A DNA stretch of 64,000 bases from Thermus scotoductus DSM 8553 (GTDB lineage Bacteria; Deinococcota; Deinococci; Deinococcales; Thermaceae). Position 1 is the stretch's first letter. Each line of letters starts with the position of its first letter. Positions 1 through 64,000 of the stretch are shown here, piece by piece. The stretch covers positions 1 to 64,000 of the forward strand of contig NZ_KB905731.1 of assembly GCF_000381045.1 (NCBI RefSeq). Reading direction: 5' to 3'. Position numbers and translations under genes: made by a program. The notes under the pieces are model-generated. The model saw only the letters and a list, made by a program, of their open reading frames with translations, was not told the DNA's origin and did not search any database.

Positions 1-149
1 CCCCACGTCCACCACAGGTGGACACGGATTTGGTACAATGTTCTTGGGGACAAAGTTCCCCGTGGACCTTGAAACTTGGAGTAGGGGGTTCCATCGGGTA
101 GTCCGATGGGTAAAACTCCAAACGAACACCCGTGGCAGAGCCAGAAGCA

Positions 150-254
150 TTGCGCTCGCTTGCCGATACGGAGTCAAGGTCTTTCTGGGCCTGGACGGGG
201 CCTTCGGGAGCAATCCCGAGAAGCCCTGGACTTTAGTCCGGGGAGTCGTCACAT
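150..254 (+). mobile_element. decayed IS200/IS605 right end with tnpB 3' remnant
   Basis: Bases 185-254 align by eye with the 3' end of the intact tnpB and right end at 45449-45560 (minus strand). The tract encoding TEPAG is recognisable, followed after an internal gap by the terminal hairpin (GGACT..AGTCC stem near 224-240) and the shared terminus GAGTCGTCACA. Similarity between the two copies stops right after this terminus, which marks the element's right boundary at about 252-254. No intact reading frame remains. Bases 1-150 show no gene I can support and may be further decayed element sequence. Confidence 0.6.
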
Positions 255-1097
255 CCAGAGATCCAGCACGATAAAGAGGAACATCCCCAGGCTCACCCCC
301 ACGTTGGCCTGGAAAAAGGCCAGGTCCACCCGGCTTAGGTCCTGGGGGCTCACCAGGCGGTGCTCGTAGAAGAGGAGCCCTCCCACCAAGAGGAGACCCA
401 AAAAGTAGAGGCTTCCCGCCCCGTAGCTAAGGCCAGCCAGGAGGAAGGCCAGCCAGGCGGTAAGGTGGGTGGCCCGGGCAATCCAGAGGGCCAAGGGGAT
501 GCCGAAGCGGGCCGGGATGCTCTTTACCCCGTAAGCGCGGTCGAAGGTGTAGTCCTGCGTGGCGTAGAGGATGTCGAACCCGGCGATCCAAAGCCCCACC
601 CCTGCCCAGAGCCAGTAGGCGGTGGGGTGGAAGCTTCCCGTGACGGCGATCCAGCCACCTGCGGCGGCAGCCCCGATGGTGAGGCCCAGCACGTAGTGGC
701 AAAGCCAGGTGAAGCGCTTGGTGTAGCTGTAGATGGTGAGGAAGAAGACCGCCACCGGAAGGAGACGGGCGGTGAGGGGATTAAGGGATAGCCCGGCGAG
801 GGTCAACAGGAGGAGGCCCACCAGGGCCAAAAAAAGGGTTTCCCAGGGTTTGACCAGTCCTTTGGGCAGATGCCGGTTCTGGGTCCTGGGGTTTAAGGCG
901 TCGATCTTCCAGTCTATAAGGCGGTTTAAGGCCATGGCCATGGTCCGGGCCCCCACCATGGCCAGGGTGACCAGGAGGAAGGTGCGAAGGCCCGGCCAGC
1001 CCCCCGCCGCAAGAAGCATCCCCCCGTAGGCAAAGGGAAGGGCGAAGAGGGTGTGCTCGAAGCGGATTAGGTCTAGATAAAGCCGAAGCCGCCTCAT
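249..1097 (-). CDS. ubiA: UbiA-family prenyltransferase (probable menaquinone pathway, MqnP-like)
   Basis: This 282-residue integral membrane protein has about eight hydrophobic segments. The first aspartate-rich prenyl-diphosphate motif reads [10 protein letters not shown], and the second lies in [13 protein letters not shown]. The family transfers a polyprenyl chain to an aromatic acid. Thermus makes menaquinone by the futalosine route, so the MqnP role (inference) fits better than ubiquinone synthesis. It overlaps panD by 4 bases (ATGA) and ends a minus-strand cluster trmI-rqcH-panD-ubiA. Its TGA stop (249-251) falls inside the conserved terminus of the decayed IS element, so the insertion may have supplied the stop and trimmed the C-terminus. 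Confidence 0.85.
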
Positions 1098-1456
1098 CCC
1101 CGTCGCACCTCAACGATCCGGTTTGTCTCGTCCACCAGGACCACGGTGGGTTTGAGGTTCCTTGCCTCCTCCTCCTCAAAGATGCCGTAGGCCACCAGGA
1201 TCACCAGGTCCCCTGGGCGCACCAGGTGGGCGGCGGCCCCGTTGATCTGCACCACCCCTGATCCCCTAGCCCCGGGTAGGGCGTAGGTGGTGAGCCGGGC
1301 CCCGTTGGTGATGTCGTAGATGTCCACCTGTTCGTAGGGCAGGATGCCGGCGGCATCCAAAAGATCCTGGTCCACGGTGACCGAGCCCACGTAGTGGAGG
1401 TCCGCATGGGTAACCGTAGCCCGGTGGATCTTGGCGTGGAACATCACCCTTTTCAC
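1094..1456 (-). CDS. panD: aspartate 1-decarboxylase
   Basis: PanD converts L-aspartate to beta-alanine for pantothenate and coenzyme A. The proenzyme self-cleaves at Gly24-Ser25, seen here in YVGSVTV, to make the pyruvoyl cofactor; Lys and Tyr active-site residues are in place. With the GTG start at 1456 the protein is 120 residues beginning VKRVMFHAK, the usual family length and start. A longer upstream frame to 1567 exists but overlaps rqcH and adds residues not seen in the family. It overlaps ubiA by 4 bases, suggesting coupled translation. coaD of the same pathway lies far away at 63.3 kb. Confidence 0.95.
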
Positions 1457-1467
1457 AAAGGCCAAGT

Positions 1468-3018
1468 CTACCCTTCCGATGCCTCTTTGGGAAGCGTCCC
1501 CTCCACGAAGAGGGTCTTGGCATGGGTGTAGAGCACCTGGCCGGGTGCCGCCTTCCTGGGGCGCCACACGTGCTTTTTGCGGGTGTAGTCCACGGGGACC
1601 TGGTTTTCCCCCCTGGCCTTGGAGTGGTAGGCGGCGAGCCTTGCGGCAAAGAGAAGGTCGTCCAGGGGGGGATTCCTTCCCTCCGCCTTAAGGATCACGT
1701 GGCTTCCCGGCACCCCTTGAGCGTGGAACCACAGGTCCTCGGAGTGGGCCATACGGGTGAGGAGGTCGTTTTCCTTGGCGTTTCTGCCCACCAGAACGGG
1801 ATAGCCCGAGGGGGAGGTGTACCTCAGGCCAAGCCTGGGTCCTTTCCTCTCCTTAGGTTTTCGGGAAAAGTCCAAAAGCTCCTGGAGGTCCGCCTGCCTG
1901 ACCCGCTCCATCTCCCTCTCCAGAGCCTTTAGCTTCTCCTCCGTTTGCGGGATGAGCTCTAGGGCCCTTTCCGCCAGCTCCTCCAGGCGGCGGGCCCGGT
2001 CGTAGAGCTTCCTGGCGTTTTCCTGGGGGGATAGGGTGGGGTCCAAGGGGATCTCCACCGGCTTGCCGTCAAACCCTTCCAGAACCGCCTTTTCCGCACC
2101 CCGGGGTACCTCCTTAAGCCGGGCCAGGAGGAGATCGGCTTTCTGCCGCAGGCTTTCCGCTTCCTCCAGGCGCTCGAGGGCCCGGTGGTAGTCGGCAAGC
2201 CTTGCCGAAAGGGTCTTCTGCTCCTGCTTTAGAGCCTCGAGGAGGGGCTTCCTCAAGGCTTCTTTCTCCTCCTCGGCCCACTTTTCCCGGAGCTCCTGGG
2301 AAAGAGCGGTGCCCAGGGCGGGATTCTCCACAAGATCCTTTAGCGCCTGGAAAACCCTGGCCAGGCCAGCCTCGTCCAAGGGGGTTTCCGGGGTGAGGGC
2401 CGCCCTTTTGGCCAGCTCCCGCATGAGCTCCAGCCCTATCCCATCCACATGGCGCACCACTTCCTTAAGGGGTTTTCCCAGAAGGACCCGGAGTTCCTCC
2501 AGGGTCAGGGTCCTGGGATCCAGCTTCTCGTAAGGGGGTGGGGGCACGTAAAGCAGGCCGGGCTTTACCTGGCGGTAGCGGTTCACCTCGCGGGTGATGG
2601 GGCGGTCTACCCCCAGGATCATCCCTTCTTCATCCAAAAGGATAAGGTTGGCGTTCCGCCCCGTGGCCTCGAGGACCAAGGTGGCGGGTGGGGTATCCAC
2701 GAACCCCTTTTCCCCGGCAAAGCGGAAGAGGACCACCCGGTCCAGCTTGATCTGCTCCGCTTCCCGCAGGGGGCCCTTCACCCGGGCCTGGACCTGCCGC
2801 TGGAAAGGGGTCTTGGGCTCTCCCAAGAGGCTTCCCTCCTCCAGGGCCAGGCTGGGGGCCGGGGGGCGGTAGCGGGCCACCAGGTTGAAGATGCGGCCCG
2901 ATTGACCCTTGAGGAGGATGGCCAGACTGCCTTCCTCGGGAAAGGCCAGGCCCAGGTTTAAAGCGGGAAGCTCCTTTCGTAGCTCCCGCAGGAAGGCGTG
3001 GATCAGCAATCCTTCCAT
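1468..3018 (-). CDS. rqcH: RqcH / NFACT family ribosome quality-control protein
   Basis: This 516-residue protein has the NFACT order. The N-terminal NFACT-N half contains [10 protein letters not shown], matching the MGRHSN-type family motif. The centre is charged and coiled-coil-rich (about residues 230-390). The C-terminal NFACT-R domain includes [18 protein letters not shown] and [14 protein letters not shown]. Bacterial RqcH binds obstructed 50S subunits and directs alanine tailing of stalled nascent chains; many database entries still call it fibronectin-binding protein. It overlaps the 3' end of trmI by 16 bases, and panD follows 11 bases downstream, so all are probably one transcript. 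Confidence 0.9.
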
Positions 3019-3767
3019 TTTCTAAAGACCACCAAAAAGGCGGTATGCCCCACCTGCTGGAACCGGGGATGAGCCACGGGAAGCCGGATCTCCCACTCCC
3101 GCCAGGCTACCTCCAGGACCCGCTCCAGCTTGAGGGGCAGGCCCTCTACCCTCTGTACCAGCTCCAGCACCTGGGTGATGTTGGGGAGGTAGGCCACCAG
3201 GAAACGATCGGGCTTAAGAGCCTCCGTGGCTTTGGCCAGGACCTTCCAGGGTTCCATGAGGTCCAGGGCCACCCCGTGGAAGCTTTCCCTTTCCAACTGG
3301 GCCTCCTCCAGGCTTTGCAGGTGAAAGCGCACGTTTTCCACCTGCCAGAAGGCCTTCACATTGGCCTCCGCCTGGGCCAGGTGCTGGGGCCGTTTCTCGT
3401 AGCTTTCCACGAGTCCCGTGGGCCCCACCGCCCGGGCCAGGAAGAGGGTGAGTCCCCCGGAGCCCGTGCCCGCCTCGAGGACCCGCATCCCCGGGGCCAG
3501 ATCCAAAAGGGTCACCATGGCGCTGGCGTCCTTGGGGTACGTGGGGGTGGCGCTACGCCGCATGTGGAGGAGGTACTCCTCCAGGGTGGGGTGGTGGACG
3601 GAAAGCTCCTCCCCCAGGTGGGTCCACACCCTTCCCCCCGGGCCGGCCTTGCGGATTTCCTCGTGAGGCACGGTGCCCCGGTGGTGGTGGAAGACTCCAC
3701 CCTCCTTAAGGTGAATCAGGAAGGCTCGGCCTTTGGCGTCCTTAAGAAGAAAGAGCTCACCTTCCAT
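3003..3767 (-). CDS. trmI: tRNA (adenine-58-N1)-methyltransferase TrmI
   Basis: TrmI methylates A58 in the T-loop of tRNA, a modification needed for growth of Thermus at high temperature. The 254-residue protein shows the AdoMet-binding VLEAGTGSGGLTLFLA motif, the preceding RSATPTYPKDASAM segment, and ALDLMEPW, all diagnostic of TrmI. The start MEGELFLLKD is chosen because it gives the family length and lies 7 bases after a TAAAGT -10 box. The open frame continues upstream to 3851 without family similarity. It leads the rqcH-panD-ubiA cluster. Confidence 0.93.
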   Translation of the reverse strand: MEGELFLLKDAKGRAFLIHLKEGGVFHHHRGTVPHEEIRKAGPGGRVWTHLGEELSVHHPTLEEYLLHMRRSATPTYPKDASAMVTLLDLAPGMRVLEAGTGSGGLTLFLARAVGPTGLVESYEKRPQHLAQAEANVKAFWQVENVRFHLQSLEEAQLERESFHGVALDLMEPWKVLAKATEALKPDRFLVAYLPNITQVLELVQRVEGLPLKLERVLEVAWREWEIRLPVAHPRFQQVGHTAFLVVFRKWKDC

Positions 3768-3774
3768 CCCAAAC

Positions 3775-3803
3775 ACTTTAGCGGGCCAGGGCCCTGGAGT
3801 CCA
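3775..3803 (-). promoter_or_regulatory. promoter of the trmI cluster
   Basis: On the minus strand a TGGACT -35-like hexamer (3803-3798) is followed by 17 bases and a TAAAGT -10 box (3780-3775). The trmI ATG lies 7 bases after the -10, so the transcript is probably leaderless. The 128-base gap up to darA holds no other feature I can support. Confidence 0.55.
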
Positions 3804-3895
3804 GGACCTTCTCCAGCTCACAGGGATTGGAAGCCCCGTGGGATCCCGCAAGGGTACGAAGGATACCCACAGGCCAAGGCACAGGGCCTAGCCCC

Positions 3896-4225
3896 TCACA
3901 CCTTGAAAAACCCTTCCACCGGCAGGACGAAGACCACGGCCCCGCCCACCTGCACCTCCACCGGCTGGGCCAGGAACGGGTCGGGGGCCTCGGAAAGGGG
4001 AAAACCCCGGGTGACCAGGCGGGTGCGGGTGCGGCATTTTTCCCGGATCAGCTCCAGCACTTCTTGGACCCTTTCGTCCTCCACCCCGATCAGCAAGGTG
4101 GTGTTCCCCTCCCGCAGAAAGCCGCCAGTGGAGGCCAGCTTGGTGGACTGCAAGCCCCGCTCCAAGAGGGCTTTGGTGAGCCCGGGGGCGTCGGTATCCT
4201 GCACGATGGCCACGATGAGCTTCAT
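3896..4225 (-). CDS. darA: cyclic-di-AMP receptor, DarA/PstA family
   Basis: This 109-residue PII-like protein matches Firmicute DarA/PstA (YaaQ) along its whole length. Shared signatures are MKLIVAIVQD at the N-terminus, LASTGGFLREGNTTLLIGV, and the C-terminal PVEVQVGGAVVFVLPVE. The family forms trimers that bind cyclic di-AMP in the TGGFLxxGNTT loop; the downstream target is mostly unknown. It sits 36 bases downstream of carB with its own possible TACAAT -10 (about 4240-4235). No diadenylate cyclase is visible in this window. Confidence 0.88.
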   Translation of the reverse strand: MKLIVAIVQDTDAPGLTKALLERGLQSTKLASTGGFLREGNTTLLIGVEDERVQEVLELIREKCRTRTRLVTRGFPLSEAPDPFLAQPVEVQVGGAVVFVLPVEGFFKV

Positions 4226-4260
4226 TGGCCTTCATTGTACACTGCTGGGCCTCCTTGCCC

Positions 4261-7200
4261 TCAGGCTTTCTGCAAGATGCCGTGCCATTCCTGTAGGCTT
4301 CTGGCCTCGGGGCCTTTTTCCCTGGCCTTTAGAATGGCCTTTAAGCTCCACCAAGCACCCTCTAAGGTGGTGATGAAGGGAAGGCCCTTTTCCACCGCCC
4401 GCCTCAACTCGGGGTGGGGGACAGGGCTGATGAGGAGGTCATATTCCCCTTCGGAGAGGGTAAAGCCCGCCTCGAGGTAGACTTGCCGGAGTTCTTCCAG
4501 CCGACGGGCTTCCTTGGGGGGAAGCCCTTCTTGGATGAAGCGCACCCGCCCCTCTAGGGGAAGCCTCTGGCCTGCGCCCAGCTCTGCCTTGTAGTAGGCC
4601 AGGTAAGGGTCCTCGTCCAGGCCCATGCTTTCCCCGGTGGAGCGCATCTCGGGACCCAAAACCGGGATGACCCCGGGGAACTTGAGCCAGGGGATGACCA
4701 CCTCTTTCACCGCGTAGTAGGGGGGTATGGGGTCCAGGTCCCGGATCCCCAGGTCCCTCAGGGTTTTCCCCACGGCGATGAGGGCGGCCAGCTTGGCCAG
4801 GGGTATCCCGATGGCTTTGGAAACGAAGGGGACGGTGCGGCTTGCCCGGGGGTTGGCCTCGAGGATGTACACCTCCTCCCCCAAAACGGCATACTGCACG
4901 TTCAAAAGGCCCTTCACCCCCAGGGCCAAGGCCAGCTTCCGGGTGTAGGCCCTGACCTTTTCCAAAGCGCCTGGGGAAAGGTGCACCGGGGGGAGCACCG
5001 TGGCGGAGTCTCCCGAGTGCACTCCAGCCCGCTCCACATGCTCCATCACCCCGGCGATCATCACCTCTTCCCCGTCGGAAAGGGCGTCCACATCCAGCTC
5101 CAAGGCCCCCTCCAGGTACCGGTCCAGGAGGATGGAGGGCTTGTCCTGAAGGGGCTCGTAGACCTCCTCCAGGTAGTGCTCTAGCTCCTCACGGCTCTGG
5201 AGGACCCGCATGGCCCGCCCCCCCAGGACGTAGCTGGGCCGGGCCAGGAGGGGGTAGCCCACTTCCTCGGCAAGCTCCAGGGCTTCCCCGGGGGCGGCTG
5301 CCACCCGGCCCTCAGGCTGAGGGATACCCAGCTCCCGGCAAAGCCGGTTGAACTCGTGGCGGTCCTCCGCCTTGTGGATGGCGGCGAAGGGAGTGCCGAG
5401 GAGCTTTACCCCGGCTTCCTCGAGGCCCTTGGCCAGCTTCAAGGGGGTTTGGCCGCCCAGGGTGGCGATGACCCCGATGGGCTTCTCATGCTCCACCAGG
5501 TTCAGGACATCCTCGAGGGTCAGGGGTTCAAAGTAAAGGCGGTCGGCGGTGTCGTAATCGGTGGACACCGTTTCGGGGTTGGAGTTCACCATGATGGTCT
5601 CGTACCCTGCCTCCTTCAGGGCCCAGACCGCATGCACCGTGGCGTAGTCAAACTCCACCCCCTGGCCGATGCGGATAGGCCCCGAGCCCAGGATCACCAC
5701 CTTGGGTTTGCTGGAGGGCCAGACCTCGTCCTCCAGCTCGTAGGTGGAGTAGTGGTAGGGGGTGTAGGCCTCGAACTCCGCGGCGCAGGTGTCCACGGTC
5801 TTGTAGACGGGCACCACCCCCAGGGCCTTCCGCTCCTGGCGGACCTCCTTTTCCCCCTTGCCCAGGAGCTCGCCCATGCGGGCATCGGTGAGCCCCAGGC
5901 CCTTATAGAAGCGCCAGTCCTCCCGGTCCTTGGGGGGATGAAGCTGGAGCCACCCCTCGGCCTGGACGATTTCCTGTATCTGGTACAGGAACCACGGGTC
6001 GATGCGGGTGGCCTGGTACAGGTCCTCTATGGGCATCCCCCGCCGCAGGAGCTCCATGACCGCATAGATGCGGTCGGGGTTGGGGTAGAGCTTCTTCTCC
6101 AGGTCCTCCGTGCGCACCTGGGCCAGGGCCCTGACGTCCCGTTCTAGACCCCTCAGGGCCTTCATGAGGGCTTCCTTGAAGGTGCGGCCGATGGCCATCA
6201 CCTCCCCCACGGACTTCATCTGGGTGCCGAGCTCGTCCTTAAGCTCCCCCAGGGTGTTGGGGAGGTCCTTGAACTTCTCAAAGGCGAAGCGGGGGATCTT
6301 CACCACCACGTAGTCGATGGTGGGCTCAAAGGAGGCCGGGGTCTTGCGGGTGATGTCGTTGGGAAGCTCGTCCAGGCGGTAGCCCACCGCCAGAAGGGCC
6401 GCGATCTTGGCGATGGGGAAGCCCGTGGCCTTGGAGGCGAGGGCGCTGGAACGGGAGACCCGGGGGTTCATCTCGATGACCACCTGGCGGCCCGTCTTGG
6501 GGTCCACGGCGAACTGGATGTTGGAACCTCCGGTGTCTACCCCGATCTCCCGGATCACCGCCTTGGCGGCGTCCCGCATCCGTTGGTACTCCGCGTCGGA
6601 GAGGGTTTGAGCAGGGGCCACGGTGATGGAGTCCCCGGTGTGGACCCCCATGGGGTCCACGTTTTCGATGCTGGTGATGATGACCACGGTGTCCGCATGG
6701 TCCCGCATCACCTCCAGCTCAAACTCCTTCCAGCCCAAAACCGATTCCTCCACCAAGGCGGTGTGCACCGGGGAGAGGAGAAGGCCCCGGCCGAGGACCT
6801 CCCTTAGCTCGGCCTCGTTCCGGGCGATACCGCCCCCGGTGCCCCCCAGGGTAAAGGAGGGGCGGACCACCACCGGGTAGCCCACCTCGCGGGCGAAGTG
6901 GAGGCCCTCCTCCACGCTCCCCACCATCTGGCCTCGAGGCACCTCGAGGCCAATCTTGCGCATGGCCTTTTGGAACTCCTCCCGGTCCTCTCCCTTTTTG
7001 ATGGCCTCGGCCTTGGCCCCGATGAGCTCCACCCCGTAGCGGGCAAGTACCCCTTCCTCGTGAAGGGCCATGGAGAGGTTCAAGGCGGTCTGCCCCCCCA
7101 AGGTGGGGAGAAGGGCATCCGGGCGCTCCTCGGCGATCACCCTTTCCAGGTATTCCAGGGTGAGGGGCTCCAGGTAGGTGCGCTCGGCCAGCTCGGGATC

Positions 7201-7368
7201 GGTCATGATGGTGGCGGGGTTGGAGTTCACCAGGATGGCCTCGTACCCTGCCCCCCTGAGGGCCTTCACCGCCTGGGTGCCCGAGTAGTCGAACTCCGCA
7301 GCTTGGCCGATGGTGATGGGCCCGGAACCGATGATGAGGATTTTCTTGAGGTCTCTTCTCGGCGGCAT
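4261..7368 (-). CDS. carB: carbamoyl-phosphate synthase large subunit
   Basis: CarB makes carbamoyl phosphate from glutamine-derived ammonia, bicarbonate and two ATP for pyrimidine and arginine synthesis. The 1035-residue protein has the duplicated layout: two carboxyphosphate/carbamate synthetase halves, each with an ATP-grasp domain ([11 protein letters not shown] near the start, [11 protein letters not shown] near residue 550), and a C-terminal MGS-like allosteric domain ([20 protein letters not shown]). The start MPPRRDLKK is that of the T. thermophilus protein; an ATG 9 codons upstream lies at the predicted transcription start and is disfavoured. carA is not adjacent. Confidence 0.97.
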
Positions 7369-7386
7369 CGCGTACCCAATGGGCGA

Positions 7387-7415
7387 GGATAACATACTTG
7401 GCCCGGGTTGTCCAA
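7387..7415 (-). promoter_or_regulatory. carB promoter
   Basis: Minus strand: TTGGAC (7415-7410), 17-base spacer, TTATCC (7392-7387). The predicted transcript would start near 7380, giving a leader of about 12 bases before the carB ATG at 7368. Confidence 0.65.
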
Positions 7416-7432
7416 GGAGAATGCCACTTCTT

Positions 7433-7471
7433 ATGCAAAGTACCCGGGCTTAACTGCATAACTTTGCGCAG
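7433..7471. promoter_or_regulatory. candidate operator between carB and the rhodanese gene
   Basis: GCAAAGTA (7435-7442) and TAACTTTGC (7459-7467) form an inverted repeat, and the right arm is embedded in CTGCATAACTTTGCGCAG (7454-7471), itself partly palindromic. The core GCATAACTTTGCGC recurs exactly at 51991-52004 in front of an aminotransferase. The position between divergent promoters suggests a regulator site; the regulator is unknown. Confidence 0.4.
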
Positions 7472-7503
7472 AGGTCCCGCCTTCGCCTGGTACAATCAAG
7501 GGT

Positions 7504-7788
7504 ATGCGCAGGGTCAAACCCGAGGAACTCCCGGCCCTCCTGAACCAGGGGGTGAAGGTGGTGGACGTCCGCCCGGCGGACAAGCGCCATACCCCCTTGC
7601 CCTTTCCCGCGGAGTGGGTGCCCCTGGAGAAAATCCAGGCGGGGGAGCACCACCTGCCCAAGGTTCCCTTGCTCTTGGTGTGCGAGAAGGGGCTCATCAG
7701 CCAGGTGGCGGCCCTGTATCTGGAGGCGGAAGGGTACGAGGCCATGAGCCTGGAGGGCGGGTTGCAGGCCTTGACGGAGGGTAGTTAG
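7504..7788 (+). CDS. small rhodanese-like protein
   Basis: The 94-residue protein is a single rhodanese domain: VKVVDVRPADK near the N-terminus, then the active-site loop VCEKGLIS with catalytic Cys60, and the closing YEAMSLEGGLQAL. Single-domain rhodaneses carry persulfide sulfur or serve as sulfur-relay proteins; the partner is not evident. A TACAAT -10 (7491-7496) lies 7 bases before the ATG, so it is probably leaderless. Its 3' end contains the promoter of the following tRNA genes. It is divergent from carB. Confidence 0.85.
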   Translation: MRRVKPEELPALLNQGVKVVDVRPADKRHTPLPFPAEWVPLEKIQAGEHHLPKVPLLLVCEKGLISQVAALYLEAEGYEAMSLEGGLQALTEGS

Positions 7789-7799
7789 GCCCTTAGAAT
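7771..7799 (+). promoter_or_regulatory. promoter of the tRNA-His/tRNA-Leu pair
   Basis: TTGACG (7771-7776), 17-base spacer, TAGAAT (7794-7799), near-consensus and located inside the 3' end of the rhodanese gene, 17 bases before tRNA-His. Confidence 0.7.
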
Positions 7800-7815
7800 G
7801 GCGGATGCTGAGCGT

Positions 7816-7893
7816 GGTGAGCGTAGCTCAGCTGGTTAGAGCACCGGACTGTGGATCCGGGGGTCGTGGGTTCAAGTCCCATCGCTCACCCCA
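7816..7893 (+). tRNA. tRNA-His (GTG)
   Basis: A full cloverleaf is visible. The acceptor stem GTGAGCG (7817-7823) pairs with CGCTCAC (7883-7889). The anticodon GTG is at 7851-7853. The T-arm GTGGGTTCAAGTCCCAT is complete. G at 7816 opposite C73 at 7890 is the histidine-specific extra pair, and CCA is encoded at 7891-7893. Confidence 0.95.
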
Positions 7894-7899
7894 ATCCCG

Positions 7900-7923
7900 C
7901 CACCCCGCAAGGGGTGGTATTTT
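7900..7923 (+). terminator. hairpin terminator after tRNA-His
   Basis: CCACCCC pairs with GGGGTGG around a GCAA tetraloop, followed by TATTTT. It lies between the two tRNA genes and would reduce read-through into tRNA-Leu. Confidence 0.65.
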
Positions 7924-7947
7924 AAAGGGGGGCCTCGCCCTCCTTTT

Positions 7948-8032
7948 GCGAGGATGGCGGAACCGGTAGACGCGCCGGACTTAGGATCCGGTGGGGTAAC
8001 CCGTGCGGGTTCAAGTCCCGCTCCTCGCACCA
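7948..8032 (+). tRNA. tRNA-Leu (TAG)
   Basis: The acceptor stem GCGAGGA (7948-7954) pairs with TCCTCGC (8022-8028). The anticodon TAG is at 7982-7984 in a loop closed by CCGGA/TCCGG. A long variable arm typical of leucine tRNA (GTGGGG..CCCGTGC) and an encoded CCA end (8030-8032) are present. AAGGG..CCCTTTTT just downstream (8034-8053) is a probable terminator. Confidence 0.95.
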
Positions 8033-8069
8033 CAAGGGCGGGGCCCCTTTTTGAAGCGCGAGGTGAGGC

Positions 8070-9284
8070 GTGGCGGAAATCCTGGAACGTTCCGGCTATC
8101 GGGTAAAGGTCCGGGTGGAGGTACCTAAGGAGAAGGTGGAGGAAAGGTACCAGGCCCTCCTTAGGGACGTGGCCAAGCGGGTGAGGATCCCGGGGTTCCG
8201 CCCGGGAAAGGCCCCCTTGAAGGTGGTGGAGGCCCGCATCGGGCGGGAAGAGCTCCTGTCCGACCTCAAGGAGCGCCTGGTGGAGGAGACTTATCCCCTT
8301 GCGGTGCAGGAGCTGGGCCTCTTGCCCGTGGCGGCGAGGGTGGTGGAGGAGGAGCTGAGCGAGGGGGAGGGTTTTCGCTACGTGGCCGAGGTGGAGAACT
8401 ACCCCGAGGTGCAGCTTCCCGACTGGCGGAGCTTTGACCTCCAGGTGGCCCAGGAGGAGGTCACGGAAGAGATGGTGGACAAGGCCTTGGAGGAGCTCCG
8501 CCATCGCTACGCCGAGCTGGTGCCTGTGGACCGGGAGGCCCAGGAGAAGGACCACGTCTTCGTGCGCACCGAGGAGGGGTCGGAGTTCCCCATTGACCTC
8601 TCCAAGGCCCTTCCCCACGTGCGGGAGGCCCTTTTGGGCAAGCGGGCGGGGGAGGTGGTCATGGTCCCCGTCTTGAACGAGAAGGGGGAGAAGGTGCGGG
8701 AGGTGCGCACCGAGATCCTGGAGGTCAAGACCCTGGTGCTTCCGGAACTGGATGAGGAGTTCGCCAAGACCCTGGAGGCCGAGAGCTTAGAGGATTTAAG
8801 GGAGAAGGTGCGCCAAAGCCTAAAGCGCCAGGCAGAAGCCCGGTACCAGGAGGCGCGGGAGCGGGCCTTCCTGGAGAAGCTCGCCGAGGGGTTGGAGGCG
8901 GAAATACCCCCTTCCATGCTGGAGGCAGAGGAGCGCCACCTCCTGGAGCACCTGGCGGAGGACCTCGCTCGGCAGGGGATTCCCCTCGAGGCTTACCTCA
9001 AGGCCCTGGAGGAGAAGGGGGAGTTTGAGAAGTTCCGGGAGGAGCTGAGGCAGGAGGCCTTGAAGCGGGTGAAGCGGTCCTTGGCCAAGGAGCGCCTGGC
9101 GGAGGAGCTCAAGCCCGAGGTGAGCGAGGAGGAGTGGCAGGCCTACCTGCAGGCGGTGGCCCGCTCCTACGGAATCTCCTTGCAGGAGCTGAGGCGGGAG
9201 TTTGGGGAGAGGGGCCTTGCCCGCTTGCGGGCGGCCTACATCCAGGACAAAGCCGTGAAGGAGGCCTTGGCCAAGCTCCTGTAG
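8070..9284 (+). CDS. tig: trigger factor, ribosome-associated chaperone and prolyl isomerase
   Basis: Trigger factor binds ribosomal protein L23 at the exit tunnel and shields nascent chains. The 404-residue protein has the N-terminal ribosome-binding domain with the signature GFRPGKAP (about residues 46-53), a central FKBP-type PPIase domain (about 155-240), and a helical C-terminal chaperone domain rich in Glu, Lys and Arg. The GTG start at 8070 is preceded by GAGGTGA. It is followed by clpP and clpX, the same order as the classic tig-clpP-clpX cluster. Confidence 0.96.
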
Positions 9285-9297
9285 GAGCGTCATGGTG

Positions 9298-9322
9298 GCC
9301 CAGGGGGCTTTTCCCCCTGGGC
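9298..9322 (+). terminator. 10-bp hairpin between tig and clpP
   Basis: GCCCAGGGGG and CCCCCTGGGC pair perfectly around CTTTT. There is no T-run afterwards, so it may be an attenuator or an RNA stability element rather than a full terminator. A TACAAT -10 for clpP follows at 9330-9335. Confidence 0.5.
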
Positions 9323-9345
9323 TTGCCGCTACAATGGGGACTGGT

Positions 9346-9930
9346 ATGGTCATACCCTACGTCATAGAGCAGACCGCCCGCGGCGAGCGGGTCTACGACA
9401 TCTACTCACGGCTTCTCAAGGATCGCATCATCTTCCTGGGCACCCCCATAGACTCCCAGGTGGCCAACATCATCGTGGCCCAGCTACTTTTCCTGGATGC
9501 CCAGAATCCCAATCAGGAGATCCGCCTCTACATCAACTCCCCCGGGGGCGAGGTGGATGCCGGGCTTGCCATCTACGACACCATGCAGTTCGTCCGGGCC
9601 CCGGTTTCCACCATCGTCATCGGCATGGCGGCCAGCATGGCCGCGGTGATCCTGGCCGCCGGGGAGAAGGGCCGGCGCTACGCCCTGCCCCATTCCAAGG
9701 TGATGATCCACCAGCCCTGGGGCGGGGTCCGGGGCACGGCCAGCGACATCGCCATCCAGGCCCAGGAGATCCTGAAGGCCAAGAAGCTTTTGAACGAGAT
9801 CCTGGCCAAGCACACTGGCCAGCCCCTGGAGAAGGTGGAGAAGGATACCGATCGCGACTACTATCTCTCGGCCCAGGAGGCCATGGAGTACGGGCTTATT
9901 GACCAGGTGGTGACCCGTGAGGAAGCCTAG
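9346..9930 (+). CDS. clpP: ATP-dependent Clp protease proteolytic subunit
   Basis: ClpP forms the two-ring serine protease chamber that works with ClpX. The 194-residue protein has the nucleophile Ser97 in GMAASMA, the catalytic His in [10 protein letters not shown], and the Asp in DTDRDYYL. The start [15 protein letters not shown] is the family start; an in-frame ATG at 9292 lies inside the hairpin region and is rejected. TACAAT (9330-9335) lies 10 bases before the ATG. The 3' end overlaps clpX by 14 bases. Confidence 0.97.
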
Positions 9931-11119
9931 GCCCTTTTGCAGCTTTTGTGGCCTTCGCCCCCCAGAGACGGGGCGGCTTCTGGAAAGCCCCATCGCCGAG
10001 GTCTACATCTGCGAGGACTGCGTGGAGCGGGCCCAGGAGCTCTTGCGCCAGGAGAAGCGGGGGCCCAAGGGGCCAACACGCCTTCCCAAGCCCCAGGAGA
10101 TCAAGGCCCACCTGGACCAGTACGTGGTGGGGCAGGAGGCGGCCAAGAGGGCCTTGAGCGTGGCCGTCTACAACCACTACAAGCGCCTCCTCCATCCGGA
10201 GGCGGAGATCGGTAAGTCCAATATCCTCCTCATCGGCCCCACGGGTACGGGTAAGACCCTCCTGGCGGAAACCCTGGCCCGTTTCCTGGATGTGCCCTTT
10301 GCCATCGCCGACGCCACCACCCTGACCGAGGCGGGGTACGTGGGGGAGGACGTGGAAAACGTCATCCTCCGCCTTCTGCAGAACGCCGACTTTGATGTGG
10401 AGCGGGCGGAGATGGGCATCGTCTACATCGACGAGATCGACAAGATCGCCCGCAAGTCGGAAAACCCCTCCTTGACCCGGGACGTTTCCGGGGAAGGGGT
10501 GCAGCAGGCTCTGTTGAAGATCATCGAGGGTACCATCGCCAACGTGCCTCCTCAGGGAGGGCGCAAGCACCCGCACCAGGAGTTCATTCCCGTGAACACC
10601 AAGAACATCCTCTTCATCCTGGGCGGGGCCTTTGAGGGGCTGGAGAACATCGTCAAGGCCCGCACCGAGCGCACCACCATTGGCTTTACCCGTGGCAAGA
10701 CCAAGGAAGCCCACGAGGAGCCCTTAGAGGTCATCCCCGAGGACCTGGTTAAGTTCGGCATGATTCCAGAATTTGTGGGGCGGGCCCCCCTCATCGTCCA
10801 GCTTCATCCCCTTACGGAAGACGACCTGGTGCGCATCCTCACCGAGCCGAAGAACGCCTTGGTGAAGCAGTACCAGGAACTCATGCGCCTGGAGGGGATT
10901 GAGCTTCGCTTTACCCAGGCGGCCCTGAAGGAGATCGCCCGCCGGGCCCTGAAGCGGGGCACAGGGGCCCGGGGCCTCAGGGCCATCCTGGAGAAGACCA
11001 TGGTGGACCTCATGTTTGAGGCCCCGGGAAGCGGGGTCCGCGAGCTGGTGATCGACCTTCCCCACCTGGACCAGCCCCTGAAGGCCCTCGAGGAGGCCAA
11101 ACTCCGCCAGGCCTCCTAG
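9917..11119 (+). CDS. clpX: ATP-dependent Clp protease ATP-binding subunit ClpX
   Basis: ClpX unfolds tagged substrates and feeds them to ClpP. The 400-residue protein has the N-terminal zinc-binding domain (CSFCG and CEDC, residues 8-35), Walker A GPTGTGKT, Walker B VYIDEIDK, and the C-terminal small AAA+ domain. The GYVGEDVEN pore-loop region is present. The GTG start lies within the last codons of clpP, indicating translational coupling. It ends 4 bases from the convergent pncB. Confidence 0.97.
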
Positions 11120-11123
11120 GGAG

Positions 11124-12647
11124 CTACCCCTGGCCTAGGCGGGCCACCAGTTCCTCCTTCAGGGCGAAGAGCCTCTCGCTGAGGGAGACATGGTAGACGT
11201 GGGGGTTTACCAGGCGGCGCACCCCGGGGTCCAGGCGTTCCACGTCCTTCTTTCGCCTTTCCTGTAGGACCTCTATGGGAAGGGGAGGAAAGAGGCGCCC
11301 TCCCCGGAAGACCTCTTCTAAGAGAGGCTCCAGCGTGAACTCTCCTGGGTTTAACAGGCGCCGCTTGGTGGGGTCGGTGGGATGGCGGAGGACCAGGGGC
11401 CTGTCCTCCCGGATCTCCTCGTCAAAGGTGGCGAGAAGATCGGCGGTGGCCAGGCCCCTATGGTCGTAGACCCGGAAGACCTTTTTGTGCCCGGGGTTCA
11501 GCACCTTTTCCAGGGAATCCGAGATCTTGATGGCCGGGGCCCAGGTGCCGTTTTCCCGGATGGCCACCAGCTTGTACACCCCTCCCAGGGCAGGGTATCC
11601 CCAGGAGACCACCATCTTGGTCCCCATCCCGTAGACCAGGCGCTTTAAAAGCCGGTCGGGATCCACCCCGTAGCGGGGGGCTTCCTCCTGGATCTGGCTT
11701 TTGATCTGCCAGATGACCAGCTCGTCCAGGTCTCCTGAAAGCACGATGAGGGTCTCGGGGAAGCCCGCCTTGTCCAGCTCCTTGGCCACCTGTATGGCCA
11801 GGTAAGCGAGGTCCCCGGAGTCTATGCGCACCCCCACCGGTTTGTGCCCCTTGCGCCGCAACCGCTCAAAGACCCGGATGGCGTTGGGAAGACCCGAATC
11901 CAAGGTGTCCACGGTATCCAACAGGAGGATGGTGTCGTCGGGGAAAACCTCGGCGAAGGCCTGGAAGGCTTCCTCCTCGGAGTGGCCCAGGGCCAAGAAG
12001 GCCTGGACCATGCTGTGGGCATGGGTACCCGAGGAGGGAAGCCCAAGGAGGTGGGAAAGGCTCACGGCGCTGGACCGGTTGGCCCCCCCGATGAGGCTCG
12101 CTCGGGTGGCGGCCTCCCCTCCTTTGGCGGGGGCGCGGCGGAGGCCGAACTCCAGCACCACCGCTTCCCCGGCAGCTTCCCGCACCCGGCTCGCCTTGGT
12201 GGCGATGAGGGTTTCGTAGTTGATGCGGTTTAAGAGGGCGGTTTCCAGGAGCTGGGCCTGGAGAAGAGGGCCTTCTGCGCTGATAAGGGGCACCTGGGGA
12301 TGGGCCACGCGACCTTCCGGAAGAGCCCTGAGGGTAAGGCCCGAAAAGCCCTCCATCTCCTTGAGGTAGCGGAGATAATCCTCGCCGAAAAGGGGTTTCC
12401 CGCTACGACTCTTCAGGGTGCGCAACGCCTCGAGCTCCGGTTCCCCAAAGCGCGCTTCCTCCAGCCAGCTTAGGAGGGGATCCAGCCCCGCGAAAACGGT
12501 GTAGCCTGCCTGGTGGGCCCCGTAGTCGGGGTTTTTGCGATAGAAGGCTTCAAAGAGGGCTTCCCTTTCGTGAAGGCCAAGCCGGAAGTAGACCTGGCCC
12601 ATGGTGAGCTGGTAGAGGTCGGTGTAGAGGATGCCGAAGGGGTCCAT
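11124..12647 (-). CDS. pncB: nicotinate phosphoribosyltransferase
   Basis: PncB salvages nicotinate to nicotinate mononucleotide for NAD synthesis. The 507-residue protein starts with the typical [14 protein letters not shown] segment and contains [16 protein letters not shown] with the catalytic histidine that is phosphorylated, and [11 protein letters not shown] for phosphoribose binding. The C-terminal extension gives the length of the long (class 1) bacterial form. It is convergent with clpX and divergent from metH; the two start regions share 42 bases. Confidence 0.93.
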
Positions 12648-12653
12648 GGGCCT

Positions 12654-12681
12654 AGCATAGCCCGCCTTTTTTCGCTACACT
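12654..12681. promoter_or_regulatory. divergent pncB/metH promoter region
   Basis: On the plus strand TACACT (12676-12681) lies 8 bases before the metH ATG. On the minus strand TATGCT (12659-12654) lies 6 bases before the pncB ATG. Neither has a clear -35 box. Both transcripts would be leaderless or nearly so, and the two polymerase sites overlap. Confidence 0.5.
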
Positions 12682-12689
12682 AGCGGGAT

Positions 12690-15600
12690 ATGGTGGAGGT
12701 CCACACCTGTAGCCCTGGTTGCCGCCACCACCTCGGAGGGGCGGGCTTTGGGGATGCCCCCTTAGTGCGGCTGGGTTACAACAAGGAGGCCCGGGCGGAG
12801 AAGTTCCCTTACCTCAAGGCCCTCTTGCAGAGACCCCTGGTTTTTGACGGGGCCATGGGCACCGAGCTACAAAAGCGGGAGCTTACCCCCGAGGACTACG
12901 GCGGGGAAGCCTACTTTGGCTGCCCGGAGGTCCTGAACCGCACCCGGCCTGACGTGATCCAGGAGATCCACCGGGCGTACCTCGAGGCCGGGGCCGAGGT
13001 GATTGAGACCAACACCTTTGGCGCCTTGCGCCACGTGCTGGCGGAGTATGGCCTCGAGGAGGAGGCGGAGGAGCTTGCCTACCTGGGGGCCCGGATTGCC
13101 AAGGAGGTGGCCGAGCCTTATGGGGCCTTCGTGGCGGGGGCCTTGGGGCCGGGCACCAAGCTCATCTCCCTGGGGCAGATCTCCTGGGATGAGCTTTTTA
13201 CCGCCTATCAGGAAGCGGTGCGGGGGCTTCTTAGGGGCGGGGTGGACCTGATCCTTCTGGAAACCGCCCAGGATATCCTCCAGGTGCGCTGTGCGGTCCT
13301 GGCGGCCCGGGAGGCCATGGCCGAGGTGGGTAGGGAAGTACCCTTGCAGGTCCAGGTGACCATGGAGGCCACGGGCACCATGCTGGTGGGCACCGACGAG
13401 CAAGCGGCCCTGGCGGCGTTGGAGAGCCTGCCCATCGATGTGGTGGGCATGAACTGCGCCACGGGCCCCGACCTCATGGACGCCAAGATCCGCTACTTCG
13501 CCGAGAACGCCACCCGCTTCGTGAGCTGCCTGCCCAACGCCGGCCTGCCCCGGAACGAGGGGGGCAAGGTGGTCTACGACCTGACCCCGGAGGAGCTGGC
13601 CAGGTGGCACCTCAAGTTCGTCACCGAGTACGGGGTGAACGCCGTGGGCGGGTGTTGCGGCACGGGGCCGGAGCACATCCGCAAGGTGGCGGAGGTGGTG
13701 AAGGGAAAACCTGCTCCCAAGCGAAAGGAAACCTTCCCCCCCCAGGTGGCCTCCCTCTATCAGGCGGTTCCCCTGCGCCAGGAGGCAAGCGTTTTCCTGG
13801 TGGGAGAGCGCTTGAACGCCACGGGGAGCAAACGGTTTCGGGAGATGCTCTTTGCCCGGGACCTCGAGGGCATCCTGGCCCTGGCCCGGGAGCAAGTGGA
13901 GGAGGGTGCCCACGCCCTGGACCTTTCCGTGGCCTGGACGGGAAGGGATGAGCTTCAGGACCTCGCCTGGCTCCTTCCCCACTTGGCCACCGCGGTCACC
14001 GTGCCCTTCATGGTGGACTCCACCTCCCCTTTGGCCATGGAGTTTGCCCTTAAACACCTTCCGGGCCGGGTCCTTTTGAACTCCGCTAACCTCGAGGACG
14101 GCCTGGAGAAGTTTGACCGGGTGGCCTCCCTGGCCAAGGCCCACGGGGCGGCCTTGGTGGTCCTCACCATCGACGAAAAGGGCATGGCCAAGACCCAGAA
14201 GGAGAAGGTGCAGGTGGCCTTGCGCATGTACGAGCGCCTCACCGAGCACCACGGCTTCCGCCCGGAGGACCTCCTCTTTGACCTCCTCACCTTCCCTATC
14301 ACCCAAGGGGACGAGGAAAGCCGCCCTTTGGCCAAGGAAACCCTTTTGGCCATGGAGGAGCTTAGGGAGAGGCTTCCGGGGGTGGGGTTTATCCTGGGGG
14401 TGTCCAACGTTTCCTTTGGGCTGAAGCCCAGGGCCAGGCGGATTTTAAACTCGGTCTTTCTGGATGAGGCCCGTAACAAGGGCCTGACCGCCGCCATCGT
14501 GGATGCGGGCAAGATCCTTCCCATCAGCCAGATCCCCGAGGAGGCCTACGCCCTGGCCCTGGACCTGATCTATGACCGGAGGCGGGAGGGATTTGATCCC
14601 CTCTTGGCCTTCATGGGCTACTTTGAAACCCACCGGGAGGACCCGGCCCTCAAGGAGGATGCCTTCCAGGCCCTGCCCGTTCTGGAGAGGCTGAAGCGCC
14701 GGGTGGTGGAGGGCAGGAAGGCGGGCCTCGAGGCGGACCTGGACGAGGCCTTGAGCCTCGGCCACAAGCCCCTGGACCTCATCAACGGCCCCCTCCTTTC
14801 GGGCATGAAGGAGGTGGGGGAGCTTTTCGGGGCAGGAAAGATGCAGCTTCCCTTTGTGCTCCAGGCCGCCGAGGTGATGAAGCGGGCGGTGGCCCACCTC
14901 GAGCCCCACATGGAACGGCGGGGCGAAGGCCGAGGGAAGATGGTGCTGGCCACGGTGAAGGGGGATGTGCACGACATCGGCAAGAACCTGGTGGATATCA
15001 TCCTCACCAACAACGGCTACCAGGTGGTCAACCTGGGCATCAAGGTGCCCATCGAGGAGATGCTCAAGGCGGTGGAGGCGCACAGGCCCCACGCCTTAGG
15101 CATGTCGGGCCTCCTGGTGAAGAGCACCGTGGTCATGAAGGAAAACCTGGAGTACATGCGGGATAGGGGGTATACCCTGCCGGTGATCCTGGGGGGGGCG
15201 GCCCTGACCCGCTCCTATGTGGAGGAGCTTAAGGCCATCTACCCCAACGTCTACTACGCGGAGGATGCCTTCGAGGGCCTTAGGCTCATGGAAGCCCTCA
15301 CCAGCGGGGAGGCCACCTTGGTAAGGAAGGAGGCCCAAAAGCCCAGGGTGGAGGCTCCCAAGGCGGTACCCAAGGCGAATCCTGTGGGGGAGGCTCCTTC
15401 CGTTCCCCGCCCTCCCTTCTTCGGGGTGCGGGTGGAGGAGAACCTGGACCTGGCCACCATCGCCCACTACGTGAACAAGCTCGCCCTCTACCGCGGCCAG
15501 TGGGGGTACAGCCGCAAAGGGCTTTCCCGGGAGGCGTGGCAGGCTTTGGTGGAGCGGGAGGCGGAGCCGGTCTTCCGGAGGCTGCTTAGGGAGGCCATGG

Positions 15601-16238
15601 AGGAGGGGTGGCTCAGGCCCAAGGTCCTCTACGGCTTCTTTCCCGTGGCCCGGGAGGGGGAGGAGCTTTTGGTGTTCTCCCCCGAGACCGGGGAGGTTTT
15701 GGAACGCTTTGCCTTCCCCCGGCAGAAGGGCGGGGGCCTCAGCCTGGTGGACTACTTCCGTCCCCGCTTCGCTCCTCCTTTTGGGGATGAAGAAAGGTGG
15801 CTTCCCGCCTATGAAGCGGGGGCCAGGGATGTCCTGGGGGTGCAGCTCGTAACCATGGGGGAGGAGCCTTCCAGGAAGGCCAAGGCGCTTTTTGAGGCTG
15901 GGGCTTACCAGGACTACCTTTTCGTGCATGGCTTCAGCGTGGAGATGACCGAGGCCCTGGCGGAGTACTGGCATAAAAGGATGCGCCAGATGTGGGGTAT
16001 CGCCGGGAAGGATGCCACTGAGATCCGCAAGCTCTTCCAGCAGGGCTACCAGGGAGCCCGCTACTCCTTTGGTTATCCCGCCTGCCCAGACCTGGCGGAC
16101 CAGGCCAAGCTGGACCGGCTCATGGACTTCGGCAGGGTTGGGGTGCGCCTCACGGAGAACTTCCAGCTGGATCCCGAGCACGCCACCAGCGCCATCGTGG
16201 TCCACCACCCGGAGGCGCGGTATTTCAACGTGGATTAA
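12690..16238 (+). CDS. metH: cobalamin-dependent methionine synthase
   Basis: MetH methylates homocysteine using methyltetrahydrofolate via cobalamin. All four modules are present in 1182 residues. The homocysteine domain has zinc ligands in GMNCATGPD and GGCCGTG. The pterin domain begins at VFLVGERLNATGSK. The cobalamin cap and Rossmann domain has the base-off motif DVHDIGKN (near residue 760). The reactivation domain has the AdoMet motif RYSFGYPACPD (near 1125). The first about 43 residues, with HTCSPGCRHH, precede the usual family start. No other start codon with a ribosome site is evident, and the TACACT box supports ATG 12690. It is probably full length and active. Confidence 0.95.
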   Translation: MVEVHTCSPGCRHHLGGAGFGDAPLVRLGYNKEARAEKFPYLKALLQRPLVFDGAMGTELQKRELTPEDYGGEAYFGCPEVLNRTRPDVIQEIHRAYLEAGAEVIETNTFGALRHVLAEYGLEEEAEELAYLGARIAKEVAEPYGAFVAGALGPGTKLISLGQISWDELFTAYQEAVRGLLRGGVDLILLETAQDILQVRCAVLAAREAMAEVGREVPLQVQVTMEATGTMLVGTDEQAALAALESLPIDVVGMNCATGPDLMDAKIRYFAENATRFVSCLPNAGLPRNEGGKVVYDLTPEELARWHLKFVTEYGVNAVGGCCGTGPEHIRKVAEVVKGKPAPKRKETFPPQVASLYQAVPLRQEASVFLVGERLNATGSKRFREMLFARDLEGILALAREQVEEGAHALDLSVAWTGRDELQDLAWLLPHLATAVTVPFMVDSTSPLAMEFALKHLPGRVLLNSANLEDGLEKFDRVASLAKAHGAALVVLTIDEKGMAKTQKEKVQVALRMYERLTEHHGFRPEDLLFDLLTFPITQGDEESRPLAKETLLAMEELRERLPGVGFILGVSNVSFGLKPRARRILNSVFLDEARNKGLTAAIVDAGKILPISQIPEEAYALALDLIYDRRREGFDPLLAFMGYFETHREDPALKEDAFQALPVLERLKRRVVEGRKAGLEADLDEALSLGHKPLDLINGPLLSGMKEVGELFGAGKMQLPFVLQAAEVMKRAVAHLEPHMERRGEGRGKMVLATVKGDVHDIGKNLVDIILTNNGYQVVNLGIKVPIEEMLKAVEAHRPHALGMSGLLVKSTVVMKENLEYMRDRGYTLPVILGGAALTRSYVEELKAIYPNVYYAEDAFEGLRLMEALTSGEATLVRKEAQKPRVEAPKAVPKANPVGEAPSVPRPPFFGVRVEENLDLATIAHYVNKLALYRGQWGYSRKGLSREAWQALVEREAEPVFRRLLREAMEEGWLRPKVLYGFFPVAREGEELLVFSPETGEVLERFAFPRQKGGGLSLVDYFRPRFAPPFGDEERWLPAYEAGARDVLGVQLVTMGEEPSRKAKALFEAGAYQDYLFVHGFSVEMTEALAEYWHKRMRQMWGIAGKDATEIRKLFQQGYQGARYSFGYPACPDLADQAKLDRLMDFGRVGVRLTENFQLDPEHATSAIVVHHPEARYFNVD

Positions 16239-16241
16239 AGG

Positions 16242-16272
16242 GGAGCCTGCTCCCGGCCTTGAGGTAAGCCTC
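16242..16272 (+). terminator. hairpins after metH
   Basis: GGGAGC/GCTCCC (16241-16254) and TGAGG/CCTCA (16260-16272) form two short adjacent hairpins directly after the metH stop. There is no T-run, so this is a weak terminator call. Confidence 0.3.
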
Positions 16273-16323
16273 ACTGGGGAAGCGGAATCTGGCCATCCCC
16301 CCAAGCCTGGTATACTTGGCCCC

Positions 16324-18174
16324 GTGCTGGGCCTTTACCACGCCGCCAGGTGCCTGGGCCTACGGCCAGCCCTGCTGGAGTCCCTGGGGATAAGGGCGCC
16401 CTTTTCCCGGCTTTCCCTTTTGGGCTTAAAGCCAGCGCACCGCCTCGAGGTGTGGGAGGGCTGGCTTTACCTGAATGGGAGGCGGGTGGGAGAGGCCCTG
16501 GACATCTTCGCCTACCTGGAGAAAGGCCTGGGGAAAGGGTATTTCCCGGCCTGGATGGGGTTTTTTGCCTACGAGTTTGCCCGCCACTTGGGCCTCGCCA
16601 CCCATGGGCCCTTGCCGGGCCTGCCCGAGGCGGCCTTCTTTTACTATCCCGAGGGATTTGCCCTTTTGCAGGGGCGGCTTGTGGAAAGGCCTTCATTGCC
16701 CCTTGGGCCTTTACCTTACACCTCTCCACCTTTGCCCCCGCATCCTTTGGTTTCCGATTTCCCCCGGGAGGCTTTCCTGCAGGGAGTCCAGGCGGTTCAG
16801 GAGAGGATCCGGGCCGGGGTGGTCTACCAGGTGAACCTTTCCCACCGCTTCCGCCTGCTGGGGGCCGTGGACCCCCTTCTCCTTTACGCGCGCTTGCGGC
16901 TTTTGAACCCTTCTCCCTTCATGGGCCTTTTGGAAGGAGAGGGTTGGGCGGTGGTCTCGGGAAGCCCGGAGAGGCTTTTCCAGAAGGTGGGTGGCCGCAT
17001 CCGGGCCCGTCCCATCGCCGGCACCCGGCCAAGGGGGAGGAGAGAGGAGGAGGACCTGGCCCTGGAAAGGGAACTCCTTTCTTCCCCCAAGGAACGGGCG
17101 GAGCACGCCATGCTGGTGGACCTCCTGCGCAACGACCTGGCCCGGGTGGCCTTGCCGGGGACGGTGAGGGTGCGGGAGCTATTTACGGTGGAACGCTACG
17201 CCCATGTGATGCACCTGGTCTCCGAGGTGGAGGGGTATACCCGGGCCTCCTTGGGCCAGGTTTTCGCCAGCCTATTCCCGGGAGGCACCATCACCGGGGC
17301 TCCCAAGTCCACGGTGATGGAGGCCATCCGCGAGCTGGAGCCCGTACCCCGGGGGGCCTACACGGGAAGCCTGGGGTACGTGTCGGGCCGGGGAGCGGAC
17401 TTCAACATCCTCATCCGCTCCTTCCAGCAGGTGGGGGAGGAGGTGCTTTTTTCCGCGGGGGCGGGCATCGTGATCGGTTCAGAGCCGGAAGCGGAATACC
17501 GGGAAACGCTTCACAAGGCAGAGAGTCTTCTTTTGGCTTTGGACCGGGGCATGCCTGGAGCTAAGCCCGAAACGCCAAGGGTTTCGGCTTCATGGGCCCC
17601 GCCACCCCCTCCCCGGAGGGTACGGGCCAGGGTCCTCTTCCTGGAAAACCGCGATTCCTTTAGCTACAACCTCGTGGACTACCTGCGGGCCCTGGGGGCG
17701 GAGGTGGTCGTGGTGGACCAGGAGGAGCCTCCGAACCTCCGGGGATTCAGCCACCTGGTGGTGGGGCCAGGACCCAAGGACCCCTTTACGGCGGGTAGGG
17801 TCCTGGAGTGGACCCATAGGGCCTTGGCGGAAGGGATGCCTTTTTTGGGGGTTTGCCTGGGCCACCAGGCCCTGGGGGTGGCCCTGAGGGCTGAACTCTA
17901 CCGGGAAGCCCCCGTGCACGGGGAGGCCCATGCCATCCACCACCGGGGAGAAGGCCTCTTTCAGGGCCTGCCCAACCCCCTTCCCTTTGCCCGCTACCAC
18001 TCCTTGGCCATAAGGAACCTTCCCAGAGGGGTGCGCCTCCTGGCCTGGACTGGGGATGGGGTGCCCATGGCCATCTGGGATGGCAGGCGGGCCTACGGCG
18101 TGCAGTTCCACCCGGAGAGTATCCTGTCCCCGTGGGGGATGGAGCTCTTGGCCCGGTTTCTCAAGGAGGCCTGA
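16324..18174 (+). CDS. pabBA: fused aminodeoxychorismate synthase (PabB-PabA)
   Basis: This 616-residue fusion starts at a leaderless GTG, 7 bases after TATACT (16311-16316). Residues 1 to about 415 are a chorismate-binding enzyme (TGAPKSTVMEAI, GAGIVIGSEPE). Residues about 435-616 are a class I glutamine amidotransferase with nucleophile Cys in GVCLGHQA and the His-Glu pair in QFHPES. It is followed by an overlapping pabC-like gene, so synthesis of p-aminobenzoate for folate is the likely job. The active-site loop reads PIAGT (Ala232), as in anthranilate synthase, not PIKGT of E. coli PabB, so an anthranilate synthase role cannot be fully excluded. Confidence 0.85.
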   Translation: MLGLYHAARCLGLRPALLESLGIRAPFSRLSLLGLKPAHRLEVWEGWLYLNGRRVGEALDIFAYLEKGLGKGYFPAWMGFFAYEFARHLGLATHGPLPGLPEAAFFYYPEGFALLQGRLVERPSLPLGPLPYTSPPLPPHPLVSDFPREAFLQGVQAVQERIRAGVVYQVNLSHRFRLLGAVDPLLLYARLRLLNPSPFMGLLEGEGWAVVSGSPERLFQKVGGRIRARPIAGTRPRGRREEEDLALERELLSSPKERAEHAMLVDLLRNDLARVALPGTVRVRELFTVERYAHVMHLVSEVEGYTRASLGQVFASLFPGGTITGAPKSTVMEAIRELEPVPRGAYTGSLGYVSGRGADFNILIRSFQQVGEEVLFSAGAGIVIGSEPEAEYRETLHKAESLLLALDRGMPGAKPETPRVSASWAPPPPPRRVRARVLFLENRDSFSYNLVDYLRALGAEVVVVDQEEPPNLRGFSHLVVGPGPKDPFTAGRVLEWTHRALAEGMPFLGVCLGHQALGVALRAELYREAPVHGEAHAIHHRGEGLFQGLPNPLPFARYHSLAIRNLPRGVRLLAWTGDGVPMAIWDGRRAYGVQFHPESILSPWGMELLARFLKEA

Positions 18175-18989
18175 GGCGGGTTCTCCTGAAAGGGGAGCCT
18201 TTCAGCGAGCCCCTTCCGGAGGGGTTTTTATACCATGGCCTTAGCGTTTTCACCACCTTGAGGGTGGAAAGGGGCCGACCCCTTTGGCTGGAGGAGCATC
18301 TTTTTCGCCTGCGCAGGCATGCTTTGGCCTTGGGGCTTCCCTACCCAGGGGATGGAGTGTTTTTGAAGGACCTCGAGGCCCTGGCCAAGGAGTTCGCCCA
18401 CCTTCCCTGTTTCCGCCTCCGCTTCACCGTGGGGGAGGGGGTGTGGCTTTCCGAGGCTCGTCCGTATACCCCGCCCCCCTTGGCGGCCTATGAGGAGGGG
18501 GTGAAGGTGGCCCTCACCCCTTACCGGGTCCACCCCGACCTGGCCCGCTTCAAGACCGGAAACTACCTGCCCTACCGCCTGGCCCTGAAGGAGGCGGAGG
18601 GACAAGGGGCCTTTGAGGGGCTTTTGCAGGATGGCGAGGGCTACGTGGTGGACGGAAGCCGCACCAGCCCGCTCCTTTACCGGGATGGGGCGCTCCTTCT
18701 CTTGGAGGGGGGCCTCGAGGGCATCACCCGCAGGAAGGTGGCCGAGGCCGCCCGGGAGCTGGGGCTTAGGGTGGAGCGGGCCCGCTTGTACCCCTGGGAG
18801 CTCCCCTTGGCGGAGCCTCCTCCCCTTCCTCCCCATCTTTCCCTGCGCCGCCGGGGAGGGGAGGAGGAAGGGGTAAGGGGCAGTTTGCTCCTGGCGGGAA
18901 GCGGGGTGGGGCTTTTGCCGGTGGGGTCCTTGCCCAAAGAGTTGCTTCCCCTGATGGAGCGCTTCCTCCCCGCCTGCTATACTGAATAG
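18132..18989 (+). CDS. pabC: aminodeoxychorismate lyase-like PLP enzyme (fold type IV)
   Basis: PabC eliminates pyruvate from aminodeoxychorismate to give p-aminobenzoate. The protein has the fold IV features: the PLP lysine in FKTGNYLPYRLAL, the VVDGSRTSPLLY strand (the usual Glu is Asp here), and the phosphate-binding EGITRRK. The GTG start at 18132 overlaps pabBA by 43 bases. Homologs usually begin near LLKGEPFS (about codon 18), but no standard start codon is found there, so the start is uncertain; AAGGAGG at 18163 suggests initiation near the end of pabBA. A branched-chain aminotransferase-like role is the alternative. Confidence 0.8.
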   Translation: MGDGALGPVSQGGLRRVLLKGEPFSEPLPEGFLYHGLSVFTTLRVERGRPLWLEEHLFRLRRHALALGLPYPGDGVFLKDLEALAKEFAHLPCFRLRFTVGEGVWLSEARPYTPPPLAAYEEGVKVALTPYRVHPDLARFKTGNYLPYRLALKEAEGQGAFEGLLQDGEGYVVDGSRTSPLLYRDGALLLLEGGLEGITRRKVAEAARELGLRVERARLYPWELPLAEPPPLPPHLSLRRRGGEEEGVRGSLLLAGSGVGLLPVGSLPKELLPLMERFLPACYTE

Positions 18990-19030
18990 CGGTACCTCCA
19001 GCCCATGGCCATGGGCTGGTGCCCCTTTTT
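18978..19030 (+). promoter_or_regulatory. greA promoter and palindromic leader
   Basis: An extended -10 (TGC then TATACT at 18978-18983) should start transcription near 18990. The leader carries a perfect 22-bp palindrome (18998-19019, centre GG|CC) followed after six bases by TTTTT (19026-19030). The hairpin could terminate or attenuate transcription before greA, or end the pab transcript. Confidence 0.5.
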
Positions 19031-19045
19031 ACGCGGAGGGATGGG

Positions 19046-19516
19046 ATGAAGAAGCCGGTCTACCTCACCCCAGAAGGCTTTAGGCGCCTTCAGGAGGAGC
19101 TGCATCACCTGAAGACCACCAAGCGGCAGGAGATTTCCGCCGACTTTGAACAGGCCCTGGAGGAAGGGGATTTAAGGGAGAACGCCGGTTACGACGAGGC
19201 GCGCCGGGCCATGTGGCAGAACGAGGCCCGCATTGCCCAGCTGGAAGACCTCTTGGCCCGGGCGGTGGTGGTGGAGGGGAACGGCTCCTACGACCAGGTG
19301 GCCCTGGGCTGCCAGGTGGAGCTGGAAACCGAATCCGGGGAAAGGCTTTCGTTGGCCATCGTGGGTAGCCACGAGGCGGATATCTTCAGCGGCAAGATCT
19401 CGGACGAGTCCCCCCTTGGCCAGGCCCTTTTGGGTAAGAAGGTGGGGGACGTGGTGGAGATAAGGGGCAAGAAGGGAGCCCAGGTCTACACCATCCTGGA
19501 GATCAAGCCCCTATAG
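19046..19516 (+). CDS. greA: transcription elongation factor GreA
   Basis: GreA enters the RNA polymerase secondary channel and stimulates cleavage of backtracked RNA. The 156-residue protein has an N-terminal coiled coil with the acidic tip GDLRENAGYDEA (Asp42 and Glu45), which marks GreA rather than the Thermus inhibitor Gfh1, and a C-terminal FKBP-like domain (ISDESPLGQALLGKKVGD). GGAGGG lies 5 bases before ATG 19046; an in-frame ATG at 19019 within the palindrome is rejected. The stop overlaps the convergent recO stop by 6 bases. Confidence 0.95.
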   Translation: MKKPVYLTPEGFRRLQEELHHLKTTKRQEISADFEQALEEGDLRENAGYDEARRAMWQNEARIAQLEDLLARAVVVEGNGSYDQVALGCQVELETESGERLSLAIVGSHEADIFSGKISDESPLGQALLGKKVGDVVEIRGKKGAQVYTILEIKPL

Positions 19517-20203
19517 TTCGGCGGTAAGCGCAGGTGTGGCCTTGAGGGGGCCTAGGGCCTCTTCCGCATGGTGTTTCAAGGCTAGGCATAGCCTTTCCAG
19601 GGGAGCTTCTTCCAGGTAGGAAAGGGCCTCGCTACCCGGAAGATGGAGGATGGCCCTGAGGGCCTCCACGCCCTTTTCCCCCAGGTAGATGCCCTCCTCC
19701 CCGTACGGGCCGGACCCGTGAACCAGGCGGCCTGCCTTCAGATATAGGCCAGGCCCCAGGAGGTGTGGGCTTAAGCCCCCGGCCTTCACCACCCGCCATC
19801 CCGCCCATACCAGGGGCAGAAGGGGCCTGGGGTGCTTGGCGATGCCCCTCAGGCCGGAGATGAAGACCGGGTAGATCCTGGGGGCGGCCTCCGGGGAGGC
19901 CAGGCGGTAGGAGAGCTCCGCCAGAAAAGAGGCCAGAAGGAAGCGCCGGGGTTCCTCCAGGCCGTGGAGGCGGCCCAGGAGTTCCGCCTGGGTGAGGGTG
20001 GGAAGGCCCTCCTCCTTGGCATAAAGCTGGAAGCGCACATGGTGGAACAGGGAGAGTCTGCCCGAGCGCCCCGAAGGGCGCACCCCCTTGCGGGCCACGG
20101 CTTCCAGGCTTCCCTTGGGAGTGAGGAACCGCAAAAGGAGGTCCCCTTGAAGCAGGGCCTTCCGGCCTACCACAATGCCTTCCTCCAGGCGGTACCGCTC
20201 CAC
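19511..20203 (-). CDS. recO: DNA repair protein RecO
   Basis: RecO anneals single strands and, with RecR, loads RecA in the RecFOR pathway. The protein (230 residues) begins with an OB fold, ERYRLEEGIVVGRKALLQGDLLLRFLTP, followed by the helical domain RLSLFHHVRFQLY. It lacks the zinc-finger cysteines of many RecO proteins, as in the T. thermophilus protein I recall. GTG 20203 lies 6 bases after TACACT (minus 20215-20210), so it fits a leaderless start better than ATG 20206. It is divergent from the small membrane protein and convergent with greA. Confidence 0.88.
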   Translation of the reverse strand: MERYRLEEGIVVGRKALLQGDLLLRFLTPKGSLEAVARKGVRPSGRSGRLSLFHHVRFQLYAKEEGLPTLTQAELLGRLHGLEEPRRFLLASFLAELSYRLASPEAAPRIYPVFISGLRGIAKHPRPLLPLVWAGWRVVKAGGLSPHLLGPGLYLKAGRLVHGSGPYGEEGIYLGEKGVEALRAILHLPGSEALSYLEEAPLERLCLALKHHAEEALGPLKATPALTAEL

Positions 20204-20225
20204 CATTCCAGTGTATGCTGAGAGT

Positions 20226-20456
20226 ATGGAACGGAGCCTGCGCGACATCCTGGAATGGGTGGTTTTGGGCCTCTTGGTGGTGGTGGGGGTGCTTTTGGCC
20301 CTCTGGGTGGGGGGATGGGTCTTCACCTTCTTGGGCCGGGTGCTTCTGGCCCTTTCCGGCCTCATCTGGGAGCTTTTGCGGTTCGCCATCCCCTTGCTGG
20401 TCCTGGCGGCCATCGGCTACGGTGTGGTTTATCTATTGCAGAAGCGCACCGCATAG
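20226..20456 (+). CDS. small two-segment membrane protein, unknown function
   Basis: I do not recognise this 76-residue protein. It has a short polar start (MERSLRDILEW), two hydrophobic segments (about residues 12-42 and 50-70), and a basic tail QKRTA, typical of a small inner-membrane hairpin protein. TATGCT (20214-20219) lies 6 bases before the ATG, so the mRNA is leaderless, and the promoter overlaps that of the divergent recO. A terminator follows. Codon use is like its neighbours. Confidence 0.6.
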   Translation: MERSLRDILEWVVLGLLVVVGVLLALWVGGWVFTFLGRVLLALSGLIWELLRFAIPLLVLAAIGYGVVYLLQKRTA

Positions 20457-20492
20457 GCTAGCGGCTCGAGGAAAGCCTGGGGATAACCCGGA

Positions 20493-20529
20493 ATAAGCGC
20501 CCAGCCCCCGTTAGAGGGGCTGGGCTTAT
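20493..20529. terminator. bidirectional-looking hairpin terminator
   Basis: CCCAGCCCC (20500-20508) pairs with GGGGCTGGG (20516-20524), extended by ATAAG/CTTAT with a small bulge. It follows the small membrane protein. The rest of the gap up to the TATAAT box at 20635 shows nothing else I can support. Confidence 0.6.
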
Positions 20530-20611
20530 CCTTAGGGTGTGTGCCTTCCGGGGTGGGGGCTTTGGGAGAACTTCAGGCCAAGGGGTACGCGTACATCAAG
20601 GTAGGCTGAAC

Positions 20612-20640
20612 CTGAAAGGACCCGCATGGGTGCGTATAAT
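20612..20640 (+). promoter_or_regulatory. promoter of the ymdB-like gene
   Basis: A perfect TATAAT (20635-20640) with TG upstream and a CTGAAA -35-like hexamer 17 bases away (20612-20617). The ATG follows 6 bases after the -10, so translation is leaderless. Confidence 0.7.
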
Positions 20641-20646
20641 GCCCCC

Positions 20647-21405
20647 ATGCGGGTCCTCTTCATCGGCGACGTAATGGCTGAGCCCGGCCTGAGGGCGGTG
20701 AGCCTCCACCTGCCGGACATCCGGGACCAGTACGACCTGGTCATAGCCAACGGGGAGAACGCCGCCCGGGGTAAGGGTCTGGACCGGCGTTCCTACCGCC
20801 TCCTACGCGAGGCGGGGGTGGACTTGGTGTCCCTGGGAAACCACGCTTGGGATCACAAGGAGGTCTACGAGCTCTTGGAACGGGAACCCGTGGTGCGGGC
20901 CCTCAACTACCCTCCTGGCACCCCAGGGCGGGGGTGGTGGCGGCTTAGCGCAGGTGGGGAGAGCCTTCTTTTCGTGCAGGTGATGGGCCGGATCTTCATG
21001 GATCCCCTGGACGATCCTTTCCGCACCCTGGATGCCCTTTTAGCCCAGGAGAAGGCGGATTACATCCTGGTGGAGGTGCATGCCGAGGCCAGCAGCGAGA
21101 AGATGGCCCTGGCCCACTACCTGGATGGGCGGGTCACGGCCGTGCTGGGCACCCACACCCACGTGCCCACCCTGGATGCCATGCGCCTGCCGAAGGGCAC
21201 CCTGTACCAGACCGACGTGGGCATGACCGGCACGTATGCATCCATCATCGGCGGGGAGGTGGAGACCTTCCTGGCCCGCTTCCTTACGGGCAGGCCCCAG
21301 CCTTTTCGGGCTGCCCAGGGAAGGGCGCGTTTCCACGCCACCGAGCTGGTTTTGGAGGGCGGCAAAGGGGTTTCCATAGGCCCTTACGTGTGGGAGGAGC
21401 CGTGA
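20647..21405 (+). CDS. ymdB: YmdB-family metallophosphoesterase (cyclic nucleotide phosphodiesterase)
   Basis: The 252-residue protein belongs to the TIGR00282/YmdB family of dinuclear metal phosphodiesterases, known to act on 2',3'-cyclic nucleotides and related substrates. Metal ligands are visible in order: [42 protein letters not shown] and [10 protein letters not shown]. The start follows a TATAAT box by 6 bases. The stop overlaps ppc as GTGA, suggesting coupling, although no functional link with PEP carboxylase is known. Confidence 0.88.
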
Positions 21406-23987
21406 AGCCTGCGAAGGAGGATACCTTTGACCTATTGCGGGCAGAGGTGGACCTTTTAGGCCGCCTTCTGGGCGAGGCCATCCGGGCGATTTCGGGGGAG
21501 CGTTTTTTCGCCTTTGTGGAGGAGGTGCGCCTCCTATCCAAGGCCCGACGACAGGGGGACGAAGGAGCGAGGGCCACCCTTTTGAAGCGGGTGGAGGGGC
21601 TTTCCCTCGAGGAGGCCGAGGCCTTGGTGCGGGCCTTTACCCATTACTTCCACCTGGTGAACCTGGCGGAGGAAAGGCACCGGGTGCGGGTGAACCGCCT
21701 TAGGGCCCAGGCGGAAACCCTGGAAAACCCGAGGCCCGAGGGCTTCTTGGCCCTGGCCAAGGCTTTGAAGGAAAGGGGGCTCTCCCTGGAGGAAGTGGAA
21801 GCCCATCTGAACCGCCTGGAGCTATGGCTCACCTTTACTGCCCATCCCACCGAAACCCGCAGGCGGACCCTAAGGCACCATCTGGAAAAACTACAAGAAG
21901 AGCTGGAGGCCCAAGACCGTTCCCGCTTGGCGGCCAGGGTGGCCCTGCTCTACGCCACCGAGGAGGTGCGCAAGGCCAGGCCCACGGTGGAGGACGAGAT
22001 CAAGGGAGGGCTTTACTACCTGCCCACCACCCTCTGGCGGGCGGTGCCCCAGGTGGTGGAGGGCCTCGAGGCCGCCTTGGAGAAGGTGTATGGCAAACGT
22101 CCCCGTCTGAAGAGCCCGGTACGCTTCAGGAGCTGGATCGGGGGGGACCGGGATGGCAACCCTTTCGTCACCCCTGAGGTAACCGCCTTTGCTGCGCGGT
22201 ATGCCCGCCAGGTGGCCCGGGAGCGGTTCTTGCTGGAGCTGGAAAACCTGGTGCGGGACCTTTCCCTTTCCGAGACCAGGATTCCCGTGCCCAGGGGGGT
22301 GCGGGAGGGAGGAGAGGGGACGGAGCGCTTCCCCGGGGAGCCCTACCGGCGGTTCTTCGCCAGGCTTTATACCCGCCTGGAGAAGGGTGAGGTGAGCACG
22401 GAGGAGCTTTTGCGAGCCCTGAGGGTGGCGGAGGAGGGCCTGGTTTCCGTGGGCCTGGAACAGGTGGCAGCCTCCTTCCTCCGTCCCCTCGAGGCCCGCC
22501 TTTTCGCCTTCGGCTTGGAGCTTGCGCCCTTGGACCTGAGGGAGGAGTCCGGGAAACTCCTGGAGGCAGCGGCGGAACTCCTCAGGGTTGGGGGGGTCCA
22601 CCCCGATTTCCTTTCCTTGCCCCCCGAGGCTCAGGAGGCCCTCCTCACCGAGGAGCTGAGGAGCGCCCGTCCCCTCCTGCCCGTGGGCCATGAGCCCCAG
22701 GGAGAGGCCCTGCGGGTGGCGTTAGGGGCCCTGCGGGCCTGGCAGGACAAGGGAGCCCATGTGGTGTCCATGACCCACCATCCTGCTGACATCCTGGTGG
22801 TGTTTCTCTTGGCGCGGGAGGTGGGGCTTTACCGGCCGGGGGCAGCTCTACCCTTTGACGTGGTGCCCCTATTCGAGACCCTTGAAGACCTCCGCCGGGC
22901 TCCGGAAGTGCTGGCCCGTCTCCTGCAAAACCCCGTCTTTCTGGTCCATGCCCGGGGCCGGGGCGGAGTGGAGGTGATGATCGGCTACTCCGACTCCAAC
23001 AAGGATGCCGGCTTTCTGGCTGCCAACCTGGCCCTTTACGAGGCCCAGGAGGCTCTGGCCAAGGTGGGGGAGGGGTTTGGTCTACCGGTCTACTTCTTTC
23101 ACGGCCGGGGCACCTCCACCGCCCGGGGCGGGGGGCCTGCGGGCCGGGCCATTGCCAGCCTGCCTCCCAGGAGCGTGGGGCACCGCATCCGCCTCACGGA
23201 GCAAGGGGAGGCTCTGGCGGACCGCTACAGCCATCCTGAGCTGGCTGTGCGCCACCTGGAGCAACTCCTCTTTCACTTCGCCCAGGCGGCCTTGGGCGAG
23301 GGGGTGGAGCCTAGACCTGAGTGGCGCGAGGCCCTATGGCAGGCGGGGGAGGAAAGCATGCGCCGCTACCGGGCCCTCTTGGCCCAGGAGGGCTTCTTCC
23401 CCTTTTTCGAGGCCTTCACCCCCATTCGGGAGATTGGGGAACTCCCCATCGCCAGCCGTCCTGTGTACCGCCACGGCCGGGTGCGGGAGATCCGCGACCT
23501 CAGGGCCATCCCCTGGGTGATGGCCTGGACCCAGGTGCGCTTGCTTTTGCCCGGTTGGTACGGGCTTACGGCCTTGGAGGCCTTGCCCCTGGACCTTCTC
23601 AGGCGGATGTACCGAGAGTGGCCTTTTTTCGCCTCCACCTTAGAGAGCGCTGCCATGGCCTTGGCCAAGGCGGACCTTGGGGTAGCGGCCCTGTACCTGC
23701 GCTTGGTGCCGGAAAAACTACACCCCCTCTTCCACAGCATCGCCCAGGAGTATCAGAAGACCGTGTCCCTCCTGGAGGGTATCTTTCAGGCTCCCCTCCT
23801 CCACAATCAAAGGACCCTGGAAAGACAGATCGCCTTGCGCAATCCCTACGTGGACCCCATCAACTTCGTGCAGGTGGAGCTCCTCCGCCGCTACCGCAGC
23901 CCCGGGGGACGGGGGGATGAAGCCTTGAAAAAAGCCCTTCTCCTCTCCATCCTGGGGGTGGCGGCAGGCCTTAGGAACGCGGGGTAA
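21402..23987 (+). CDS. ppc: phosphoenolpyruvate carboxylase
   Basis: Ppc carboxylates PEP to oxaloacetate to refill the TCA cycle. The 861-residue protein carries the family motifs: [13 protein letters not shown] with the catalytic His (near residue 145), [30 protein letters not shown] (near 566), and [17 protein letters not shown]. It ends in the usual short hydrophobic tail RNAG. The GTG start at 21402 overlaps the ymdB stop by four bases; GTG 21390, four codons upstream, is the alternative. Confidence 0.96.
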
Positions 23988-23998
23988 GATAGAAGCCG

Positions 23999-24535
23999 AT
24001 GGAGCTTGGCCAGTATCCCGACCAGCGGGTGGGCGTCTTTGTGGACACCCAGAACCTCTACCATTCTGCCCGGGATTACTACGAGCGCAACGTGAACTTT
24101 GAGAGTCTCCTGCGCTTCGCCGTGGGGGGCAGACGGTTGGTGCGGGCTACGGCCTACGTGGTGGAAAAGGAAGGGGATACCTCCGCCTGGCCTTTCATCT
24201 ACAAGCTTTCCACCATCGGCTACCGGGTACGGCGCATGTACCTCACGGTGAAGGAGCTGGGTGAGGGTGGCAAGCCCATCTACGAGGGGAACTGGGACAT
24301 GGGTATCGCCGCGGACATGGTGAGGCTTATGCCTTACCTGGACGTGGTGGTCCTGGGAAGCGGGGATGGGGACTTTGTGGAGATCCTCGAGGTCCTCATG
24401 GAACGGGGCATCCGGGTGGAGGTGATCGCCTTTCGGGAGACCACCGCCCAGAAGCTCATCGATGCTGTGGACCGCTTCGTGCACCTTCCCGATATCCCGA
24501 ATGCCTTCATGGAGCCTAGGAACACCGAGCGATGA
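23999..24535 (+). CDS. NYN-domain (LabA/DUF88) putative ribonuclease
   Basis: This 178-residue protein is one PIN-like NYN domain. Acidic metal ligands are seen in VFVDTQNLYHS, NWDMGIAADMVRL and VVLGSGDGDFVEIL, and a conserved Asp in KLIDAVDRFV. NYN proteins of this type are thought to be RNases; the substrate here is unknown. A TAAGAT -10 (23985-23990) overlaps the ppc stop and lies 8 bases before the ATG. It overlaps queA by four bases (ATGA), which ties it to a tRNA-modification gene. Confidence 0.8.
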   Translation: MELGQYPDQRVGVFVDTQNLYHSARDYYERNVNFESLLRFAVGGRRLVRATAYVVEKEGDTSAWPFIYKLSTIGYRVRRMYLTVKELGEGGKPIYEGNWDMGIAADMVRLMPYLDVVVLGSGDGDFVEILEVLMERGIRVEVIAFRETTAQKLIDAVDRFVHLPDIPNAFMEPRNTER

Positions 24536-25566
24536 GCCTCGAGGCCTACGACTACTTTCTGCCCGAAGAACTCATCGCCCAGGAGGGGGTAGAGCCCCGG
24601 GATAGGGCCCGGATGCTGGTGGTCCATCGGGAAGGGCCCTTTCGTGCCGAGCACCGCCAGGTCAGGGACCTTCCCGAATACCTTCGCCCGGGAGATGTGT
24701 TGGTTTTTAACGAGAGCAAGGTGATCCCCGCCCGCCTCTTGGCCCAAAGGCCCACGGGGGGAAGGGTGGAGGTGCTCTTGGTGCGGGAGCGGGCTCCGGG
24801 GCTTTGGGAAGCCCTGGTGGGGCCCGGCCGCAAGGCCAAGCTCGGCACCAGGCTCCGCTTTCTGTCTCCCCGGGACCTCCGCGTGGTTCCGGACCTCGAG
24901 GCGGAGGTGGTGGGGGTGGAGGAGGATGGGGTGCGGCTCCTTCGCTTCCAGGGGGACCTGATGGCCCACCTGGAGGAAGTAGGGGAGGTACCCCTGCCCC
25001 CTTATATCAAGGCCAAAATCCCTCCGGAACGCTACCAGACCGTGTACGCCAGGCGTCCGGGCTCCGTGGCCGCCCCCACTGCCGGGCTCCACTTTACCCT
25101 GGAGCTTTTGGCCCGCCTGAGGGGCATGGGGGTGGAGCTCTGCTTCCTAACCCTGCACGTGGGCCCCGGCACCTTCCGCCCGGTGAAGGGGGATCCCGAG
25201 AAGCACGAGATGCACCCTGAGCCCTACGAAATCCCTGAGGAAACCGCAGAAGCCATCAACCGGGCCAAGAAGGAGGGCCGGAGGGTGGTGGCGGTGGGCA
25301 CCACCGTGGTCCGAGCCCTGGAAAGCGCCTTCCAGAAAGGGATTGGGGTGGTGCCGGGGATAGGGGAGACCCGGCTTTTCATCCGTCCGCCCTACGCCTT
25401 CCAGGTCATAGACGCTCTTTTCACCAACTTCCACCTGCCTCGTTCTACCCTGCTCATGCTGGTGGCCGCCTTTTTGGGCTACGAAAAGACCATGGAAGCG
25501 TACCGGCTTGCGGTGGCGGAGCGCTACCGGTTTTACTCTTTGGGGGACGCTATGCTTATCCTCTGA
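24532..25566 (+). CDS. queA: S-adenosylmethionine:tRNA ribosyltransferase-isomerase
   Basis: QueA makes epoxyqueuosine from preQ1 at the wobble position of tRNA by transferring ribose from AdoMet. The 344-residue protein has DYFLPEELIAQ, VFNESKVIPARL, the diagnostic APTAGLHFT with downstream LHVGPGTFRPV, and EMHPEPYEI. It is coupled to the NYN gene by ATGA. Its 3' end overlaps the convergent pyrophosphatase-like gene by 11 bases. Confidence 0.95.
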   Translation: MSLEAYDYFLPEELIAQEGVEPRDRARMLVVHREGPFRAEHRQVRDLPEYLRPGDVLVFNESKVIPARLLAQRPTGGRVEVLLVRERAPGLWEALVGPGRKAKLGTRLRFLSPRDLRVVPDLEAEVVGVEEDGVRLLRFQGDLMAHLEEVGEVPLPPYIKAKIPPERYQTVYARRPGSVAAPTAGLHFTLELLARLRGMGVELCFLTLHVGPGTFRPVKGDPEKHEMHPEPYEIPEETAEAINRAKKEGRRVVAVGTTVVRALESAFQKGIGVVPGIGETRLFIRPPYAFQVIDALFTNFHLPRSTLLMLVAAFLGYEKTMEAYRLAVAERYRFYSLGDAMLIL

Positions 25567-25948
25567 GCAACGCCTTCAGCCAGTCCCTGGCCTCCTGTGG
25601 GCCGAGGAGAAGGGGCTTGCGGCTTGGGTGGAACCAGGCGAGGAGTTCTTGGGCTTCCCTTGGGCTTGGCCCTTGCCCCTGGGCCTCGAGGAGGATCTTG
25701 TGGTCCCCATCCGCCAGCCACATTATGCCCACCACTTCCCCCTCCACCTGGGTTCCTGGGGGAAGGGGAGGACCCAGGAAAACCGCATCCACCTCTTCCC
25801 CGTCGGCGGGGTTGATGAGGCCAGGGATGAGACCATAGTTCACCGGCGCCGGTTGGTCCACGGCCACCAGGGCGAGGTTCCCATCCTTCCAGGCATAGCG
25901 GAAGGAGCTTCCTTTGCTCCACTCCACCACCATGCGGAGCCGATTCAT
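25556..25948 (-). CDS. divergent inorganic pyrophosphatase-family protein
   Basis: The 130-residue protein resembles soluble family I pyrophosphatase but is shorter. The core shows VNYGLIPGLI (compare YGFIPGT), then ADGEEVDAVFLG in place of the DGDPLDVLVL metal motif (one Asp replaced by Glu), and MWLADGDHKILLEA in place of MxDExGxDDKIL. The N-terminal Lys/Glu substrate segment is weak. It could be a catalytically altered or low-activity PPase; no substrate can be assigned. It overlaps mgtE by four bases, so a magnesium-related role is possible (pyrophosphatases are magnesium enzymes), but this is inference. Confidence 0.65.
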   Translation of the reverse strand: MNRLRMVVEWSKGSSFRYAWKDGNLALVAVDQPAPVNYGLIPGLINPADGEEVDAVFLGPPLPPGTQVEGEVVGIMWLADGDHKILLEAQGQGPSPREAQELLAWFHPSRKPLLLGPQEARDWLKALLRG

Positions 25949-27294
25949 CCCAACTCCAGCAGAAGTCGGGCCACCGAGAGGTAGATGAGGAGGCCCGAGA
26001 TATCGGAAAGGGTGGCCACCAGGGGGTTGGAAACCAGGGCAGGATCCACGCCAAGCCGCCTCAACACCACGGGGAGCATGGCCCCCACCAGGTTGGCGAA
26101 GAGCACCAGGAGGAAAAGGGCCAAGGCTACCACCGGGGCCAAGGCGGCATGCCCGTCCAGGAAAACCTTGCCCACGAGGAGGGCAGCCAAGGTGAGGCCG
26201 AGCAGGCTTCCCACCAGGGCTTCCTTGGTCAGGACCCGGCGCCAGTCCCTGAGGTCCAGGTCCCGGGTGGCCAGGGCCCGGATGATGAGGGTGGCGGACT
26301 GGTTGCCGGTATTGCCCCCCGTGCCCAGGAGTACGGGGACATAGAAGGCCAAGGCGGTGGCGGCCTCCAGGAGGTTTTCAAACCCCTGGAGGATGGAACT
26401 GGTCACCATGCCCGTGAGGATGAGGATCACCAGCCAGCGCACCCGGGCCATCCAGAGGGCGATGGGGGAGGCTTGGCTGTACACCAAGTCCGGCACGTCC
26501 ACCGCCGCCATGCGGTGGATGTCCTCGGTGGCCTCCTCTTCTAAAACGTCCAGCACGTCGTCCACCGTGACGATGCCCACCAGCACCCCGTCCTCGTCCA
26601 CCACGGGCAAGACGGTGAAGTCGTAGTCGGCCATGAGGCGGGCTACCTCTTCCTGGTCGGTGTCCGTGCGGGCGAAGACCACCTTGGGGTTCATGATCTC
26701 CGCCACCTTGGTCTTCGGGTCAGCCACGATGAGGTCTCTTAAGGACAAGACGCCCTTGAGGCGGCCCGCCTCGTCCACCACGTAAATGTAGTAGATGGTT
26801 TCCGCATCAGGGGCGGCCCGGCGCAGGAAGCGGATGACCTCCTCCACGGTCATGCCCTCCCGCACCGCCACGTACTCGGGGGTCATGAGGCCGCCTGCCT
26901 CATCCTCCTCGTACTGGGTCAGCTCTTCCACCTCAGCCCGGGTTTCGGGATCCAGGGCCTCCTTGAGGCGGTGGACTAGATCGGGGTCCTCCTCCTCCAC
27001 CGCCTGGAGGGCGTCGGCCAAGTCGTCCAGGGAGAGCTCCTCTAAGAGCTCCCGCACCCGCCAGGGGGGGAGGGTTTTCAGATATTCCGCCTGCTCCTCC
27101 GCGGGGAGGTTGGCGAAAACCTCCGCAGCCCGTTCCTTGGGAAGGAGGGTGAGGACCACGTAGCGGTGTTCCCCCTCGAGGTCATCCCACACGGCCAAGA
27201 GGTCCTGGGGATGGGTTTCCTCCAGGAGCTTGCGAAGCTTGAGGGTGTCGCCTTCTTGCAGGGCTTGGCGCAGAGGGGAAAGGGTCATCTCCAC
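25945..27294 (-). CDS. mgtE: magnesium transporter/channel MgtE
   Basis: MgtE is a magnesium-selective channel gated by cytosolic magnesium. The 449-residue protein closely follows the crystallised T. thermophilus MgtE: N domain (1 to about 130), two CBS domains (about 135-260; AGGLMTPEYVAV and EIMNPKVVFAR), a plug helix, and five transmembrane helices with the pore motif GTGGNTGNQSATL and the magnesium-site Asp in RRLGVDPALVSNP. The GTG start at 27294 has GGAGG six bases upstream; ATG two codons later is less well spaced. The leader may be a regulatory switch (see 27291-27340). Confidence 0.96.
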   Translation of the reverse strand: MEMTLSPLRQALQEGDTLKLRKLLEETHPQDLLAVWDDLEGEHRYVVLTLLPKERAAEVFANLPAEEQAEYLKTLPPWRVRELLEELSLDDLADALQAVEEEDPDLVHRLKEALDPETRAEVEELTQYEEDEAGGLMTPEYVAVREGMTVEEVIRFLRRAAPDAETIYYIYVVDEAGRLKGVLSLRDLIVADPKTKVAEIMNPKVVFARTDTDQEEVARLMADYDFTVLPVVDEDGVLVGIVTVDDVLDVLEEEATEDIHRMAAVDVPDLVYSQASPIALWMARVRWLVILILTGMVTSSILQGFENLLEAATALAFYVPVLLGTGGNTGNQSATLIIRALATRDLDLRDWRRVLTKEALVGSLLGLTLAALLVGKVFLDGHAALAPVVALALFLLVLFANLVGAMLPVVLRRLGVDPALVSNPLVATLSDISGLLIYLSVARLLLELG

Positions 27295-27340
27295 AGGCGG
27301 CCTCCTTTCTCCTGAAGGCCGCCTGCTGGGCGGCCTTCAG
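27291..27340 (-). promoter_or_regulatory. mgtE leader with two alternative helices, one covering the Shine-Dalgarno
   Basis: On the minus strand a perfect 12-bp hairpin (27340-27329 with 27323-27312, loop CAGCA) lies just before the ribosome site. The 3' arm, GGCGGCCTTC, can instead pair for ten pairs (one G-U) with GGAGGCCGCC at 27305-27296, which contains the Shine-Dalgarno. The two pairings exclude each other because both use the same strand. This is the layout of a translational on/off switch. No match to the known M-box is seen. Confidence 0.55.
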
Positions 27341-27381
27341 GGCCTAGGACTCGAGGGCAAAGCCCCTAGCATACCTTCCTT

Positions 27382-27410
27382 AGCCTAGGGTTCCCGGTCG
27401 GGGCCGTCAA
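27382..27410 (-). promoter_or_regulatory. mgtE promoter
   Basis: Minus strand TTGACG (27410-27405), 17-base spacer, TAGGCT (27387-27382). A TATGCT at 27373-27368 is an alternative -10. Either gives a leader of about 70-80 bases that contains the alternative helices. Confidence 0.55.
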
Positions 27411-27443
27411 CCGTGCCCACTAGAAATGTGGGAAAAATTGAGG

Positions 27444-27473
27444 TTGACACGCTCAAGGGGTCTGGCCTATTCT
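27444..27473 (+). promoter_or_regulatory. ffh promoter
   Basis: Perfect TTGACA (27444-27449), 18-base spacer, TATTCT (27468-27473). A short GC hairpin (CCGGCC/GGCCGG) and GGGAGG precede the ffh ATG. Confidence 0.7.
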
Positions 27474-27501
27474 AAAGCCCGGCCTGGCGGCCGGGAGGCT
27501 C

Positions 27502-28806
27502 ATGTTTGCGAAGCTGGCAGGAAGACTGCAGGAGGCCATAGACCGCTTAAGGGGACGGGGCCGTATCACCGAGGAGGACCTGAAGGCCACCCTCAGGGAG
27601 ATCCGTCGGGCCCTGATGGACGCCGATGTGAACCTGGAGGTGGCGAGGGCCTTTGTGGAAAGCGTCCGGGAGAAGGCCCTGGGCCAGAAGGTCCTGGAAA
27701 GCCTGACCCCGGCCGAGGTGGTGCTGGCCACGGTCTACGAGGCCCTCAAGGAGGCCTTGGGCGGGGAACCCCGCTTCCCCACCCTGAAGAACCAGAACCT
27801 GTGGTTCCTGGTGGGCCTCCAGGGCTCCGGCAAAACCACCACCGCGGCCAAGCTGGCCCTTTTCTACAAGGGGAAGGGAAGGAGGCCCCTCCTGGTGGCC
27901 GCCGACACCCAGCGCCCGGCAGCCCGGGAGCAGCTTCGCATCCTGGGGGAAAAGATCGGGGTCCCGGTCCTGGAGGTGCAGGATGGGGAGAGCCCCGAGT
28001 CCATCCGCCGTAGGGTGGAGGAGAGGGCCAGGCAGGAGGTTCGCGACCTCATCCTGGTGGACACCGCCGGGCGCCTGCAGATCGACGAGCCCTTGATGGC
28101 GGAGCTGGCCCGACTCAAGAAGGCCATGAACCCCGACGAGGTGCTTCTGGTCCTGGATGCCATGACCGGCCAGGAGGCCCTTTCGGTGGCCAAGGCCTTC
28201 GACGAACGGGTGGGGGTCACGGGGCTCATCCTCACCAAGCTGGATGGGGATGCCCGGGGTGGGGCGGCCCTCTCCGCCCGGCACGTGACGGGGAAGCCCA
28301 TCTACTTCGCCGGGGTTTCCGAGCGCCCCGAGGGCCTGGAACCCTTCTACCCTGACCGGCTGGCGAGCCGGATCCTGGGCATGGGGGATGTGGCCACCCT
28401 GGCGGAGAAGGTTCGGGCTGCGGGCCTCGAGGCCGAAACCCCCAAGTCCGCCAAGGAGCTCACCCTGGAGGACTTCCTCAAGCAGATGCAGAACTTGAAG
28501 CGCCTGGGCTCCTTCTCGGAGATCCTCGCCATGCTTCCCGGGGTGGGTAAGGCCTTGCCCGCCGGGGTCCAGGTGGACGATAAGGCCATCAAGCGCCTGG
28601 AGGCCATCGTTCTTTCCATGACCCCCGAGGAGCGCAAGGACCCCCGCATCCTAAACGCCTCCCGCCGCAAGCGCATCGCCAGGGGAAGCGGCACCAGCGT
28701 GCAGGAGATCAACCGCTTCATCAAGGCCTTTGAGGAGACCAAGGCCCTAATGAAGTCCCTGGAGAAGAACAAGGGCCGGGGACTCATGGGAATGTTCAGG
28801 AGGTAG
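27502..28806 (+). CDS. ffh: signal recognition particle GTPase Ffh
   Basis: Ffh with 4.5S RNA delivers signal-bearing nascent chains to FtsY at the membrane. The 434-residue protein has the N helical bundle, the G domain (GLQGSGKTTTAAKLA near residue 105, DTAGRLQ, TKLDGDARGG), and a methionine-rich M domain ending near GLMGMFRR. It starts a plus-strand cluster ffh-rpsP-khpA-rimM-trmD-rplS, a widely conserved order. Confidence 0.97.
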   Translation: MFAKLAGRLQEAIDRLRGRGRITEEDLKATLREIRRALMDADVNLEVARAFVESVREKALGQKVLESLTPAEVVLATVYEALKEALGGEPRFPTLKNQNLWFLVGLQGSGKTTTAAKLALFYKGKGRRPLLVAADTQRPAAREQLRILGEKIGVPVLEVQDGESPESIRRRVEERARQEVRDLILVDTAGRLQIDEPLMAELARLKKAMNPDEVLLVLDAMTGQEALSVAKAFDERVGVTGLILTKLDGDARGGAALSARHVTGKPIYFAGVSERPEGLEPFYPDRLASRILGMGDVATLAEKVRAAGLEAETPKSAKELTLEDFLKQMQNLKRLGSFSEILAMLPGVGKALPAGVQVDDKAIKRLEAIVLSMTPEERKDPRILNASRRKRIARGSGTSVQEINRFIKAFEETKALMKSLEKNKGRGLMGMFRR

Positions 28807-28812
28807 GAAAGA

Positions 28813-29067
28813 ATGGTAAAGATCCGGCTTTCTCGTTTCGGCTCCAAGCACAACCCTCACTACCGCATCGTGGTCACCGATAGCCGTAGGAAGCGCGACG
28901 GCGCCTACATCGAAAAGATCGGGTACTACGATCCCCGCAAGACCACTCCCGAGTGGCTGAAGGTGGACGTGGAGCGGGCCAAGTATTGGCTTTCCGTAGG
29001 GGCCCAGCCCACGGACACCGCCCGGAGGCTTCTCCGGCAGGCGGGGGTTTTTCGGAAGGAAGGCTAG
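28813..29067 (+). CDS. rpsP: 30S ribosomal protein S16
   Basis: S16 binds 16S rRNA in the 5' domain and helps assembly. The 84-residue protein has the family start [25 protein letters not shown] and IGYYDPRK. It lies 6 bases after ffh, with AGGAGGT overlapping the ffh stop as ribosome site. A GC-rich hairpin follows. Confidence 0.97.
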
Positions 29068-29084
29068 GGGTTAAGGCCCCTGAG

Positions 29085-29117
29085 GGCGCCGGTGGGTGTA
29101 CCCACCCGGCGCCTTTG
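29085..29117 (+). terminator. hairpin between rpsP and khpA
   Basis: GGCGCCGGTGGG (29085-29096) pairs with CCCACCCGGCGCC (29101-29113) with one bulged base and loop TGTA, followed by TTTGCCTT. It probably acts as a partial terminator, separating S16 from the rest of the cluster. Confidence 0.55.
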
Positions 29118-29132
29118 CCTTAACATGAGGCC

Positions 29133-29351
29133 ATGAAGGACTTGGTGGAGTATTTGGCCAAGAGCGTGGTGGACCAGCCGGAGCGGGTTCGGGTGCAGGA
29201 AAGGCGTACCCGGGAAGGTCCCCTTTACGTGGTGGAGGTGGCCCCTGAGGATAAGGGTCGGCTCATCGGCAAGCAGGGCCGGGTCATTGAGTCCATCCGC
29301 ACCCTGGTAAGGGCCTACGCCAAGCGCAAGGTGGGGGTGGAGGTGCGCTAG
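29133..29351 (+). CDS. khpA: KH-domain RNA-binding protein KhpA
   Basis: The 72-residue protein is a single KH domain with the GxxG loop in GRLIGKQGRVIESIRTL. KhpA partners with KhpB in Firmicutes as a small RNA-binding complex; it commonly lies between rpsP and rimM, as here. A TAACAT box (29121-29126) lies 6 bases before the ATG, so it may have its own leaderless promoter after the rpsP hairpin. Confidence 0.88.
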   Translation: MKDLVEYLAKSVVDQPERVRVQERRTREGPLYVVEVAPEDKGRLIGKQGRVIESIRTLVRAYAKRKVGVEVR

Positions 29352-29382
29352 GCCCGCGGGGCTTTGGCATAATGGATTAGGG

Positions 29383-29871
29383 ATGCGCCTGGTGGAAATC
29401 GGTCGGTTCGGTGCCCCCTATGCCCTACGCGGGGGTCTGAAGTTCCGGGGTGAGCCGGTGGTGGCTCACCTGGAGCGGGTCTACGTGGAAGGGCATGGCT
29501 GGCGGGCGGTGGAGGATCTCTACCAGGTGGGGGATGACCTGGTGGTTCACCTGGCGGGGGTTTCCAGCCGGGAGCTGGCCGAGCCATTGGTGGGCCTCCG
29601 GGTGTATGCCGAGGTGGAGGAACTTCCCCCCCTCGAGGAGGGCCGGTACTATTACTTTGCCCTGATTGGCCTACCCGTTTACGTGGGGGGCTTGAAGATG
29701 GGGGAGGTGGTGGACATCCTGGACGCAGGAGCCCAGGATGTCCTGGTGATCAAGGGCGTGGGGGAAAGGCTTCGCGACCAGACGGAACGCCTGGTACCCC
29801 TGCAGGCGCCCTACGTGCGGGTGGAGGAGGAGGGCATCCACGTGGAGCCCATCCCCGGCCTCTTTGACTGA
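29383..29871 (+). CDS. rimM: 16S rRNA processing/ribosome maturation factor RimM
   Basis: RimM assists 30S head assembly by binding S19. The 162-residue protein has the N-terminal RimM domain (MRLVEIGRFGAPYALRGGL) and the PRC-barrel domain (YYYFALIGLPVY through VPLQAPYVRV). CATAAT (29368-29373) lies 9 bases before the ATG. trmD follows immediately, its ATG touching the rimM stop. Confidence 0.94.
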   Translation: MRLVEIGRFGAPYALRGGLKFRGEPVVAHLERVYVEGHGWRAVEDLYQVGDDLVVHLAGVSSRELAEPLVGLRVYAEVEELPPLEEGRYYYFALIGLPVYVGGLKMGEVVDILDAGAQDVLVIKGVGERLRDQTERLVPLQAPYVRVEEEGIHVEPIPGLFD

Positions 29872-30591
29872 ATGCGCTACACTATCCTCACCCTTTTCCC
29901 CGGTCTCATACGCCCCTGGCTTTCGGAATCCCTCCTGAAGAAGGCCCAGGAGCGGGGTCTCATCCAGGTGGAGGTGGTGGACCTCAGGGCCTATGGCCTG
30001 GGGCGGCACCGCACCGTGGACGACACTCCCTATGGCGGCGGGGCGGGAATGGTGATCCGCCCGGATGTGGCGGTGGCGGCCTTGGAGGCCGTTTTGCCTG
30101 CGGATGAGGTGATCCTCCTTTCCCCGGCGGGGGAACCCTTCACCCAGCGGGTGGCGGAGGAGCTGGCCCAAAGGGATCACCTGGTCCTTCTTTCCGGGCG
30201 CTACGAGGGGTTTGACGCCCGGGTGGAGGCCTTTGTGACCCGCTCCCTTTCCATCGGGGACTACGTGCTCATGGGGGGGGAGGTGGCGGCCTTGGCGGTG
30301 CTGGAGGCCACTGCCCGGCTTATTCCGGGGGTGATCGGGGATCCGGAAAGCCACCGGAGGGATTCCTTTGTCCGCGGGCTCCTGGACCACCCCCACTACA
30401 CCCGTCCCCCGGAGTTCCGCGGGCTTCGGGTGCCGGAGGTTCTCCTTTCGGGAAACCACCCGGAGGTGGACCGCTGGCGCAGGCAGGAAGCCCTGAGGAA
30501 GACCCTTTCCGTGAGGCCAGAGCTGGTGCGGGAGGCCAGGCTTGGGCCCCTCGAGGTGGCCTGGCTTGCGGAAATGGACCGCGAGGGCTAG
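29872..30591 (+). CDS. trmD: tRNA (guanine-37-N1)-methyltransferase
   Basis: TrmD methylates G37 next to the anticodon to prevent +1 frameshifting. The 239-residue SPOUT protein has MRYTILTLFPG, TPYGGGAGMV, GRYEGFDARVE, and the trefoil-knot segment SIGDYVLMGGEVAALAVLEA. The start directly abuts rimM. Confidence 0.96.
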   Translation: MRYTILTLFPGLIRPWLSESLLKKAQERGLIQVEVVDLRAYGLGRHRTVDDTPYGGGAGMVIRPDVAVAALEAVLPADEVILLSPAGEPFTQRVAEELAQRDHLVLLSGRYEGFDARVEAFVTRSLSIGDYVLMGGEVAALAVLEATARLIPGVIGDPESHRRDSFVRGLLDHPHYTRPPEFRGLRVPEVLLSGNHPEVDRWRRQEALRKTLSVRPELVREARLGPLEVAWLAEMDREG

Positions 30592-30610
30592 ACTTAGGTC
30601 TGTTGCCCAT

Positions 30611-30626
30611 GAACCCCTCGGGGTTC
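30611..30626 (+). promoter_or_regulatory. rplS leader hairpin
   Basis: GAACCCC pairs with GGGGTTC around TC, 20 bases before the rplS ATG and upstream of the ribosome site GGGAGGGAGGAG. It could be an autoregulatory or stability element; no known L19 leader consensus was checked. Confidence 0.35.
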
Positions 30627-30645
30627 CTCTGGGAGGGAGGAGAAC

Positions 30646-31107
30646 ATGAACCGAGGAGCGCTGCTTAAGGTAGTGGAGGCCAAGTATACCCGCACCGATC
30701 TCCCGGAGTTCCGGCCCGGCGACACCGTGCGGGTGGCCTACCGGGTAAAGGAAGGCAACCGCACCCGGGTGCAGAACTTTGAGGGCATCGTCATCAAGAT
30801 CAAGCGGAACGGGTACAACACCAGCTTCACCGTGCGTAAGGTGAGCTACGGCGTGGGGGTGGAGCGCATCTTCCCCCTGAACTCCCCCCTCATCGAGAAG
30901 ATCGAGATCGTCCAGCGGGGCCGGGCCCGGCGGGCCAAGCTCTACTTCATCCGCGAGCTTTCCGAAAGGGAGATCCGCCGCAAGCTCCGCGCCGACCGCA
31001 AGCGCATCGGCCAGGACCAGGAAAGGGCCCGGGTGGCCAAGGAGGAGGCGGAAGCTGCCCAGGGCGCTACAGAGGCGGCTTCCGAAGGGGAACCCTCCGC
31101 CGAGTAA
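30646..31107 (+). CDS. rplS: 50S ribosomal protein L19
   Basis: L19 sits at the subunit interface. The protein is 153 residues, with the family segments [23 protein letters not shown] and [15 protein letters not shown]. After residue 115 there is a long charged and Ala/Glu-rich tail ([19 protein letters not shown]), an extension known in Thermus L19. It ends the ffh-rplS cluster, with a terminator behind it. Confidence 0.96.
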
Positions 31108-31120
31108 ACCGGGGGCTATG

Positions 31121-31151
31121 GGAAGGGTGGGCTTGCCTGCCCTTCCTTATT
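31121..31151. terminator. terminator between convergent rplS and response regulator
   Basis: GGAAGGG (31121-31127) pairs with CCCTTCC (31140-31146), with the loop able to pair further through GGGC/GCCC, followed on the plus strand by TTATTTCTT. Confidence 0.55.
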
Positions 31152-31752
31152 TCTTCGCCAGGAATCCCAGGGACCTTGCCTTTTCCAGGGCTTCCACCCG
31201 GTTTCGGGCCAGAAGCTTGCCGTAGAGGCTTTCCAGGTGGTCCTTCACCGTGTCCGGGGAAAGGCCCAGGGCCTTGGCCATCTCCTTCACGGAAAGCCCC
31301 TGGGCCAGGAGGCGGAGGACTTCCTCCTCCCTCGAGGTGAGGCTGGGCAGGTCGGGGGGCTTCAGTTTTTCCTCCCCCTGGGCCACGCGGAGAAGGCGCC
31401 TTTTGAGCTCGGGAGCGGAGAGCTCCTTGGAAAAGTAGGCGTCAGCCCCGGCCAAAAACGCTTCCCGCACCAGGGCGGGCTCCTGGTAGGTGGTGAGGAG
31501 GGCGACGAGACCGGAATACCCCTTCTTCCGGAGCATTCGGGTGCACTCTAGCCCATCCAATACGGGCATCCTCAGGTCCAGGAGGACTGCCTCCGGGTTC
31601 AGGGCCAGGGTCTTTTCCAAGGCCTCCTTTCCATCCTGGGCCTCGGCCACCACCACGAGCCCTTCCCCCTCGAGGCCCGCCCTAAGCCCCAGGCGGAAGA
31701 GGGGGTGGTCGTCGGCGATCAGCACGCGGAGGCGGGATCCAGGGTTGCCCAT
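31147..31752 (-). CDS. NarL/FixJ-family response regulator
   Basis: The 201-residue protein has an N-terminal receiver domain (VLIADDHPLFRLGL with the acidic pocket, phospho-acceptor Asp in VLLDLRMP) and a C-terminal LuxR-type helix-turn-helix (LTSREEEVLRLLAQGLSVKEMAKALGLS). No sensor kinase lies next to it, so the signal is unknown. ATG 31752 follows TATGCT (31768-31763) by ten bases; in-frame ATGs upstream to 31794 overlap the promoter. It is divergent from sdaAA with a shared 58-base promoter region. Confidence 0.88.
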   Translation of the reverse strand: MGNPGSRLRVLIADDHPLFRLGLRAGLEGEGLVVVAEAQDGKEALEKTLALNPEAVLLDLRMPVLDGLECTRMLRKKGYSGLVALLTTYQEPALVREAFLAGADAYFSKELSAPELKRRLLRVAQGEEKLKPPDLPSLTSREEEVLRLLAQGLSVKEMAKALGLSPDTVKDHLESLYGKLLARNRVEALEKARSLGFLAKK

Positions 31753-31810
31753 CCTGGCTCTTAGCATAGGCCTGCGGTGTAAAAACGAGGCCAAAGCCTA
31801 TACTTAAGCT

Positions 31811-32674
31811 ATGCCCTTGACCCTGAACGACCTTGCCGCCCTTCCTGGCCGGGCGTCGGAGGCCCTGCTCCGCGAGGAGGTGGAGGAAACCGGGCTGGCT
31901 CCCGAGACCATCCTGGATAAGCTTCGGGAGCGCCTTGGCATCATGCGGGATTCCATCCGGAGGGGTCTCGCCTCGGATGCCCCCAGCGTGGCGGGAATGG
32001 TGGGGAAGAATGCCAAGACCTTGTGGGAAGCCCCGGATCCCTTGCGGGATCCGCTTCTAAAGCGGGTCCAGGCCTACGCCATGGCGGTCAACGAGGAAAA
32101 TGCCCGCATGGGTCGGATTGTGGCGGCTCCCACGGCGGGTAGCGCTGGGACGCTTCCCGGGGCCTTGCTGGGAGTGGCGGATCACCTGGGCATCCCCGAT
32201 GAGGACCTCCTCATGCCCATGGTCCTGGCCGCCGGGGTGGCCAAGATCATCAACCGCCAGATCTACATCGCCGGGGCCAGCGGGGGGTGCCAGGCGGAAA
32301 TCGGCTCCTCGGCGGCCATGGCGGCAGCCGCCGTTACCGAGCTTCTCGGGGGGAGTGCGGAGGCCTCTGCCCATGCGGCGGCCTTGGCCCTGCAGAACAC
32401 CCTGGGCCTGGTTTGCGATCCCGTGGGGGGGTTTGTGGAGGTGCCCTGCGTGATGCGCAATGGTTTTTATGCGGTGCATGCGGTGAGCGCCGCCTCCATG
32501 GCCTTAGCGGGGATAAGGAGCGTGATCCCCCCCGACGAGGTGATCCTGGCCATGGCGGGCATCGGCCGCCTTCTGCCCTTGGAGCTCAAGGAAACAGGCC
32601 TGGGGGGGTTGGCGGACACCCCCACGGGGCGTCGGCTGGCCGCCCAGGCCCTGGGGGAGGCTTCCGAGGATTGA
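31811..32674 (+). CDS. sdaAA: L-serine dehydratase, iron-sulfur type, alpha subunit
   Basis: The alpha subunit carries the catalytic 4Fe-4S cluster that deaminates serine to pyruvate. The 287-residue protein has [12 protein letters not shown], cluster cysteines in [11 protein letters not shown] and [18 protein letters not shown], and [22 protein letters not shown] (31799-31804) lies 6 bases before the ATG (leaderless). The beta subunit is not adjacent and not seen in this window. Confidence 0.93.
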
Positions 32675-32675
32675 G

Positions 32676-33533
32676 CTATTCCTCCCCTTTGGCTACCGGA
32701 ACCCCCACCAGGTTGCCCCACTCCGTCCAGGAGCCGTCGTAGTTCTTCACGTGGGGATAGCCGAGGAGGTACTTGAGGACAAACCAGGAGTGGCTGGAGC
32801 GCTCGGCGATGCGGCAGTAGACCACCACGTCCTTGTCCGGGGTAATGTCCAGGGGCTCGTAGAGGGCCCTTAGCTCCTCCGCGGACTTGAAGGTGCCGTC
32901 CGGGTTCACCGCCTTGGCCCAGGGGATGTTTTTGGCCCCGGGGATGTGGCCGGCCCGCAGGGCGCCCTCCTGAGGGTAGTTGGGCATGTGGGTGAGCTCC
33001 CCCCGGTACTCCTCGGGGCTCCGCACGTCCACCAGGGCACCCCTGCCCTCCTTAACCTTGAGGATGTGCTTGAGGACCTCATCCCGGTAGGCGCGGATGG
33101 ACTCGTCCCGGTAGGGTACCCGGTAGCTCCCCTTGGGGTAGGTGGGAACCTCGGTGGAAAGGGGACGGCCTTCCTCCACCCACTTTTGCCGCCCCCCGTT
33201 CATGAGGCGCACGTCCTGGTGGCCGTTATATTTGAAGAACCAGAAGGCGTAGGCGGCCCACCAGTTGTTCTTGTCCCCGTAAAGGACCACGGTGGTGTCG
33301 TTGGAGATCCCAAGCCTTTCCATGAGGTTGGCAAACCCCTCCTCGTCCACAAAGTCCCGCACCACTGGATCCCAGAAATCCCGTTGCCAGTCCACCTTCT
33401 GTGCCCCGGGAATGTGGCCGGTTTCGTAAAGCAGGATGTCCTCGTCCACCTCGAGGATCCTCACCTTGGGATCCTCCAGGTGCTCCTGGACCCAGTCCGT
33501 GCTCACCAGAACCTCGGGATGCGCGTAGCCCAT
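32676..33533 (-). CDS. thiosulfate sulfurtransferase (tandem rhodanese, CysA type)
   Basis: The 285-residue protein has two rhodanese domains. The N-terminal one ([19 protein letters not shown]) has Asp in the active-site position (VVLYGDKNN) and is inactive. The C-terminal one has catalytic Cys in [15 protein letters not shown], matching mycobacterial CysA2/SseA sulfurtransferases that move sulfur from thiosulfate. GGGAGGTGAGG lies before the ATG. A minus-strand promoter is likely (TATCCT at 33557-33552). It is convergent with sdaAA (one base apart). Confidence 0.92.
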
Positions 33534-33609
33534 ACCTCACCTCCCACCCACAGGATACCCTTGAGCGAGTGAGAGTAAAGAGGGTCCGTGCACATTCCCG
33601 CCCCGCTCC

Positions 33610-33638
33610 TTGCCAGAAAGGGCCGAGTCTGGTATAAC
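33610..33638 (+). promoter_or_regulatory. promoter of the riboswitch-yugP transcript
   Basis: TTGCCA (33610-33615), 17-base spacer, TATAAC (33633-33638). Transcription would start near 33645, exactly at the 5' edge of the riboswitch. Confidence 0.75.
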
Positions 33639-33644
33639 GGGAAC

Positions 33645-33741
33645 TGCGGGGAGTAGCCGCCCCTTGTGGGGCCAGCCGGTCGTCAGTACGGGAGCAATCC
33701 CCGGTCGGCTGGGGCGCCTGAGGGCGCATGGCGAGACCACC
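33645..33741 (+). ncRNA. yybP-ykoY (manganese) riboswitch aptamer
   Basis: The conserved 5' element GGGGAGTAGC (33648-33657) and 3' element GGCGAGACC (33730-33738) of the yybP-ykoY class are both present. Between them are a GCCCC/GGGGC hairpin (33659-33672), the GTCAGTACGG segment (33682-33691), and a GCGCC/GGCGC hairpin (33714-33727) placed directly before ATGGCGAGACC, as in known members. This class binds manganese and turns genes on. The identification rests on motifs and layout, not on a covariance search. Confidence 0.85.
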
Positions 33742-33763
33742 TGTATGGGTGGCCTCGGTTTTT
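33732..33763 (+). terminator. riboswitch expression-platform terminator
   Basis: GAGACCACC (33733-33741) pairs with GGTGGCCTC (33748-33756), one mismatch, followed by GGTTTTT. The 5' arm includes the conserved GAGACC of the aptamer, so aptamer closure and terminator formation exclude each other: bound manganese would favour read-through. Confidence 0.75.
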
Positions 33764-33791
33764 GCTACTCCTCGGAAGGAGGTGGACGGGA

Positions 33792-34472
33792 ATGGACATA
33801 CTGGCGCTCTTGCTCATGGGGTTGGTCTTCGTGGCCAGCCTGGTGATTCAAGGCGGTCTTCAGGCTACCTTCGCCCGATTCAGCCGGGTGGCCAACAGCC
33901 GGGGGCTTACGGGGGCTGAGGTGGCCCGGGCCATCCTGGATGCCCATGGCCTCACCCACGTCCGGGTGGAGCCGGTGCCCGGGGCCCTCACGGACCACTA
34001 CGATCCTCACGCCAAGGCGGTGCGGCTTTCCGAGCCCAACTACGCCTCGCCCAGCCTGGCGGCCCTGGCGGTGGCCGCCCACGAGGTGGGGCATGCGGTC
34101 CAGGATGCCCATGGCTACACCTGGCTTCGGGTGCGGGCCAGCCTGTGGCCAGCGGCCAGCCTGGGCACTAACCTGGGCCCGATCCTGGTGGTGGGCGGGT
34201 TGATGCTGGGGGCCATTGGTTTGGCTAAGCTTGGGCTTTACCTCTACCTGGCGGTGGCCCTATTCCAGCTGGTGACCCTCCCCGTGGAGTTCGACGCCTC
34301 CAGGCGGGCCCTGGAGTTCCTGCGGCGTATGGGCTTCCTCTCCCGAGAGGAGATGGCCCCTGCCCAAAAGGTGCTCACCTGGGCAGCCCTCACCTACGTG
34401 GCTGCCTTGGCCAGCTCCTTGGCCACCATCCTCTACTACGCCAGCCTCCTCATGGGCCGGAGGGAGGAGTAG
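33792..34472 (+). CDS. yugP: YugP-family membrane zinc metallopeptidase
   Basis: The 226-residue protein has an N-terminal hydrophobic segment (3-20), then a soluble part with the zinc motif HEVGH (His97, Glu98, His101) inside AVAAHEVGHAVQDA, then three more hydrophobic segments (about 115-160 and 185-220). This is the YugP (PF04298) family, of unknown physiological substrate. SD GAAGGAGG (33774-33781) precedes the ATG. Expression appears to be under the manganese-type riboswitch directly upstream, unlike the usual clients of this riboswitch (manganese exporters and similar transporters). Confidence 0.85.
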   Translation: MDILALLLMGLVFVASLVIQGGLQATFARFSRVANSRGLTGAEVARAILDAHGLTHVRVEPVPGALTDHYDPHAKAVRLSEPNYASPSLAALAVAAHEVGHAVQDAHGYTWLRVRASLWPAASLGTNLGPILVVGGLMLGAIGLAKLGLYLYLAVALFQLVTLPVEFDASRRALEFLRRMGFLSREEMAPAQKVLTWAALTYVAALASSLATILYYASLLMGRREE

Positions 34473-34721
34473 ATGCCCCTTCTCCTTTGCCCAAGCTGCC
34501 AGGTGGGCATGAAGGAGGTGGAAAGGCGGGGGGTCCTCATCGACGTCTGCCCCCAGTGCGGGGGGGTGTGGCTGGATAGGGGGGAGCTGGAAAAACTCCT
34601 GGCGGAGGCCAAGGAGGTGGACCGGGCCTACGAGGAGGAGCGGGAGGCGTACTTCCGAAAGGAGGGGAAGCCCTACCGCAAGAAAAAGGGCTTCTTGGAA
34701 ATCTTCGACCTCTTTGACTAG
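34473..34721 (+). CDS. small zinc-ribbon protein (TFIIB-type zinc finger)
   Basis: The 82-residue protein starts with a zinc ribbon, Cys6-x2-Cys9 and Cys26-x2-Cys29 (CPSC, CPQCGG), followed by GVWLDRGELEKLL, the signature of the zf-TFIIB family. It continues with a charged helix and ends FDLFD. Function unknown. Its ATG directly follows the yugP stop, so it shares the riboswitch-controlled transcript. A strong terminator follows. Confidence 0.8.
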   Translation: MPLLLCPSCQVGMKEVERRGVLIDVCPQCGGVWLDRGELEKLLAEAKEVDRAYEEEREAYFRKEGKPYRKKKGFLEIFDLFD

Positions 34722-34732
34722 GCCTGAAGGCC

Positions 34733-34762
34733 AATCCCCCGGGGACCCTACCCCGGGGGATT
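34733..34762. terminator. perfect 12-bp terminator hairpin
   Basis: AATCCCCCGGGG pairs with CCCCGGGGGATT around ACCCTA, after the zinc-ribbon gene and before the convergent MazG-like gene. It can work in both directions. Confidence 0.7.
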
Positions 34763-34803
34763 GAGGTCTTCCCTTTCTTCGCGCAGGGGTCGGCGCCCTT
34801 GCG

Positions 34804-35130
34804 CTAGCGATTATCCCCCGAGCCCCTCAGTTTCCCCCGTTCCAGGCGGGAGCGAAGCTTGGCCAGGTTGCCTTGAGCCACCTCCTCCAGGCCCACCCCC
34901 AGGTCGGTGGCCAGCTGGGCCACATACCAAAGCACATCCCCGAGCTCTGCCACCAGATCCTCCCGGGCGGCCTGGCTGAGGTTTCCTCCATGGTCCCGGA
35001 GGATTTTCTTTACCTTGTTGGCCAGTTCCCCAGCTTCCCCCGCCAGGCCCAGGGTGGGGTAAAGAAGCCGGTAGGCTTCGGGGTAAAGGGCGGTTTTCTG
35101 GGCCTCCTGCTGGTACTCATTTAGGGTCAT
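34804..35130 (-). CDS. MazG-like nucleotide pyrophosphohydrolase
   Basis: The 108-residue all-alpha protein has the MazG-type metal motifs GLAGEAGELANKVKK (ExxE) and ELGDVLWYVAQLA (ExxD). The family hydrolyses non-canonical or excess nucleoside triphosphates to monophosphates; the exact substrate is unknown. It overlaps the 3' end of smc by 14 bases and closes a long minus-strand cluster. Confidence 0.85.
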   Translation of the reverse strand: MTLNEYQQEAQKTALYPEAYRLLYPTLGLAGEAGELANKVKKILRDHGGNLSQAAREDLVAELGDVLWYVAQLATDLGVGLEEVAQGNLAKLRSRLERGKLRGSGDNR

Positions 35131-38100
35131 GGCTAGCCTCCTTGCGGATGGAGAACACCCGGCTCACGCCCCCTTGGGCGGTGACCCCATAGAGGGCGTG
35201 GCAGGCTTCCATGGTGCGCTTCTGATGGGTGACCAGGATGAACTGCTTGCCTGAGTTGAGGAAGCGGGTGAAGCGGACGAGGTTGGCCTCGTCAAGGGCG
35301 GCGTCCACCTCATCCAGCACGGCCAAGGGAAGGCCACCCTGGAGTTCACCCAGGGAGAAGAGGAAGGCGAGGGCTCCCAGGGTCTTTTCCCCCAGGGAGA
35401 GGAGGCGGAGGTCCTGGGTGCGCTTTCCCGCCGGAATCACCACCAGCTTTAGCCCCTGCCCTTCCCGCTTCACCTCGGCCCGGGCCCCGAGGAGGGCTAG
35501 GGCGTATTTTTGAAAGGCATTTTGGAAAACCTGGTAGCTTTCCTTCAGCCTCTCCCCGTAGGCTTTTTCCACAGCCTTGGCCTCGGCCTCGAGGCGAAGG
35601 AGGGCTTCCGTGGCCTCCTGCACCTCTTTGGCCTGGGCCTCGAGGCGGGCTTCCAACTCCATTAGCTCCCTTTCCGCCAGGGCGTTTACGGGTCCCAAGG
35701 CTGCCCGTTCCCGCTCCACCTGGGCCAGCCTGGCCTGGAGGGCCCTGGGGGTGCCGGGTAGGCGGTCTAGCGGGGGGAAGGAGGCCCTCTCCCGGCCCAG
35801 TTCCTCCAGGAGGGCTTCCCTGCGGGCCAGGAGCAGGCGGAGGTTTTCCCGCTCGCTCAAGAGGCTGTTGGCCCGGGTGAGGGCCCGGGTTTGCTGGTCC
35901 TCAAGGTTTGTCCTTTCCGCCCGCACGGCCTTAAGGCGTTCCTCTAGTTCCTGGGCCTTGGCCAGAAGGGGCTGGGTGGCGGCGAGTTTGGCCTTCAGTT
36001 CCTCCATCCTGGCCTGGGTGCGGCGCACTTCCTCCTGGGATGCCGCCCAAGCCTCCCGGGCCTGGGAGAGGAGGCGCCAGCGCTCGTGGGCCTCCGCCTG
36101 GGCCAGGATTCCTTCCAGCTCCTCTCTTTCCTTCTCCAGGGCCAGAAGCCGGGCCTCCTCCCAGGTTTCCTGAGGCGGTGTGGGGGGTTGGGGAGGCGGG
36201 GGTAGGGGGGAGCGAAGCCTGGCTTGCAGGGCTCCCACCTGGGCCCGGGCTTCCTCCAGTCGGCGATGGGGAAGAAGGGAGGCCAGGGCTTCCTCCAGGG
36301 CTTTGATCTCCCTGGCGAGCTGCTCCTGCTCGGTTTCCAGGTCCCCCAGGCGCCGCCTTAAGAGGAGGGTTTCCCCACCTCCCTTTAGGCGCCCACCGGA
36401 TAGGGCTCCCAGGCGCTCCAGCACCTCGCCTTCTAGGGTGACCACCCTTTCCCGGCCCGAAGCCCTTCGGTACGCCAGGGCTGCATCCAGGTCGGCGAAG
36501 ATCAGGGTATCCCCCAAGAGGGCCAGGAGGATTTTCTCCTCGGGCAGGCCCGACTGCCGGAGCCGGGCCAGGCGGAAGGCAGGTCCCAGGAGGCCGGGCA
36601 CGGGAGGGGGAGAGGGAGGAGGTGGCGGGGACAGAAGGGTTAGGGGCAGGAAGGTGGCCCGGCCCCCTTCCCGTTTCAGGAGGGCGATGGCGGCCTTGGC
36701 GGCCTCCTCGTCCTGGGTGAGGACCCATTGGAGCCGGGGGCCCAGGGCCACCTCCAGGGCCAGCTCCAGCCCCGCTTCGGGCTGCACCAGGTCCGCCACC
36801 ACCCCCAGCACCCCAGGAAGCTTCCGCACCTTTCGGGGTCCCTCGTGCAGGTCGCTGCCAGCCTCCAGAAGCCGCCTGAGCCGCTCGGCCTCCCTGAGGG
36901 CTCCCTGGGCCTGGGCGCGCAGTTCGGCGAGGCGGGTTTCCAACCGCTTCCGTTCGGCCATTTTCCCCTCGAGGTCCCGAAGTTCCTCAAGCCTTTGGGC
37001 AAGCTCCTCCTCCAAGCGGGTGCGTTCCGCCAGGGCTTCCTGGTAGGCCTTCAGGCGTTCCTCGTAGCGGGCGGTTTCCGTCAGGTACCGGCGGAAGGCT
37101 TCCTCGTGGCGCTTTTTGGCGGCCAGCAGGCGGGCTTCTTCCGCTTTCAAATGCCTAAGCTGGGTGCGAAGATCCTCGAGGGGCCGGGGGGGAGGGGGTA
37201 TTGGGGGGCCAGGGTCTTCAGGTGGGGGACGGTCCAGGGCCCTTTGCAACCGGGCGAGTTCCTTAAGCTCCCGCTCGAAGCCCTCCCGCTCCTTTAGGCG
37301 CAGGCGCACCGCTTCCAGCTCCTGGCGCAGGGATTCCTCTTCGCGGGCCAGGGCCAGGCGCCTTTGCTCCAGGGCTTGGCGCTCCCTCTCTAGGGTTTCC
37401 TCCTCCCTGGCCAGGGCCTTAAGCCGCTCCTCGGCCCTCGCCATCTCGGCCTGGGCTTCCTCCATGCGGGCTTCCAGGAGGCTTACCTTGAGGGCCAGGG
37501 CCTCGAGGTCCAGGGCCTGGGCCTGCCTGGCCCGCTTTGCTTCCCCTCTAAGCCGTTCTGCCTGGGCCTTAAGCTCCTGGAGTTCCCGCTCGCGTTCTTC
37601 CAGAAGGCGGCTTGCCTCTTGCAGCTCCTTCTCCGCCACCCGGGCGGCTTCCGCCACCGGCCTCAGCCCGGCGGCCTCCTCGAGGTGGGCCAGCAGGACT
37701 TCCTCGGGGGCTTCCAGGAGGGCGGCCACCTCCCCCTGGCCCACGATGGCGTACCCTCCTCGGCCGAGGCCCGTGCCCGCAAGGTGGAGGGCCAGGGCCT
37801 TGGCGCTTAAGGGGCGACCGTTCACCCGAAAGAGGGAGCGGTCCCCTTCGATGCGCCGTTCCACGGTAAGCCTTTCCCTTCCCCGAGAAAGCTCCAGGCG
37901 GACCTCCGCCATGGCCTGGGGCGGGCGGCCCTCGCCCCCATGGAAGAGAAAGGTGCCCAGTTCCTGCCCGCGTAGCTCATGGGCGCGGGCTCCGGTCACG
38001 AAGCGCAAGGCCTCCACCAGGTTGCTCTTGCCGGAGCCATTGGGCCCGATGATCCCGGTGATGGGGTCCGGGAAGTCCAAGGCGGTGCGCTCCGCAAAGG

Positions 38101-38149
38101 ACTTGAACCCCTGGAGGACGAGGCGGTCGATGCGCCAGGTATCCCTCAT
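35117..38149 (-). CDS. smc: chromosome segregation protein SMC
   Basis: SMC with ScpA and ScpB condenses and segregates the chromosome. The 1010-residue protein has the N-terminal Walker A GPNGSGKSN, a long coiled coil, a hinge (near LPGVLGVVADLV), the second coiled coil, and the C-terminal ABC signature LLSLGEKTLGALAF plus Walker B LAVLDEVDAALDEANL. The start MRDTWRIDRL overlaps the GerMN gene by 4 bases (ATGA). The open frame runs upstream to 38560 as proline/glycine-rich shadow sequence and is not part of the gene. Confidence 0.96.
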   Translation of the reverse strand: MRDTWRIDRLVLQGFKSFAERTALDFPDPITGIIGPNGSGKSNLVEALRFVTGARAHELRGQELGTFLFHGGEGRPPQAMAEVRLELSRGRERLTVERRIEGDRSLFRVNGRPLSAKALALHLAGTGLGRGGYAIVGQGEVAALLEAPEEVLLAHLEEAAGLRPVAEAARVAEKELQEASRLLEERERELQELKAQAERLRGEAKRARQAQALDLEALALKVSLLEARMEEAQAEMARAEERLKALAREEETLERERQALEQRRLALAREEESLRQELEAVRLRLKEREGFERELKELARLQRALDRPPPEDPGPPIPPPPRPLEDLRTQLRHLKAEEARLLAAKKRHEEAFRRYLTETARYEERLKAYQEALAERTRLEEELAQRLEELRDLEGKMAERKRLETRLAELRAQAQGALREAERLRRLLEAGSDLHEGPRKVRKLPGVLGVVADLVQPEAGLELALEVALGPRLQWVLTQDEEAAKAAIALLKREGGRATFLPLTLLSPPPPPSPPPVPGLLGPAFRLARLRQSGLPEEKILLALLGDTLIFADLDAALAYRRASGRERVVTLEGEVLERLGALSGGRLKGGGETLLLRRRLGDLETEQEQLAREIKALEEALASLLPHRRLEEARAQVGALQARLRSPLPPPPQPPTPPQETWEEARLLALEKEREELEGILAQAEAHERWRLLSQAREAWAASQEEVRRTQARMEELKAKLAATQPLLAKAQELEERLKAVRAERTNLEDQQTRALTRANSLLSERENLRLLLARREALLEELGRERASFPPLDRLPGTPRALQARLAQVERERAALGPVNALAERELMELEARLEAQAKEVQEATEALLRLEAEAKAVEKAYGERLKESYQVFQNAFQKYALALLGARAEVKREGQGLKLVVIPAGKRTQDLRLLSLGEKTLGALAFLFSLGELQGGLPLAVLDEVDAALDEANLVRFTRFLNSGKQFILVTHQKRTMEACHALYGVTAQGGVSRVFSIRKEASHDPK

Positions 38150-38643
38150 GGCAGGCGGAAAGGCTGGCTTAGATCCAGATGGGCTAGGCCCGGCTTGGGT
38201 TCTCCCTCCACCAGGAAGCGCACCTCCTGGGCCTGGGGGAAGGTGGAAAGGAGGGTATAGGCCAGGCTGTAGAGGCGCAGGGCTTCCTGGCTGGTATCCA
38301 GACCCAGGGCAAAGTCGGCGGGAAGATCCACCACGAAAAGCTCGCCCAACCGGTAGAGGGCCCGGGGCTTGGGGGCTTGAAGGGCCTCGGCCCAGGCGGC
38401 CAGGACCTTGTTTTCCGGGGTATCCCCGGGGGCCAGCTCGAGGGTACGGGTTTCCTTCAGGAGGCCCTGGGGCGGGTTGGGTAGGTAGAGGAGCACGGGC
38501 AGGCTGCTTGCGGCCGAGGCTTCCTCCGAGGGCAAGGGCAGGGCGGATGAAGCCCGCCATCCCTGGCTTTGCCAGTAGACCAAGGCTCCCAAGGTGAAGA
38601 GGACGAGGCCAAGGAGGTTCCAGAAGGTCAAGAGTCGGCGCAT
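38146..38643 (-). CDS. GerMN-domain membrane-anchored protein
   Basis: The 165-residue protein has one N-terminal transmembrane segment (residues 5-24) and an extracytoplasmic GerMN domain (LPVLLYLPN, TRTLELAPGDTPENKVLAAW, and the C-terminal LVEGEPKPGLAHLDLSQPF). GerMN domains occur in cell-envelope proteins; the function is unclear. It lies 2 bases after the amidase gene and overlaps smc, which fits a cell-wall role together with the amidase. Confidence 0.75.
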   Translation of the reverse strand: MRRLLTFWNLLGLVLFTLGALVYWQSQGWRASSALPLPSEEASAASSLPVLLYLPNPPQGLLKETRTLELAPGDTPENKVLAAWAEALQAPKPRALYRLGELFVVDLPADFALGLDTSQEALRLYSLAYTLLSTFPQAQEVRFLVEGEPKPGLAHLDLSQPFRLP

Positions 38644-38645
38644 GG

Positions 38646-39791
38646 CTACTCCAGATAGGTGCGGATGGCCTGGGCGATGGCCTCCGCCACCTGGTTGCGG
38701 GCCTCAGGGGTCTTCAACCGTTCCACTCCCACCTCCAGGACAACTCCCGCCCCGGGAATGTCGGTGAGGGCGTAAGGACCCTCCGCCCGGGCCAGCACGA
38801 TGCCCAGGGCGGAAAAAGCCTTTTCCAGGGCCTCGGCCAGGCGCCGTGGGTCGCCGGCGTAGACCTTTAGCAAGGTGGCTTGCTCTGCCGGGGCTGAGGC
38901 CAGGAGGGCTTCGGCGTTTTGGGCTAAGGGGGTGGAGCGGGCCTTGGGCAGGTAGAGGTTCACCGCACTGCCCTGGGTGACATGGAGGGAAACCACCACC
39001 GAGGCTGCCTGGGCCAGGCTCAAGCGGGCCTCGAGGGGCACGGTTTCATCCCCTTGCCGGGAGACCCGGGCGTTGGGCAGGCGGGCGGCCACCCGCCTGG
39101 CTAGGTCGAGGGTGAGGTCCTTCTCCAAAAGCCCCCCTGCCGAGATGCCCGGGTCCTTCCCCCCGTGGCCGGGGTCCAGGAGGACCGTGGGCCTGGGTCT
39201 GGCTGGGGGGCTCCACTCCAGGATCACCTGGCCTCCTCCGGGGTAGTAAAGCCTAGTGGGTGGGGTTTCCAGGGTGAGGCGAAGTCCCCGGGCTTCCTGG
39301 CTGAGGCCCGCTCCTTCTCCCTGGGCCAGGAGGAAGAGGACGCTATTGCCCTCCACCAGGGCGTTCACCTCCCGGGAGAAGCGAAGGAGGATCTGGAGCG
39401 GCCTCCGCTCCACCCCCAAAAGCTTGGCCCAGGGCAGTTGGAGAAGGATGCCCTCCTGGGCCCGGTATTCCAGGCCCAAGGCCTCGCTTAACGGCCGCAA
39501 GGGTACGAAGACCTCCTGCCCCCGTTTCCAGCCGGCCCCCCGGGCGGCGGCCTGGGCCTCGTTTTCCACCAGGGGGAAAACCTTGTAGCGGCTTCCCAGG
39601 CCCAAGGCCAGTTGGTCCTGCCCCTGCCAGAGGGAAAGACCCAGCCCGCGGGCCACCAGGCGGGCTTCCCCATAGGCCAACCCCCGGCCTCCGGGGTAGA
39701 TGGCCTGGCCCACCTCCCTCCCCACCGTGAGGGGTTTGGGTGCCTGGGCCAAGGCCGGAAGAAGCAAGAGGAGGATTCCCCAGGGCCTCAT
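38646..39791 (-). CDS. N-acetylmuramoyl-L-alanine amidase (Amidase_3)
   Basis: The 381-residue protein has a signal peptide (MRPWGILLLLLPALAQA), an N-terminal beta-rich region (about 20-195) of copper-amine-oxidase/AMIN type, and a C-terminal zinc amidase. Catalytic features are LLDPGHGGKDPG, LLEKDLTLDLARRV, VVVSLHV, and the closing Glu in GVVLEVGVERL. It cleaves the bond between MurNAc and L-Ala in peptidoglycan during cell separation. It overlaps smpB by 4 bases. Confidence 0.9.
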   Translation of the reverse strand: MRPWGILLLLLPALAQAPKPLTVGREVGQAIYPGGRGLAYGEARLVARGLGLSLWQGQDQLALGLGSRYKVFPLVENEAQAAARGAGWKRGQEVFVPLRPLSEALGLEYRAQEGILLQLPWAKLLGVERRPLQILLRFSREVNALVEGNSVLFLLAQGEGAGLSQEARGLRLTLETPPTRLYYPGGGQVILEWSPPARPRPTVLLDPGHGGKDPGISAGGLLEKDLTLDLARRVAARLPNARVSRQGDETVPLEARLSLAQAASVVVSLHVTQGSAVNLYLPKARSTPLAQNAEALLASAPAEQATLLKVYAGDPRRLAEALEKAFSALGIVLARAEGPYALTDIPGAGVVLEVGVERLKTPEARNQVAEAIAQAIRTYLE

Positions 39792-40222
39792 AGCTCCTCC
39801 AGGGCACGCCGGACCGCCTGCCGTTTGTCGTCGGCCTTCTTCTCGTACGCCTTCTTGCCCCGGCCAAGGCCCAGGAGCACCTTGGCGTAGCCCCGTTCAT
39901 TGAAGTAGATCTTCAGAGGCACCAGGGTGAGGCCCTTCTGTTCCACCCTGCCCCTTAACCGGTTGAGCTCGTGGCGGTGAAGGAGAAGCTTGCGCTTTCT
40001 CCTGGGGTCCACGTTGGTGTAGGATCCCTTTTCATAGGGGGCGATGTAAAGGTTTTCCAGGTAAAGCTCGCCGTTTTCAAACTTGGCAAAGCTGCCCGTG
40101 AAATCCACCTTACCGGCGCGGAGGGACTTGACCTCGGTTCCCTTCAGGACGATCCCCGCCTCGTAGGTTTCCAGGATCTCGTAGTCGTGCCGTGCCCGGC
40201 GGTTCTCCAGCACGGAGGCCAT
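39788..40222 (-). CDS. smpB: SsrA-binding protein SmpB
   Basis: SmpB delivers tmRNA to stalled ribosomes. The 144-residue protein has NRRARHDYEILETYEAGI, LKGTEVKSLRAGKVDF, and the basic C-terminal tail GKKAYEKKADDKRQAVRR that reaches into the mRNA channel. ATG 40222 gives the T. thermophilus length; a TATAAG box lies immediately upstream (40228-40223), closer than usual, so GTG 40213 as a leaderless start is an alternative. tmRNA itself is not in the window. With rqcH at 2 kb it covers both ribosome rescue routes. Confidence 0.95.
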   Translation of the reverse strand: MASVLENRRARHDYEILETYEAGIVLKGTEVKSLRAGKVDFTGSFAKFENGELYLENLYIAPYEKGSYTNVDPRRKRKLLLHRHELNRLRGRVEQKGLTLVPLKIYFNERGYAKVLLGLGRGKKAYEKKADDKRQAVRRALEEL

Positions 40223-40231
40223 CTTATACCA

Positions 40232-40259
40232 CCCCACCCTGGCTTTCGCCAGGGTGGGG
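40232..40259 (-). terminator. 12-bp hairpin with GAAA tetraloop between nitrilase gene and smpB
   Basis: CCCCACCCTGGC pairs perfectly with GCCAGGGTGGGG; on the minus strand the loop is GAAA. It follows the stop of the nitrilase-family gene and lies just upstream of the smpB -10 box. There is no T-run. Confidence 0.6.
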
Positions 40260-40269
40260 GCCCCGGCTA

Positions 40270-40977
40270 TCAGAGGCGGTAGGCTTCTGGCCGCCGGTGG
40301 CGGAGGATGGGATACCGGGTGCGGTACGCCTCCAGGAAGGCAAAGTCCAGGTCAAAAAGCAGAAGCCCCTCCTCATCCTTAAGCCCCAAAAGGTGCCCGT
40401 CCGGGGCCACGGCGAAGGAGGGGCTTCCCGTGTCCGCCCGGTTGGCCAGGAGCAAATAGGCCTGGTTCTCTGCGGCTCGGGCCCGGGCCAGGACCAAGAG
40501 GAGCTCCCCGTATTCTCCGGGCCAGGCGGAGCCCACCAGAAACGCCTCCACCCCCATGAGGGCGTAGCTACGGAAAAGCTCGGGAAAGTCCAGGTCGTAG
40601 CAGAGGGCAAGCCCAAACCTGCGTCCCTGGAACTCCCACACCACGGGGCCTTCCCCGGGCTCAACGCCCTCGTCCCCTTCCTCCCCCAGGGCCAGAAAGG
40701 GATGCACCTTGTCGTAGAAGGGGCCCTGGGGGAAGACGCCAAGCCGGTTCCTTGGGCCTTGGGCCAGGTAGCCCGCCACCACCCTCATGCGGCTTTCCCC
40801 GGCCAGGGCCTCGAGGGCTTGGGAAAGGTCTTCTTCCCCTTGCCTCCCCAGGACCAGCTCGGGGAGGAGGAGGGCCAAGGCCCCCTCCTCCCGGGCCTGG
40901 TGCACCAGGGGGACGAGGATCTTTAAAAGCCTGGGTAGGCTCTCCTGCCTTCCAAGGTGGGCTAGGGCCAGCCGCAC
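40270..40977 (-). CDS. carbon-nitrogen hydrolase (nitrilase superfamily)
   Basis: The 235-residue protein shows the catalytic triad of the superfamily: Glu in LALLLPELVL, Lys in FYDKVHPF, and Cys in ALCYDLDFPELFR. It is shorter than typical omega-amidases, mainly at the N-terminus. The substrate (an amide or nitrile) cannot be assigned. It lies one base from bioY, and co-transcription with the biotin transporter is likely, but no known biotin-pathway role follows from the motifs. Confidence 0.85.
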   Translation of the reverse strand: MRLALAHLGRQESLPRLLKILVPLVHQAREEGALALLLPELVLGRQGEEDLSQALEALAGESRMRVVAGYLAQGPRNRLGVFPQGPFYDKVHPFLALGEEGDEGVEPGEGPVVWEFQGRRFGLALCYDLDFPELFRSYALMGVEAFLVGSAWPGEYGELLLVLARARAAENQAYLLLANRADTGSPSFAVAPDGHLLGLKDEEGLLLFDLDFAFLEAYRTRYPILRHRRPEAYRL

Positions 40978-40978
40978 G

Positions 40979-41584
40979 CTAGCGCCTTCCCAGGACCTTC
41001 CAGGCGGAGGGCAGGACCAAGGCCGCCACCACCGCTTTCACCAGGTCCCCGGGGATGAAGGGGAAAAGCCCCATGGCCAAAAGGGCGCCGGTGCCCGCAA
41101 ACTTGCCTGCCCCCATGAGCCAGGCGGCAAGCCAGGGAAGCCCCACCAGGTAGAGCAGGGCGTTGCCCGCCAGCATGGCCAAAAGGGTTCCCAGGAAGCT
41201 CCGGTCCAGGCCGAACCGCTCCACCAGTAGCCCCACCAAGCCTGCGGCCAGGGGGAAGGCCAGGAGGAAGCCCCCGGTGGGGCCGAGAATCTTGGCCAAG
41301 CCCCCTGTACCCCCAGCAAAGACGGGTAGGCCCATGGCTCCTTCCGCCAGGTAGGCCAAGAGGGACAGGAAGCCAAGGCGGCTTCCCAACGCTGCTCCCA
41401 CCAGGAGGATCGCCAGGGTCTGGCCGGTGATGGGCACGGGGGTGAAGGGCAAAGGAATGCTGATCCGGGCGGCCAGGGCCACCAGGAGGCTACCCGCCAG
41501 GATCAGGGCCAGGTCCCGGGCCAGGGTGCGGTGGGGCCAGAGGGTTTTAACCAGGGGTGGATAGGGGAGAACCTCGGTTTTCAT
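40979..41584 (-). CDS. bioY: biotin transporter BioY (ECF substrate-binding component)
   Basis: BioY is the membrane S component that binds biotin. The 201-residue protein has six hydrophobic segments and the family signatures PLPFTPVPITGQTLA, GAALGSRLGFLSLLAYLAEGAMGLPVFAGG, and the closing FIPGDLVKA. ATG 41584 has GGGAGGT upstream. A short leader hairpin (GACCAC/GTGGTC) precedes the ribosome site. Regulation by BirA is suggested by the operator that brackets its -10 box. Confidence 0.94.
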   Translation of the reverse strand: MKTEVLPYPPLVKTLWPHRTLARDLALILAGSLLVALAARISIPLPFTPVPITGQTLAILLVGAALGSRLGFLSLLAYLAEGAMGLPVFAGGTGGLAKILGPTGGFLLAFPLAAGLVGLLVERFGLDRSFLGTLLAMLAGNALLYLVGLPWLAAWLMGAGKFAGTGALLAMGLFPFIPGDLVKAVVAALVLPSAWKVLGRR

Positions 41585-41614
41585 CGTTCGTACCTCCCGG
41601 ACCACGCGGGGTGG

Positions 41615-41652
41615 TCGTCAACGAAAATACGCTTTTCGGGTTGACGGGTCAA
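41615..41652 (-). promoter_or_regulatory. bioY promoter with BirA-like operator
   Basis: Minus strand TTGACC (41652-41647), 17-base spacer, TATTTT (41629-41624). The -10 box lies between two inverted nonamers, TCGTCAACG (41615-41623) and GGTTGACGG (41639-41647), separated by 15 bases. This spacing and the core AAC/GTT match the general BirA operator (TTGTAAACC, 14-16 bases, GGTTTACAA) at 6 of 9 positions per arm. Confidence 0.6.
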
Positions 41653-41680
41653 GGGGAAAGTTCGCTTAAGCCAAGTGCGG

Positions 41681-41709
41681 TTGTTCACTTATGGAAGAGC
41701 CGCTATACT
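41681..41709 (+). promoter_or_regulatory. gap operon promoter
   Basis: TTGTTC (41681-41686), 17-base spacer, TATACT (41704-41709). The next ATG (41716), six bases after the -10, opens a 20-codon leader ORF, so the transcript starts at or near that ATG. The bioY operator lies 35 bases upstream on the other side. Confidence 0.7.
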
Positions 41710-41715
41710 GAAGCC

Positions 41716-42770
<1,055 letters not shown>

Positions 42771-43940
42771 ATGCGGACCCTGAAGGACCTGGATGCCCGG
42801 GGCAAGCGCATCCTGGTGCGGGTGGACTATAACGTCCCCATCAAGGAGGGGAAGGTTCAGGACGAAACCCGCATCCTGGAGAGCCTCCCCACCCTGCGCC
42901 ACCTGTTGGACCAGGGGGCTTCCCTGGTCCTCCTTTCCCACCTGGGCCGGCCCAAGGGGGTGGACCCCAAGTACTCCCTGGCCCCGGTGGCGGAGGCTTT
43001 GGGCCGCTACCTTTCCGGCGTCCGCTTCGTGCCCCATAGCCCCGGTTCCGACCAGGCGCACCAGGCGGTTGAGGCCCTGGCCCCGGGGGAGGTGGCTCTC
43101 CTGGAAAACGTGCGCTTCGAGCCAGGGGAGGAGAAGAACGATCCCGATCTTGCCGCCCGCTACGCCCGGCTGGGGGAGGCCTTTGTTCTGGATGCCTTTG
43201 GCAGCGCCCACCGGGCCCATGCCAGCGTGGTGGGGGTGGCCAGGCTCCTCCCTTCCTTTGCGGGGTTCCTCATGGAGAAGGAGGTGAAGGCCCTCTCCCG
43301 CCTTCTTAGGGATCCGGAGAAGCCCTATGCGGTGGTCATCGGGGGGGCCAAGGTTTCCGACAAGATCGGGGTCATAGAAAACCTCCTTCCCCGCATAGAC
43401 CGCCTTCTCATCGGCGGCGCCATGGCCTTCACCTTCATCAAGGCCCTTGGGGGCGAGGTGGGAAAGAGCCTGGTGGAGGAGGACCGGCTGGATCTGGCCA
43501 AGGACCTGCTTCGGCGGGCGGAATCCTTGGGAGTAAGGGTGCACCTGCCCGTGGATGTGGTGGCGGCCGAGCGGATCGAGGCTGGGGTGGAAACCCGCAC
43601 CTTCCCTGCGGACGCCATTCCCGTGCCCTATATGGGCTTGGACATCGGGCCCAAGACCCAGGTGGCCTTCGCCGAGGCCTTGAAGGGGGCGAGAACAGTC
43701 TTCTGGAACGGGCCCATGGGGGTCTTTGAGGTGCCGCCCTTCGACCAGGGTACCCTGGCGGTGGGCCGGGCGGTGGCGGCCTTGGAAGGAGCCTTCACCG
43801 TGGTGGGAGGGGGCGACTCCGTGGCGGCGGTGAACCGCTTGGGCCTCAAGGAGCGCTTCAGCCACGTGTCCACCGGAGGGGGGGCGAGCCTCGAGTACCT
43901 GGAGAAAGGCACCCTCCCGGGGATTGAGGTCCTGGAGTAG
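42771..43940 (+). CDS. pgk: phosphoglycerate kinase
   Basis: Pgk makes ATP from 1,3-bisphosphoglycerate. The 389-residue protein shows the N-domain [19 protein letters not shown] and [10 protein letters not shown], the C-domain nucleotide site [12 protein letters not shown], and the closing [13 protein letters not shown] and [12 protein letters not shown]. The ATG abuts the gap TGA. A strong terminator follows. Confidence 0.97.
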
Positions 43941-43955
43941 GAAGACCTAATCCGG

Positions 43956-43979
43956 CCCCGCCCCCTGGGGCGGGGTTTT
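43956..43979 (+). terminator. intrinsic terminator after pgk
   Basis: CCCCGCCCC pairs with GGGGCGGGG, followed by TTTTCC. tpiA has its own TAGGAT -10 (43984-43989) immediately downstream. Confidence 0.85.
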
Positions 43980-43995
43980 CCTGTAGGATAGCGGC

Positions 43996-44748
43996 ATGCG
44001 CAGGGTTTTGGTGGCAGGAAACTGGAAGATGCACAAGGTGCCCTCGGAGGCTAGGGTCTGGCTTGCCGAGCTCAGGAGGCTTCTGCCTCCTTTAGAGTCC
44101 GAGGTGGCGGTGCTGCCTGCCTTTCCCATGCTTCCCGTGGCCAGGGAGGTGCTTTCCGGTGCCCAGGTGGCCTACGGGGCCCAGGATGTCTCCCCCCACC
44201 GGGAAGGCGCCTATACGGGGGAGGTTTCCGCCCGGATGCTTTCCGATCTCGGGTGCCGCTACACCATCGTGGGGCACTCGGAGAGGCGGCGCTACCACCA
44301 CGAGACGGATACCCTGGTGGCGGAGAAGGCGAAAAGGCTTTTGGAGGAGGGGGTTACCCCCATCCTTTGCGTGGGGGAACCCTTGGAGGTGAGGGAAAGG
44401 GGAGAGGCGGTGCCCTATACCCTGGCCCAGCTAAGGGGAAGCCTCGAGGGCCTGAACCCCCCGGGTCCTGAGGCCTTGGTGATTGCCTACGAGCCGGTCT
44501 GGGCCATCGGCACCGGGCGGAACGCCACCCCACAGGACGCCGAGGCCATGCACCAGGCCATCCGCCAGGCCCTGGCGGAGCGGTACGGCCCGGGGTTTGC
44601 CCAGCGGGTGCGCATCCTCTATGGGGGGAGCGTGAACCCCAAGAACTTCGCCGACCTCCTCTCCATGCCCAACGTGGACGGGGGGCTCGTGGGCGGGGCG
44701 AGCCTGGAGCTTGAAAGCTTCCTCGCCCTCCTCCGGATCGCGGGTTAG
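43996..44748 (+). CDS. tpiA: triosephosphate isomerase
   Basis: TpiA interconverts dihydroxyacetone phosphate and glyceraldehyde-3-phosphate. The 250-residue protein has the N-terminal AGNWKMHK with catalytic Lys, electrophilic His in VGHSERR, catalytic Glu in [11 protein letters not shown], and the phosphate loops YGGSVNP and GLVGGASL. The ATG lies six bases after TAGGAT. The stop overlaps the convergent vapC stop by four bases. Confidence 0.97.
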
Positions 44749-45140
44749 GGGAGTACCCGGATGGTCCCCTCCTGCGCCACCACGTGAAGGTGCCGGTCCA
44801 AGCTTAGGACCAGGCCCCCGTTCCGCTCGGCTACGGCGACGACCGCGGCGTCGGCAAAGCCCAAGGGCAGGTCCCGGTACCGGGCCACGAGCGCCCTGAC
44901 CCGGGGCAGGTCTTCTTCCCCGCATTCCAGGGAGAAAGCCCCGGCCTCGAGGTCTTGGAGGAAGGCCTCGAGGGCCCCAAGGCCCAGGCGCCTTTCCGCG
45001 AGGTAGGCGATCTCGGCGAGGATGCCCATGGGCACCAGGTAGGGACCTGGATCAGAAAGAAGGAGCGCCTTAACGCGGCCGTGGTCCGGGTCCTTCCGGT
45101 TCAGGAGGGCGAAGAGGGCGGAGGTGTCCAGAGTGATCAT
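44745..45140 (-). CDS. vapC: VapC-type PIN-domain toxin
   Basis: The 131-residue PIN ribonuclease has the acidic site residues Asp5 in [13 protein letters not shown], Glu in GILAEIAYL, and Asp in [15 protein letters not shown] and LSLDRH. Such toxins cleave tRNA or rRNA when freed from the antitoxin. The ATG (45140) overlaps the vapB stop by four bases. It forms a type II toxin-antitoxin pair with vapB, at the edge of the accessory region next to an IS element. GC-rich CTC/CGC codon use differs from tpiA. Confidence 0.88.
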
Positions 45141-45361
45141 CGCTCGGACCAGACCCTTTCCAGCCACCCCTCGGAGGCGCGCCCGGAGAGCTCCTCGTCC
45201 TCGCCCACGCCTAGGGAACGAAAGGCGGGTCTTTGGCGCTGGGTAAGGTAAGCGGCCAAGGCCTCCCGGATGAGCTCTGCCTGGCTTTTGCCCTCCCGCC
45301 GCGCGGCCTCCTTTAGGGCGCGGTGAAGCTCAGGGGGGAGGTAGAGGGTCGTCTTCTCCAT
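45137..45361 (-). CDS. vapB: VapB-type ribbon-helix-helix antitoxin
   Basis: The 74-residue protein starts with a ribbon-helix-helix DNA-binding domain (MEKTTLYLPPELHRALKEAA through SQAELIREALAAYL) and has a C-terminal tail (about 45-74) that should wrap the toxin. TACAGT (minus 45373-45368) lies six bases before the ATG, so the mRNA is leaderless; the antitoxin probably represses this promoter. Confidence 0.85.
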   Translation of the reverse strand: MEKTTLYLPPELHRALKEAARREGKSQAELIREALAAYLTQRQRPAFRSLGVGEDEELSGRASEGWLERVWSER

Positions 45362-45458
45362 GTCTTCACTGTACACCTTATATGGTAGGTGTCGTCAGCG
45401 GACCTCGAGGGTCAGAGCCGCAGGGGCGGAAGCCCAGGCCCTCACACGTGTGACGACT

Positions 45459-45478
45459 CCTCGGACTGAAGTCCGAGG
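45459..45478 (-). repeat. IS right-end hairpin
   Basis: Nine perfectly paired bases with a two-base loop, subterminal to the right end. In this family such hairpins are recognised by TnpA; the same region of the transcript forms part of the guide RNA of TnpB. Confidence 0.75.
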
Positions 45479-45489
45479 CTTCGCGGTTC

Positions 45490-46620
45490 TCATGGGACGG
45501 CCCACGCCGCCCATGTCCCCGCAGGCTCCGTCCGAGCCCTAGCCAGGATGTTTCGCGCTGCGGCCACGTCCCGATGGAGAAGTGTTCCACACTGGGGGCA
45601 GGTGTACTCCCTGACCCACAGGGGCCTCTTTTCCCGATGACCGCACACTGGACAGTCCTGGCTTGTATGTTTGGGGTCTACCCCAATGACCCGCCTACCA
45701 GCCTCCTCCGCTTTGTAGGCGAGGATTGCAAGAAACTGCGCCCAGCCTGCATCCAGCACCCCCTTAGCGGTGCGGGAGCGGGCCAAGCCGAGGATATTCA
45801 GGTCTTCATGGGCGATGGTTCCATAGTGGTTGACGAGTTTTCGGGCCAGCTTGTGGTGGAAGTCCCTGCGCTGGTTGGCAATTTTCCGGTGCAGTTTGGC
45901 AACCCGCTTTCTGGCCTGCTTGCGGCGATTGCTGCCCCGCTTCTTACGGGCAAGGCTGCGCTGGGCGGCGGCGAGTTTGGCTTGCGCCTTTTGGAAGTAC
46001 CGAGGGGCCTCGACCCTCTCCCCCTCCGAGGTGACGAGGAAGTGGGGGTTGGTGCCCAGGTCGATCCCGATGGCCTGGTCATTGGGGGGAAGGGGTCTGG
46101 GCTCCACCTCACAGGTAAACACGATGTACCAATGCTCTCCCTCTCGTTTGACCGTGGCGGTCTTGAGCCTGCCTTCCAAGGGGCGGTGCAGCTTGACCTT
46201 CACCGAGCCGATGCCGTAGAGGAGCACCCGCTTCCCGCCCCCCTGGAGTTTGACCCCGGTGGTGCCCGCCTGGGGGAAGGTGAAGCTGTCGTAGCGCCCC
46301 TTCCCCTTGAAGCGGGGGTAGCCCGCTTTCTGTCCCGCCTTGACCCGCCGGAAGAAGCCCTGAAAGGCTCTGTCCACCCGCTCGATGACGTTCTGCAAGA
46401 CCTGGGAGTGGACGCCCTTGTACTCCGGCAGCTCGGTGCGTATCTCGGGCAGATACCTCTTCTGTTCGTAGAAGCCGACAGTCCTCCCGGCCTTCTTGTA
46501 GGCATCTCTACGCTCCTGCAAGGCCGCGTTGTACAGGCTGCGGCACAGCATCAGCGTCCGGTCCAAGTCCCGCAGTTGGGGCTGGGTCGGATAGAGGCGG
46601 TACTTGAAAGCTTTAAGCAT
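45490..46620 (-). CDS. tnpB: TnpB RNA-guided nuclease of IS200/IS605
   Basis: The 376-residue protein has the N-terminal helix-turn-helix domain MLKAFKYRLYPT, the RuvC catalytic residues Asp187 (GIDLGTN), Glu272 (AHEDLNI) and Asp351 (LHRDVAAARNIL), and the zinc ribbon Cys323/326/341/344. TnpB cleaves DNA guided by a right-end transcript and keeps the element in the genome. The start MLKAF overlaps tnpA by eight bases; an open extension upstream to 46698 lies wholly inside tnpA and is rejected. All catalytic residues are present. Confidence 0.92.
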   Translation of the reverse strand: MLKAFKYRLYPTQPQLRDLDRTLMLCRSLYNAALQERRDAYKKAGRTVGFYEQKRYLPEIRTELPEYKGVHSQVLQNVIERVDRAFQGFFRRVKAGQKAGYPRFKGKGRYDSFTFPQAGTTGVKLQGGGKRVLLYGIGSVKVKLHRPLEGRLKTATVKREGEHWYIVFTCEVEPRPLPPNDQAIGIDLGTNPHFLVTSEGERVEAPRYFQKAQAKLAAAQRSLARKKRGSNRRKQARKRVAKLHRKIANQRRDFHHKLARKLVNHYGTIAHEDLNILGLARSRTAKGVLDAGWAQFLAILAYKAEEAGRRVIGVDPKHTSQDCPVCGHREKRPLWVREYTCPQCGTLLHRDVAAARNILARARTEPAGTWAAWAVP

Positions 46621-47029
46621 CGTCGTCCTGGTATTTGCGCTGGGACTCGATGTAGCGCTGGATGGCCTGAGCCGAGATGTTCCCGGCGCTGCCCACATAG
46701 AAGGAGGGCGTCCATAAATGACCGCCGCCCCTGCCCCGCCGTAGCTTTGGGAACTCTTGCAGGATGCGCCGAGCCGATACGCCTTTCAGAATCTTCGCCA
46801 CGTCCGAGGGGGCCCACTTGGGCGGCACGGAGAGGAACAGATGCACGTGGTCGGGCATGACCTCCATTCCCAGCACTACCCAGTCCCTCATCAAGCACGT
46901 CTCCCGCAACACCTGCATCAGCCGTTCGCGCACTTCGCCAAAGAAGGCATGTCTGCGGTACTTGGGGGTGAATACCAGATGGTAGTTCAGGTTGTAATGG
47001 CTGTGACGTGTAGTGCGCTCTTCCGGCAC
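46613..47029 (-). CDS. tnpA: IS200/IS605 Y1 transposase TnpA
   Basis: The 138-residue HUH endonuclease has the His61-x-His63 metal pair in PDHVHLFLS and catalytic Tyr126 in IQRYIESQ. It moves the element as single-stranded DNA, recognising the end hairpins. Family signature NYHLVFTPKYRRHAFFG is present. Full length for the family. Confidence 0.94.
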   Translation of the reverse strand: MPEERTTRHSHYNLNYHLVFTPKYRRHAFFGEVRERLMQVLRETCLMRDWVVLGMEVMPDHVHLFLSVPPKWAPSDVAKILKGVSARRILQEFPKLRRGRGGGHLWTPSFYVGSAGNISAQAIQRYIESQRKYQDDDA

Positions 47030-47068
47030 TTACACATGATACCACAAAATGACCGCCCACCATGCTGT

Positions 47069-47085
47069 GTGCCCCAAAGGGGCAC
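47069..47085 (-). repeat. IS left-end hairpin
   Basis: GTGCCCC pairs with GGGGCAC around three bases, 40 bases upstream of the tnpA ATG, the expected position of the left-end recognition hairpin. Confidence 0.7.
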
Positions 47086-47103
47086 GTGGGGGAGTCCATG
47101 TAT

Positions 47104-47147
47104 CCCCGGTTTGGTCACGGGCAGAGCCCGTATCTTGCAAACCGGGG
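47104..47147. repeat. 44-bp interrupted palindrome between IS and SARP gene
   Basis: CCCCGGTTTG (47104-47113) pairs with CAAACCGGGG (47138-47147), and an inner ACGGGC/GCCCGT pair (47117-47122 with 47126-47131) stacks inside. It lies just outside the left hairpin of the IS and 45 bases before the SARP-like gene. It may be a terminator, the insertion target hairpin, or an operator. Confidence 0.6.
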
Positions 47148-47191
47148 GATTATAGCTCCCCCACACCCCTTCCTTTCTCTAAAATGGCTCC

Positions 47192-48655
47192 ATGGCCCTG
47201 GATTTCCCGGCAAGCCCCCTGGCCCCCGCCCTCCGCCTCCTGGAGGAAGGGCGGGACCGGGAGGCGGAAGCCCTCCTCCAAACTTCCCAAGAAGGCCTCC
47301 CGGAGGCCGAGCGCCTGGCCCTTCTAGGCTTCGTAGAGGCCCGTAAGGGGAACCTTCGGGCCTACCGCGCCCTGGCCCTGGAGGCCGCCCGAAGGGCCCA
47401 GACCCCCCTCACCCTCTACCACCTGGGCCTGGCCCTCCCTCCAAAGGCGGGGGCCCTGGCCCTGGAGGAGGCCCTCCACCGCTTCCAGGGAGACCCCAAG
47501 GCCGAGGCCCGCCTCGCCTTCGCCCTGGCCCGCGCCCTAAGGGGGCTTGGCCGCCTCAGGGAGGCCCTGGGCTACGCCGCTTTTGCCCTTGCCCGGGGCT
47601 TTGGCCCCTTCGCCCTCCTGGAGTGGGCCTGGCTCGCCCTCCTCGCCGAGGAGGACCCTCCCCTCCCCGACCTCCTCCGGCAGGTGGAACTCCTGGCCCT
47701 GGAGGGGGGCACGGGGCTCTACGCCCGCTTCCTCATGGCCCACCTGCGCTTCCTCCAGGGGGAGGAGGCCTCGGGGAGGGCCTACCTGCGGAAGGCCCTG
47801 GGCGAGGCCCCTCTTCCCGCCCTTCCCTACCTCGCCCCCGCCGGGGTGCGCCTCCTGGGGAAGGAGGTCCTCCCCTTCCTCCTGGCGGCGAGGCCCTGGG
47901 CCAAGGAGCCCCTCACCCAGGCCCTCCTCGCCTTGGCCGAAGGGCTCTACCGGGAGGACGAGGAAGGGGTGGCCAAGACCCTGCCCCTCCTCCTGGAGGA
48001 GGTGGCGGAGGAGGCCATGCGGGGCCTCCTCTTCCTGGGAAGGCCCCACCCCCTCCTGGGAGAGCTCTCCCGGAGGGGGCAGGAGCTCCTCTGGGCCGCA
48101 AGCCCCTCGGCCCACTTCCAGGCCCTGGGAGAGCCAAGGCTTGGGGGCAAGCCCCTCCCCCTGCGCCAGGCGGAGCTCCTCGTCCTCCTCCTCGCCCGGA
48201 AGGAGGGGTGGAGGGGGGAGGAGCTGGCCCTGGCCCTCTACGGGGAGGCCAACGGGCCCGCCCTCCGCATGGAGGTGCTCCGCCTGAGGCAACGGGGGCT
48301 TGCCGTGAAAAGCCGGCCCTACCGCCTGGCCCAGGCCCTACAGGCGGACTTCTTGGAAGTATGGGGGGCCCTGCGTCAAGGAGACCTGAGCGGGGCCCTT
48401 GCCCGCTACCGGGGCCCCCTCCTCCCCCAGAGCCAGGCCCCGGGGGTGGAGGCCCTGAGGGCGGAGCTGGAAGAGGCCCTGAGGCGGGCGGTCTTGGCCC
48501 AGGGCGAGGTGGAAAGCCTCTTCCTCCTGGCCGAGCGCCTGGGGGAGGACCTGGGGGTCTGGGAGGCCCTCCTGGAGAGGCTACCCTCCCAAGACCCCCG
48601 CCTTCCCATCGCCCAGGCCCGGGTGGAAAGGCTCAGGAGGGAGTGGGGCCTCTAA
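47192..48655 (+). CDS. SARP-like transcriptional regulator with N-terminal TPR region
   Basis: The 487-residue protein begins with helical, TPR-like repeats (about 10-300, Ala/Leu-rich). Its C-terminal part resembles a SARP regulator: a winged helix (about 310-382; FQALGEPRLGGKPLPLRQAELLVLLLA.. and MEVLRLRQRGLAVK in two pieces) and a bacterial transcriptional activation domain (about 383-487; GALARYRGPLLP). Classic SARPs carry these domains at the N-terminus, so the order is reversed. TAAAAT (47180-47185) lies six bases before the ATG. Codon use is strongly biased to CTC/CTG/CCC. It is the likely regulator of the operon at 48989. Confidence 0.7.
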   Translation: MALDFPASPLAPALRLLEEGRDREAEALLQTSQEGLPEAERLALLGFVEARKGNLRAYRALALEAARRAQTPLTLYHLGLALPPKAGALALEEALHRFQGDPKAEARLAFALARALRGLGRLREALGYAAFALARGFGPFALLEWAWLALLAEEDPPLPDLLRQVELLALEGGTGLYARFLMAHLRFLQGEEASGRAYLRKALGEAPLPALPYLAPAGVRLLGKEVLPFLLAARPWAKEPLTQALLALAEGLYREDEEGVAKTLPLLLEEVAEEAMRGLLFLGRPHPLLGELSRRGQELLWAASPSAHFQALGEPRLGGKPLPLRQAELLVLLLARKEGWRGEELALALYGEANGPALRMEVLRLRQRGLAVKSRPYRLAQALQADFLEVWGALRQGDLSGALARYRGPLLPQSQAPGVEALRAELEEALRRAVLAQGEVESLFLLAERLGEDLGVWEALLERLPSQDPRLPIAQARVERLRREWGL

Positions 48656-48659
48656 GGTA

Positions 48660-48687
48660 CCCCACCGCAGCTTTGGCCGCGGTGGGG
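48660..48687 (+). terminator. hairpin after the SARP-like gene
   Basis: CCCCACCGC pairs with GCGGTGGGG around ten bases, four bases after the stop codon. No T-run follows. The rest of 48688-48870 shows no gene or motif that I can support. Confidence 0.5.
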
Positions 48688-48870
48688 GCCCCAAAAGGTA
48701 TTCCCACAGCCCCGGCTTGGGCATCCCATGTTGCAAAGCCGAAGTGGCGCTTAGAGCCCAAGCCCCGGGGGCGGGCAGTGGGGGGCGAGGCACTGGGGAA
48801 GGACCCCAGAGCCCCCGAGGAGGGCGAGGAGAAGCCACAGGAACTGCATGTTTAAAGGCTACCCAGGCTT

Positions 48871-48950
48871 ACGTAACCTCCGCGTAACGCCCTGGGGTCT
48901 TTATGAGAGTCTTCTGAGTTACGCGAGCGTTACCATCCCCTTGCTACCTT
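48871..48950 (+). promoter_or_regulatory. SARP-type operator and promoter of the radical SAM/ABC operon
   Basis: Pair 1: ACGTAAC (48871-48877), spacer CTCC, GCGTAAC (48882-48888). Pair 2, inverted: GTTACGC (48918-48924), spacer GAGC, GTTACCA (48929-48935). Both pairs have 7-base repeats with 4-base spacers (11-bp period). The last repeat ends nine bases before an extended -10, TGC-TACCTT (48945-48950); no -35 box is visible. This is the known geometry of SARP operators, with the repeats replacing the -35. Confidence 0.65.
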
Positions 48951-48988
48951 AAGGCCAGCCTGAGGATGGCCGAGAGGGGTGAAAGGGC

Positions 48989-49552
48989 ATGCAAGACGGG
49001 ATGTTGCAGCTACTCGTGGTGAACCTCCATGAACCCGCCCAGGCACCAGCCCGGGGAGGGGCAGCCTATAAGCCGAGCCGCTTCAACCACTTCCACACCC
49101 TGCTCACGGGCGAGAAGCTCGCCTTCAACTCCCTCTCCGGTGGCCTGGCCGTCTTGGATTCAGAAGGATGGGCGCGCTACACGGCCCTGGTCAAGGGGGA
49201 GCCCTTGGACCCCAAGAACCCTGTAGACCAGGGGCTCGTGGAAGGCCGCTTCGTCGTTCCCGAGAACTTTGACGAGCTGGCCTACCTTAAGACCCTCCAC
49301 CTGCGGCAGCGCTACACCACGGAGGCCTGGAGCCTAACGATCTGTCCCACCATAGACTGCAACTTCGGCTGCGACTACTGCTTCCAGCGGCACCGGGTGA
49401 GCCGCATGACCGAAGCGGTTCAGGCCAAGCTCCTGGAGGTCTTCGCTCAAAAAGCCCCCCGCCTCAGCAAGTTCTTCGTCACCTGGTTTGGCGGTGAGCC
49501 CACCCTGGCCTGGGATGTCGTCCAGAGGCTATCCCAGGGTCCACATCTTTAG
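48989..49552 (+). pseudogene. truncated radical SAM peptide-maturase gene
   Basis: The 187-residue frame has an N-terminal leader-like region (PSRFNHFHTLLTGEKLAFN, then GGLAVLD) as in radical SAM/SPASM peptide maturases, the cluster-binding Cys124-x3-Cys128-x2-Cys131 (CNFGCDYC), and GGEPTL. It then ends after WDVVQRLSQGPHL. A full barrel and C-terminal SPASM domain (roughly 200 or more residues) are missing, and the ABC permease begins 11 bases later, so an internal deletion is likely. It should not be an active enzyme. GAGGGGTGA precedes the ATG. The family matures ribosomally made peptides; a precursor gene is not evident. Confidence 0.7.
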
Positions 49553-49562
49553 CGAGGTCTGC

Positions 49563-50315
49563 ATGCTCTGGCCGCTTTGGAGCGAGTTCCTGCTCTCTTG
49601 GGCCCGAACCCGGCGTTACTGGTTCAACACGCTGGCAAACCTGGGGGGGAGCCTCCTCTACTTCTACGCAATCCTTTTGGGCTTTAGCCGGCTTACCCCC
49701 GAGGAGGCCCGCTTCTTGGACCCAGGCCCCCTGCTTCTGGTCTTCACGGCCTTCAACCTCACCTTGTTCACCTTCCAGTCCATCGCCTACACGGTCCAGG
49801 GCGAGGCGCAACTGGGGACCCTGGAACACATGGCCCTGGCCCGGGGAGGCCTCCTGCGCCAGCTCCTCCTTCGGGCCCTGGTGCAAAGCCTATTCGGGGT
49901 TCTCTGGAGCCTTTTGGTCCTCCTACCCTTGGCCTTGGCCTTCGGCGTGACCCTAGGCCCCCTGGCCCGCTGGCCTTTGGGGTTCTTGCCCCTTTTCCTG
50001 GCCGCCTTGGGCTTCGGCCTCCTCATGGGGGCCACTGCCTTGTACTTCAAGCAGGTGGACGAGTTTTTCACCATCGTCCAGTTCCTCTTCCTGCCCTACT
50101 TCTTTTATCTGGTCCGGTTTGAGCCCTGGATGGCCCACCTGCCCTTCGCCCCCGGGGTGCACCTCCTGCGGCTTAGCCTCTCAGGGGCGGAGGCGCCTTG
50201 GGGCCTGTTGGGCCTGGCCCTCTTTCAAGGGCTCCTCCTCTTCGCCATGGGGCTTTGGGCCATGGCCTACATGTACCGCCTGGTGCGCAGGCGGGGTATA
50301 TTGGGGAGGTTCTAG
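49563..50315 (+). CDS. ABC-2 type exporter permease (first paralog)
   Basis: The 250-residue protein has six hydrophobic segments after the N-terminal WPLWSEFLLSWARTRRYWFNTLANL, typical of ABC-2 permeases of peptide or drug exporters. It is clearly paralogous to the next gene (shared FQSIAYxVQ, LGTLEHxxLARGGLLRQLLLRALV, FFTIVQFLFLPYFF, VRRRGxLGR). The ATG at 49563 follows the truncated radical SAM gene by ten bases. Substrate unknown; context suggests a modified peptide. Confidence 0.82.
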   Translation: MLWPLWSEFLLSWARTRRYWFNTLANLGGSLLYFYAILLGFSRLTPEEARFLDPGPLLLVFTAFNLTLFTFQSIAYTVQGEAQLGTLEHMALARGGLLRQLLLRALVQSLFGVLWSLLVLLPLALAFGVTLGPLARWPLGFLPLFLAALGFGLLMGATALYFKQVDEFFTIVQFLFLPYFFYLVRFEPWMAHLPFAPGVHLLRLSLSGAEAPWGLLGLALFQGLLLFAMGLWAMAYMYRLVRRRGILGRF

Positions 50316-50323
50316 GAGGTGTG

Positions 50324-51085
50324 ATGCTCTGCTGGCAACTCTGGAGCGAGTTTCTCCTGGAGTGGAACCTGACCAGGCGCTACTGGTTTGACACCCTGGC
50401 GGGGCTTTTGGCCTCCGTCCTCTTCTTCTACTCCATGGTCCTCGGCCTGGAGAACCTGACCCCCGAGGGGCTGGCGAGCCTAGGTCTGGACCTGGGCCCC
50501 CTCCTCCTGGTCTTCGCCGCCTTCAACCTGGTGGTGGGCACCTTTCAGTCCATCGCCTATTCCGTCCAGTCCGAGGCCGCCTTAGGCACCCTGGAGCATC
50601 TGGGCCTGGCCCGGGGAGGGCTTCTCCGACAGCTCCTCCTGCGCGCCCTCGTACGGGGACTTCAGGGCATCACCACAAGCGCTCTTGTCCTCCTTCCCCT
50701 CGCCCTTCTCCTCGGGGTGCGGCTCGCCCCCGCCCCCTGGTGGCCTTTGAGCCTTTTGCTTCTCTACCTCGCCGCCCTAGGCTTCGCTCTGGGCATGGGG
50801 GCCCTCGCCCTTCACTTCAAGCGGGTGGAGGGCTTCTTCACCATCGTCCAGTTCCTTTTCCTGCCCTACTTCTTCTCCCTGGTTCGCTTCGCTCCCTGGA
50901 TGACCCCCCTCCCCTTTGCCCCAGGGACGCAGCTCCTGAAGCTCGCCCTCACCGGGGAGGGGGCGTTCCCCGGGCTTCTCCTCCTCGCCTTCGTGCAGGC
51001 CCTCCTCTTTCTCGGGGCGGGGCTTTTCGCCATGGCCTGGGTCTACGCGGCGGTGCGGCGGAGGGGCCTATTAGGGAGGTACTGA
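50324..51085 (+). CDS. ABC-2 type exporter permease (second paralog)
   Basis: The 253-residue protein parallels the first permease from WSEFLLEWNLTRRYWFDTLAGL to the end VRRRGLLGRY, so the pair arose by tandem duplication and probably forms a heterodimeric pore. AGGAGGTGTG precedes the ATG at 50324, nine bases after the first permease. The stop overlaps the ATPase start (TGATG). Codon use is richer in CTC than in the first copy. Confidence 0.83.
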   Translation: MLCWQLWSEFLLEWNLTRRYWFDTLAGLLASVLFFYSMVLGLENLTPEGLASLGLDLGPLLLVFAAFNLVVGTFQSIAYSVQSEAALGTLEHLGLARGGLLRQLLLRALVRGLQGITTSALVLLPLALLLGVRLAPAPWWPLSLLLLYLAALGFALGMGALALHFKRVEGFFTIVQFLFLPYFFSLVRFAPWMTPLPFAPGTQLLKLALTGEGAFPGLLLLAFVQALLFLGAGLFAMAWVYAAVRRRGLLGRY

Positions 51086-51996
51086 TGCGGCTTTTGGTGC
51101 AGAACGTCCACAAGCGCTTCGGCAAGCTGGAGGCCCTCAAGGGGGTGAGCCTGGAGCTTGGGGCCGGGGAGATCCTGGGCCTTTTGGGCCCCAACGGGGC
51201 GGGCAAGACCACCCTCATCAAGGTCGTCCTCGGCCTCCTCCTCCCCGACGCGGGAGAGGTGGTCCTGGAAGAGGGCGGGGCGCGGCGCAGGCCCCAGGGC
51301 CACGAGTTCGGCGTCCTCCTGGAGGGAAGCCGCAACCTCTACGTCAACCTGAGCCTCCTGGTGAACGCCCTCTACTTCGGGGGCATCCGGGGGCTTCCCC
51401 CAAAGGAAGTCCGCCCCCGGTTTGAGGCCTGGCTGGAGCGCTTCGGCCTAAAGGACCGCCTCCACGCCCCCCTCGCCTCCCTCTCCCGGGGCATGCAGCA
51501 GAAGGCGGCCTTGGCCCTGGCCCTGGCCCTCAAGCCCCGCTTCCTCCTCCTGGACGAGCCTACCCTGGGCCTGGACCCCGTGAGCCGGAGGGAGTTTGAG
51601 GGGATCCTCCTGGAGCTTAAGAAGGAGGGCTGGGGTATCCTCCTCACCTCCCACGACCTCGAGGTGGTGGAGCGGGTGAGCGACCGGGTGGCCTTCCTCC
51701 ACCGGGGGGAGGTGCGGCGGCAGGGCCCCACCCGGGCCCTCCTCCGGGACTGGGCCGGGGAGGGGTACCGGGTGCGCCTCGCCGAGCCCAAGGCGGAGGC
51801 TCTCCTCAAGGCCCTGGGCCCCGGCTGGAGTGCGGAAGGCCCCGAGGTCCTCTTCTTCCTGGGGCCGTGGGAGGCGCTGCGGGAGGTCTTGGGAACCCTC
51901 CCCGTGGAAGTGTTGGAGGTCTCCCGGGGGACGCCGAGCCTCGAGGCCCTCTTCCTCCACCTCTTCGGGGAGGCCCGCCCTTCCCCCAGCGCATAA
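51085..51996 (+). CDS. ABC transporter ATP-binding protein
   Basis: The 303-residue ATPase has Walker A GPNGAGKTTLIK, signature LSRGMQQKAALA, Walker B FLLLDEPTLGLDP, and switch His in LTSHDLEVVE, followed by a C-terminal domain (about 215-303) as in DrrA/NodI-like export ATPases. It overlaps the second permease by one base and powers the exporter. Its 3' end contains the start of the operator in front of the aminotransferase. Confidence 0.9.
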   Translation: MRLLVQNVHKRFGKLEALKGVSLELGAGEILGLLGPNGAGKTTLIKVVLGLLLPDAGEVVLEEGGARRRPQGHEFGVLLEGSRNLYVNLSLLVNALYFGGIRGLPPKEVRPRFEAWLERFGLKDRLHAPLASLSRGMQQKAALALALALKPRFLLLDEPTLGLDPVSRREFEGILLELKKEGWGILLTSHDLEVVERVSDRVAFLHRGEVRRQGPTRALLRDWAGEGYRVRLAEPKAEALLKALGPGWSAEGPEVLFFLGPWEALREVLGTLPVEVLEVSRGTPSLEALFLHLFGEARPSPSA

Positions 51997-52010
51997 CTTT
52001 GCGCTACCCT
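51988..52010 (+). promoter_or_regulatory. palindromic operator and -10 of the aminotransferase gene
   Basis: AGCGCATAACTTTGCGCT (51988-52005) has 6-bp inverted arms and shares GCATAACTTTGCGC with the site at 7456-7469. A TACCCT -10-like box (52005-52010) directly follows, and the ATG is six bases further. No -35 box is seen, which would fit activation or repression by a protein bound here. Confidence 0.45.
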
Positions 52011-52016
52011 ATCCCC

Positions 52017-53135
52017 ATGCGCCTCCACCCCCGCACCGAGGTGGCCAAGGAGAGCATCTTCCCCAGGATGAGCCAGCTCGCCCAGCGCCTTGGGGCGGTA
52101 AACCTGGGCCAGGGCTTTCCCTCCAACCCACCGCCTGCCTTCCTCCTCGAGGCGGTGCGGCGGGCCCTGGGCCGCTACGACCAGTACGCTCCCCCCGCCG
52201 GGTTTCCCCCCTTGCGGGAGGCCCTAGCCGAGGAGTTCGGGGTGGAGCCGGAGGCGGTGGTGGTGACCTCAGGGGCCACGGAGGCCCTCTATGTCCTCCT
52301 CCAGAGCTTGGTGGGGCCGGGGGAGGAGGTGGTGGTCCTGGAGCCCTTCTTTGACGTGTACCTGCCCGACGCTTTCCTGGCCGGGGCCGGGGTGCGGCTG
52401 GTGCGCCTTGGGCTTACCCAGGAGGGCTTCCGCCTGGACCTAAAGGCCCTGGAAGAGGCCATCACCCCGCGCACCCGGGCCCTCCTCCTCAACGCCCCCA
52501 TGAACCCCACGGGCCTGGTGTTCGGCGAGGAGGAGCTTCGGGCCGTGGCCGAGCTGGCCCGGAGGTACGACCTTTTCCTGGTCTCCGACGAGGTTTACGA
52601 CGAGCTCTACTACGGGGAAAGGCCCAGGCGCCTGCGGGACTTTGCCCCGGAGCGCACCTTCACCGTGGGGAGTGCCGGCAAGCGCCTCGAGGCCACGGGT
52701 TACCGGGTGGGCTGGATCGTGGGGCCCAAGGAGTTCATGCCCGCCCTGGCGGGGATGCGCCAGTGGACCAGCTTCTCCGCTCCAAGCCCCCTGCAGGCGG
52801 GGGTGGCGGAGGCCTTGAGGCTGGCCCGGAAAGAGGGGTTTTACGAGGCCCTGCGGGAAGGCTACCGGAAGAGGCGGGACCTGCTCCTTTCCGGGCTCAG
52901 GTCCATGGGCCTCAAGGCTTACGAGCCTGAGGGTACCTACTTCCTCATGGCCGAGCTTCCCGGCTTTGATGCCTTCCAGCTGGTGGAAGCAGCCAGGGTG
53001 GCCTTGATTCCCGCCAGCGCCTTCTACCGGGAAGACCCTCCTCCTGGGCTTTTCCGCTTTGCCTTCTGCAAGAGCGAGGAGGAGATCTCCCTGGCCCTGG
53101 ACCGCCTGGCCGCCGTGGTAAACTCCCCTGCGTGA
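52017..53135 (+). CDS. glutamine/aromatic (kynurenine-type) aminotransferase, PLP fold I
   Basis: The 372-residue protein matches the structurally known T. thermophilus glutamine:phenylpyruvate aminotransferase nearly throughout (MRLHPRTEVAKESIFPRM, LGQGFPSNPPPAF, NAPMNPTGLVF, SDEVYDELYYG). The PLP lysine is in VGSAGKRLEATGYRVGW. It accepts glutamine, phenylalanine and related donors. The stop overlaps the GTG start of pdhA. The alternative name kynurenine-oxoglutarate transaminase refers to the same family. Confidence 0.92.
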   Translation: MRLHPRTEVAKESIFPRMSQLAQRLGAVNLGQGFPSNPPPAFLLEAVRRALGRYDQYAPPAGFPPLREALAEEFGVEPEAVVVTSGATEALYVLLQSLVGPGEEVVVLEPFFDVYLPDAFLAGAGVRLVRLGLTQEGFRLDLKALEEAITPRTRALLLNAPMNPTGLVFGEEELRAVAELARRYDLFLVSDEVYDELYYGERPRRLRDFAPERTFTVGSAGKRLEATGYRVGWIVGPKEFMPALAGMRQWTSFSAPSPLQAGVAEALRLARKEGFYEALREGYRKRRDLLLSGLRSMGLKAYEPEGTYFLMAELPGFDAFQLVEAARVALIPASAFYREDPPPGLFRFAFCKSEEEISLALDRLAAVVNSPA

Positions 53136-54172
53136 AACCCAAGGTGGTCCAGTACCTGGATAGGGGAGAGCTTCCCCTTAAGGAGGGGGAAGCCCTTGCC
53201 CTCTACCGGGCCATGCGCCGGGCCCGGTTTTTCGACGAGAAGGCCTTGACCCTTCAGCGCCAGGGGCGGCTTGGGGTCTATGCCCCCTTTATGGGCCAGG
53301 AGGCGGCCCAGGTGGGGGTGGCCCTGGCCTTGGGGGAGAGGGACTGGGTGGTGCCCAGCTACCGGGAGTCCGCCCTGCTCCTGGCCCGGGGGCTTCCCAT
53401 CCACGTCCTGATCCTTTACTGGCGGGCCCACCCCGCAGGCTGGCGCTTTCCCGAGGAGGTACGGGCGGTGAATCCCTATATCCCCATCGCCACCCAGATT
53501 CCCCAGGCGGTGGGTCTGGCCCTGGCGGGCCGGTACCGGGGGGAGGACTGGGTGGTGGCCACCTCCATCGGGGATGGCGGGACCAGCGAAGGGGATTTCC
53601 ACGAGGGGCTTAACTTTGCCGCGGTTTTTGATGCCCCGGTCCTCTTCCTGGTGCAGAACAACGGCTACGCCATCAGCGTGCCCCGGAGCCGGCAGATGCG
53701 GGTGGACTTCATCGCCAGGAGGGCGGAGGGGTATGGGATTCCCGGGGTGGTGGTGGACGGCAACGACGCCGTGGCCGTTTACCTGGAGGCCAGGAAGGCG
53801 GTGGAACGGGCACGGAAGGGGGAGGGCCCCACCCTCCTCGAGGCCCTCACCTACCGCCTGGCCCCCCACACCACCTCCGACGACCCGAGCCGCTACCGCA
53901 CCCGGGAGGAGGAGGAAGCCTGGCGCTCCAAGGATCCCATCCTGCGCCTCCGCAAGGCCCTGGAGGCGGCGGGGCTTTGGGATGGGGATGCGGAGGAGGT
54001 TCTTTTGAGGGAGCTGGAGGAGGAGTTTGCTCGGGAGCTGGCCTTGGCCGACCAGGCTCCCGAGCCCAGCCCTGAGATGATTGTGGAGCACGTTTACAAG
54101 GAAATGGGTCCTGACCAGAAGCGGGCCTGGGAGGCCTTGAGGCAAGGGAAGCACGTGGAGGAGCTATGGTAG
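53132..54172 (+). CDS. pdhA: 2-oxoacid (probably pyruvate) dehydrogenase E1 alpha subunit
   Basis: The 346-residue protein has the thiamine diphosphate motif [21 protein letters not shown], the loop [15 protein letters not shown], and [15 protein letters not shown]. It forms the heterotetramer with the next gene. Branched-chain and pyruvate types are hard to tell apart by motif; absence of E2/E3 genes next to it leaves this open. The GTG start overlaps the aminotransferase stop (GTGA). Confidence 0.88.
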
Positions 54173-55161
54173 CGGAAAAGGCCAGGGTGCTGAACCTGGT
54201 CCAGGCCATCAACGAGGCCCTGGACCTGGCCTTGGCTGGGGACGAGCGGGTTTTGGTCTTCGGGGAGGACGTGGGACGGCTTGGGGGGGTGTTCCGGGTT
54301 ACGGAGGGCCTCCAGGCCAAATACGGCGAGGGCCGGGTGTTCGATACCCCCCTGGCGGAAAGCGGCATCCTGGGCCTGGCCATTGGCCTCGCCATGGGAG
54401 GGATGCAACCTGTGGCGGAGATCCAGTTCGCTGGTTTTCTCTACCCAGCCCTGGACCAGATCCTTTCCCACCTGGGCCGCTGGCGCCATCGTTCCCGGGG
54501 GCGGGTGGGTCTCCCTGTGGTGGTGCGGGCTCCTTATGGGGGAGGGGTGCACACTCCCGAACAGCATGCGGACTCCCCTGAAGCCCTTCTGGCGCATGCC
54601 CCTGGGGTTAAGGTGGTGATTCCCTCGAGCCCTGAAAGGGCCAAAGGCCTCCTCCTCGCCGCCATAGAGGACGAGGACCCCGTCTTCTTCCTGGAGGCCA
54701 TCAAGCTTTACCGGGGAGCCCGGGCCGCGGTGCCCGAGGGCTACTACACCCTGCCCCTGGGAAAGGCCCGCATTCTGCGGGAAGGAAAGGCCGCCACCCT
54801 GATCGGCTACGGGGGCATGGTGGAGGTGATGCTGGAGGCGGCGGAGGTGGCCGCCAAAGAAGGGGTGGAGGTCATGGTGGTGGACCTGGAGACCCTGGTC
54901 CCCCTGGATGAGGACACGCTCCTTGGCGCCGTAAAGGAGACGGGCCGGGCCATCGTGGTCTACGAGGCCATGCGCACCGGGGGGTTTGGGGCCGAGATCG
55001 CCGCCCGGATCGCCGAGGGGGCTATCGACCACCTCCAGGCTCCTGTGGTGCGGGTGGCGGGTTACGATGCCCCCTATCCTCCCTTCAGCGCCATCGAGCA
55101 CCACTATCGCCCCAACGCTCGCCGGGTGCTGGCGGCCTTAAGGCGGGTGCTCACCTACTAG
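54166..55161 (+). CDS. pdhB: 2-oxoacid (probably pyruvate) dehydrogenase E1 beta subunit
   Basis: The 331-residue protein has the beta-subunit signatures [71 protein letters not shown] and the C-terminal [13 protein letters not shown]. It overlaps pdhA by seven bases. The E2 and E3 components must be elsewhere. No terminator is clear in 55162-55224. Confidence 0.92.
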
Positions 55162-55224
55162 GGCGGTCCAGTTCAAGAGGCTTGGGCGCGGCTGGGGAGT
55201 CGACGAGCCAGGGGGGTAGTGCCC

Positions 55225-55695
55225 TTATTCGAGGGGAAACCGCGTGTCCTTTGGGGTGCACGCTCCACCCTTACATCCTATGTCTGGGATAAGTGTTCGG
55301 TTTTCCGCAAGCCAGCGGTACACCTTAGGCCCGAGGCCGGTTAACTTGAGGAGGGCAAGCGCAGGCAGGAAAGGCCAGAGGGGAGGAAGGAATTTGGCCA
55401 GCAAGACGAGGGCGTCGAAGCCTCGGGCAACCTCATGTTTCTCCCCTGCTTGCCATACCACGTGGATTTCTCGATCTAGGGCTTGGGATGTGAGGCCGAA
55501 GCCTTCGAAGCCTGAGTCTTTGCGGTACGAGGTAACCTGGCAGAGGCCAAGAAGGTCCAGGCGCAGGATTAAGTGCCCTGCTCTGGTGCAGAGAGGGCAG
55601 CTGCCGTCTATGTAGACGAGGAGCCTAGGAGTATGGGCCTTTTCGACCCCGAAAAGGCCATCTTTGCCCCGCATGCTCATAAGGAACCTTACCAC
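55225..55695 (-). CDS. DCC-family (DUF393) thiol-disulfide protein
   Basis: The protein (up to 156 residues) carries the family motif YIDGSCPLCTRAGHLI with Cys33 and Cys36, followed by a hydrophobic stretch (FLPPLWPFLPALALLKLTG) and VYRWLAENR, as in other DCC proteins. The function is presumed redox-related. The start is uncertain; homologs begin about 20 residues before the CPLC motif, and several in-frame ATGs (MSMRG) exist. The gene is visibly lower in G+C than its neighbours, suggesting transfer. Confidence 0.72.
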   Translation of the reverse strand: MVRFLMSMRGKDGLFGVEKAHTPRLLVYIDGSCPLCTRAGHLILRLDLLGLCQVTSYRKDSGFEGFGLTSQALDREIHVVWQAGEKHEVARGFDALVLLAKFLPPLWPFLPALALLKLTGLGPKVYRWLAENRTLIPDIGCKGGACTPKDTRFPLE

Positions 55696-55740
55696 GTAGG
55701 TTCAGGGGCTGGGCATCCTTTGGTTACATGGCCGGGGGGT

Positions 55741-55769
55741 TTGGCCACGGCTTTCCACTGGCGTAAAGT
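55741..55769 (+). promoter_or_regulatory. hemL promoter
   Basis: TTGGCC (55741-55746), 17-base spacer, TAAAGT (55764-55769); the ATG follows after seven bases, so the mRNA is leaderless. Confidence 0.65.
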
Positions 55770-55776
55770 GAAGGGT

Positions 55777-57051
55777 ATGGAGAGGCCCATTTCCGAGCGG
55801 CTTTTTTCCGAGGCGCAAGCCCACATCCCGGGCGGGGTTTCCAGCCCTGTTAGGGCCTTCAAGGCGGTGGGGGGTACCCCTCCCTTCCTGGTGCGGGGGG
55901 AGGGAGCCTACGTGTGGGACGCCGATGGGAACCGGTACGTGGACTACGTGCTGAGCTGGGGGCCCTTGATTCTGGGCCACGCCCACCCGGAGGTGGTCAG
56001 GAGGGTGAAGGAGGTGGCGGAGCAGGGCCTGACCTTCGGGGCTCCCCATCCCCTCGAGGCCGAGCTGGCCAAGGCGGTGAAGCGGGCCTTTCCCCAGGTG
56101 GAGCTGGTGCGTTTCGTGAACTCGGGGACCGAGGCCACCATGAGCGCCTTGCGCCTGGCCAGGGGATATACAGGGAGAAAGTATGTCGTCAAGTTCCGGG
56201 GCAACTACCACGGGCATGCGGATGGCCTTTTGGTGGAGGCGGGAAGTGGAGCCCTCACCTTGGGCGTGCCCAGCAGCGCCGGGGTGCCCGAGGAGTACGC
56301 CAGCCTTACCCTGGTCCTGGAGTACAACGATCCCGAGGGGCTTAGGGAGCTTCTTAGGGCACGGGGTGAGGAGATCGCCGCCATCATCTTTGAGCCGGTG
56401 GTGGGCAACGCCGGGGTCCTTATCCCCACGGAGGAGTTCCTCAAGGCCTTGCACCAGGCCCGGGAGTACGGAATCCTCCTCATCGCCGACGAGGTGATGA
56501 CGGGCTTTCGCCTGGCCTTCGGTGGGGCCACGGAGCGGCTTGGGCTTAAGCCCGATCTCATCACCCTGGGCAAAATCCTGGGAGGCGGCCTTCCCGCCGC
56601 CGCCTACGGGGGCAGGCGGGAGATCATGGAAGAGGTGGCCCCCTTGGGACCCGTCTACCAGGCGGGAACCCTTTCGGGGAATCCCCTGGCCATGGCCGCG
56701 GGCCTGGCTACCCTGGAGATCCTGGAGAGGAATCCCGGCTACTACGGGTACCTGGAAACCCTGGGGGCCAGGCTGGAGGCAGGGCTCAAGGAGGTGCTTT
56801 CCCAAAAGGGTCTTCCCCACACGGTAAACCGCCTGGGCTCCATGATCACGGTTTTCTTCACCGAAGGGCCCGTGGCCACCTTCCAGGAGGCCAGGCGCAC
56901 GGATACGGAGCTCTTCAAGCGCTTCTTCCACGGCCTGTTGGACCGGGGGGTGTACTGGCCGCCCTCCAACTTTGAGGCGGCCTTTCTGTCCGTGGCGCAT
57001 AAGGAGGAGGATGTGGCCCTTACCCTCGAGGCCCTGGAGAAAGCCCTCTAG
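55777..57051 (+). CDS. hemL: glutamate-1-semialdehyde 2,1-aminomutase
   Basis: HemL converts glutamate-1-semialdehyde to 5-aminolevulinate for heme and cobalamin. The 424-residue protein has HIPGGVSSPVRAFKAVGG, FVNSGTEATMSALRLAR, YHGHADGLLVEAGSG, the DEVMTGFR motif, and PLP Lys266 in LGKILGGGLPA. The start follows a TAAAGT -10; the longer open frame upstream to 55573 is antisense to the DCC gene and rejected. Confidence 0.96.
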   Translation: MERPISERLFSEAQAHIPGGVSSPVRAFKAVGGTPPFLVRGEGAYVWDADGNRYVDYVLSWGPLILGHAHPEVVRRVKEVAEQGLTFGAPHPLEAELAKAVKRAFPQVELVRFVNSGTEATMSALRLARGYTGRKYVVKFRGNYHGHADGLLVEAGSGALTLGVPSSAGVPEEYASLTLVLEYNDPEGLRELLRARGEEIAAIIFEPVVGNAGVLIPTEEFLKALHQAREYGILLIADEVMTGFRLAFGGATERLGLKPDLITLGKILGGGLPAAAYGGRREIMEEVAPLGPVYQAGTLSGNPLAMAAGLATLEILERNPGYYGYLETLGARLEAGLKEVLSQKGLPHTVNRLGSMITVFFTEGPVATFQEARRTDTELFKRFFHGLLDRGVYWPPSNFEAAFLSVAHKEEDVALTLEALEKAL

Positions 57052-57054
57052 CCC

Positions 57055-58353
57055 ATGACCCTGAAGGACCCCATCTGCGCCATCGCCACTCCCTTGGGCA
57101 AGGGGGCCATCGGGGTGGTGCGGCTTTCCGGGGAGGGAGCCCTGGAGGTGGCAAGCCGGGTGTGGCGGGGAAAGGACCCCAGGAAGCTGAAAGGGGGGCG
57201 CTTTACCCTGGGGGAGGTGGTGGACCCGGAAACCGGGGAGGTGTTGGACCAAGCCCTGCTTTTGGTCTTCCGAGCCCCCAGGTCCTACACGGGGGAGGAT
57301 GCCTGCGAGTTCCACACCCATGGTTCGATGGCGGTGCTGAGGAGGGTCCTGGAGGCCCTGGTGAAGGCGGGAGCCCGGCTGGCTGGTCCTGGGGAGTTCA
57401 CCTTCCGGGCCTACATGAACGGGAAGCTGGACCTGGCGCAGGCGGAGGCGGTCTTGGCCCTGGTGGAGGCGGAAGGGGACCTGGCCCGCCGCCAGGCTTT
57501 GAGGAGCCTCGAGGGGAGCTTCTCCCGGAAAATCGCCGCCTTGGAGGATAGGCTTCTTTCCCTTCTTGCCCACATCCAGGCCCTTCTGGACTATCCCGAG
57601 GAGGGGGTGGAGCCCCTCGAGGCTAGACGAGGGATTGGGGAGGTGCTGGAGGAGGTGGAGGCCCTCCTTGCCCAGGCAAGGTCCTCCCGCCTGGCCCAAC
57701 GGGGGGCCCGCCTGGCCTTGATCGGAGCTCCCAATGCGGGCAAAAGCTCGCTTCTAAACGCCCTTCTGGGCTACGAGCGGGCCTTGGTTTCCCCCATCCC
57801 CGGCACCACCCGGGACTACCTGGAAGCGCCTTTGGAGCTCTTCGGCATCCCCCTGGTGGCGGTGGACACAGCGGGCATTCGGGACACCTTGGATCCCCTG
57901 GAGCGGGCAGGGGTGGAAAGAGCTTTAAGAATTGCTGAGGAAGCCGATCTCGTGCTCTACGTGGCCGACCGCTCGGCTCCCAGGCCTTCCCTTCCTCCCT
58001 TACCCCCAAGGACCTTGAAGGTGGCCACCAAGGCGGACCTACCTCCCCTTTGGGAGGATGCGGAGTTTATCCCGGTGTCCAGCGTGACGGGGGAGGGATT
58101 AGGCCAGCTTAAGGAGGCCATCCGGGAGGCGTTTTTGGGCAGGGGGGGAGGGGAGTACCTCCTGAGCGAGCGGCAGATCGAGGCCCTTCATCAGGCCAGG
58201 GAGAGGCTTTTGGAGGCGAAAAACCTCCCGGAGGACCTTATGGGATTGGCCCTCGAGGAGGCCCTCAAGGCCCTGGCTTCCTTGAGGGGCAGGAAGGAGG
58301 TTTCCGAGGAGGTGGTGGCCCGGGTTTTCCAGAATTTCTGCGTGGGGAAGTAG
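57055..58353 (+). CDS. mnmE: tRNA modification GTPase MnmE
   Basis: MnmE with MnmG modifies wobble uridine to the 5-carboxymethylaminomethyl form. The 432-residue protein has the N-terminal folate-binding domain (ICAIATPLGKGAIGVVRLSG), a helical domain, an inserted G domain (GAPNAGKSSL near residue 224, DTAGIRDT, TKAD), and the C-terminal FCVGK that carries the catalytic Cys. It starts three bases after hemL. It is convergent with metX. Confidence 0.96.
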   Translation: MTLKDPICAIATPLGKGAIGVVRLSGEGALEVASRVWRGKDPRKLKGGRFTLGEVVDPETGEVLDQALLLVFRAPRSYTGEDACEFHTHGSMAVLRRVLEALVKAGARLAGPGEFTFRAYMNGKLDLAQAEAVLALVEAEGDLARRQALRSLEGSFSRKIAALEDRLLSLLAHIQALLDYPEEGVEPLEARRGIGEVLEEVEALLAQARSSRLAQRGARLALIGAPNAGKSSLLNALLGYERALVSPIPGTTRDYLEAPLELFGIPLVAVDTAGIRDTLDPLERAGVERALRIAEEADLVLYVADRSAPRPSLPPLPPRTLKVATKADLPPLWEDAEFIPVSSVTGEGLGQLKEAIREAFLGRGGGEYLLSERQIEALHQARERLLEAKNLPEDLMGLALEEALKALASLRGRKEVSEEVVARVFQNFCVGK

Positions 58354-58362
58354 CCGGGCCCC

Positions 58363-60887
<2,525 letters not shown>

Positions 60888-60897
60888 TTACCCCCCT

Positions 60898-61034
60898 CTC
60901 TTATCGTCCCCGGGCGTTTCCCCCACCCGGGCCGGCCTTGGCACCAGCCCCACCCGCATCCGGCCATGAAACGGAAGGGATGGGAGGTTGCCGCGGTTTC
61001 ACAGGGCCGTACCCTCCACCGCTCTGGATAAGAG
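60898..61034 (-). ncRNA. SAM-I (S-box) riboswitch controlling metY-metX
   Basis: Minus strand from CTCTTATCCAGAGC (61034) to GATAAGAG (60898). The S-box consensus is followed in order: GGTGGAGGG, ACGGCCCTGTGAAACC, GCGGCAACC, GGTGCCAAGGCC, and the closing P1 strand. SAM binding normally stops transcription of downstream methionine genes; metY and metX follow. Confidence 0.93.
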
Positions 61035-61075
61035 AACGGGCTGGTTTTCGCCGCGCCCCGGCGCGGTTAAGGGTC

Positions 61076-61104
61076 AGTGTAGGGGTTTGGGGCTTGGCCG
61101 TCAA
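61076..61104 (-). promoter_or_regulatory. promoter of the SAM riboswitch/metYX transcript
   Basis: Minus strand TTGACG (61104-61099), 17-base spacer, TACACT (61081-61076). A CCGCGCC/GGCGCGG hairpin (61066-61051) follows before the aptamer. Confidence 0.75.
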
Positions 61105-61110
61105 CACCCT

Positions 61111-61139
61111 TTGACCTTTTGGCCCTCCTCCTCTATACT
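61111..61139 (+). promoter_or_regulatory. tRNA-Pro promoter
   Basis: TTGACC (61111-61116), 17-base spacer, TATACT (61134-61139), 11 bases before the tRNA. It is back to back with the riboswitch promoter. Confidence 0.8.
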
Positions 61140-61150
61140 GAATTCCGCTA

Positions 61151-61227
61151 CGGGGAGTAGCGCAGCCCGGTAGCGCACCTCGTTCGGGACGAGGGGGTCG
61201 CTGGTTCAAATCCAGTCTCCCCGACCA
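61151..61227 (+). tRNA. tRNA-Pro (CGG)
   Basis: The acceptor stem CGGGGAG (61151-61157) pairs with CTCCCCG (61217-61223). The anticodon stem CCTCG/CGAGG encloses loop TTCGGGA with anticodon CGG. The T-arm CTGGTTCAAATCCAG is complete, and CCA is encoded (61225-61227). Confidence 0.95.
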
Positions 61228-61231
61228 GAAG

Positions 61232-61253
61232 GCCGGCCCTCGGGCCGGCTTTT
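61232..61253 (+). terminator. terminator after tRNA-Pro
   Basis: GCCGGCCC pairs with GGGCCGGC around TC, followed by TTTTC. Confidence 0.8.
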
Positions 61254-61267
61254 CGTATACTCCTCCC

Positions 61268-62758
61268 GTGGGCTTTCTGGCGGGCCTTGCCCTTTTGCTT
61301 TTGGGGTTGCACCTGATCGGGGAAGGGCTTTCCTCGGTCAAGGGAAAGAGGTACCTGTTGGCCCGGGCCTTTTCCAGGCCGGGGAGCCTTCTGCTTTCCG
61401 GTCTTCTCCTGGGGCTTCTTTCGGGTAGCGGCACCGGCCTTTCCCTCCTGGCCCTGGGGCTTTTGGAAGGGGGGATCTTCTCCCTGGGGCAGGCCGCCCT
61501 CCTTTCCCTGGCTGCCACCGCTGGGGCCGGCGCCTGGGTGGGGGTGGTGGCCCTGGCGCAAAGGGAGGTGGCCGAGGTCCTGCTGGCTTTGGGCCTCCCT
61601 CTTTTCCTCTTCCGGGGAAGCCGAAGCGGCGGGTTGGTTCTTTTGGGCTTGGGCCTTCTTTTCCTGGGCTTTTTGGAGATGGGCCAGGGGGCCAAGGCTT
61701 TTGCGCCCCTTTTGAGCCTGCTTAATCCAGGTCCATGGGCCCTGTACCTGGTGGGGATCGTCCTGGCCTTTTTCCTGGGAACCGCCAACGGGGTAGCGGC
61801 CTTGGCCCTTGCCCTTATGCCCTTTTTGGGACAGGAGGGGAGCATGGCCTTGACCCTGGGGGCGGGGGTGGGGGTTTCGGGGGCCCTTTTTCTGGCGGCC
61901 TTGGGGGGCAGGCGGGAGGGATGGGCCTTGGGGGTGGTCCTTTTGGGGCATCGCTTTCTCTTTTCCCTGCCTTTTTTGGTTCTGCTTGGGCCGCTTGGGA
62001 GCGTGGGGGTGGTGGGGCTCCACCTCTTAAGCCACCTAGCCTACGCCATAGCCTTTCTTCCCCTCCAGGGGCGTTACCTGCGCCTTACCGAAGGTCTCTT
62101 TCCCCGCCGCACCGTTAGCCCCAAGTACCTTTCCCTGGAGGCTTTGGAAACCCCTAGCCTGGCCTACGCCCTGGTGCAGCGGGAGCTTGGCCGGGTGGCG
62201 GATGCCGTGCGGAACATGCTGGCGCGGGCGGTGCGCGTCCTGGCCCAGGAGGAAGGGGGCGAGGCGGAGCTGGAGGCTTTAGAGGACAAGGTGGACCGGC
62301 TTACCCGGGAGGTGGTCCTCTATACCGCCGAGCTTTCCACCCGCACCCAGGAGGAACGGGCGGTGCGGTTTTTCGTGGCCGCAAGCGAGCTTGAGCACCT
62401 GGGGGATCTGGTGCGAAGGGTGGTGCGCCAGGCGGAGAAGCTTTGGGCCCAGGGCCTGACCTTTAGCCCGGAAGGCAAGGAGGACCTTTTGGAGGCGGGA
62501 AGGTTGGTGCTGGGCCGCCTCGAGCGCATGGCGGCCGCCTTGGCCACGGGGGATAAGGCCCTGGCGGAGGGGGTTTTGTCCGAGGAAAGGGAGGTGGCGG
62601 CCTTTCTGGATCGCCTGCGCCGGGCCCACCTGAGCCGTTTGGAGAGTGGCCGCGCGGAAAGCCGGGCCACCACCTTGGCCCACCTGGACCTCCTCATCAC
62701 CCTGGAAGAGGTTTCCAGCGGGGTGGACAGGCTTTGCCGCCTGGTCCTGGAGCTTTAA
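61268..62758 (+). CDS. Na/Pi-cotransporter-like membrane protein with C-terminal PhoU domain
   Basis: The 496-residue protein has about nine hydrophobic segments in the first 290 residues with the repeated small-residue motifs of the Na/Pi-cotransporter II family (LSGSGTGLSLLALG, FFLGTANGVAALALALMPF). It then has a cytoplasmic helical region (about 310-496) like PhoU (AVRNMLARAVRVL, FFVAASELEHLGDLVRR). The core QSSS-type motif of true NptA proteins is altered to SGSGTG and TANG, so phosphate transport is probable but not certain. The GTG start lies six bases after TATACT. Confidence 0.78.
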   Translation: MGFLAGLALLLLGLHLIGEGLSSVKGKRYLLARAFSRPGSLLLSGLLLGLLSGSGTGLSLLALGLLEGGIFSLGQAALLSLAATAGAGAWVGVVALAQREVAEVLLALGLPLFLFRGSRSGGLVLLGLGLLFLGFLEMGQGAKAFAPLLSLLNPGPWALYLVGIVLAFFLGTANGVAALALALMPFLGQEGSMALTLGAGVGVSGALFLAALGGRREGWALGVVLLGHRFLFSLPFLVLLGPLGSVGVVGLHLLSHLAYAIAFLPLQGRYLRLTEGLFPRRTVSPKYLSLEALETPSLAYALVQRELGRVADAVRNMLARAVRVLAQEEGGEAELEALEDKVDRLTREVVLYTAELSTRTQEERAVRFFVAASELEHLGDLVRRVVRQAEKLWAQGLTFSPEGKEDLLEAGRLVLGRLERMAAALATGDKALAEGVLSEEREVAAFLDRLRRAHLSRLESGRAESRATTLAHLDLLITLEEVSSGVDRLCRLVLEL

Positions 62759-62771
62759 GCTAGGAAGCGTG

Positions 62772-63284
62772 GTGAGGATCCTGGGCGGCAAGGCCAAGGG
62801 GGTGCCCTTGAAGGTGCCGGCTTCGGCCAGGCCCTCCCCCGTGCGCCTGCGGAAGGCTCTTTTTGACTACCTGCGCCTGCGCTACCCCAAGCGGGGTCGG
62901 TTCCTGGACCTCTATGCGGGGAGCGGGGCGGTGGGCCTCGAGGCGGCCAGCGAGGGCTTTGAGGCCACCCTGGTGGAGAAGGACCAGGAAGCGGTGGCCC
63001 TCCTTAAGGAAAACCTCCGCCGCACGGGGCTTCGGGCCCGGATCGTTCCCCTTCCCGTGGAGGTCTTCCTGCCGGAGGCCAAGGCCCGGGGCGAACGCTA
63101 CACGGTGGCCTTCATGGCCCCGCCCTATCCCCTGGACCTGGTCCAGGCCTTCCAGGCCCTCCTGGAAAGCGGCCTGGTGGAGAAGGGGGGCCTTTACATC
63201 CTGCAGCACCCTAAGGACCTGCACCTGCCCTTCGGGGAGCGGCGGGTTTACGGGGAAAACGCCCTCACCCTGGTGGAGGCTTAG
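62772..63284 (+). CDS. rsmD: 16S rRNA (guanine-966-N2)-methyltransferase RsmD
   Basis: The 170-residue protein has MRILGGKAKG (GTG start at 62772; GTG 62769 is an alternative), RPSPVRLRKALFDYLR, AdoMet-binding FLDLYAGSGAVGLEAAS, and the acidic VEKD. The catalytic (D/N)PPY motif reads MAPPYP; the same change occurs in the T. thermophilus homolog as I recall it. It overlaps no gene but is 13 bases after the transporter and abuts coaD, a common rsmD-coaD pairing. Confidence 0.88.
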   Translation: MRILGGKAKGVPLKVPASARPSPVRLRKALFDYLRLRYPKRGRFLDLYAGSGAVGLEAASEGFEATLVEKDQEAVALLKENLRRTGLRARIVPLPVEVFLPEAKARGERYTVAFMAPPYPLDLVQAFQALLESGLVEKGGLYILQHPKDLHLPFGERRVYGENALTLVEA

Positions 63285-63770
<486 letters not shown>

Positions 63771-63789
63771 AATCCCCTTGGAGGTTGTC

Positions 63790-64000
63790 ATGAGGGCTTT
63801 TTCCAGCAAGTACGGGAACACCCTGGAGTTCGGTCACCTCATCGGGGGGGAGGAGGTCTTTGAAGGGAGGGTTCTGGAGAGGCGGAATCCCTCGGACCTC
63901 GAGGACCTGGTGGCCCGTTTTCCCGAGGGCACCAAGGAAACCCTGAGGAAAGCCGCCCTAAAGGCGCGGGAGGCCTTCAAGGAGTGGAGCCAGACCCCTG
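63790..64000 (+). CDS. aldehyde dehydrogenase family protein (5' part, runs off the window)
   Basis: The frame from ATG 63790 codes for about 70 residues with the N-terminal pattern of aldehyde dehydrogenases: FGHLIGGEEV, then RRNPSDLEDLVARFP and AALKAREAFKEWSQTP. Catalytic residues lie beyond the window edge, so the substrate class cannot be judged. GGAGG lies five bases upstream, and TAAAAT (63768-63773) overlaps the coaD stop, so it may have its own promoter. Confidence 0.75.
   Translation, partial: MRAFSSKYGNTLEFGHLIGGEEVFEGRVLERRNPSDLEDLVARFPEGTKETLRKAALKAREAFKEWSQTP

Follow-up and report, generated by a model that had tools for sequence, protein, structure and literature searches.

The Mg2+ transporter genes mgtA and corA of E. 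coli and Salmonella are repressed when their short leader ORFs, mgtL and corL, respectively, are translated efficiently, and low Mg2+ hinders elongation across proline and acidic residues in these two peptides (PMC11552253, PMC11282234). The mgtE leader of Thermus resembles the MgtL and CorL systems in having a short leader ORF (uORF) and mutually exclusive RNA structures ahead of a Mg2+ transporter gene, in the presence of prolines in the encoded peptide, and in the repression of the transporter by efficient leader ORF translation, shown for MgtL and CorL and predicted for Thermus. There are also clear differences, however. The Thermus gene encodes a MgtE-type channel, and the predicted target of control is its Shine-Dalgarno (SD) sequence, vs. 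Rho-dependent termination in the enterobacterial systems. In addition, the Thermus uORF is near-leaderless, the leader is about 80 nt long, and the peptides have no sequence relation beyond composition, with the Thermus peptide usually lacking the early acidic residues of MgtL.

The ermC-type attenuators also combine a leader peptide with exclusive hairpins that control access to the SD of the following gene. A stalled ribosome opens this SD in the ermC type; in Thermus, in contrast, a ribosome near the uORF stop codon is predicted to close it. The translational M-box of Mycobacterium tuberculosis pe20 offers a parallel in RNA architecture, with an anti-SD that pairs with either an upstream anti-anti-SD or the translation start region, but the switch is driven there by a large Mg2+-binding aptamer (PMC12810186), whereas the Thermus leader has no M-box. 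Lastly, the mgtE motif of Thioalkalivibrio (SRC-65-1), which we compared by description only, likewise holds the mgtE SD and start codon within a leader stem, but it is described as a riboswitch candidate restricted to Thioalkalivibrio (PMC11109978). Our search of the open-access literature found no account of a uORF, a leader or mapped start sites for Thermus mgtE, or of how the mgtE gene of Thermus thermophilus is controlled. The MgtE protein of T. thermophilus is a structurally well-studied Mg2+ channel.

In the window (the whole 64-kb stretch of DNA analysed here), mgtE is divergent from ffh (27502-28806, + strand), and the best PDB match of its product is the magnesium transporter MgtE (2yvx), in keeping with matches to solved MgtE structures. 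The coordinates of the mgtE features are collected in Table 1. The divergent ffh and mgtE promoters lie back to back (27405-27473), and their -35 boxes are separated by an A+T-rich segment, CAATTTTTCCCACATTTCTAG, that looks by eye alike in most Thermus leaders. As a separate observation on the window as a whole, the hexamer CTCGAG is present in 70 copies vs. about 22 expected from base composition.

Table 1. Positions of mgtE and of the elements of its leader in the window.
Feature	Position	Strand	Remarks
mgtE	25945..27294	-	ORF, 449 aa; start GTG at 27294
SD of mgtE, AAAGGAGG	27301..27308	-	predicted from sequence; 6 nt before GTG
Helix B, SD-side strand, GGAGGCCGCCTGT	27293..27305	-	runs into start codon; core ten pairs invariant
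Helix B, anti-SD strand	27314..27326	-	
Hairpin A, 3' arm	27311..27323	-	part 27323-27314 common to helix B
Hairpin A, 5' arm (anti-anti-SD)	27329..27341	-	holds uORF stop TGA (27339-27337)
uORF, MLGALPSSPRP*	27337..27372	-	start, stop and frame kept in 26/27 Thermus leaders
-10 box TAGGCT, predicted	27382..27387	-	9-10 nt before uORF ATG in 26 genomes
-35 box TTGACG of predicted mgtE promoter	27405..27410	-	TTGAC[AG], 17-18 nt to TANNNT, in 27/27 Thermus leaders

A first-pass annotation of the mgtE leader had described a perfect 12-bp hairpin, ten pairs that its 3' strand could form instead with the SD region, and the mutual exclusion of the two structures. All three elements are indeed present. 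The hairpin (A), in which CCTGAAGGCCGCC pairs with GGCGGCCTTCAGG around a CAGCA loop, has one further pair and thus forms a perfect stem of 13 bp, while the ten pairs lie within a longer helix (B) of 13 pairs, two of them G-U, between GCAGGCGGCCTTC and GGAGGCCGCCTGT. Helix B extends over the SD as far as the first bases of the mgtE GTG start codon and would therefore hide the SD; since it has a ten-nucleotide strand in common with A, the two helices exclude each other, and they have a similar computed energy. To define the arrangement, we required a stem of at least 11 pairs whose 3' arm also makes at least 10 pairs with a segment 3-15 nt downstream. The mgtE leader was the sole place with such an arrangement on both strands of the 64 kb, and when the 170-nt region was shuffled 5000 times with its dinucleotides preserved, 2 shuffles produced one. 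Taken as a pattern, the shared strand plus the SD strand has a single occurrence in the window's whole genome.

We looked for an intrinsic terminator in the mgtE leader and found none; hairpin A is not one. Together with its position upstream of the predicted ffh promoter, this indicates that hairpin A belongs to the mgtE transcript only. A permissive Rfam search of positions 26000-29500 yielded no relevant family and no match to the M-box (RF00380) up to E = 5, in agreement with the first-pass view that no M-box is present.

The uORF (ATG CTA GGG GCT TTG CCC TCG AGT CCT AGG CCC TGA) was missed in the first pass. Its conserved length is 11-13 codons, and the typical peptide reads M-x-[G/E]-x-L-P-S-S-P-x-x-stop. 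Changes in its length are of 3 nt (G002, G021) or 6 nt (G003) only; the distance from the uORF stop to the mgtE start is 40-43 nt, and changes that are not multiples of three fall outside the uORF. The proline at codon 6 is conserved, while Glu or Asp is found at codons 3-4 in some species only. Of the two serine codons, AGT never varies and TCG almost never does; genes of the window use both sparingly (0.93 and 3.8 per 1000, respectively). It should be noted that an RNAcode-like codon-substitution test on the uORF was not significant, with 326 of 1000 column shuffles scoring as high, and that conservation of the stop codon is confounded with that of stem A. Translation of the uORF is thus suggested by its start, stop, frame and position, and not by its substitution pattern. 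As the predicted promoter ends 9-10 nt before the ATG, mgtE transcription probably starts around position 27375, about 3 nt upstream of the uORF. Leaderless genes are frequent in the Thermus phylum (PMC3160421).

To follow the leader across the genus, we compared 27 Thermus genomes, 25 of which are at least 90% complete, with 24 aligned leaders available for pair counts. The first-pass annotation had named the loss of one of the complementary strands in close relatives as an observation that would refute a switch. The pattern of shared strand and SD strand is kept at mgtE in 24 of the 25 more complete genomes, two of these 24 having a second match elsewhere, and also in G021 (87% complete); in G025, a 65%-complete assembly, it is broken by one missing base in the shared strand. 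Three of the weak leader matches found elsewhere in the genomes were read, and seemed to be coding sequence. Within the hairpin A 3' arm, GGCGGCCTTC is identical across the 24 aligned leaders save for one gap, in G025, and the CCGCC between the SD and the start codon is invariant. One feature of MgtL/CorL-type attenuators, a short ORF conserved ahead of a gene for Mg2+ transport, is found in 26 of the 27 Thermus leaders, and one feature of translational attenuators, conserved exclusive helices with one over the SD, is found as well.

The first pass had also suggested looking for compensatory changes across Thermus. Nearly all changes in A and B do keep pairing (99.7% and 99.3% of cells paired, respectively, in the 24 aligned leaders), but most pairs never vary, so that covariation is thin. 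Stem A shows one double change, C-G to G-C in G018. Stem B shows double changes at two outer pairs: five genomes have G-C in place of A-U, and G004 has A-U in place of C-G, together with a mgtE start codon of TTG instead of GTG. Only 2 of 500 shuffles reached the values of stem B, both for cells paired and for covariation score; the result for stem A was weaker, with 35-40 of 500 shuffles reaching it. A further candidate helix (C), between the 5' part of the uORF and the hairpin A 5' arm, was dropped, with 79.7% of cells paired. Since most pairs are invariant, the main argument is that the strands stay constant while the loops and linkers around them vary. Folding of the alignment consensus alone chose B and not A, and the evidence for A therefore consists of the pair counts and of the modelled states described below.

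The sole genome among the 25 to have lost the pattern, G015, has a uORF start changed from ATG to ATT, and the uORF stop, the hairpin arms and the complement of the SD side are gone, while the promoter and SD are still present. These parts of the leader decay as a unit. Separately, a mgtE paralogue with some 32% identity occurs in G015 (L022, L206), and likewise in G006 and G017, which still have the leader.

We then folded 23 leaders at 37, 60 and 70°C with a modelled ribosome, whose footprint was assumed to run from -12 to +15 relative to each P-site codon; the model includes no kinetics, cotranscriptional folding or Mg2+, and it uses extrapolated energy parameters at 70°C. Helix B had a probability of 0.99-1.00 at all three temperatures, with the SD hidden, when the P site was on any of the last three uORF codons; on the fourth codon from the end, the probability was 0.98-0.99. 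Where the uORF had 11 codons, a ribosome at its first codons gave hairpin A probabilities of 0.61, 0.75 and 0.81 (37, 60 and 70°C, respectively), compared to 0.38, 0.64 and 0.74 with no ribosome, B being favoured on average in the ribosome-free state at 37°C. States were mixed for a mid-uORF ribosome (0.16-0.67 for A, from the ninth to the fifth codon from the end). The mean calculated accessibility of the SD with no ribosome was 0.21 at 37°C and 0.34 at 70°C, and its computed accessibility outside the OFF state was moderate only (0.2-0.55). These results suggest that completion of the uORF should switch mgtE off, while a failure to start or an early drop-off would leave mgtE more accessible.

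We propose that the mgtE leader is a translational attenuator driven by translation of the uORF, with a logic like that of MgtL and CorL, and put the probability of this reading at roughly 60%. Transcription would begin just ahead of the uORF ATG and hairpin A would be the first to fold, leaving the mgtE SD free (ON). A ribosome at the last uORF codons would cover the 5' arm of A and free its 3' arm, which could then form helix B with the mgtE SD and start codon (OFF). If ribosomes fail to initiate, leave the uORF early or pause short of its end, the 5' arm would stay wholly or partly free, allowing A to form. If MgtL and CorL are taken as a guide, the proline-containing peptide would be elongated poorly at low Mg2+, which would increase MgtE levels, and efficiently at high Mg2+, which would decrease them. 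The dependence on ribosome position is a computed property of the folding model, from which we infer the ON/OFF consequence for mgtE. That Mg2+ may be the signal is suggested by the nature of the mgtE gene; slow decoding at the rare serine codons is a possible alternative trigger.

Several observations support such an attenuator: the A/B arrangement is unique in the window and kept at mgtE in all but one of the well-assembled genomes; the uORF keeps its frame, with length changes in multiples of three inside it and a fixed distance from a conserved promoter; an outer B pair changes along with the GTG-to-TTG start codon; in the folding model, a ribosome on the last three uORF codons leaves the leaders almost entirely in B; G015 lost all parts of the switch together, with the promoter and SD remaining; the leader has no terminator and no M-box; and most relatives in the family outside Thermus also carry a uORF before mgtE. 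It is weakened by the non-significant codon-substitution test, the thin covariation and the poor showing of A against shuffles, by the moderate SD accessibility outside the OFF state and the preference for B in the ribosome-free state at 37°C, and by the mixed mid-uORF states and the usual absence of the early acidic residues of MgtL.

We favour the attenuator over a ligand-binding mini-riboswitch or a thermometer. Interconversion of A and B by direct binding of Mg2+ or another ligand, with the uORF incidental, would fit the similar computed energy of the helices, the identity of the gene as a Mg2+ transporter and the control of mgtE genes elsewhere by M-boxes (PMC12810186). Such a riboswitch is unlikely, however: an aptamer would have no room except the uORF itself, this upstream segment keeps its reading frame through length changes of 3 and 6 nt, the helix C needed to structure it is poorly supported, and Rfam gave no match. 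The first-pass annotation had imagined a bare RNA of about 50 bases responding to magnesium or temperature. This interpretation is partly supported, but a bare RNA is disfavoured as the sensor, since the conserved uORF ends inside the first arm of hairpin A, so that the switch would most naturally be driven by the ribosome; the calculated effect of temperature on the ribosome-free SD is small. An RNA thermometer, in which heat would move the balance from B to A and expose the SD, could account for the rise in ribosome-free hairpin A from 0.38 to 0.74 between 37 and 70°C, a calculation that uses extrapolated energy parameters at the upper temperature, but SD accessibility increases only from 0.21 to 0.34 and both helices are very stable and G+C-rich, making this reading highly improbable.

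The closeness of the uORF to mgtE also brings to mind translational coupling, in which uORF translation would aid that of mgtE, for example by reinitiation after the stop 40-43 nt upstream, with the hairpins tuning or insulating the process. Many bacteria, including Deinococcus-Thermus, have been proposed to carry leader genes that promote translation of the gene behind them, but the spacing of such pairs peaks at 10-13 bp in most groups (PMC4833913), vs. about 42 here. Furthermore, mgtE has a strong SD of its own, and the conserved complementarity of the SD spacer predicts repression upon ribosome termination; we consider coupling improbable. Hairpin A could, alternatively, be a mere stabiliser or spacer at the mRNA 5' end, helix B a by-product of the repeated GGCCGCC, and the uORF untranslated. 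The great stability of A, its location near the predicted 5' end and the outcome of the substitution test are consistent with this idea, but the CCGCC spacer of the SD never varies, outer pairs of B show coordinated changes, start codon included, and the frame and position of the uORF are kept, all of which make it quite unlikely.

Outside Thermus, 20 of 23 genomes of the family have a different, SD-led uORF before mgtE, encoding 17-21 aa with the start VED[HSY]S[SD][SG]R. The leaders with this uORF in the non-Thermus genera g2, g4 and g5 (L188-L205, L207, L208, L210 and L211) are referred to here as Meiothermus-type. A degenerate VED-type uORF is seen in G032, and G061 and G028 have none. The consensus fold of the Meiothermus-type leaders pairs the mgtE SD region, and in two of three singly folded leaders a hairpin hides the SD at any ribosome position. 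Rfam searches of 12 related leaders gave nothing relevant and no M-box match up to E = 1. The Meiothermus-type leader is a candidate regulatory leader of its own. A broader reading, which we advance tentatively and at less than even odds, is that the Thermaceae sense Mg2+ via the ribosome, leader peptides governing mgtE in two designs: the LPSSP uORF with helices A and B in Thermus, and the VEDxSxSR uORF with an SD-hiding hairpin in the Meiothermus type.

The Thermus mgtE leader looks like a compact, previously undescribed leader-peptide switch for magnesium uptake. If this is correct, leader-peptide control of Mg2+ uptake would extend well beyond the enterobacteria. It would operate through a remarkably short leader (about 80 nt) in a thermophile amenable to genetics, and G015 supplies a naturally occurring loss for comparison. 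Should the reading for the Thermaceae as a whole also hold, control by Mg2+ leader peptides would exist outside the enterobacterial MgtL and CorL, acting on the translation of a MgtE-type channel gene.
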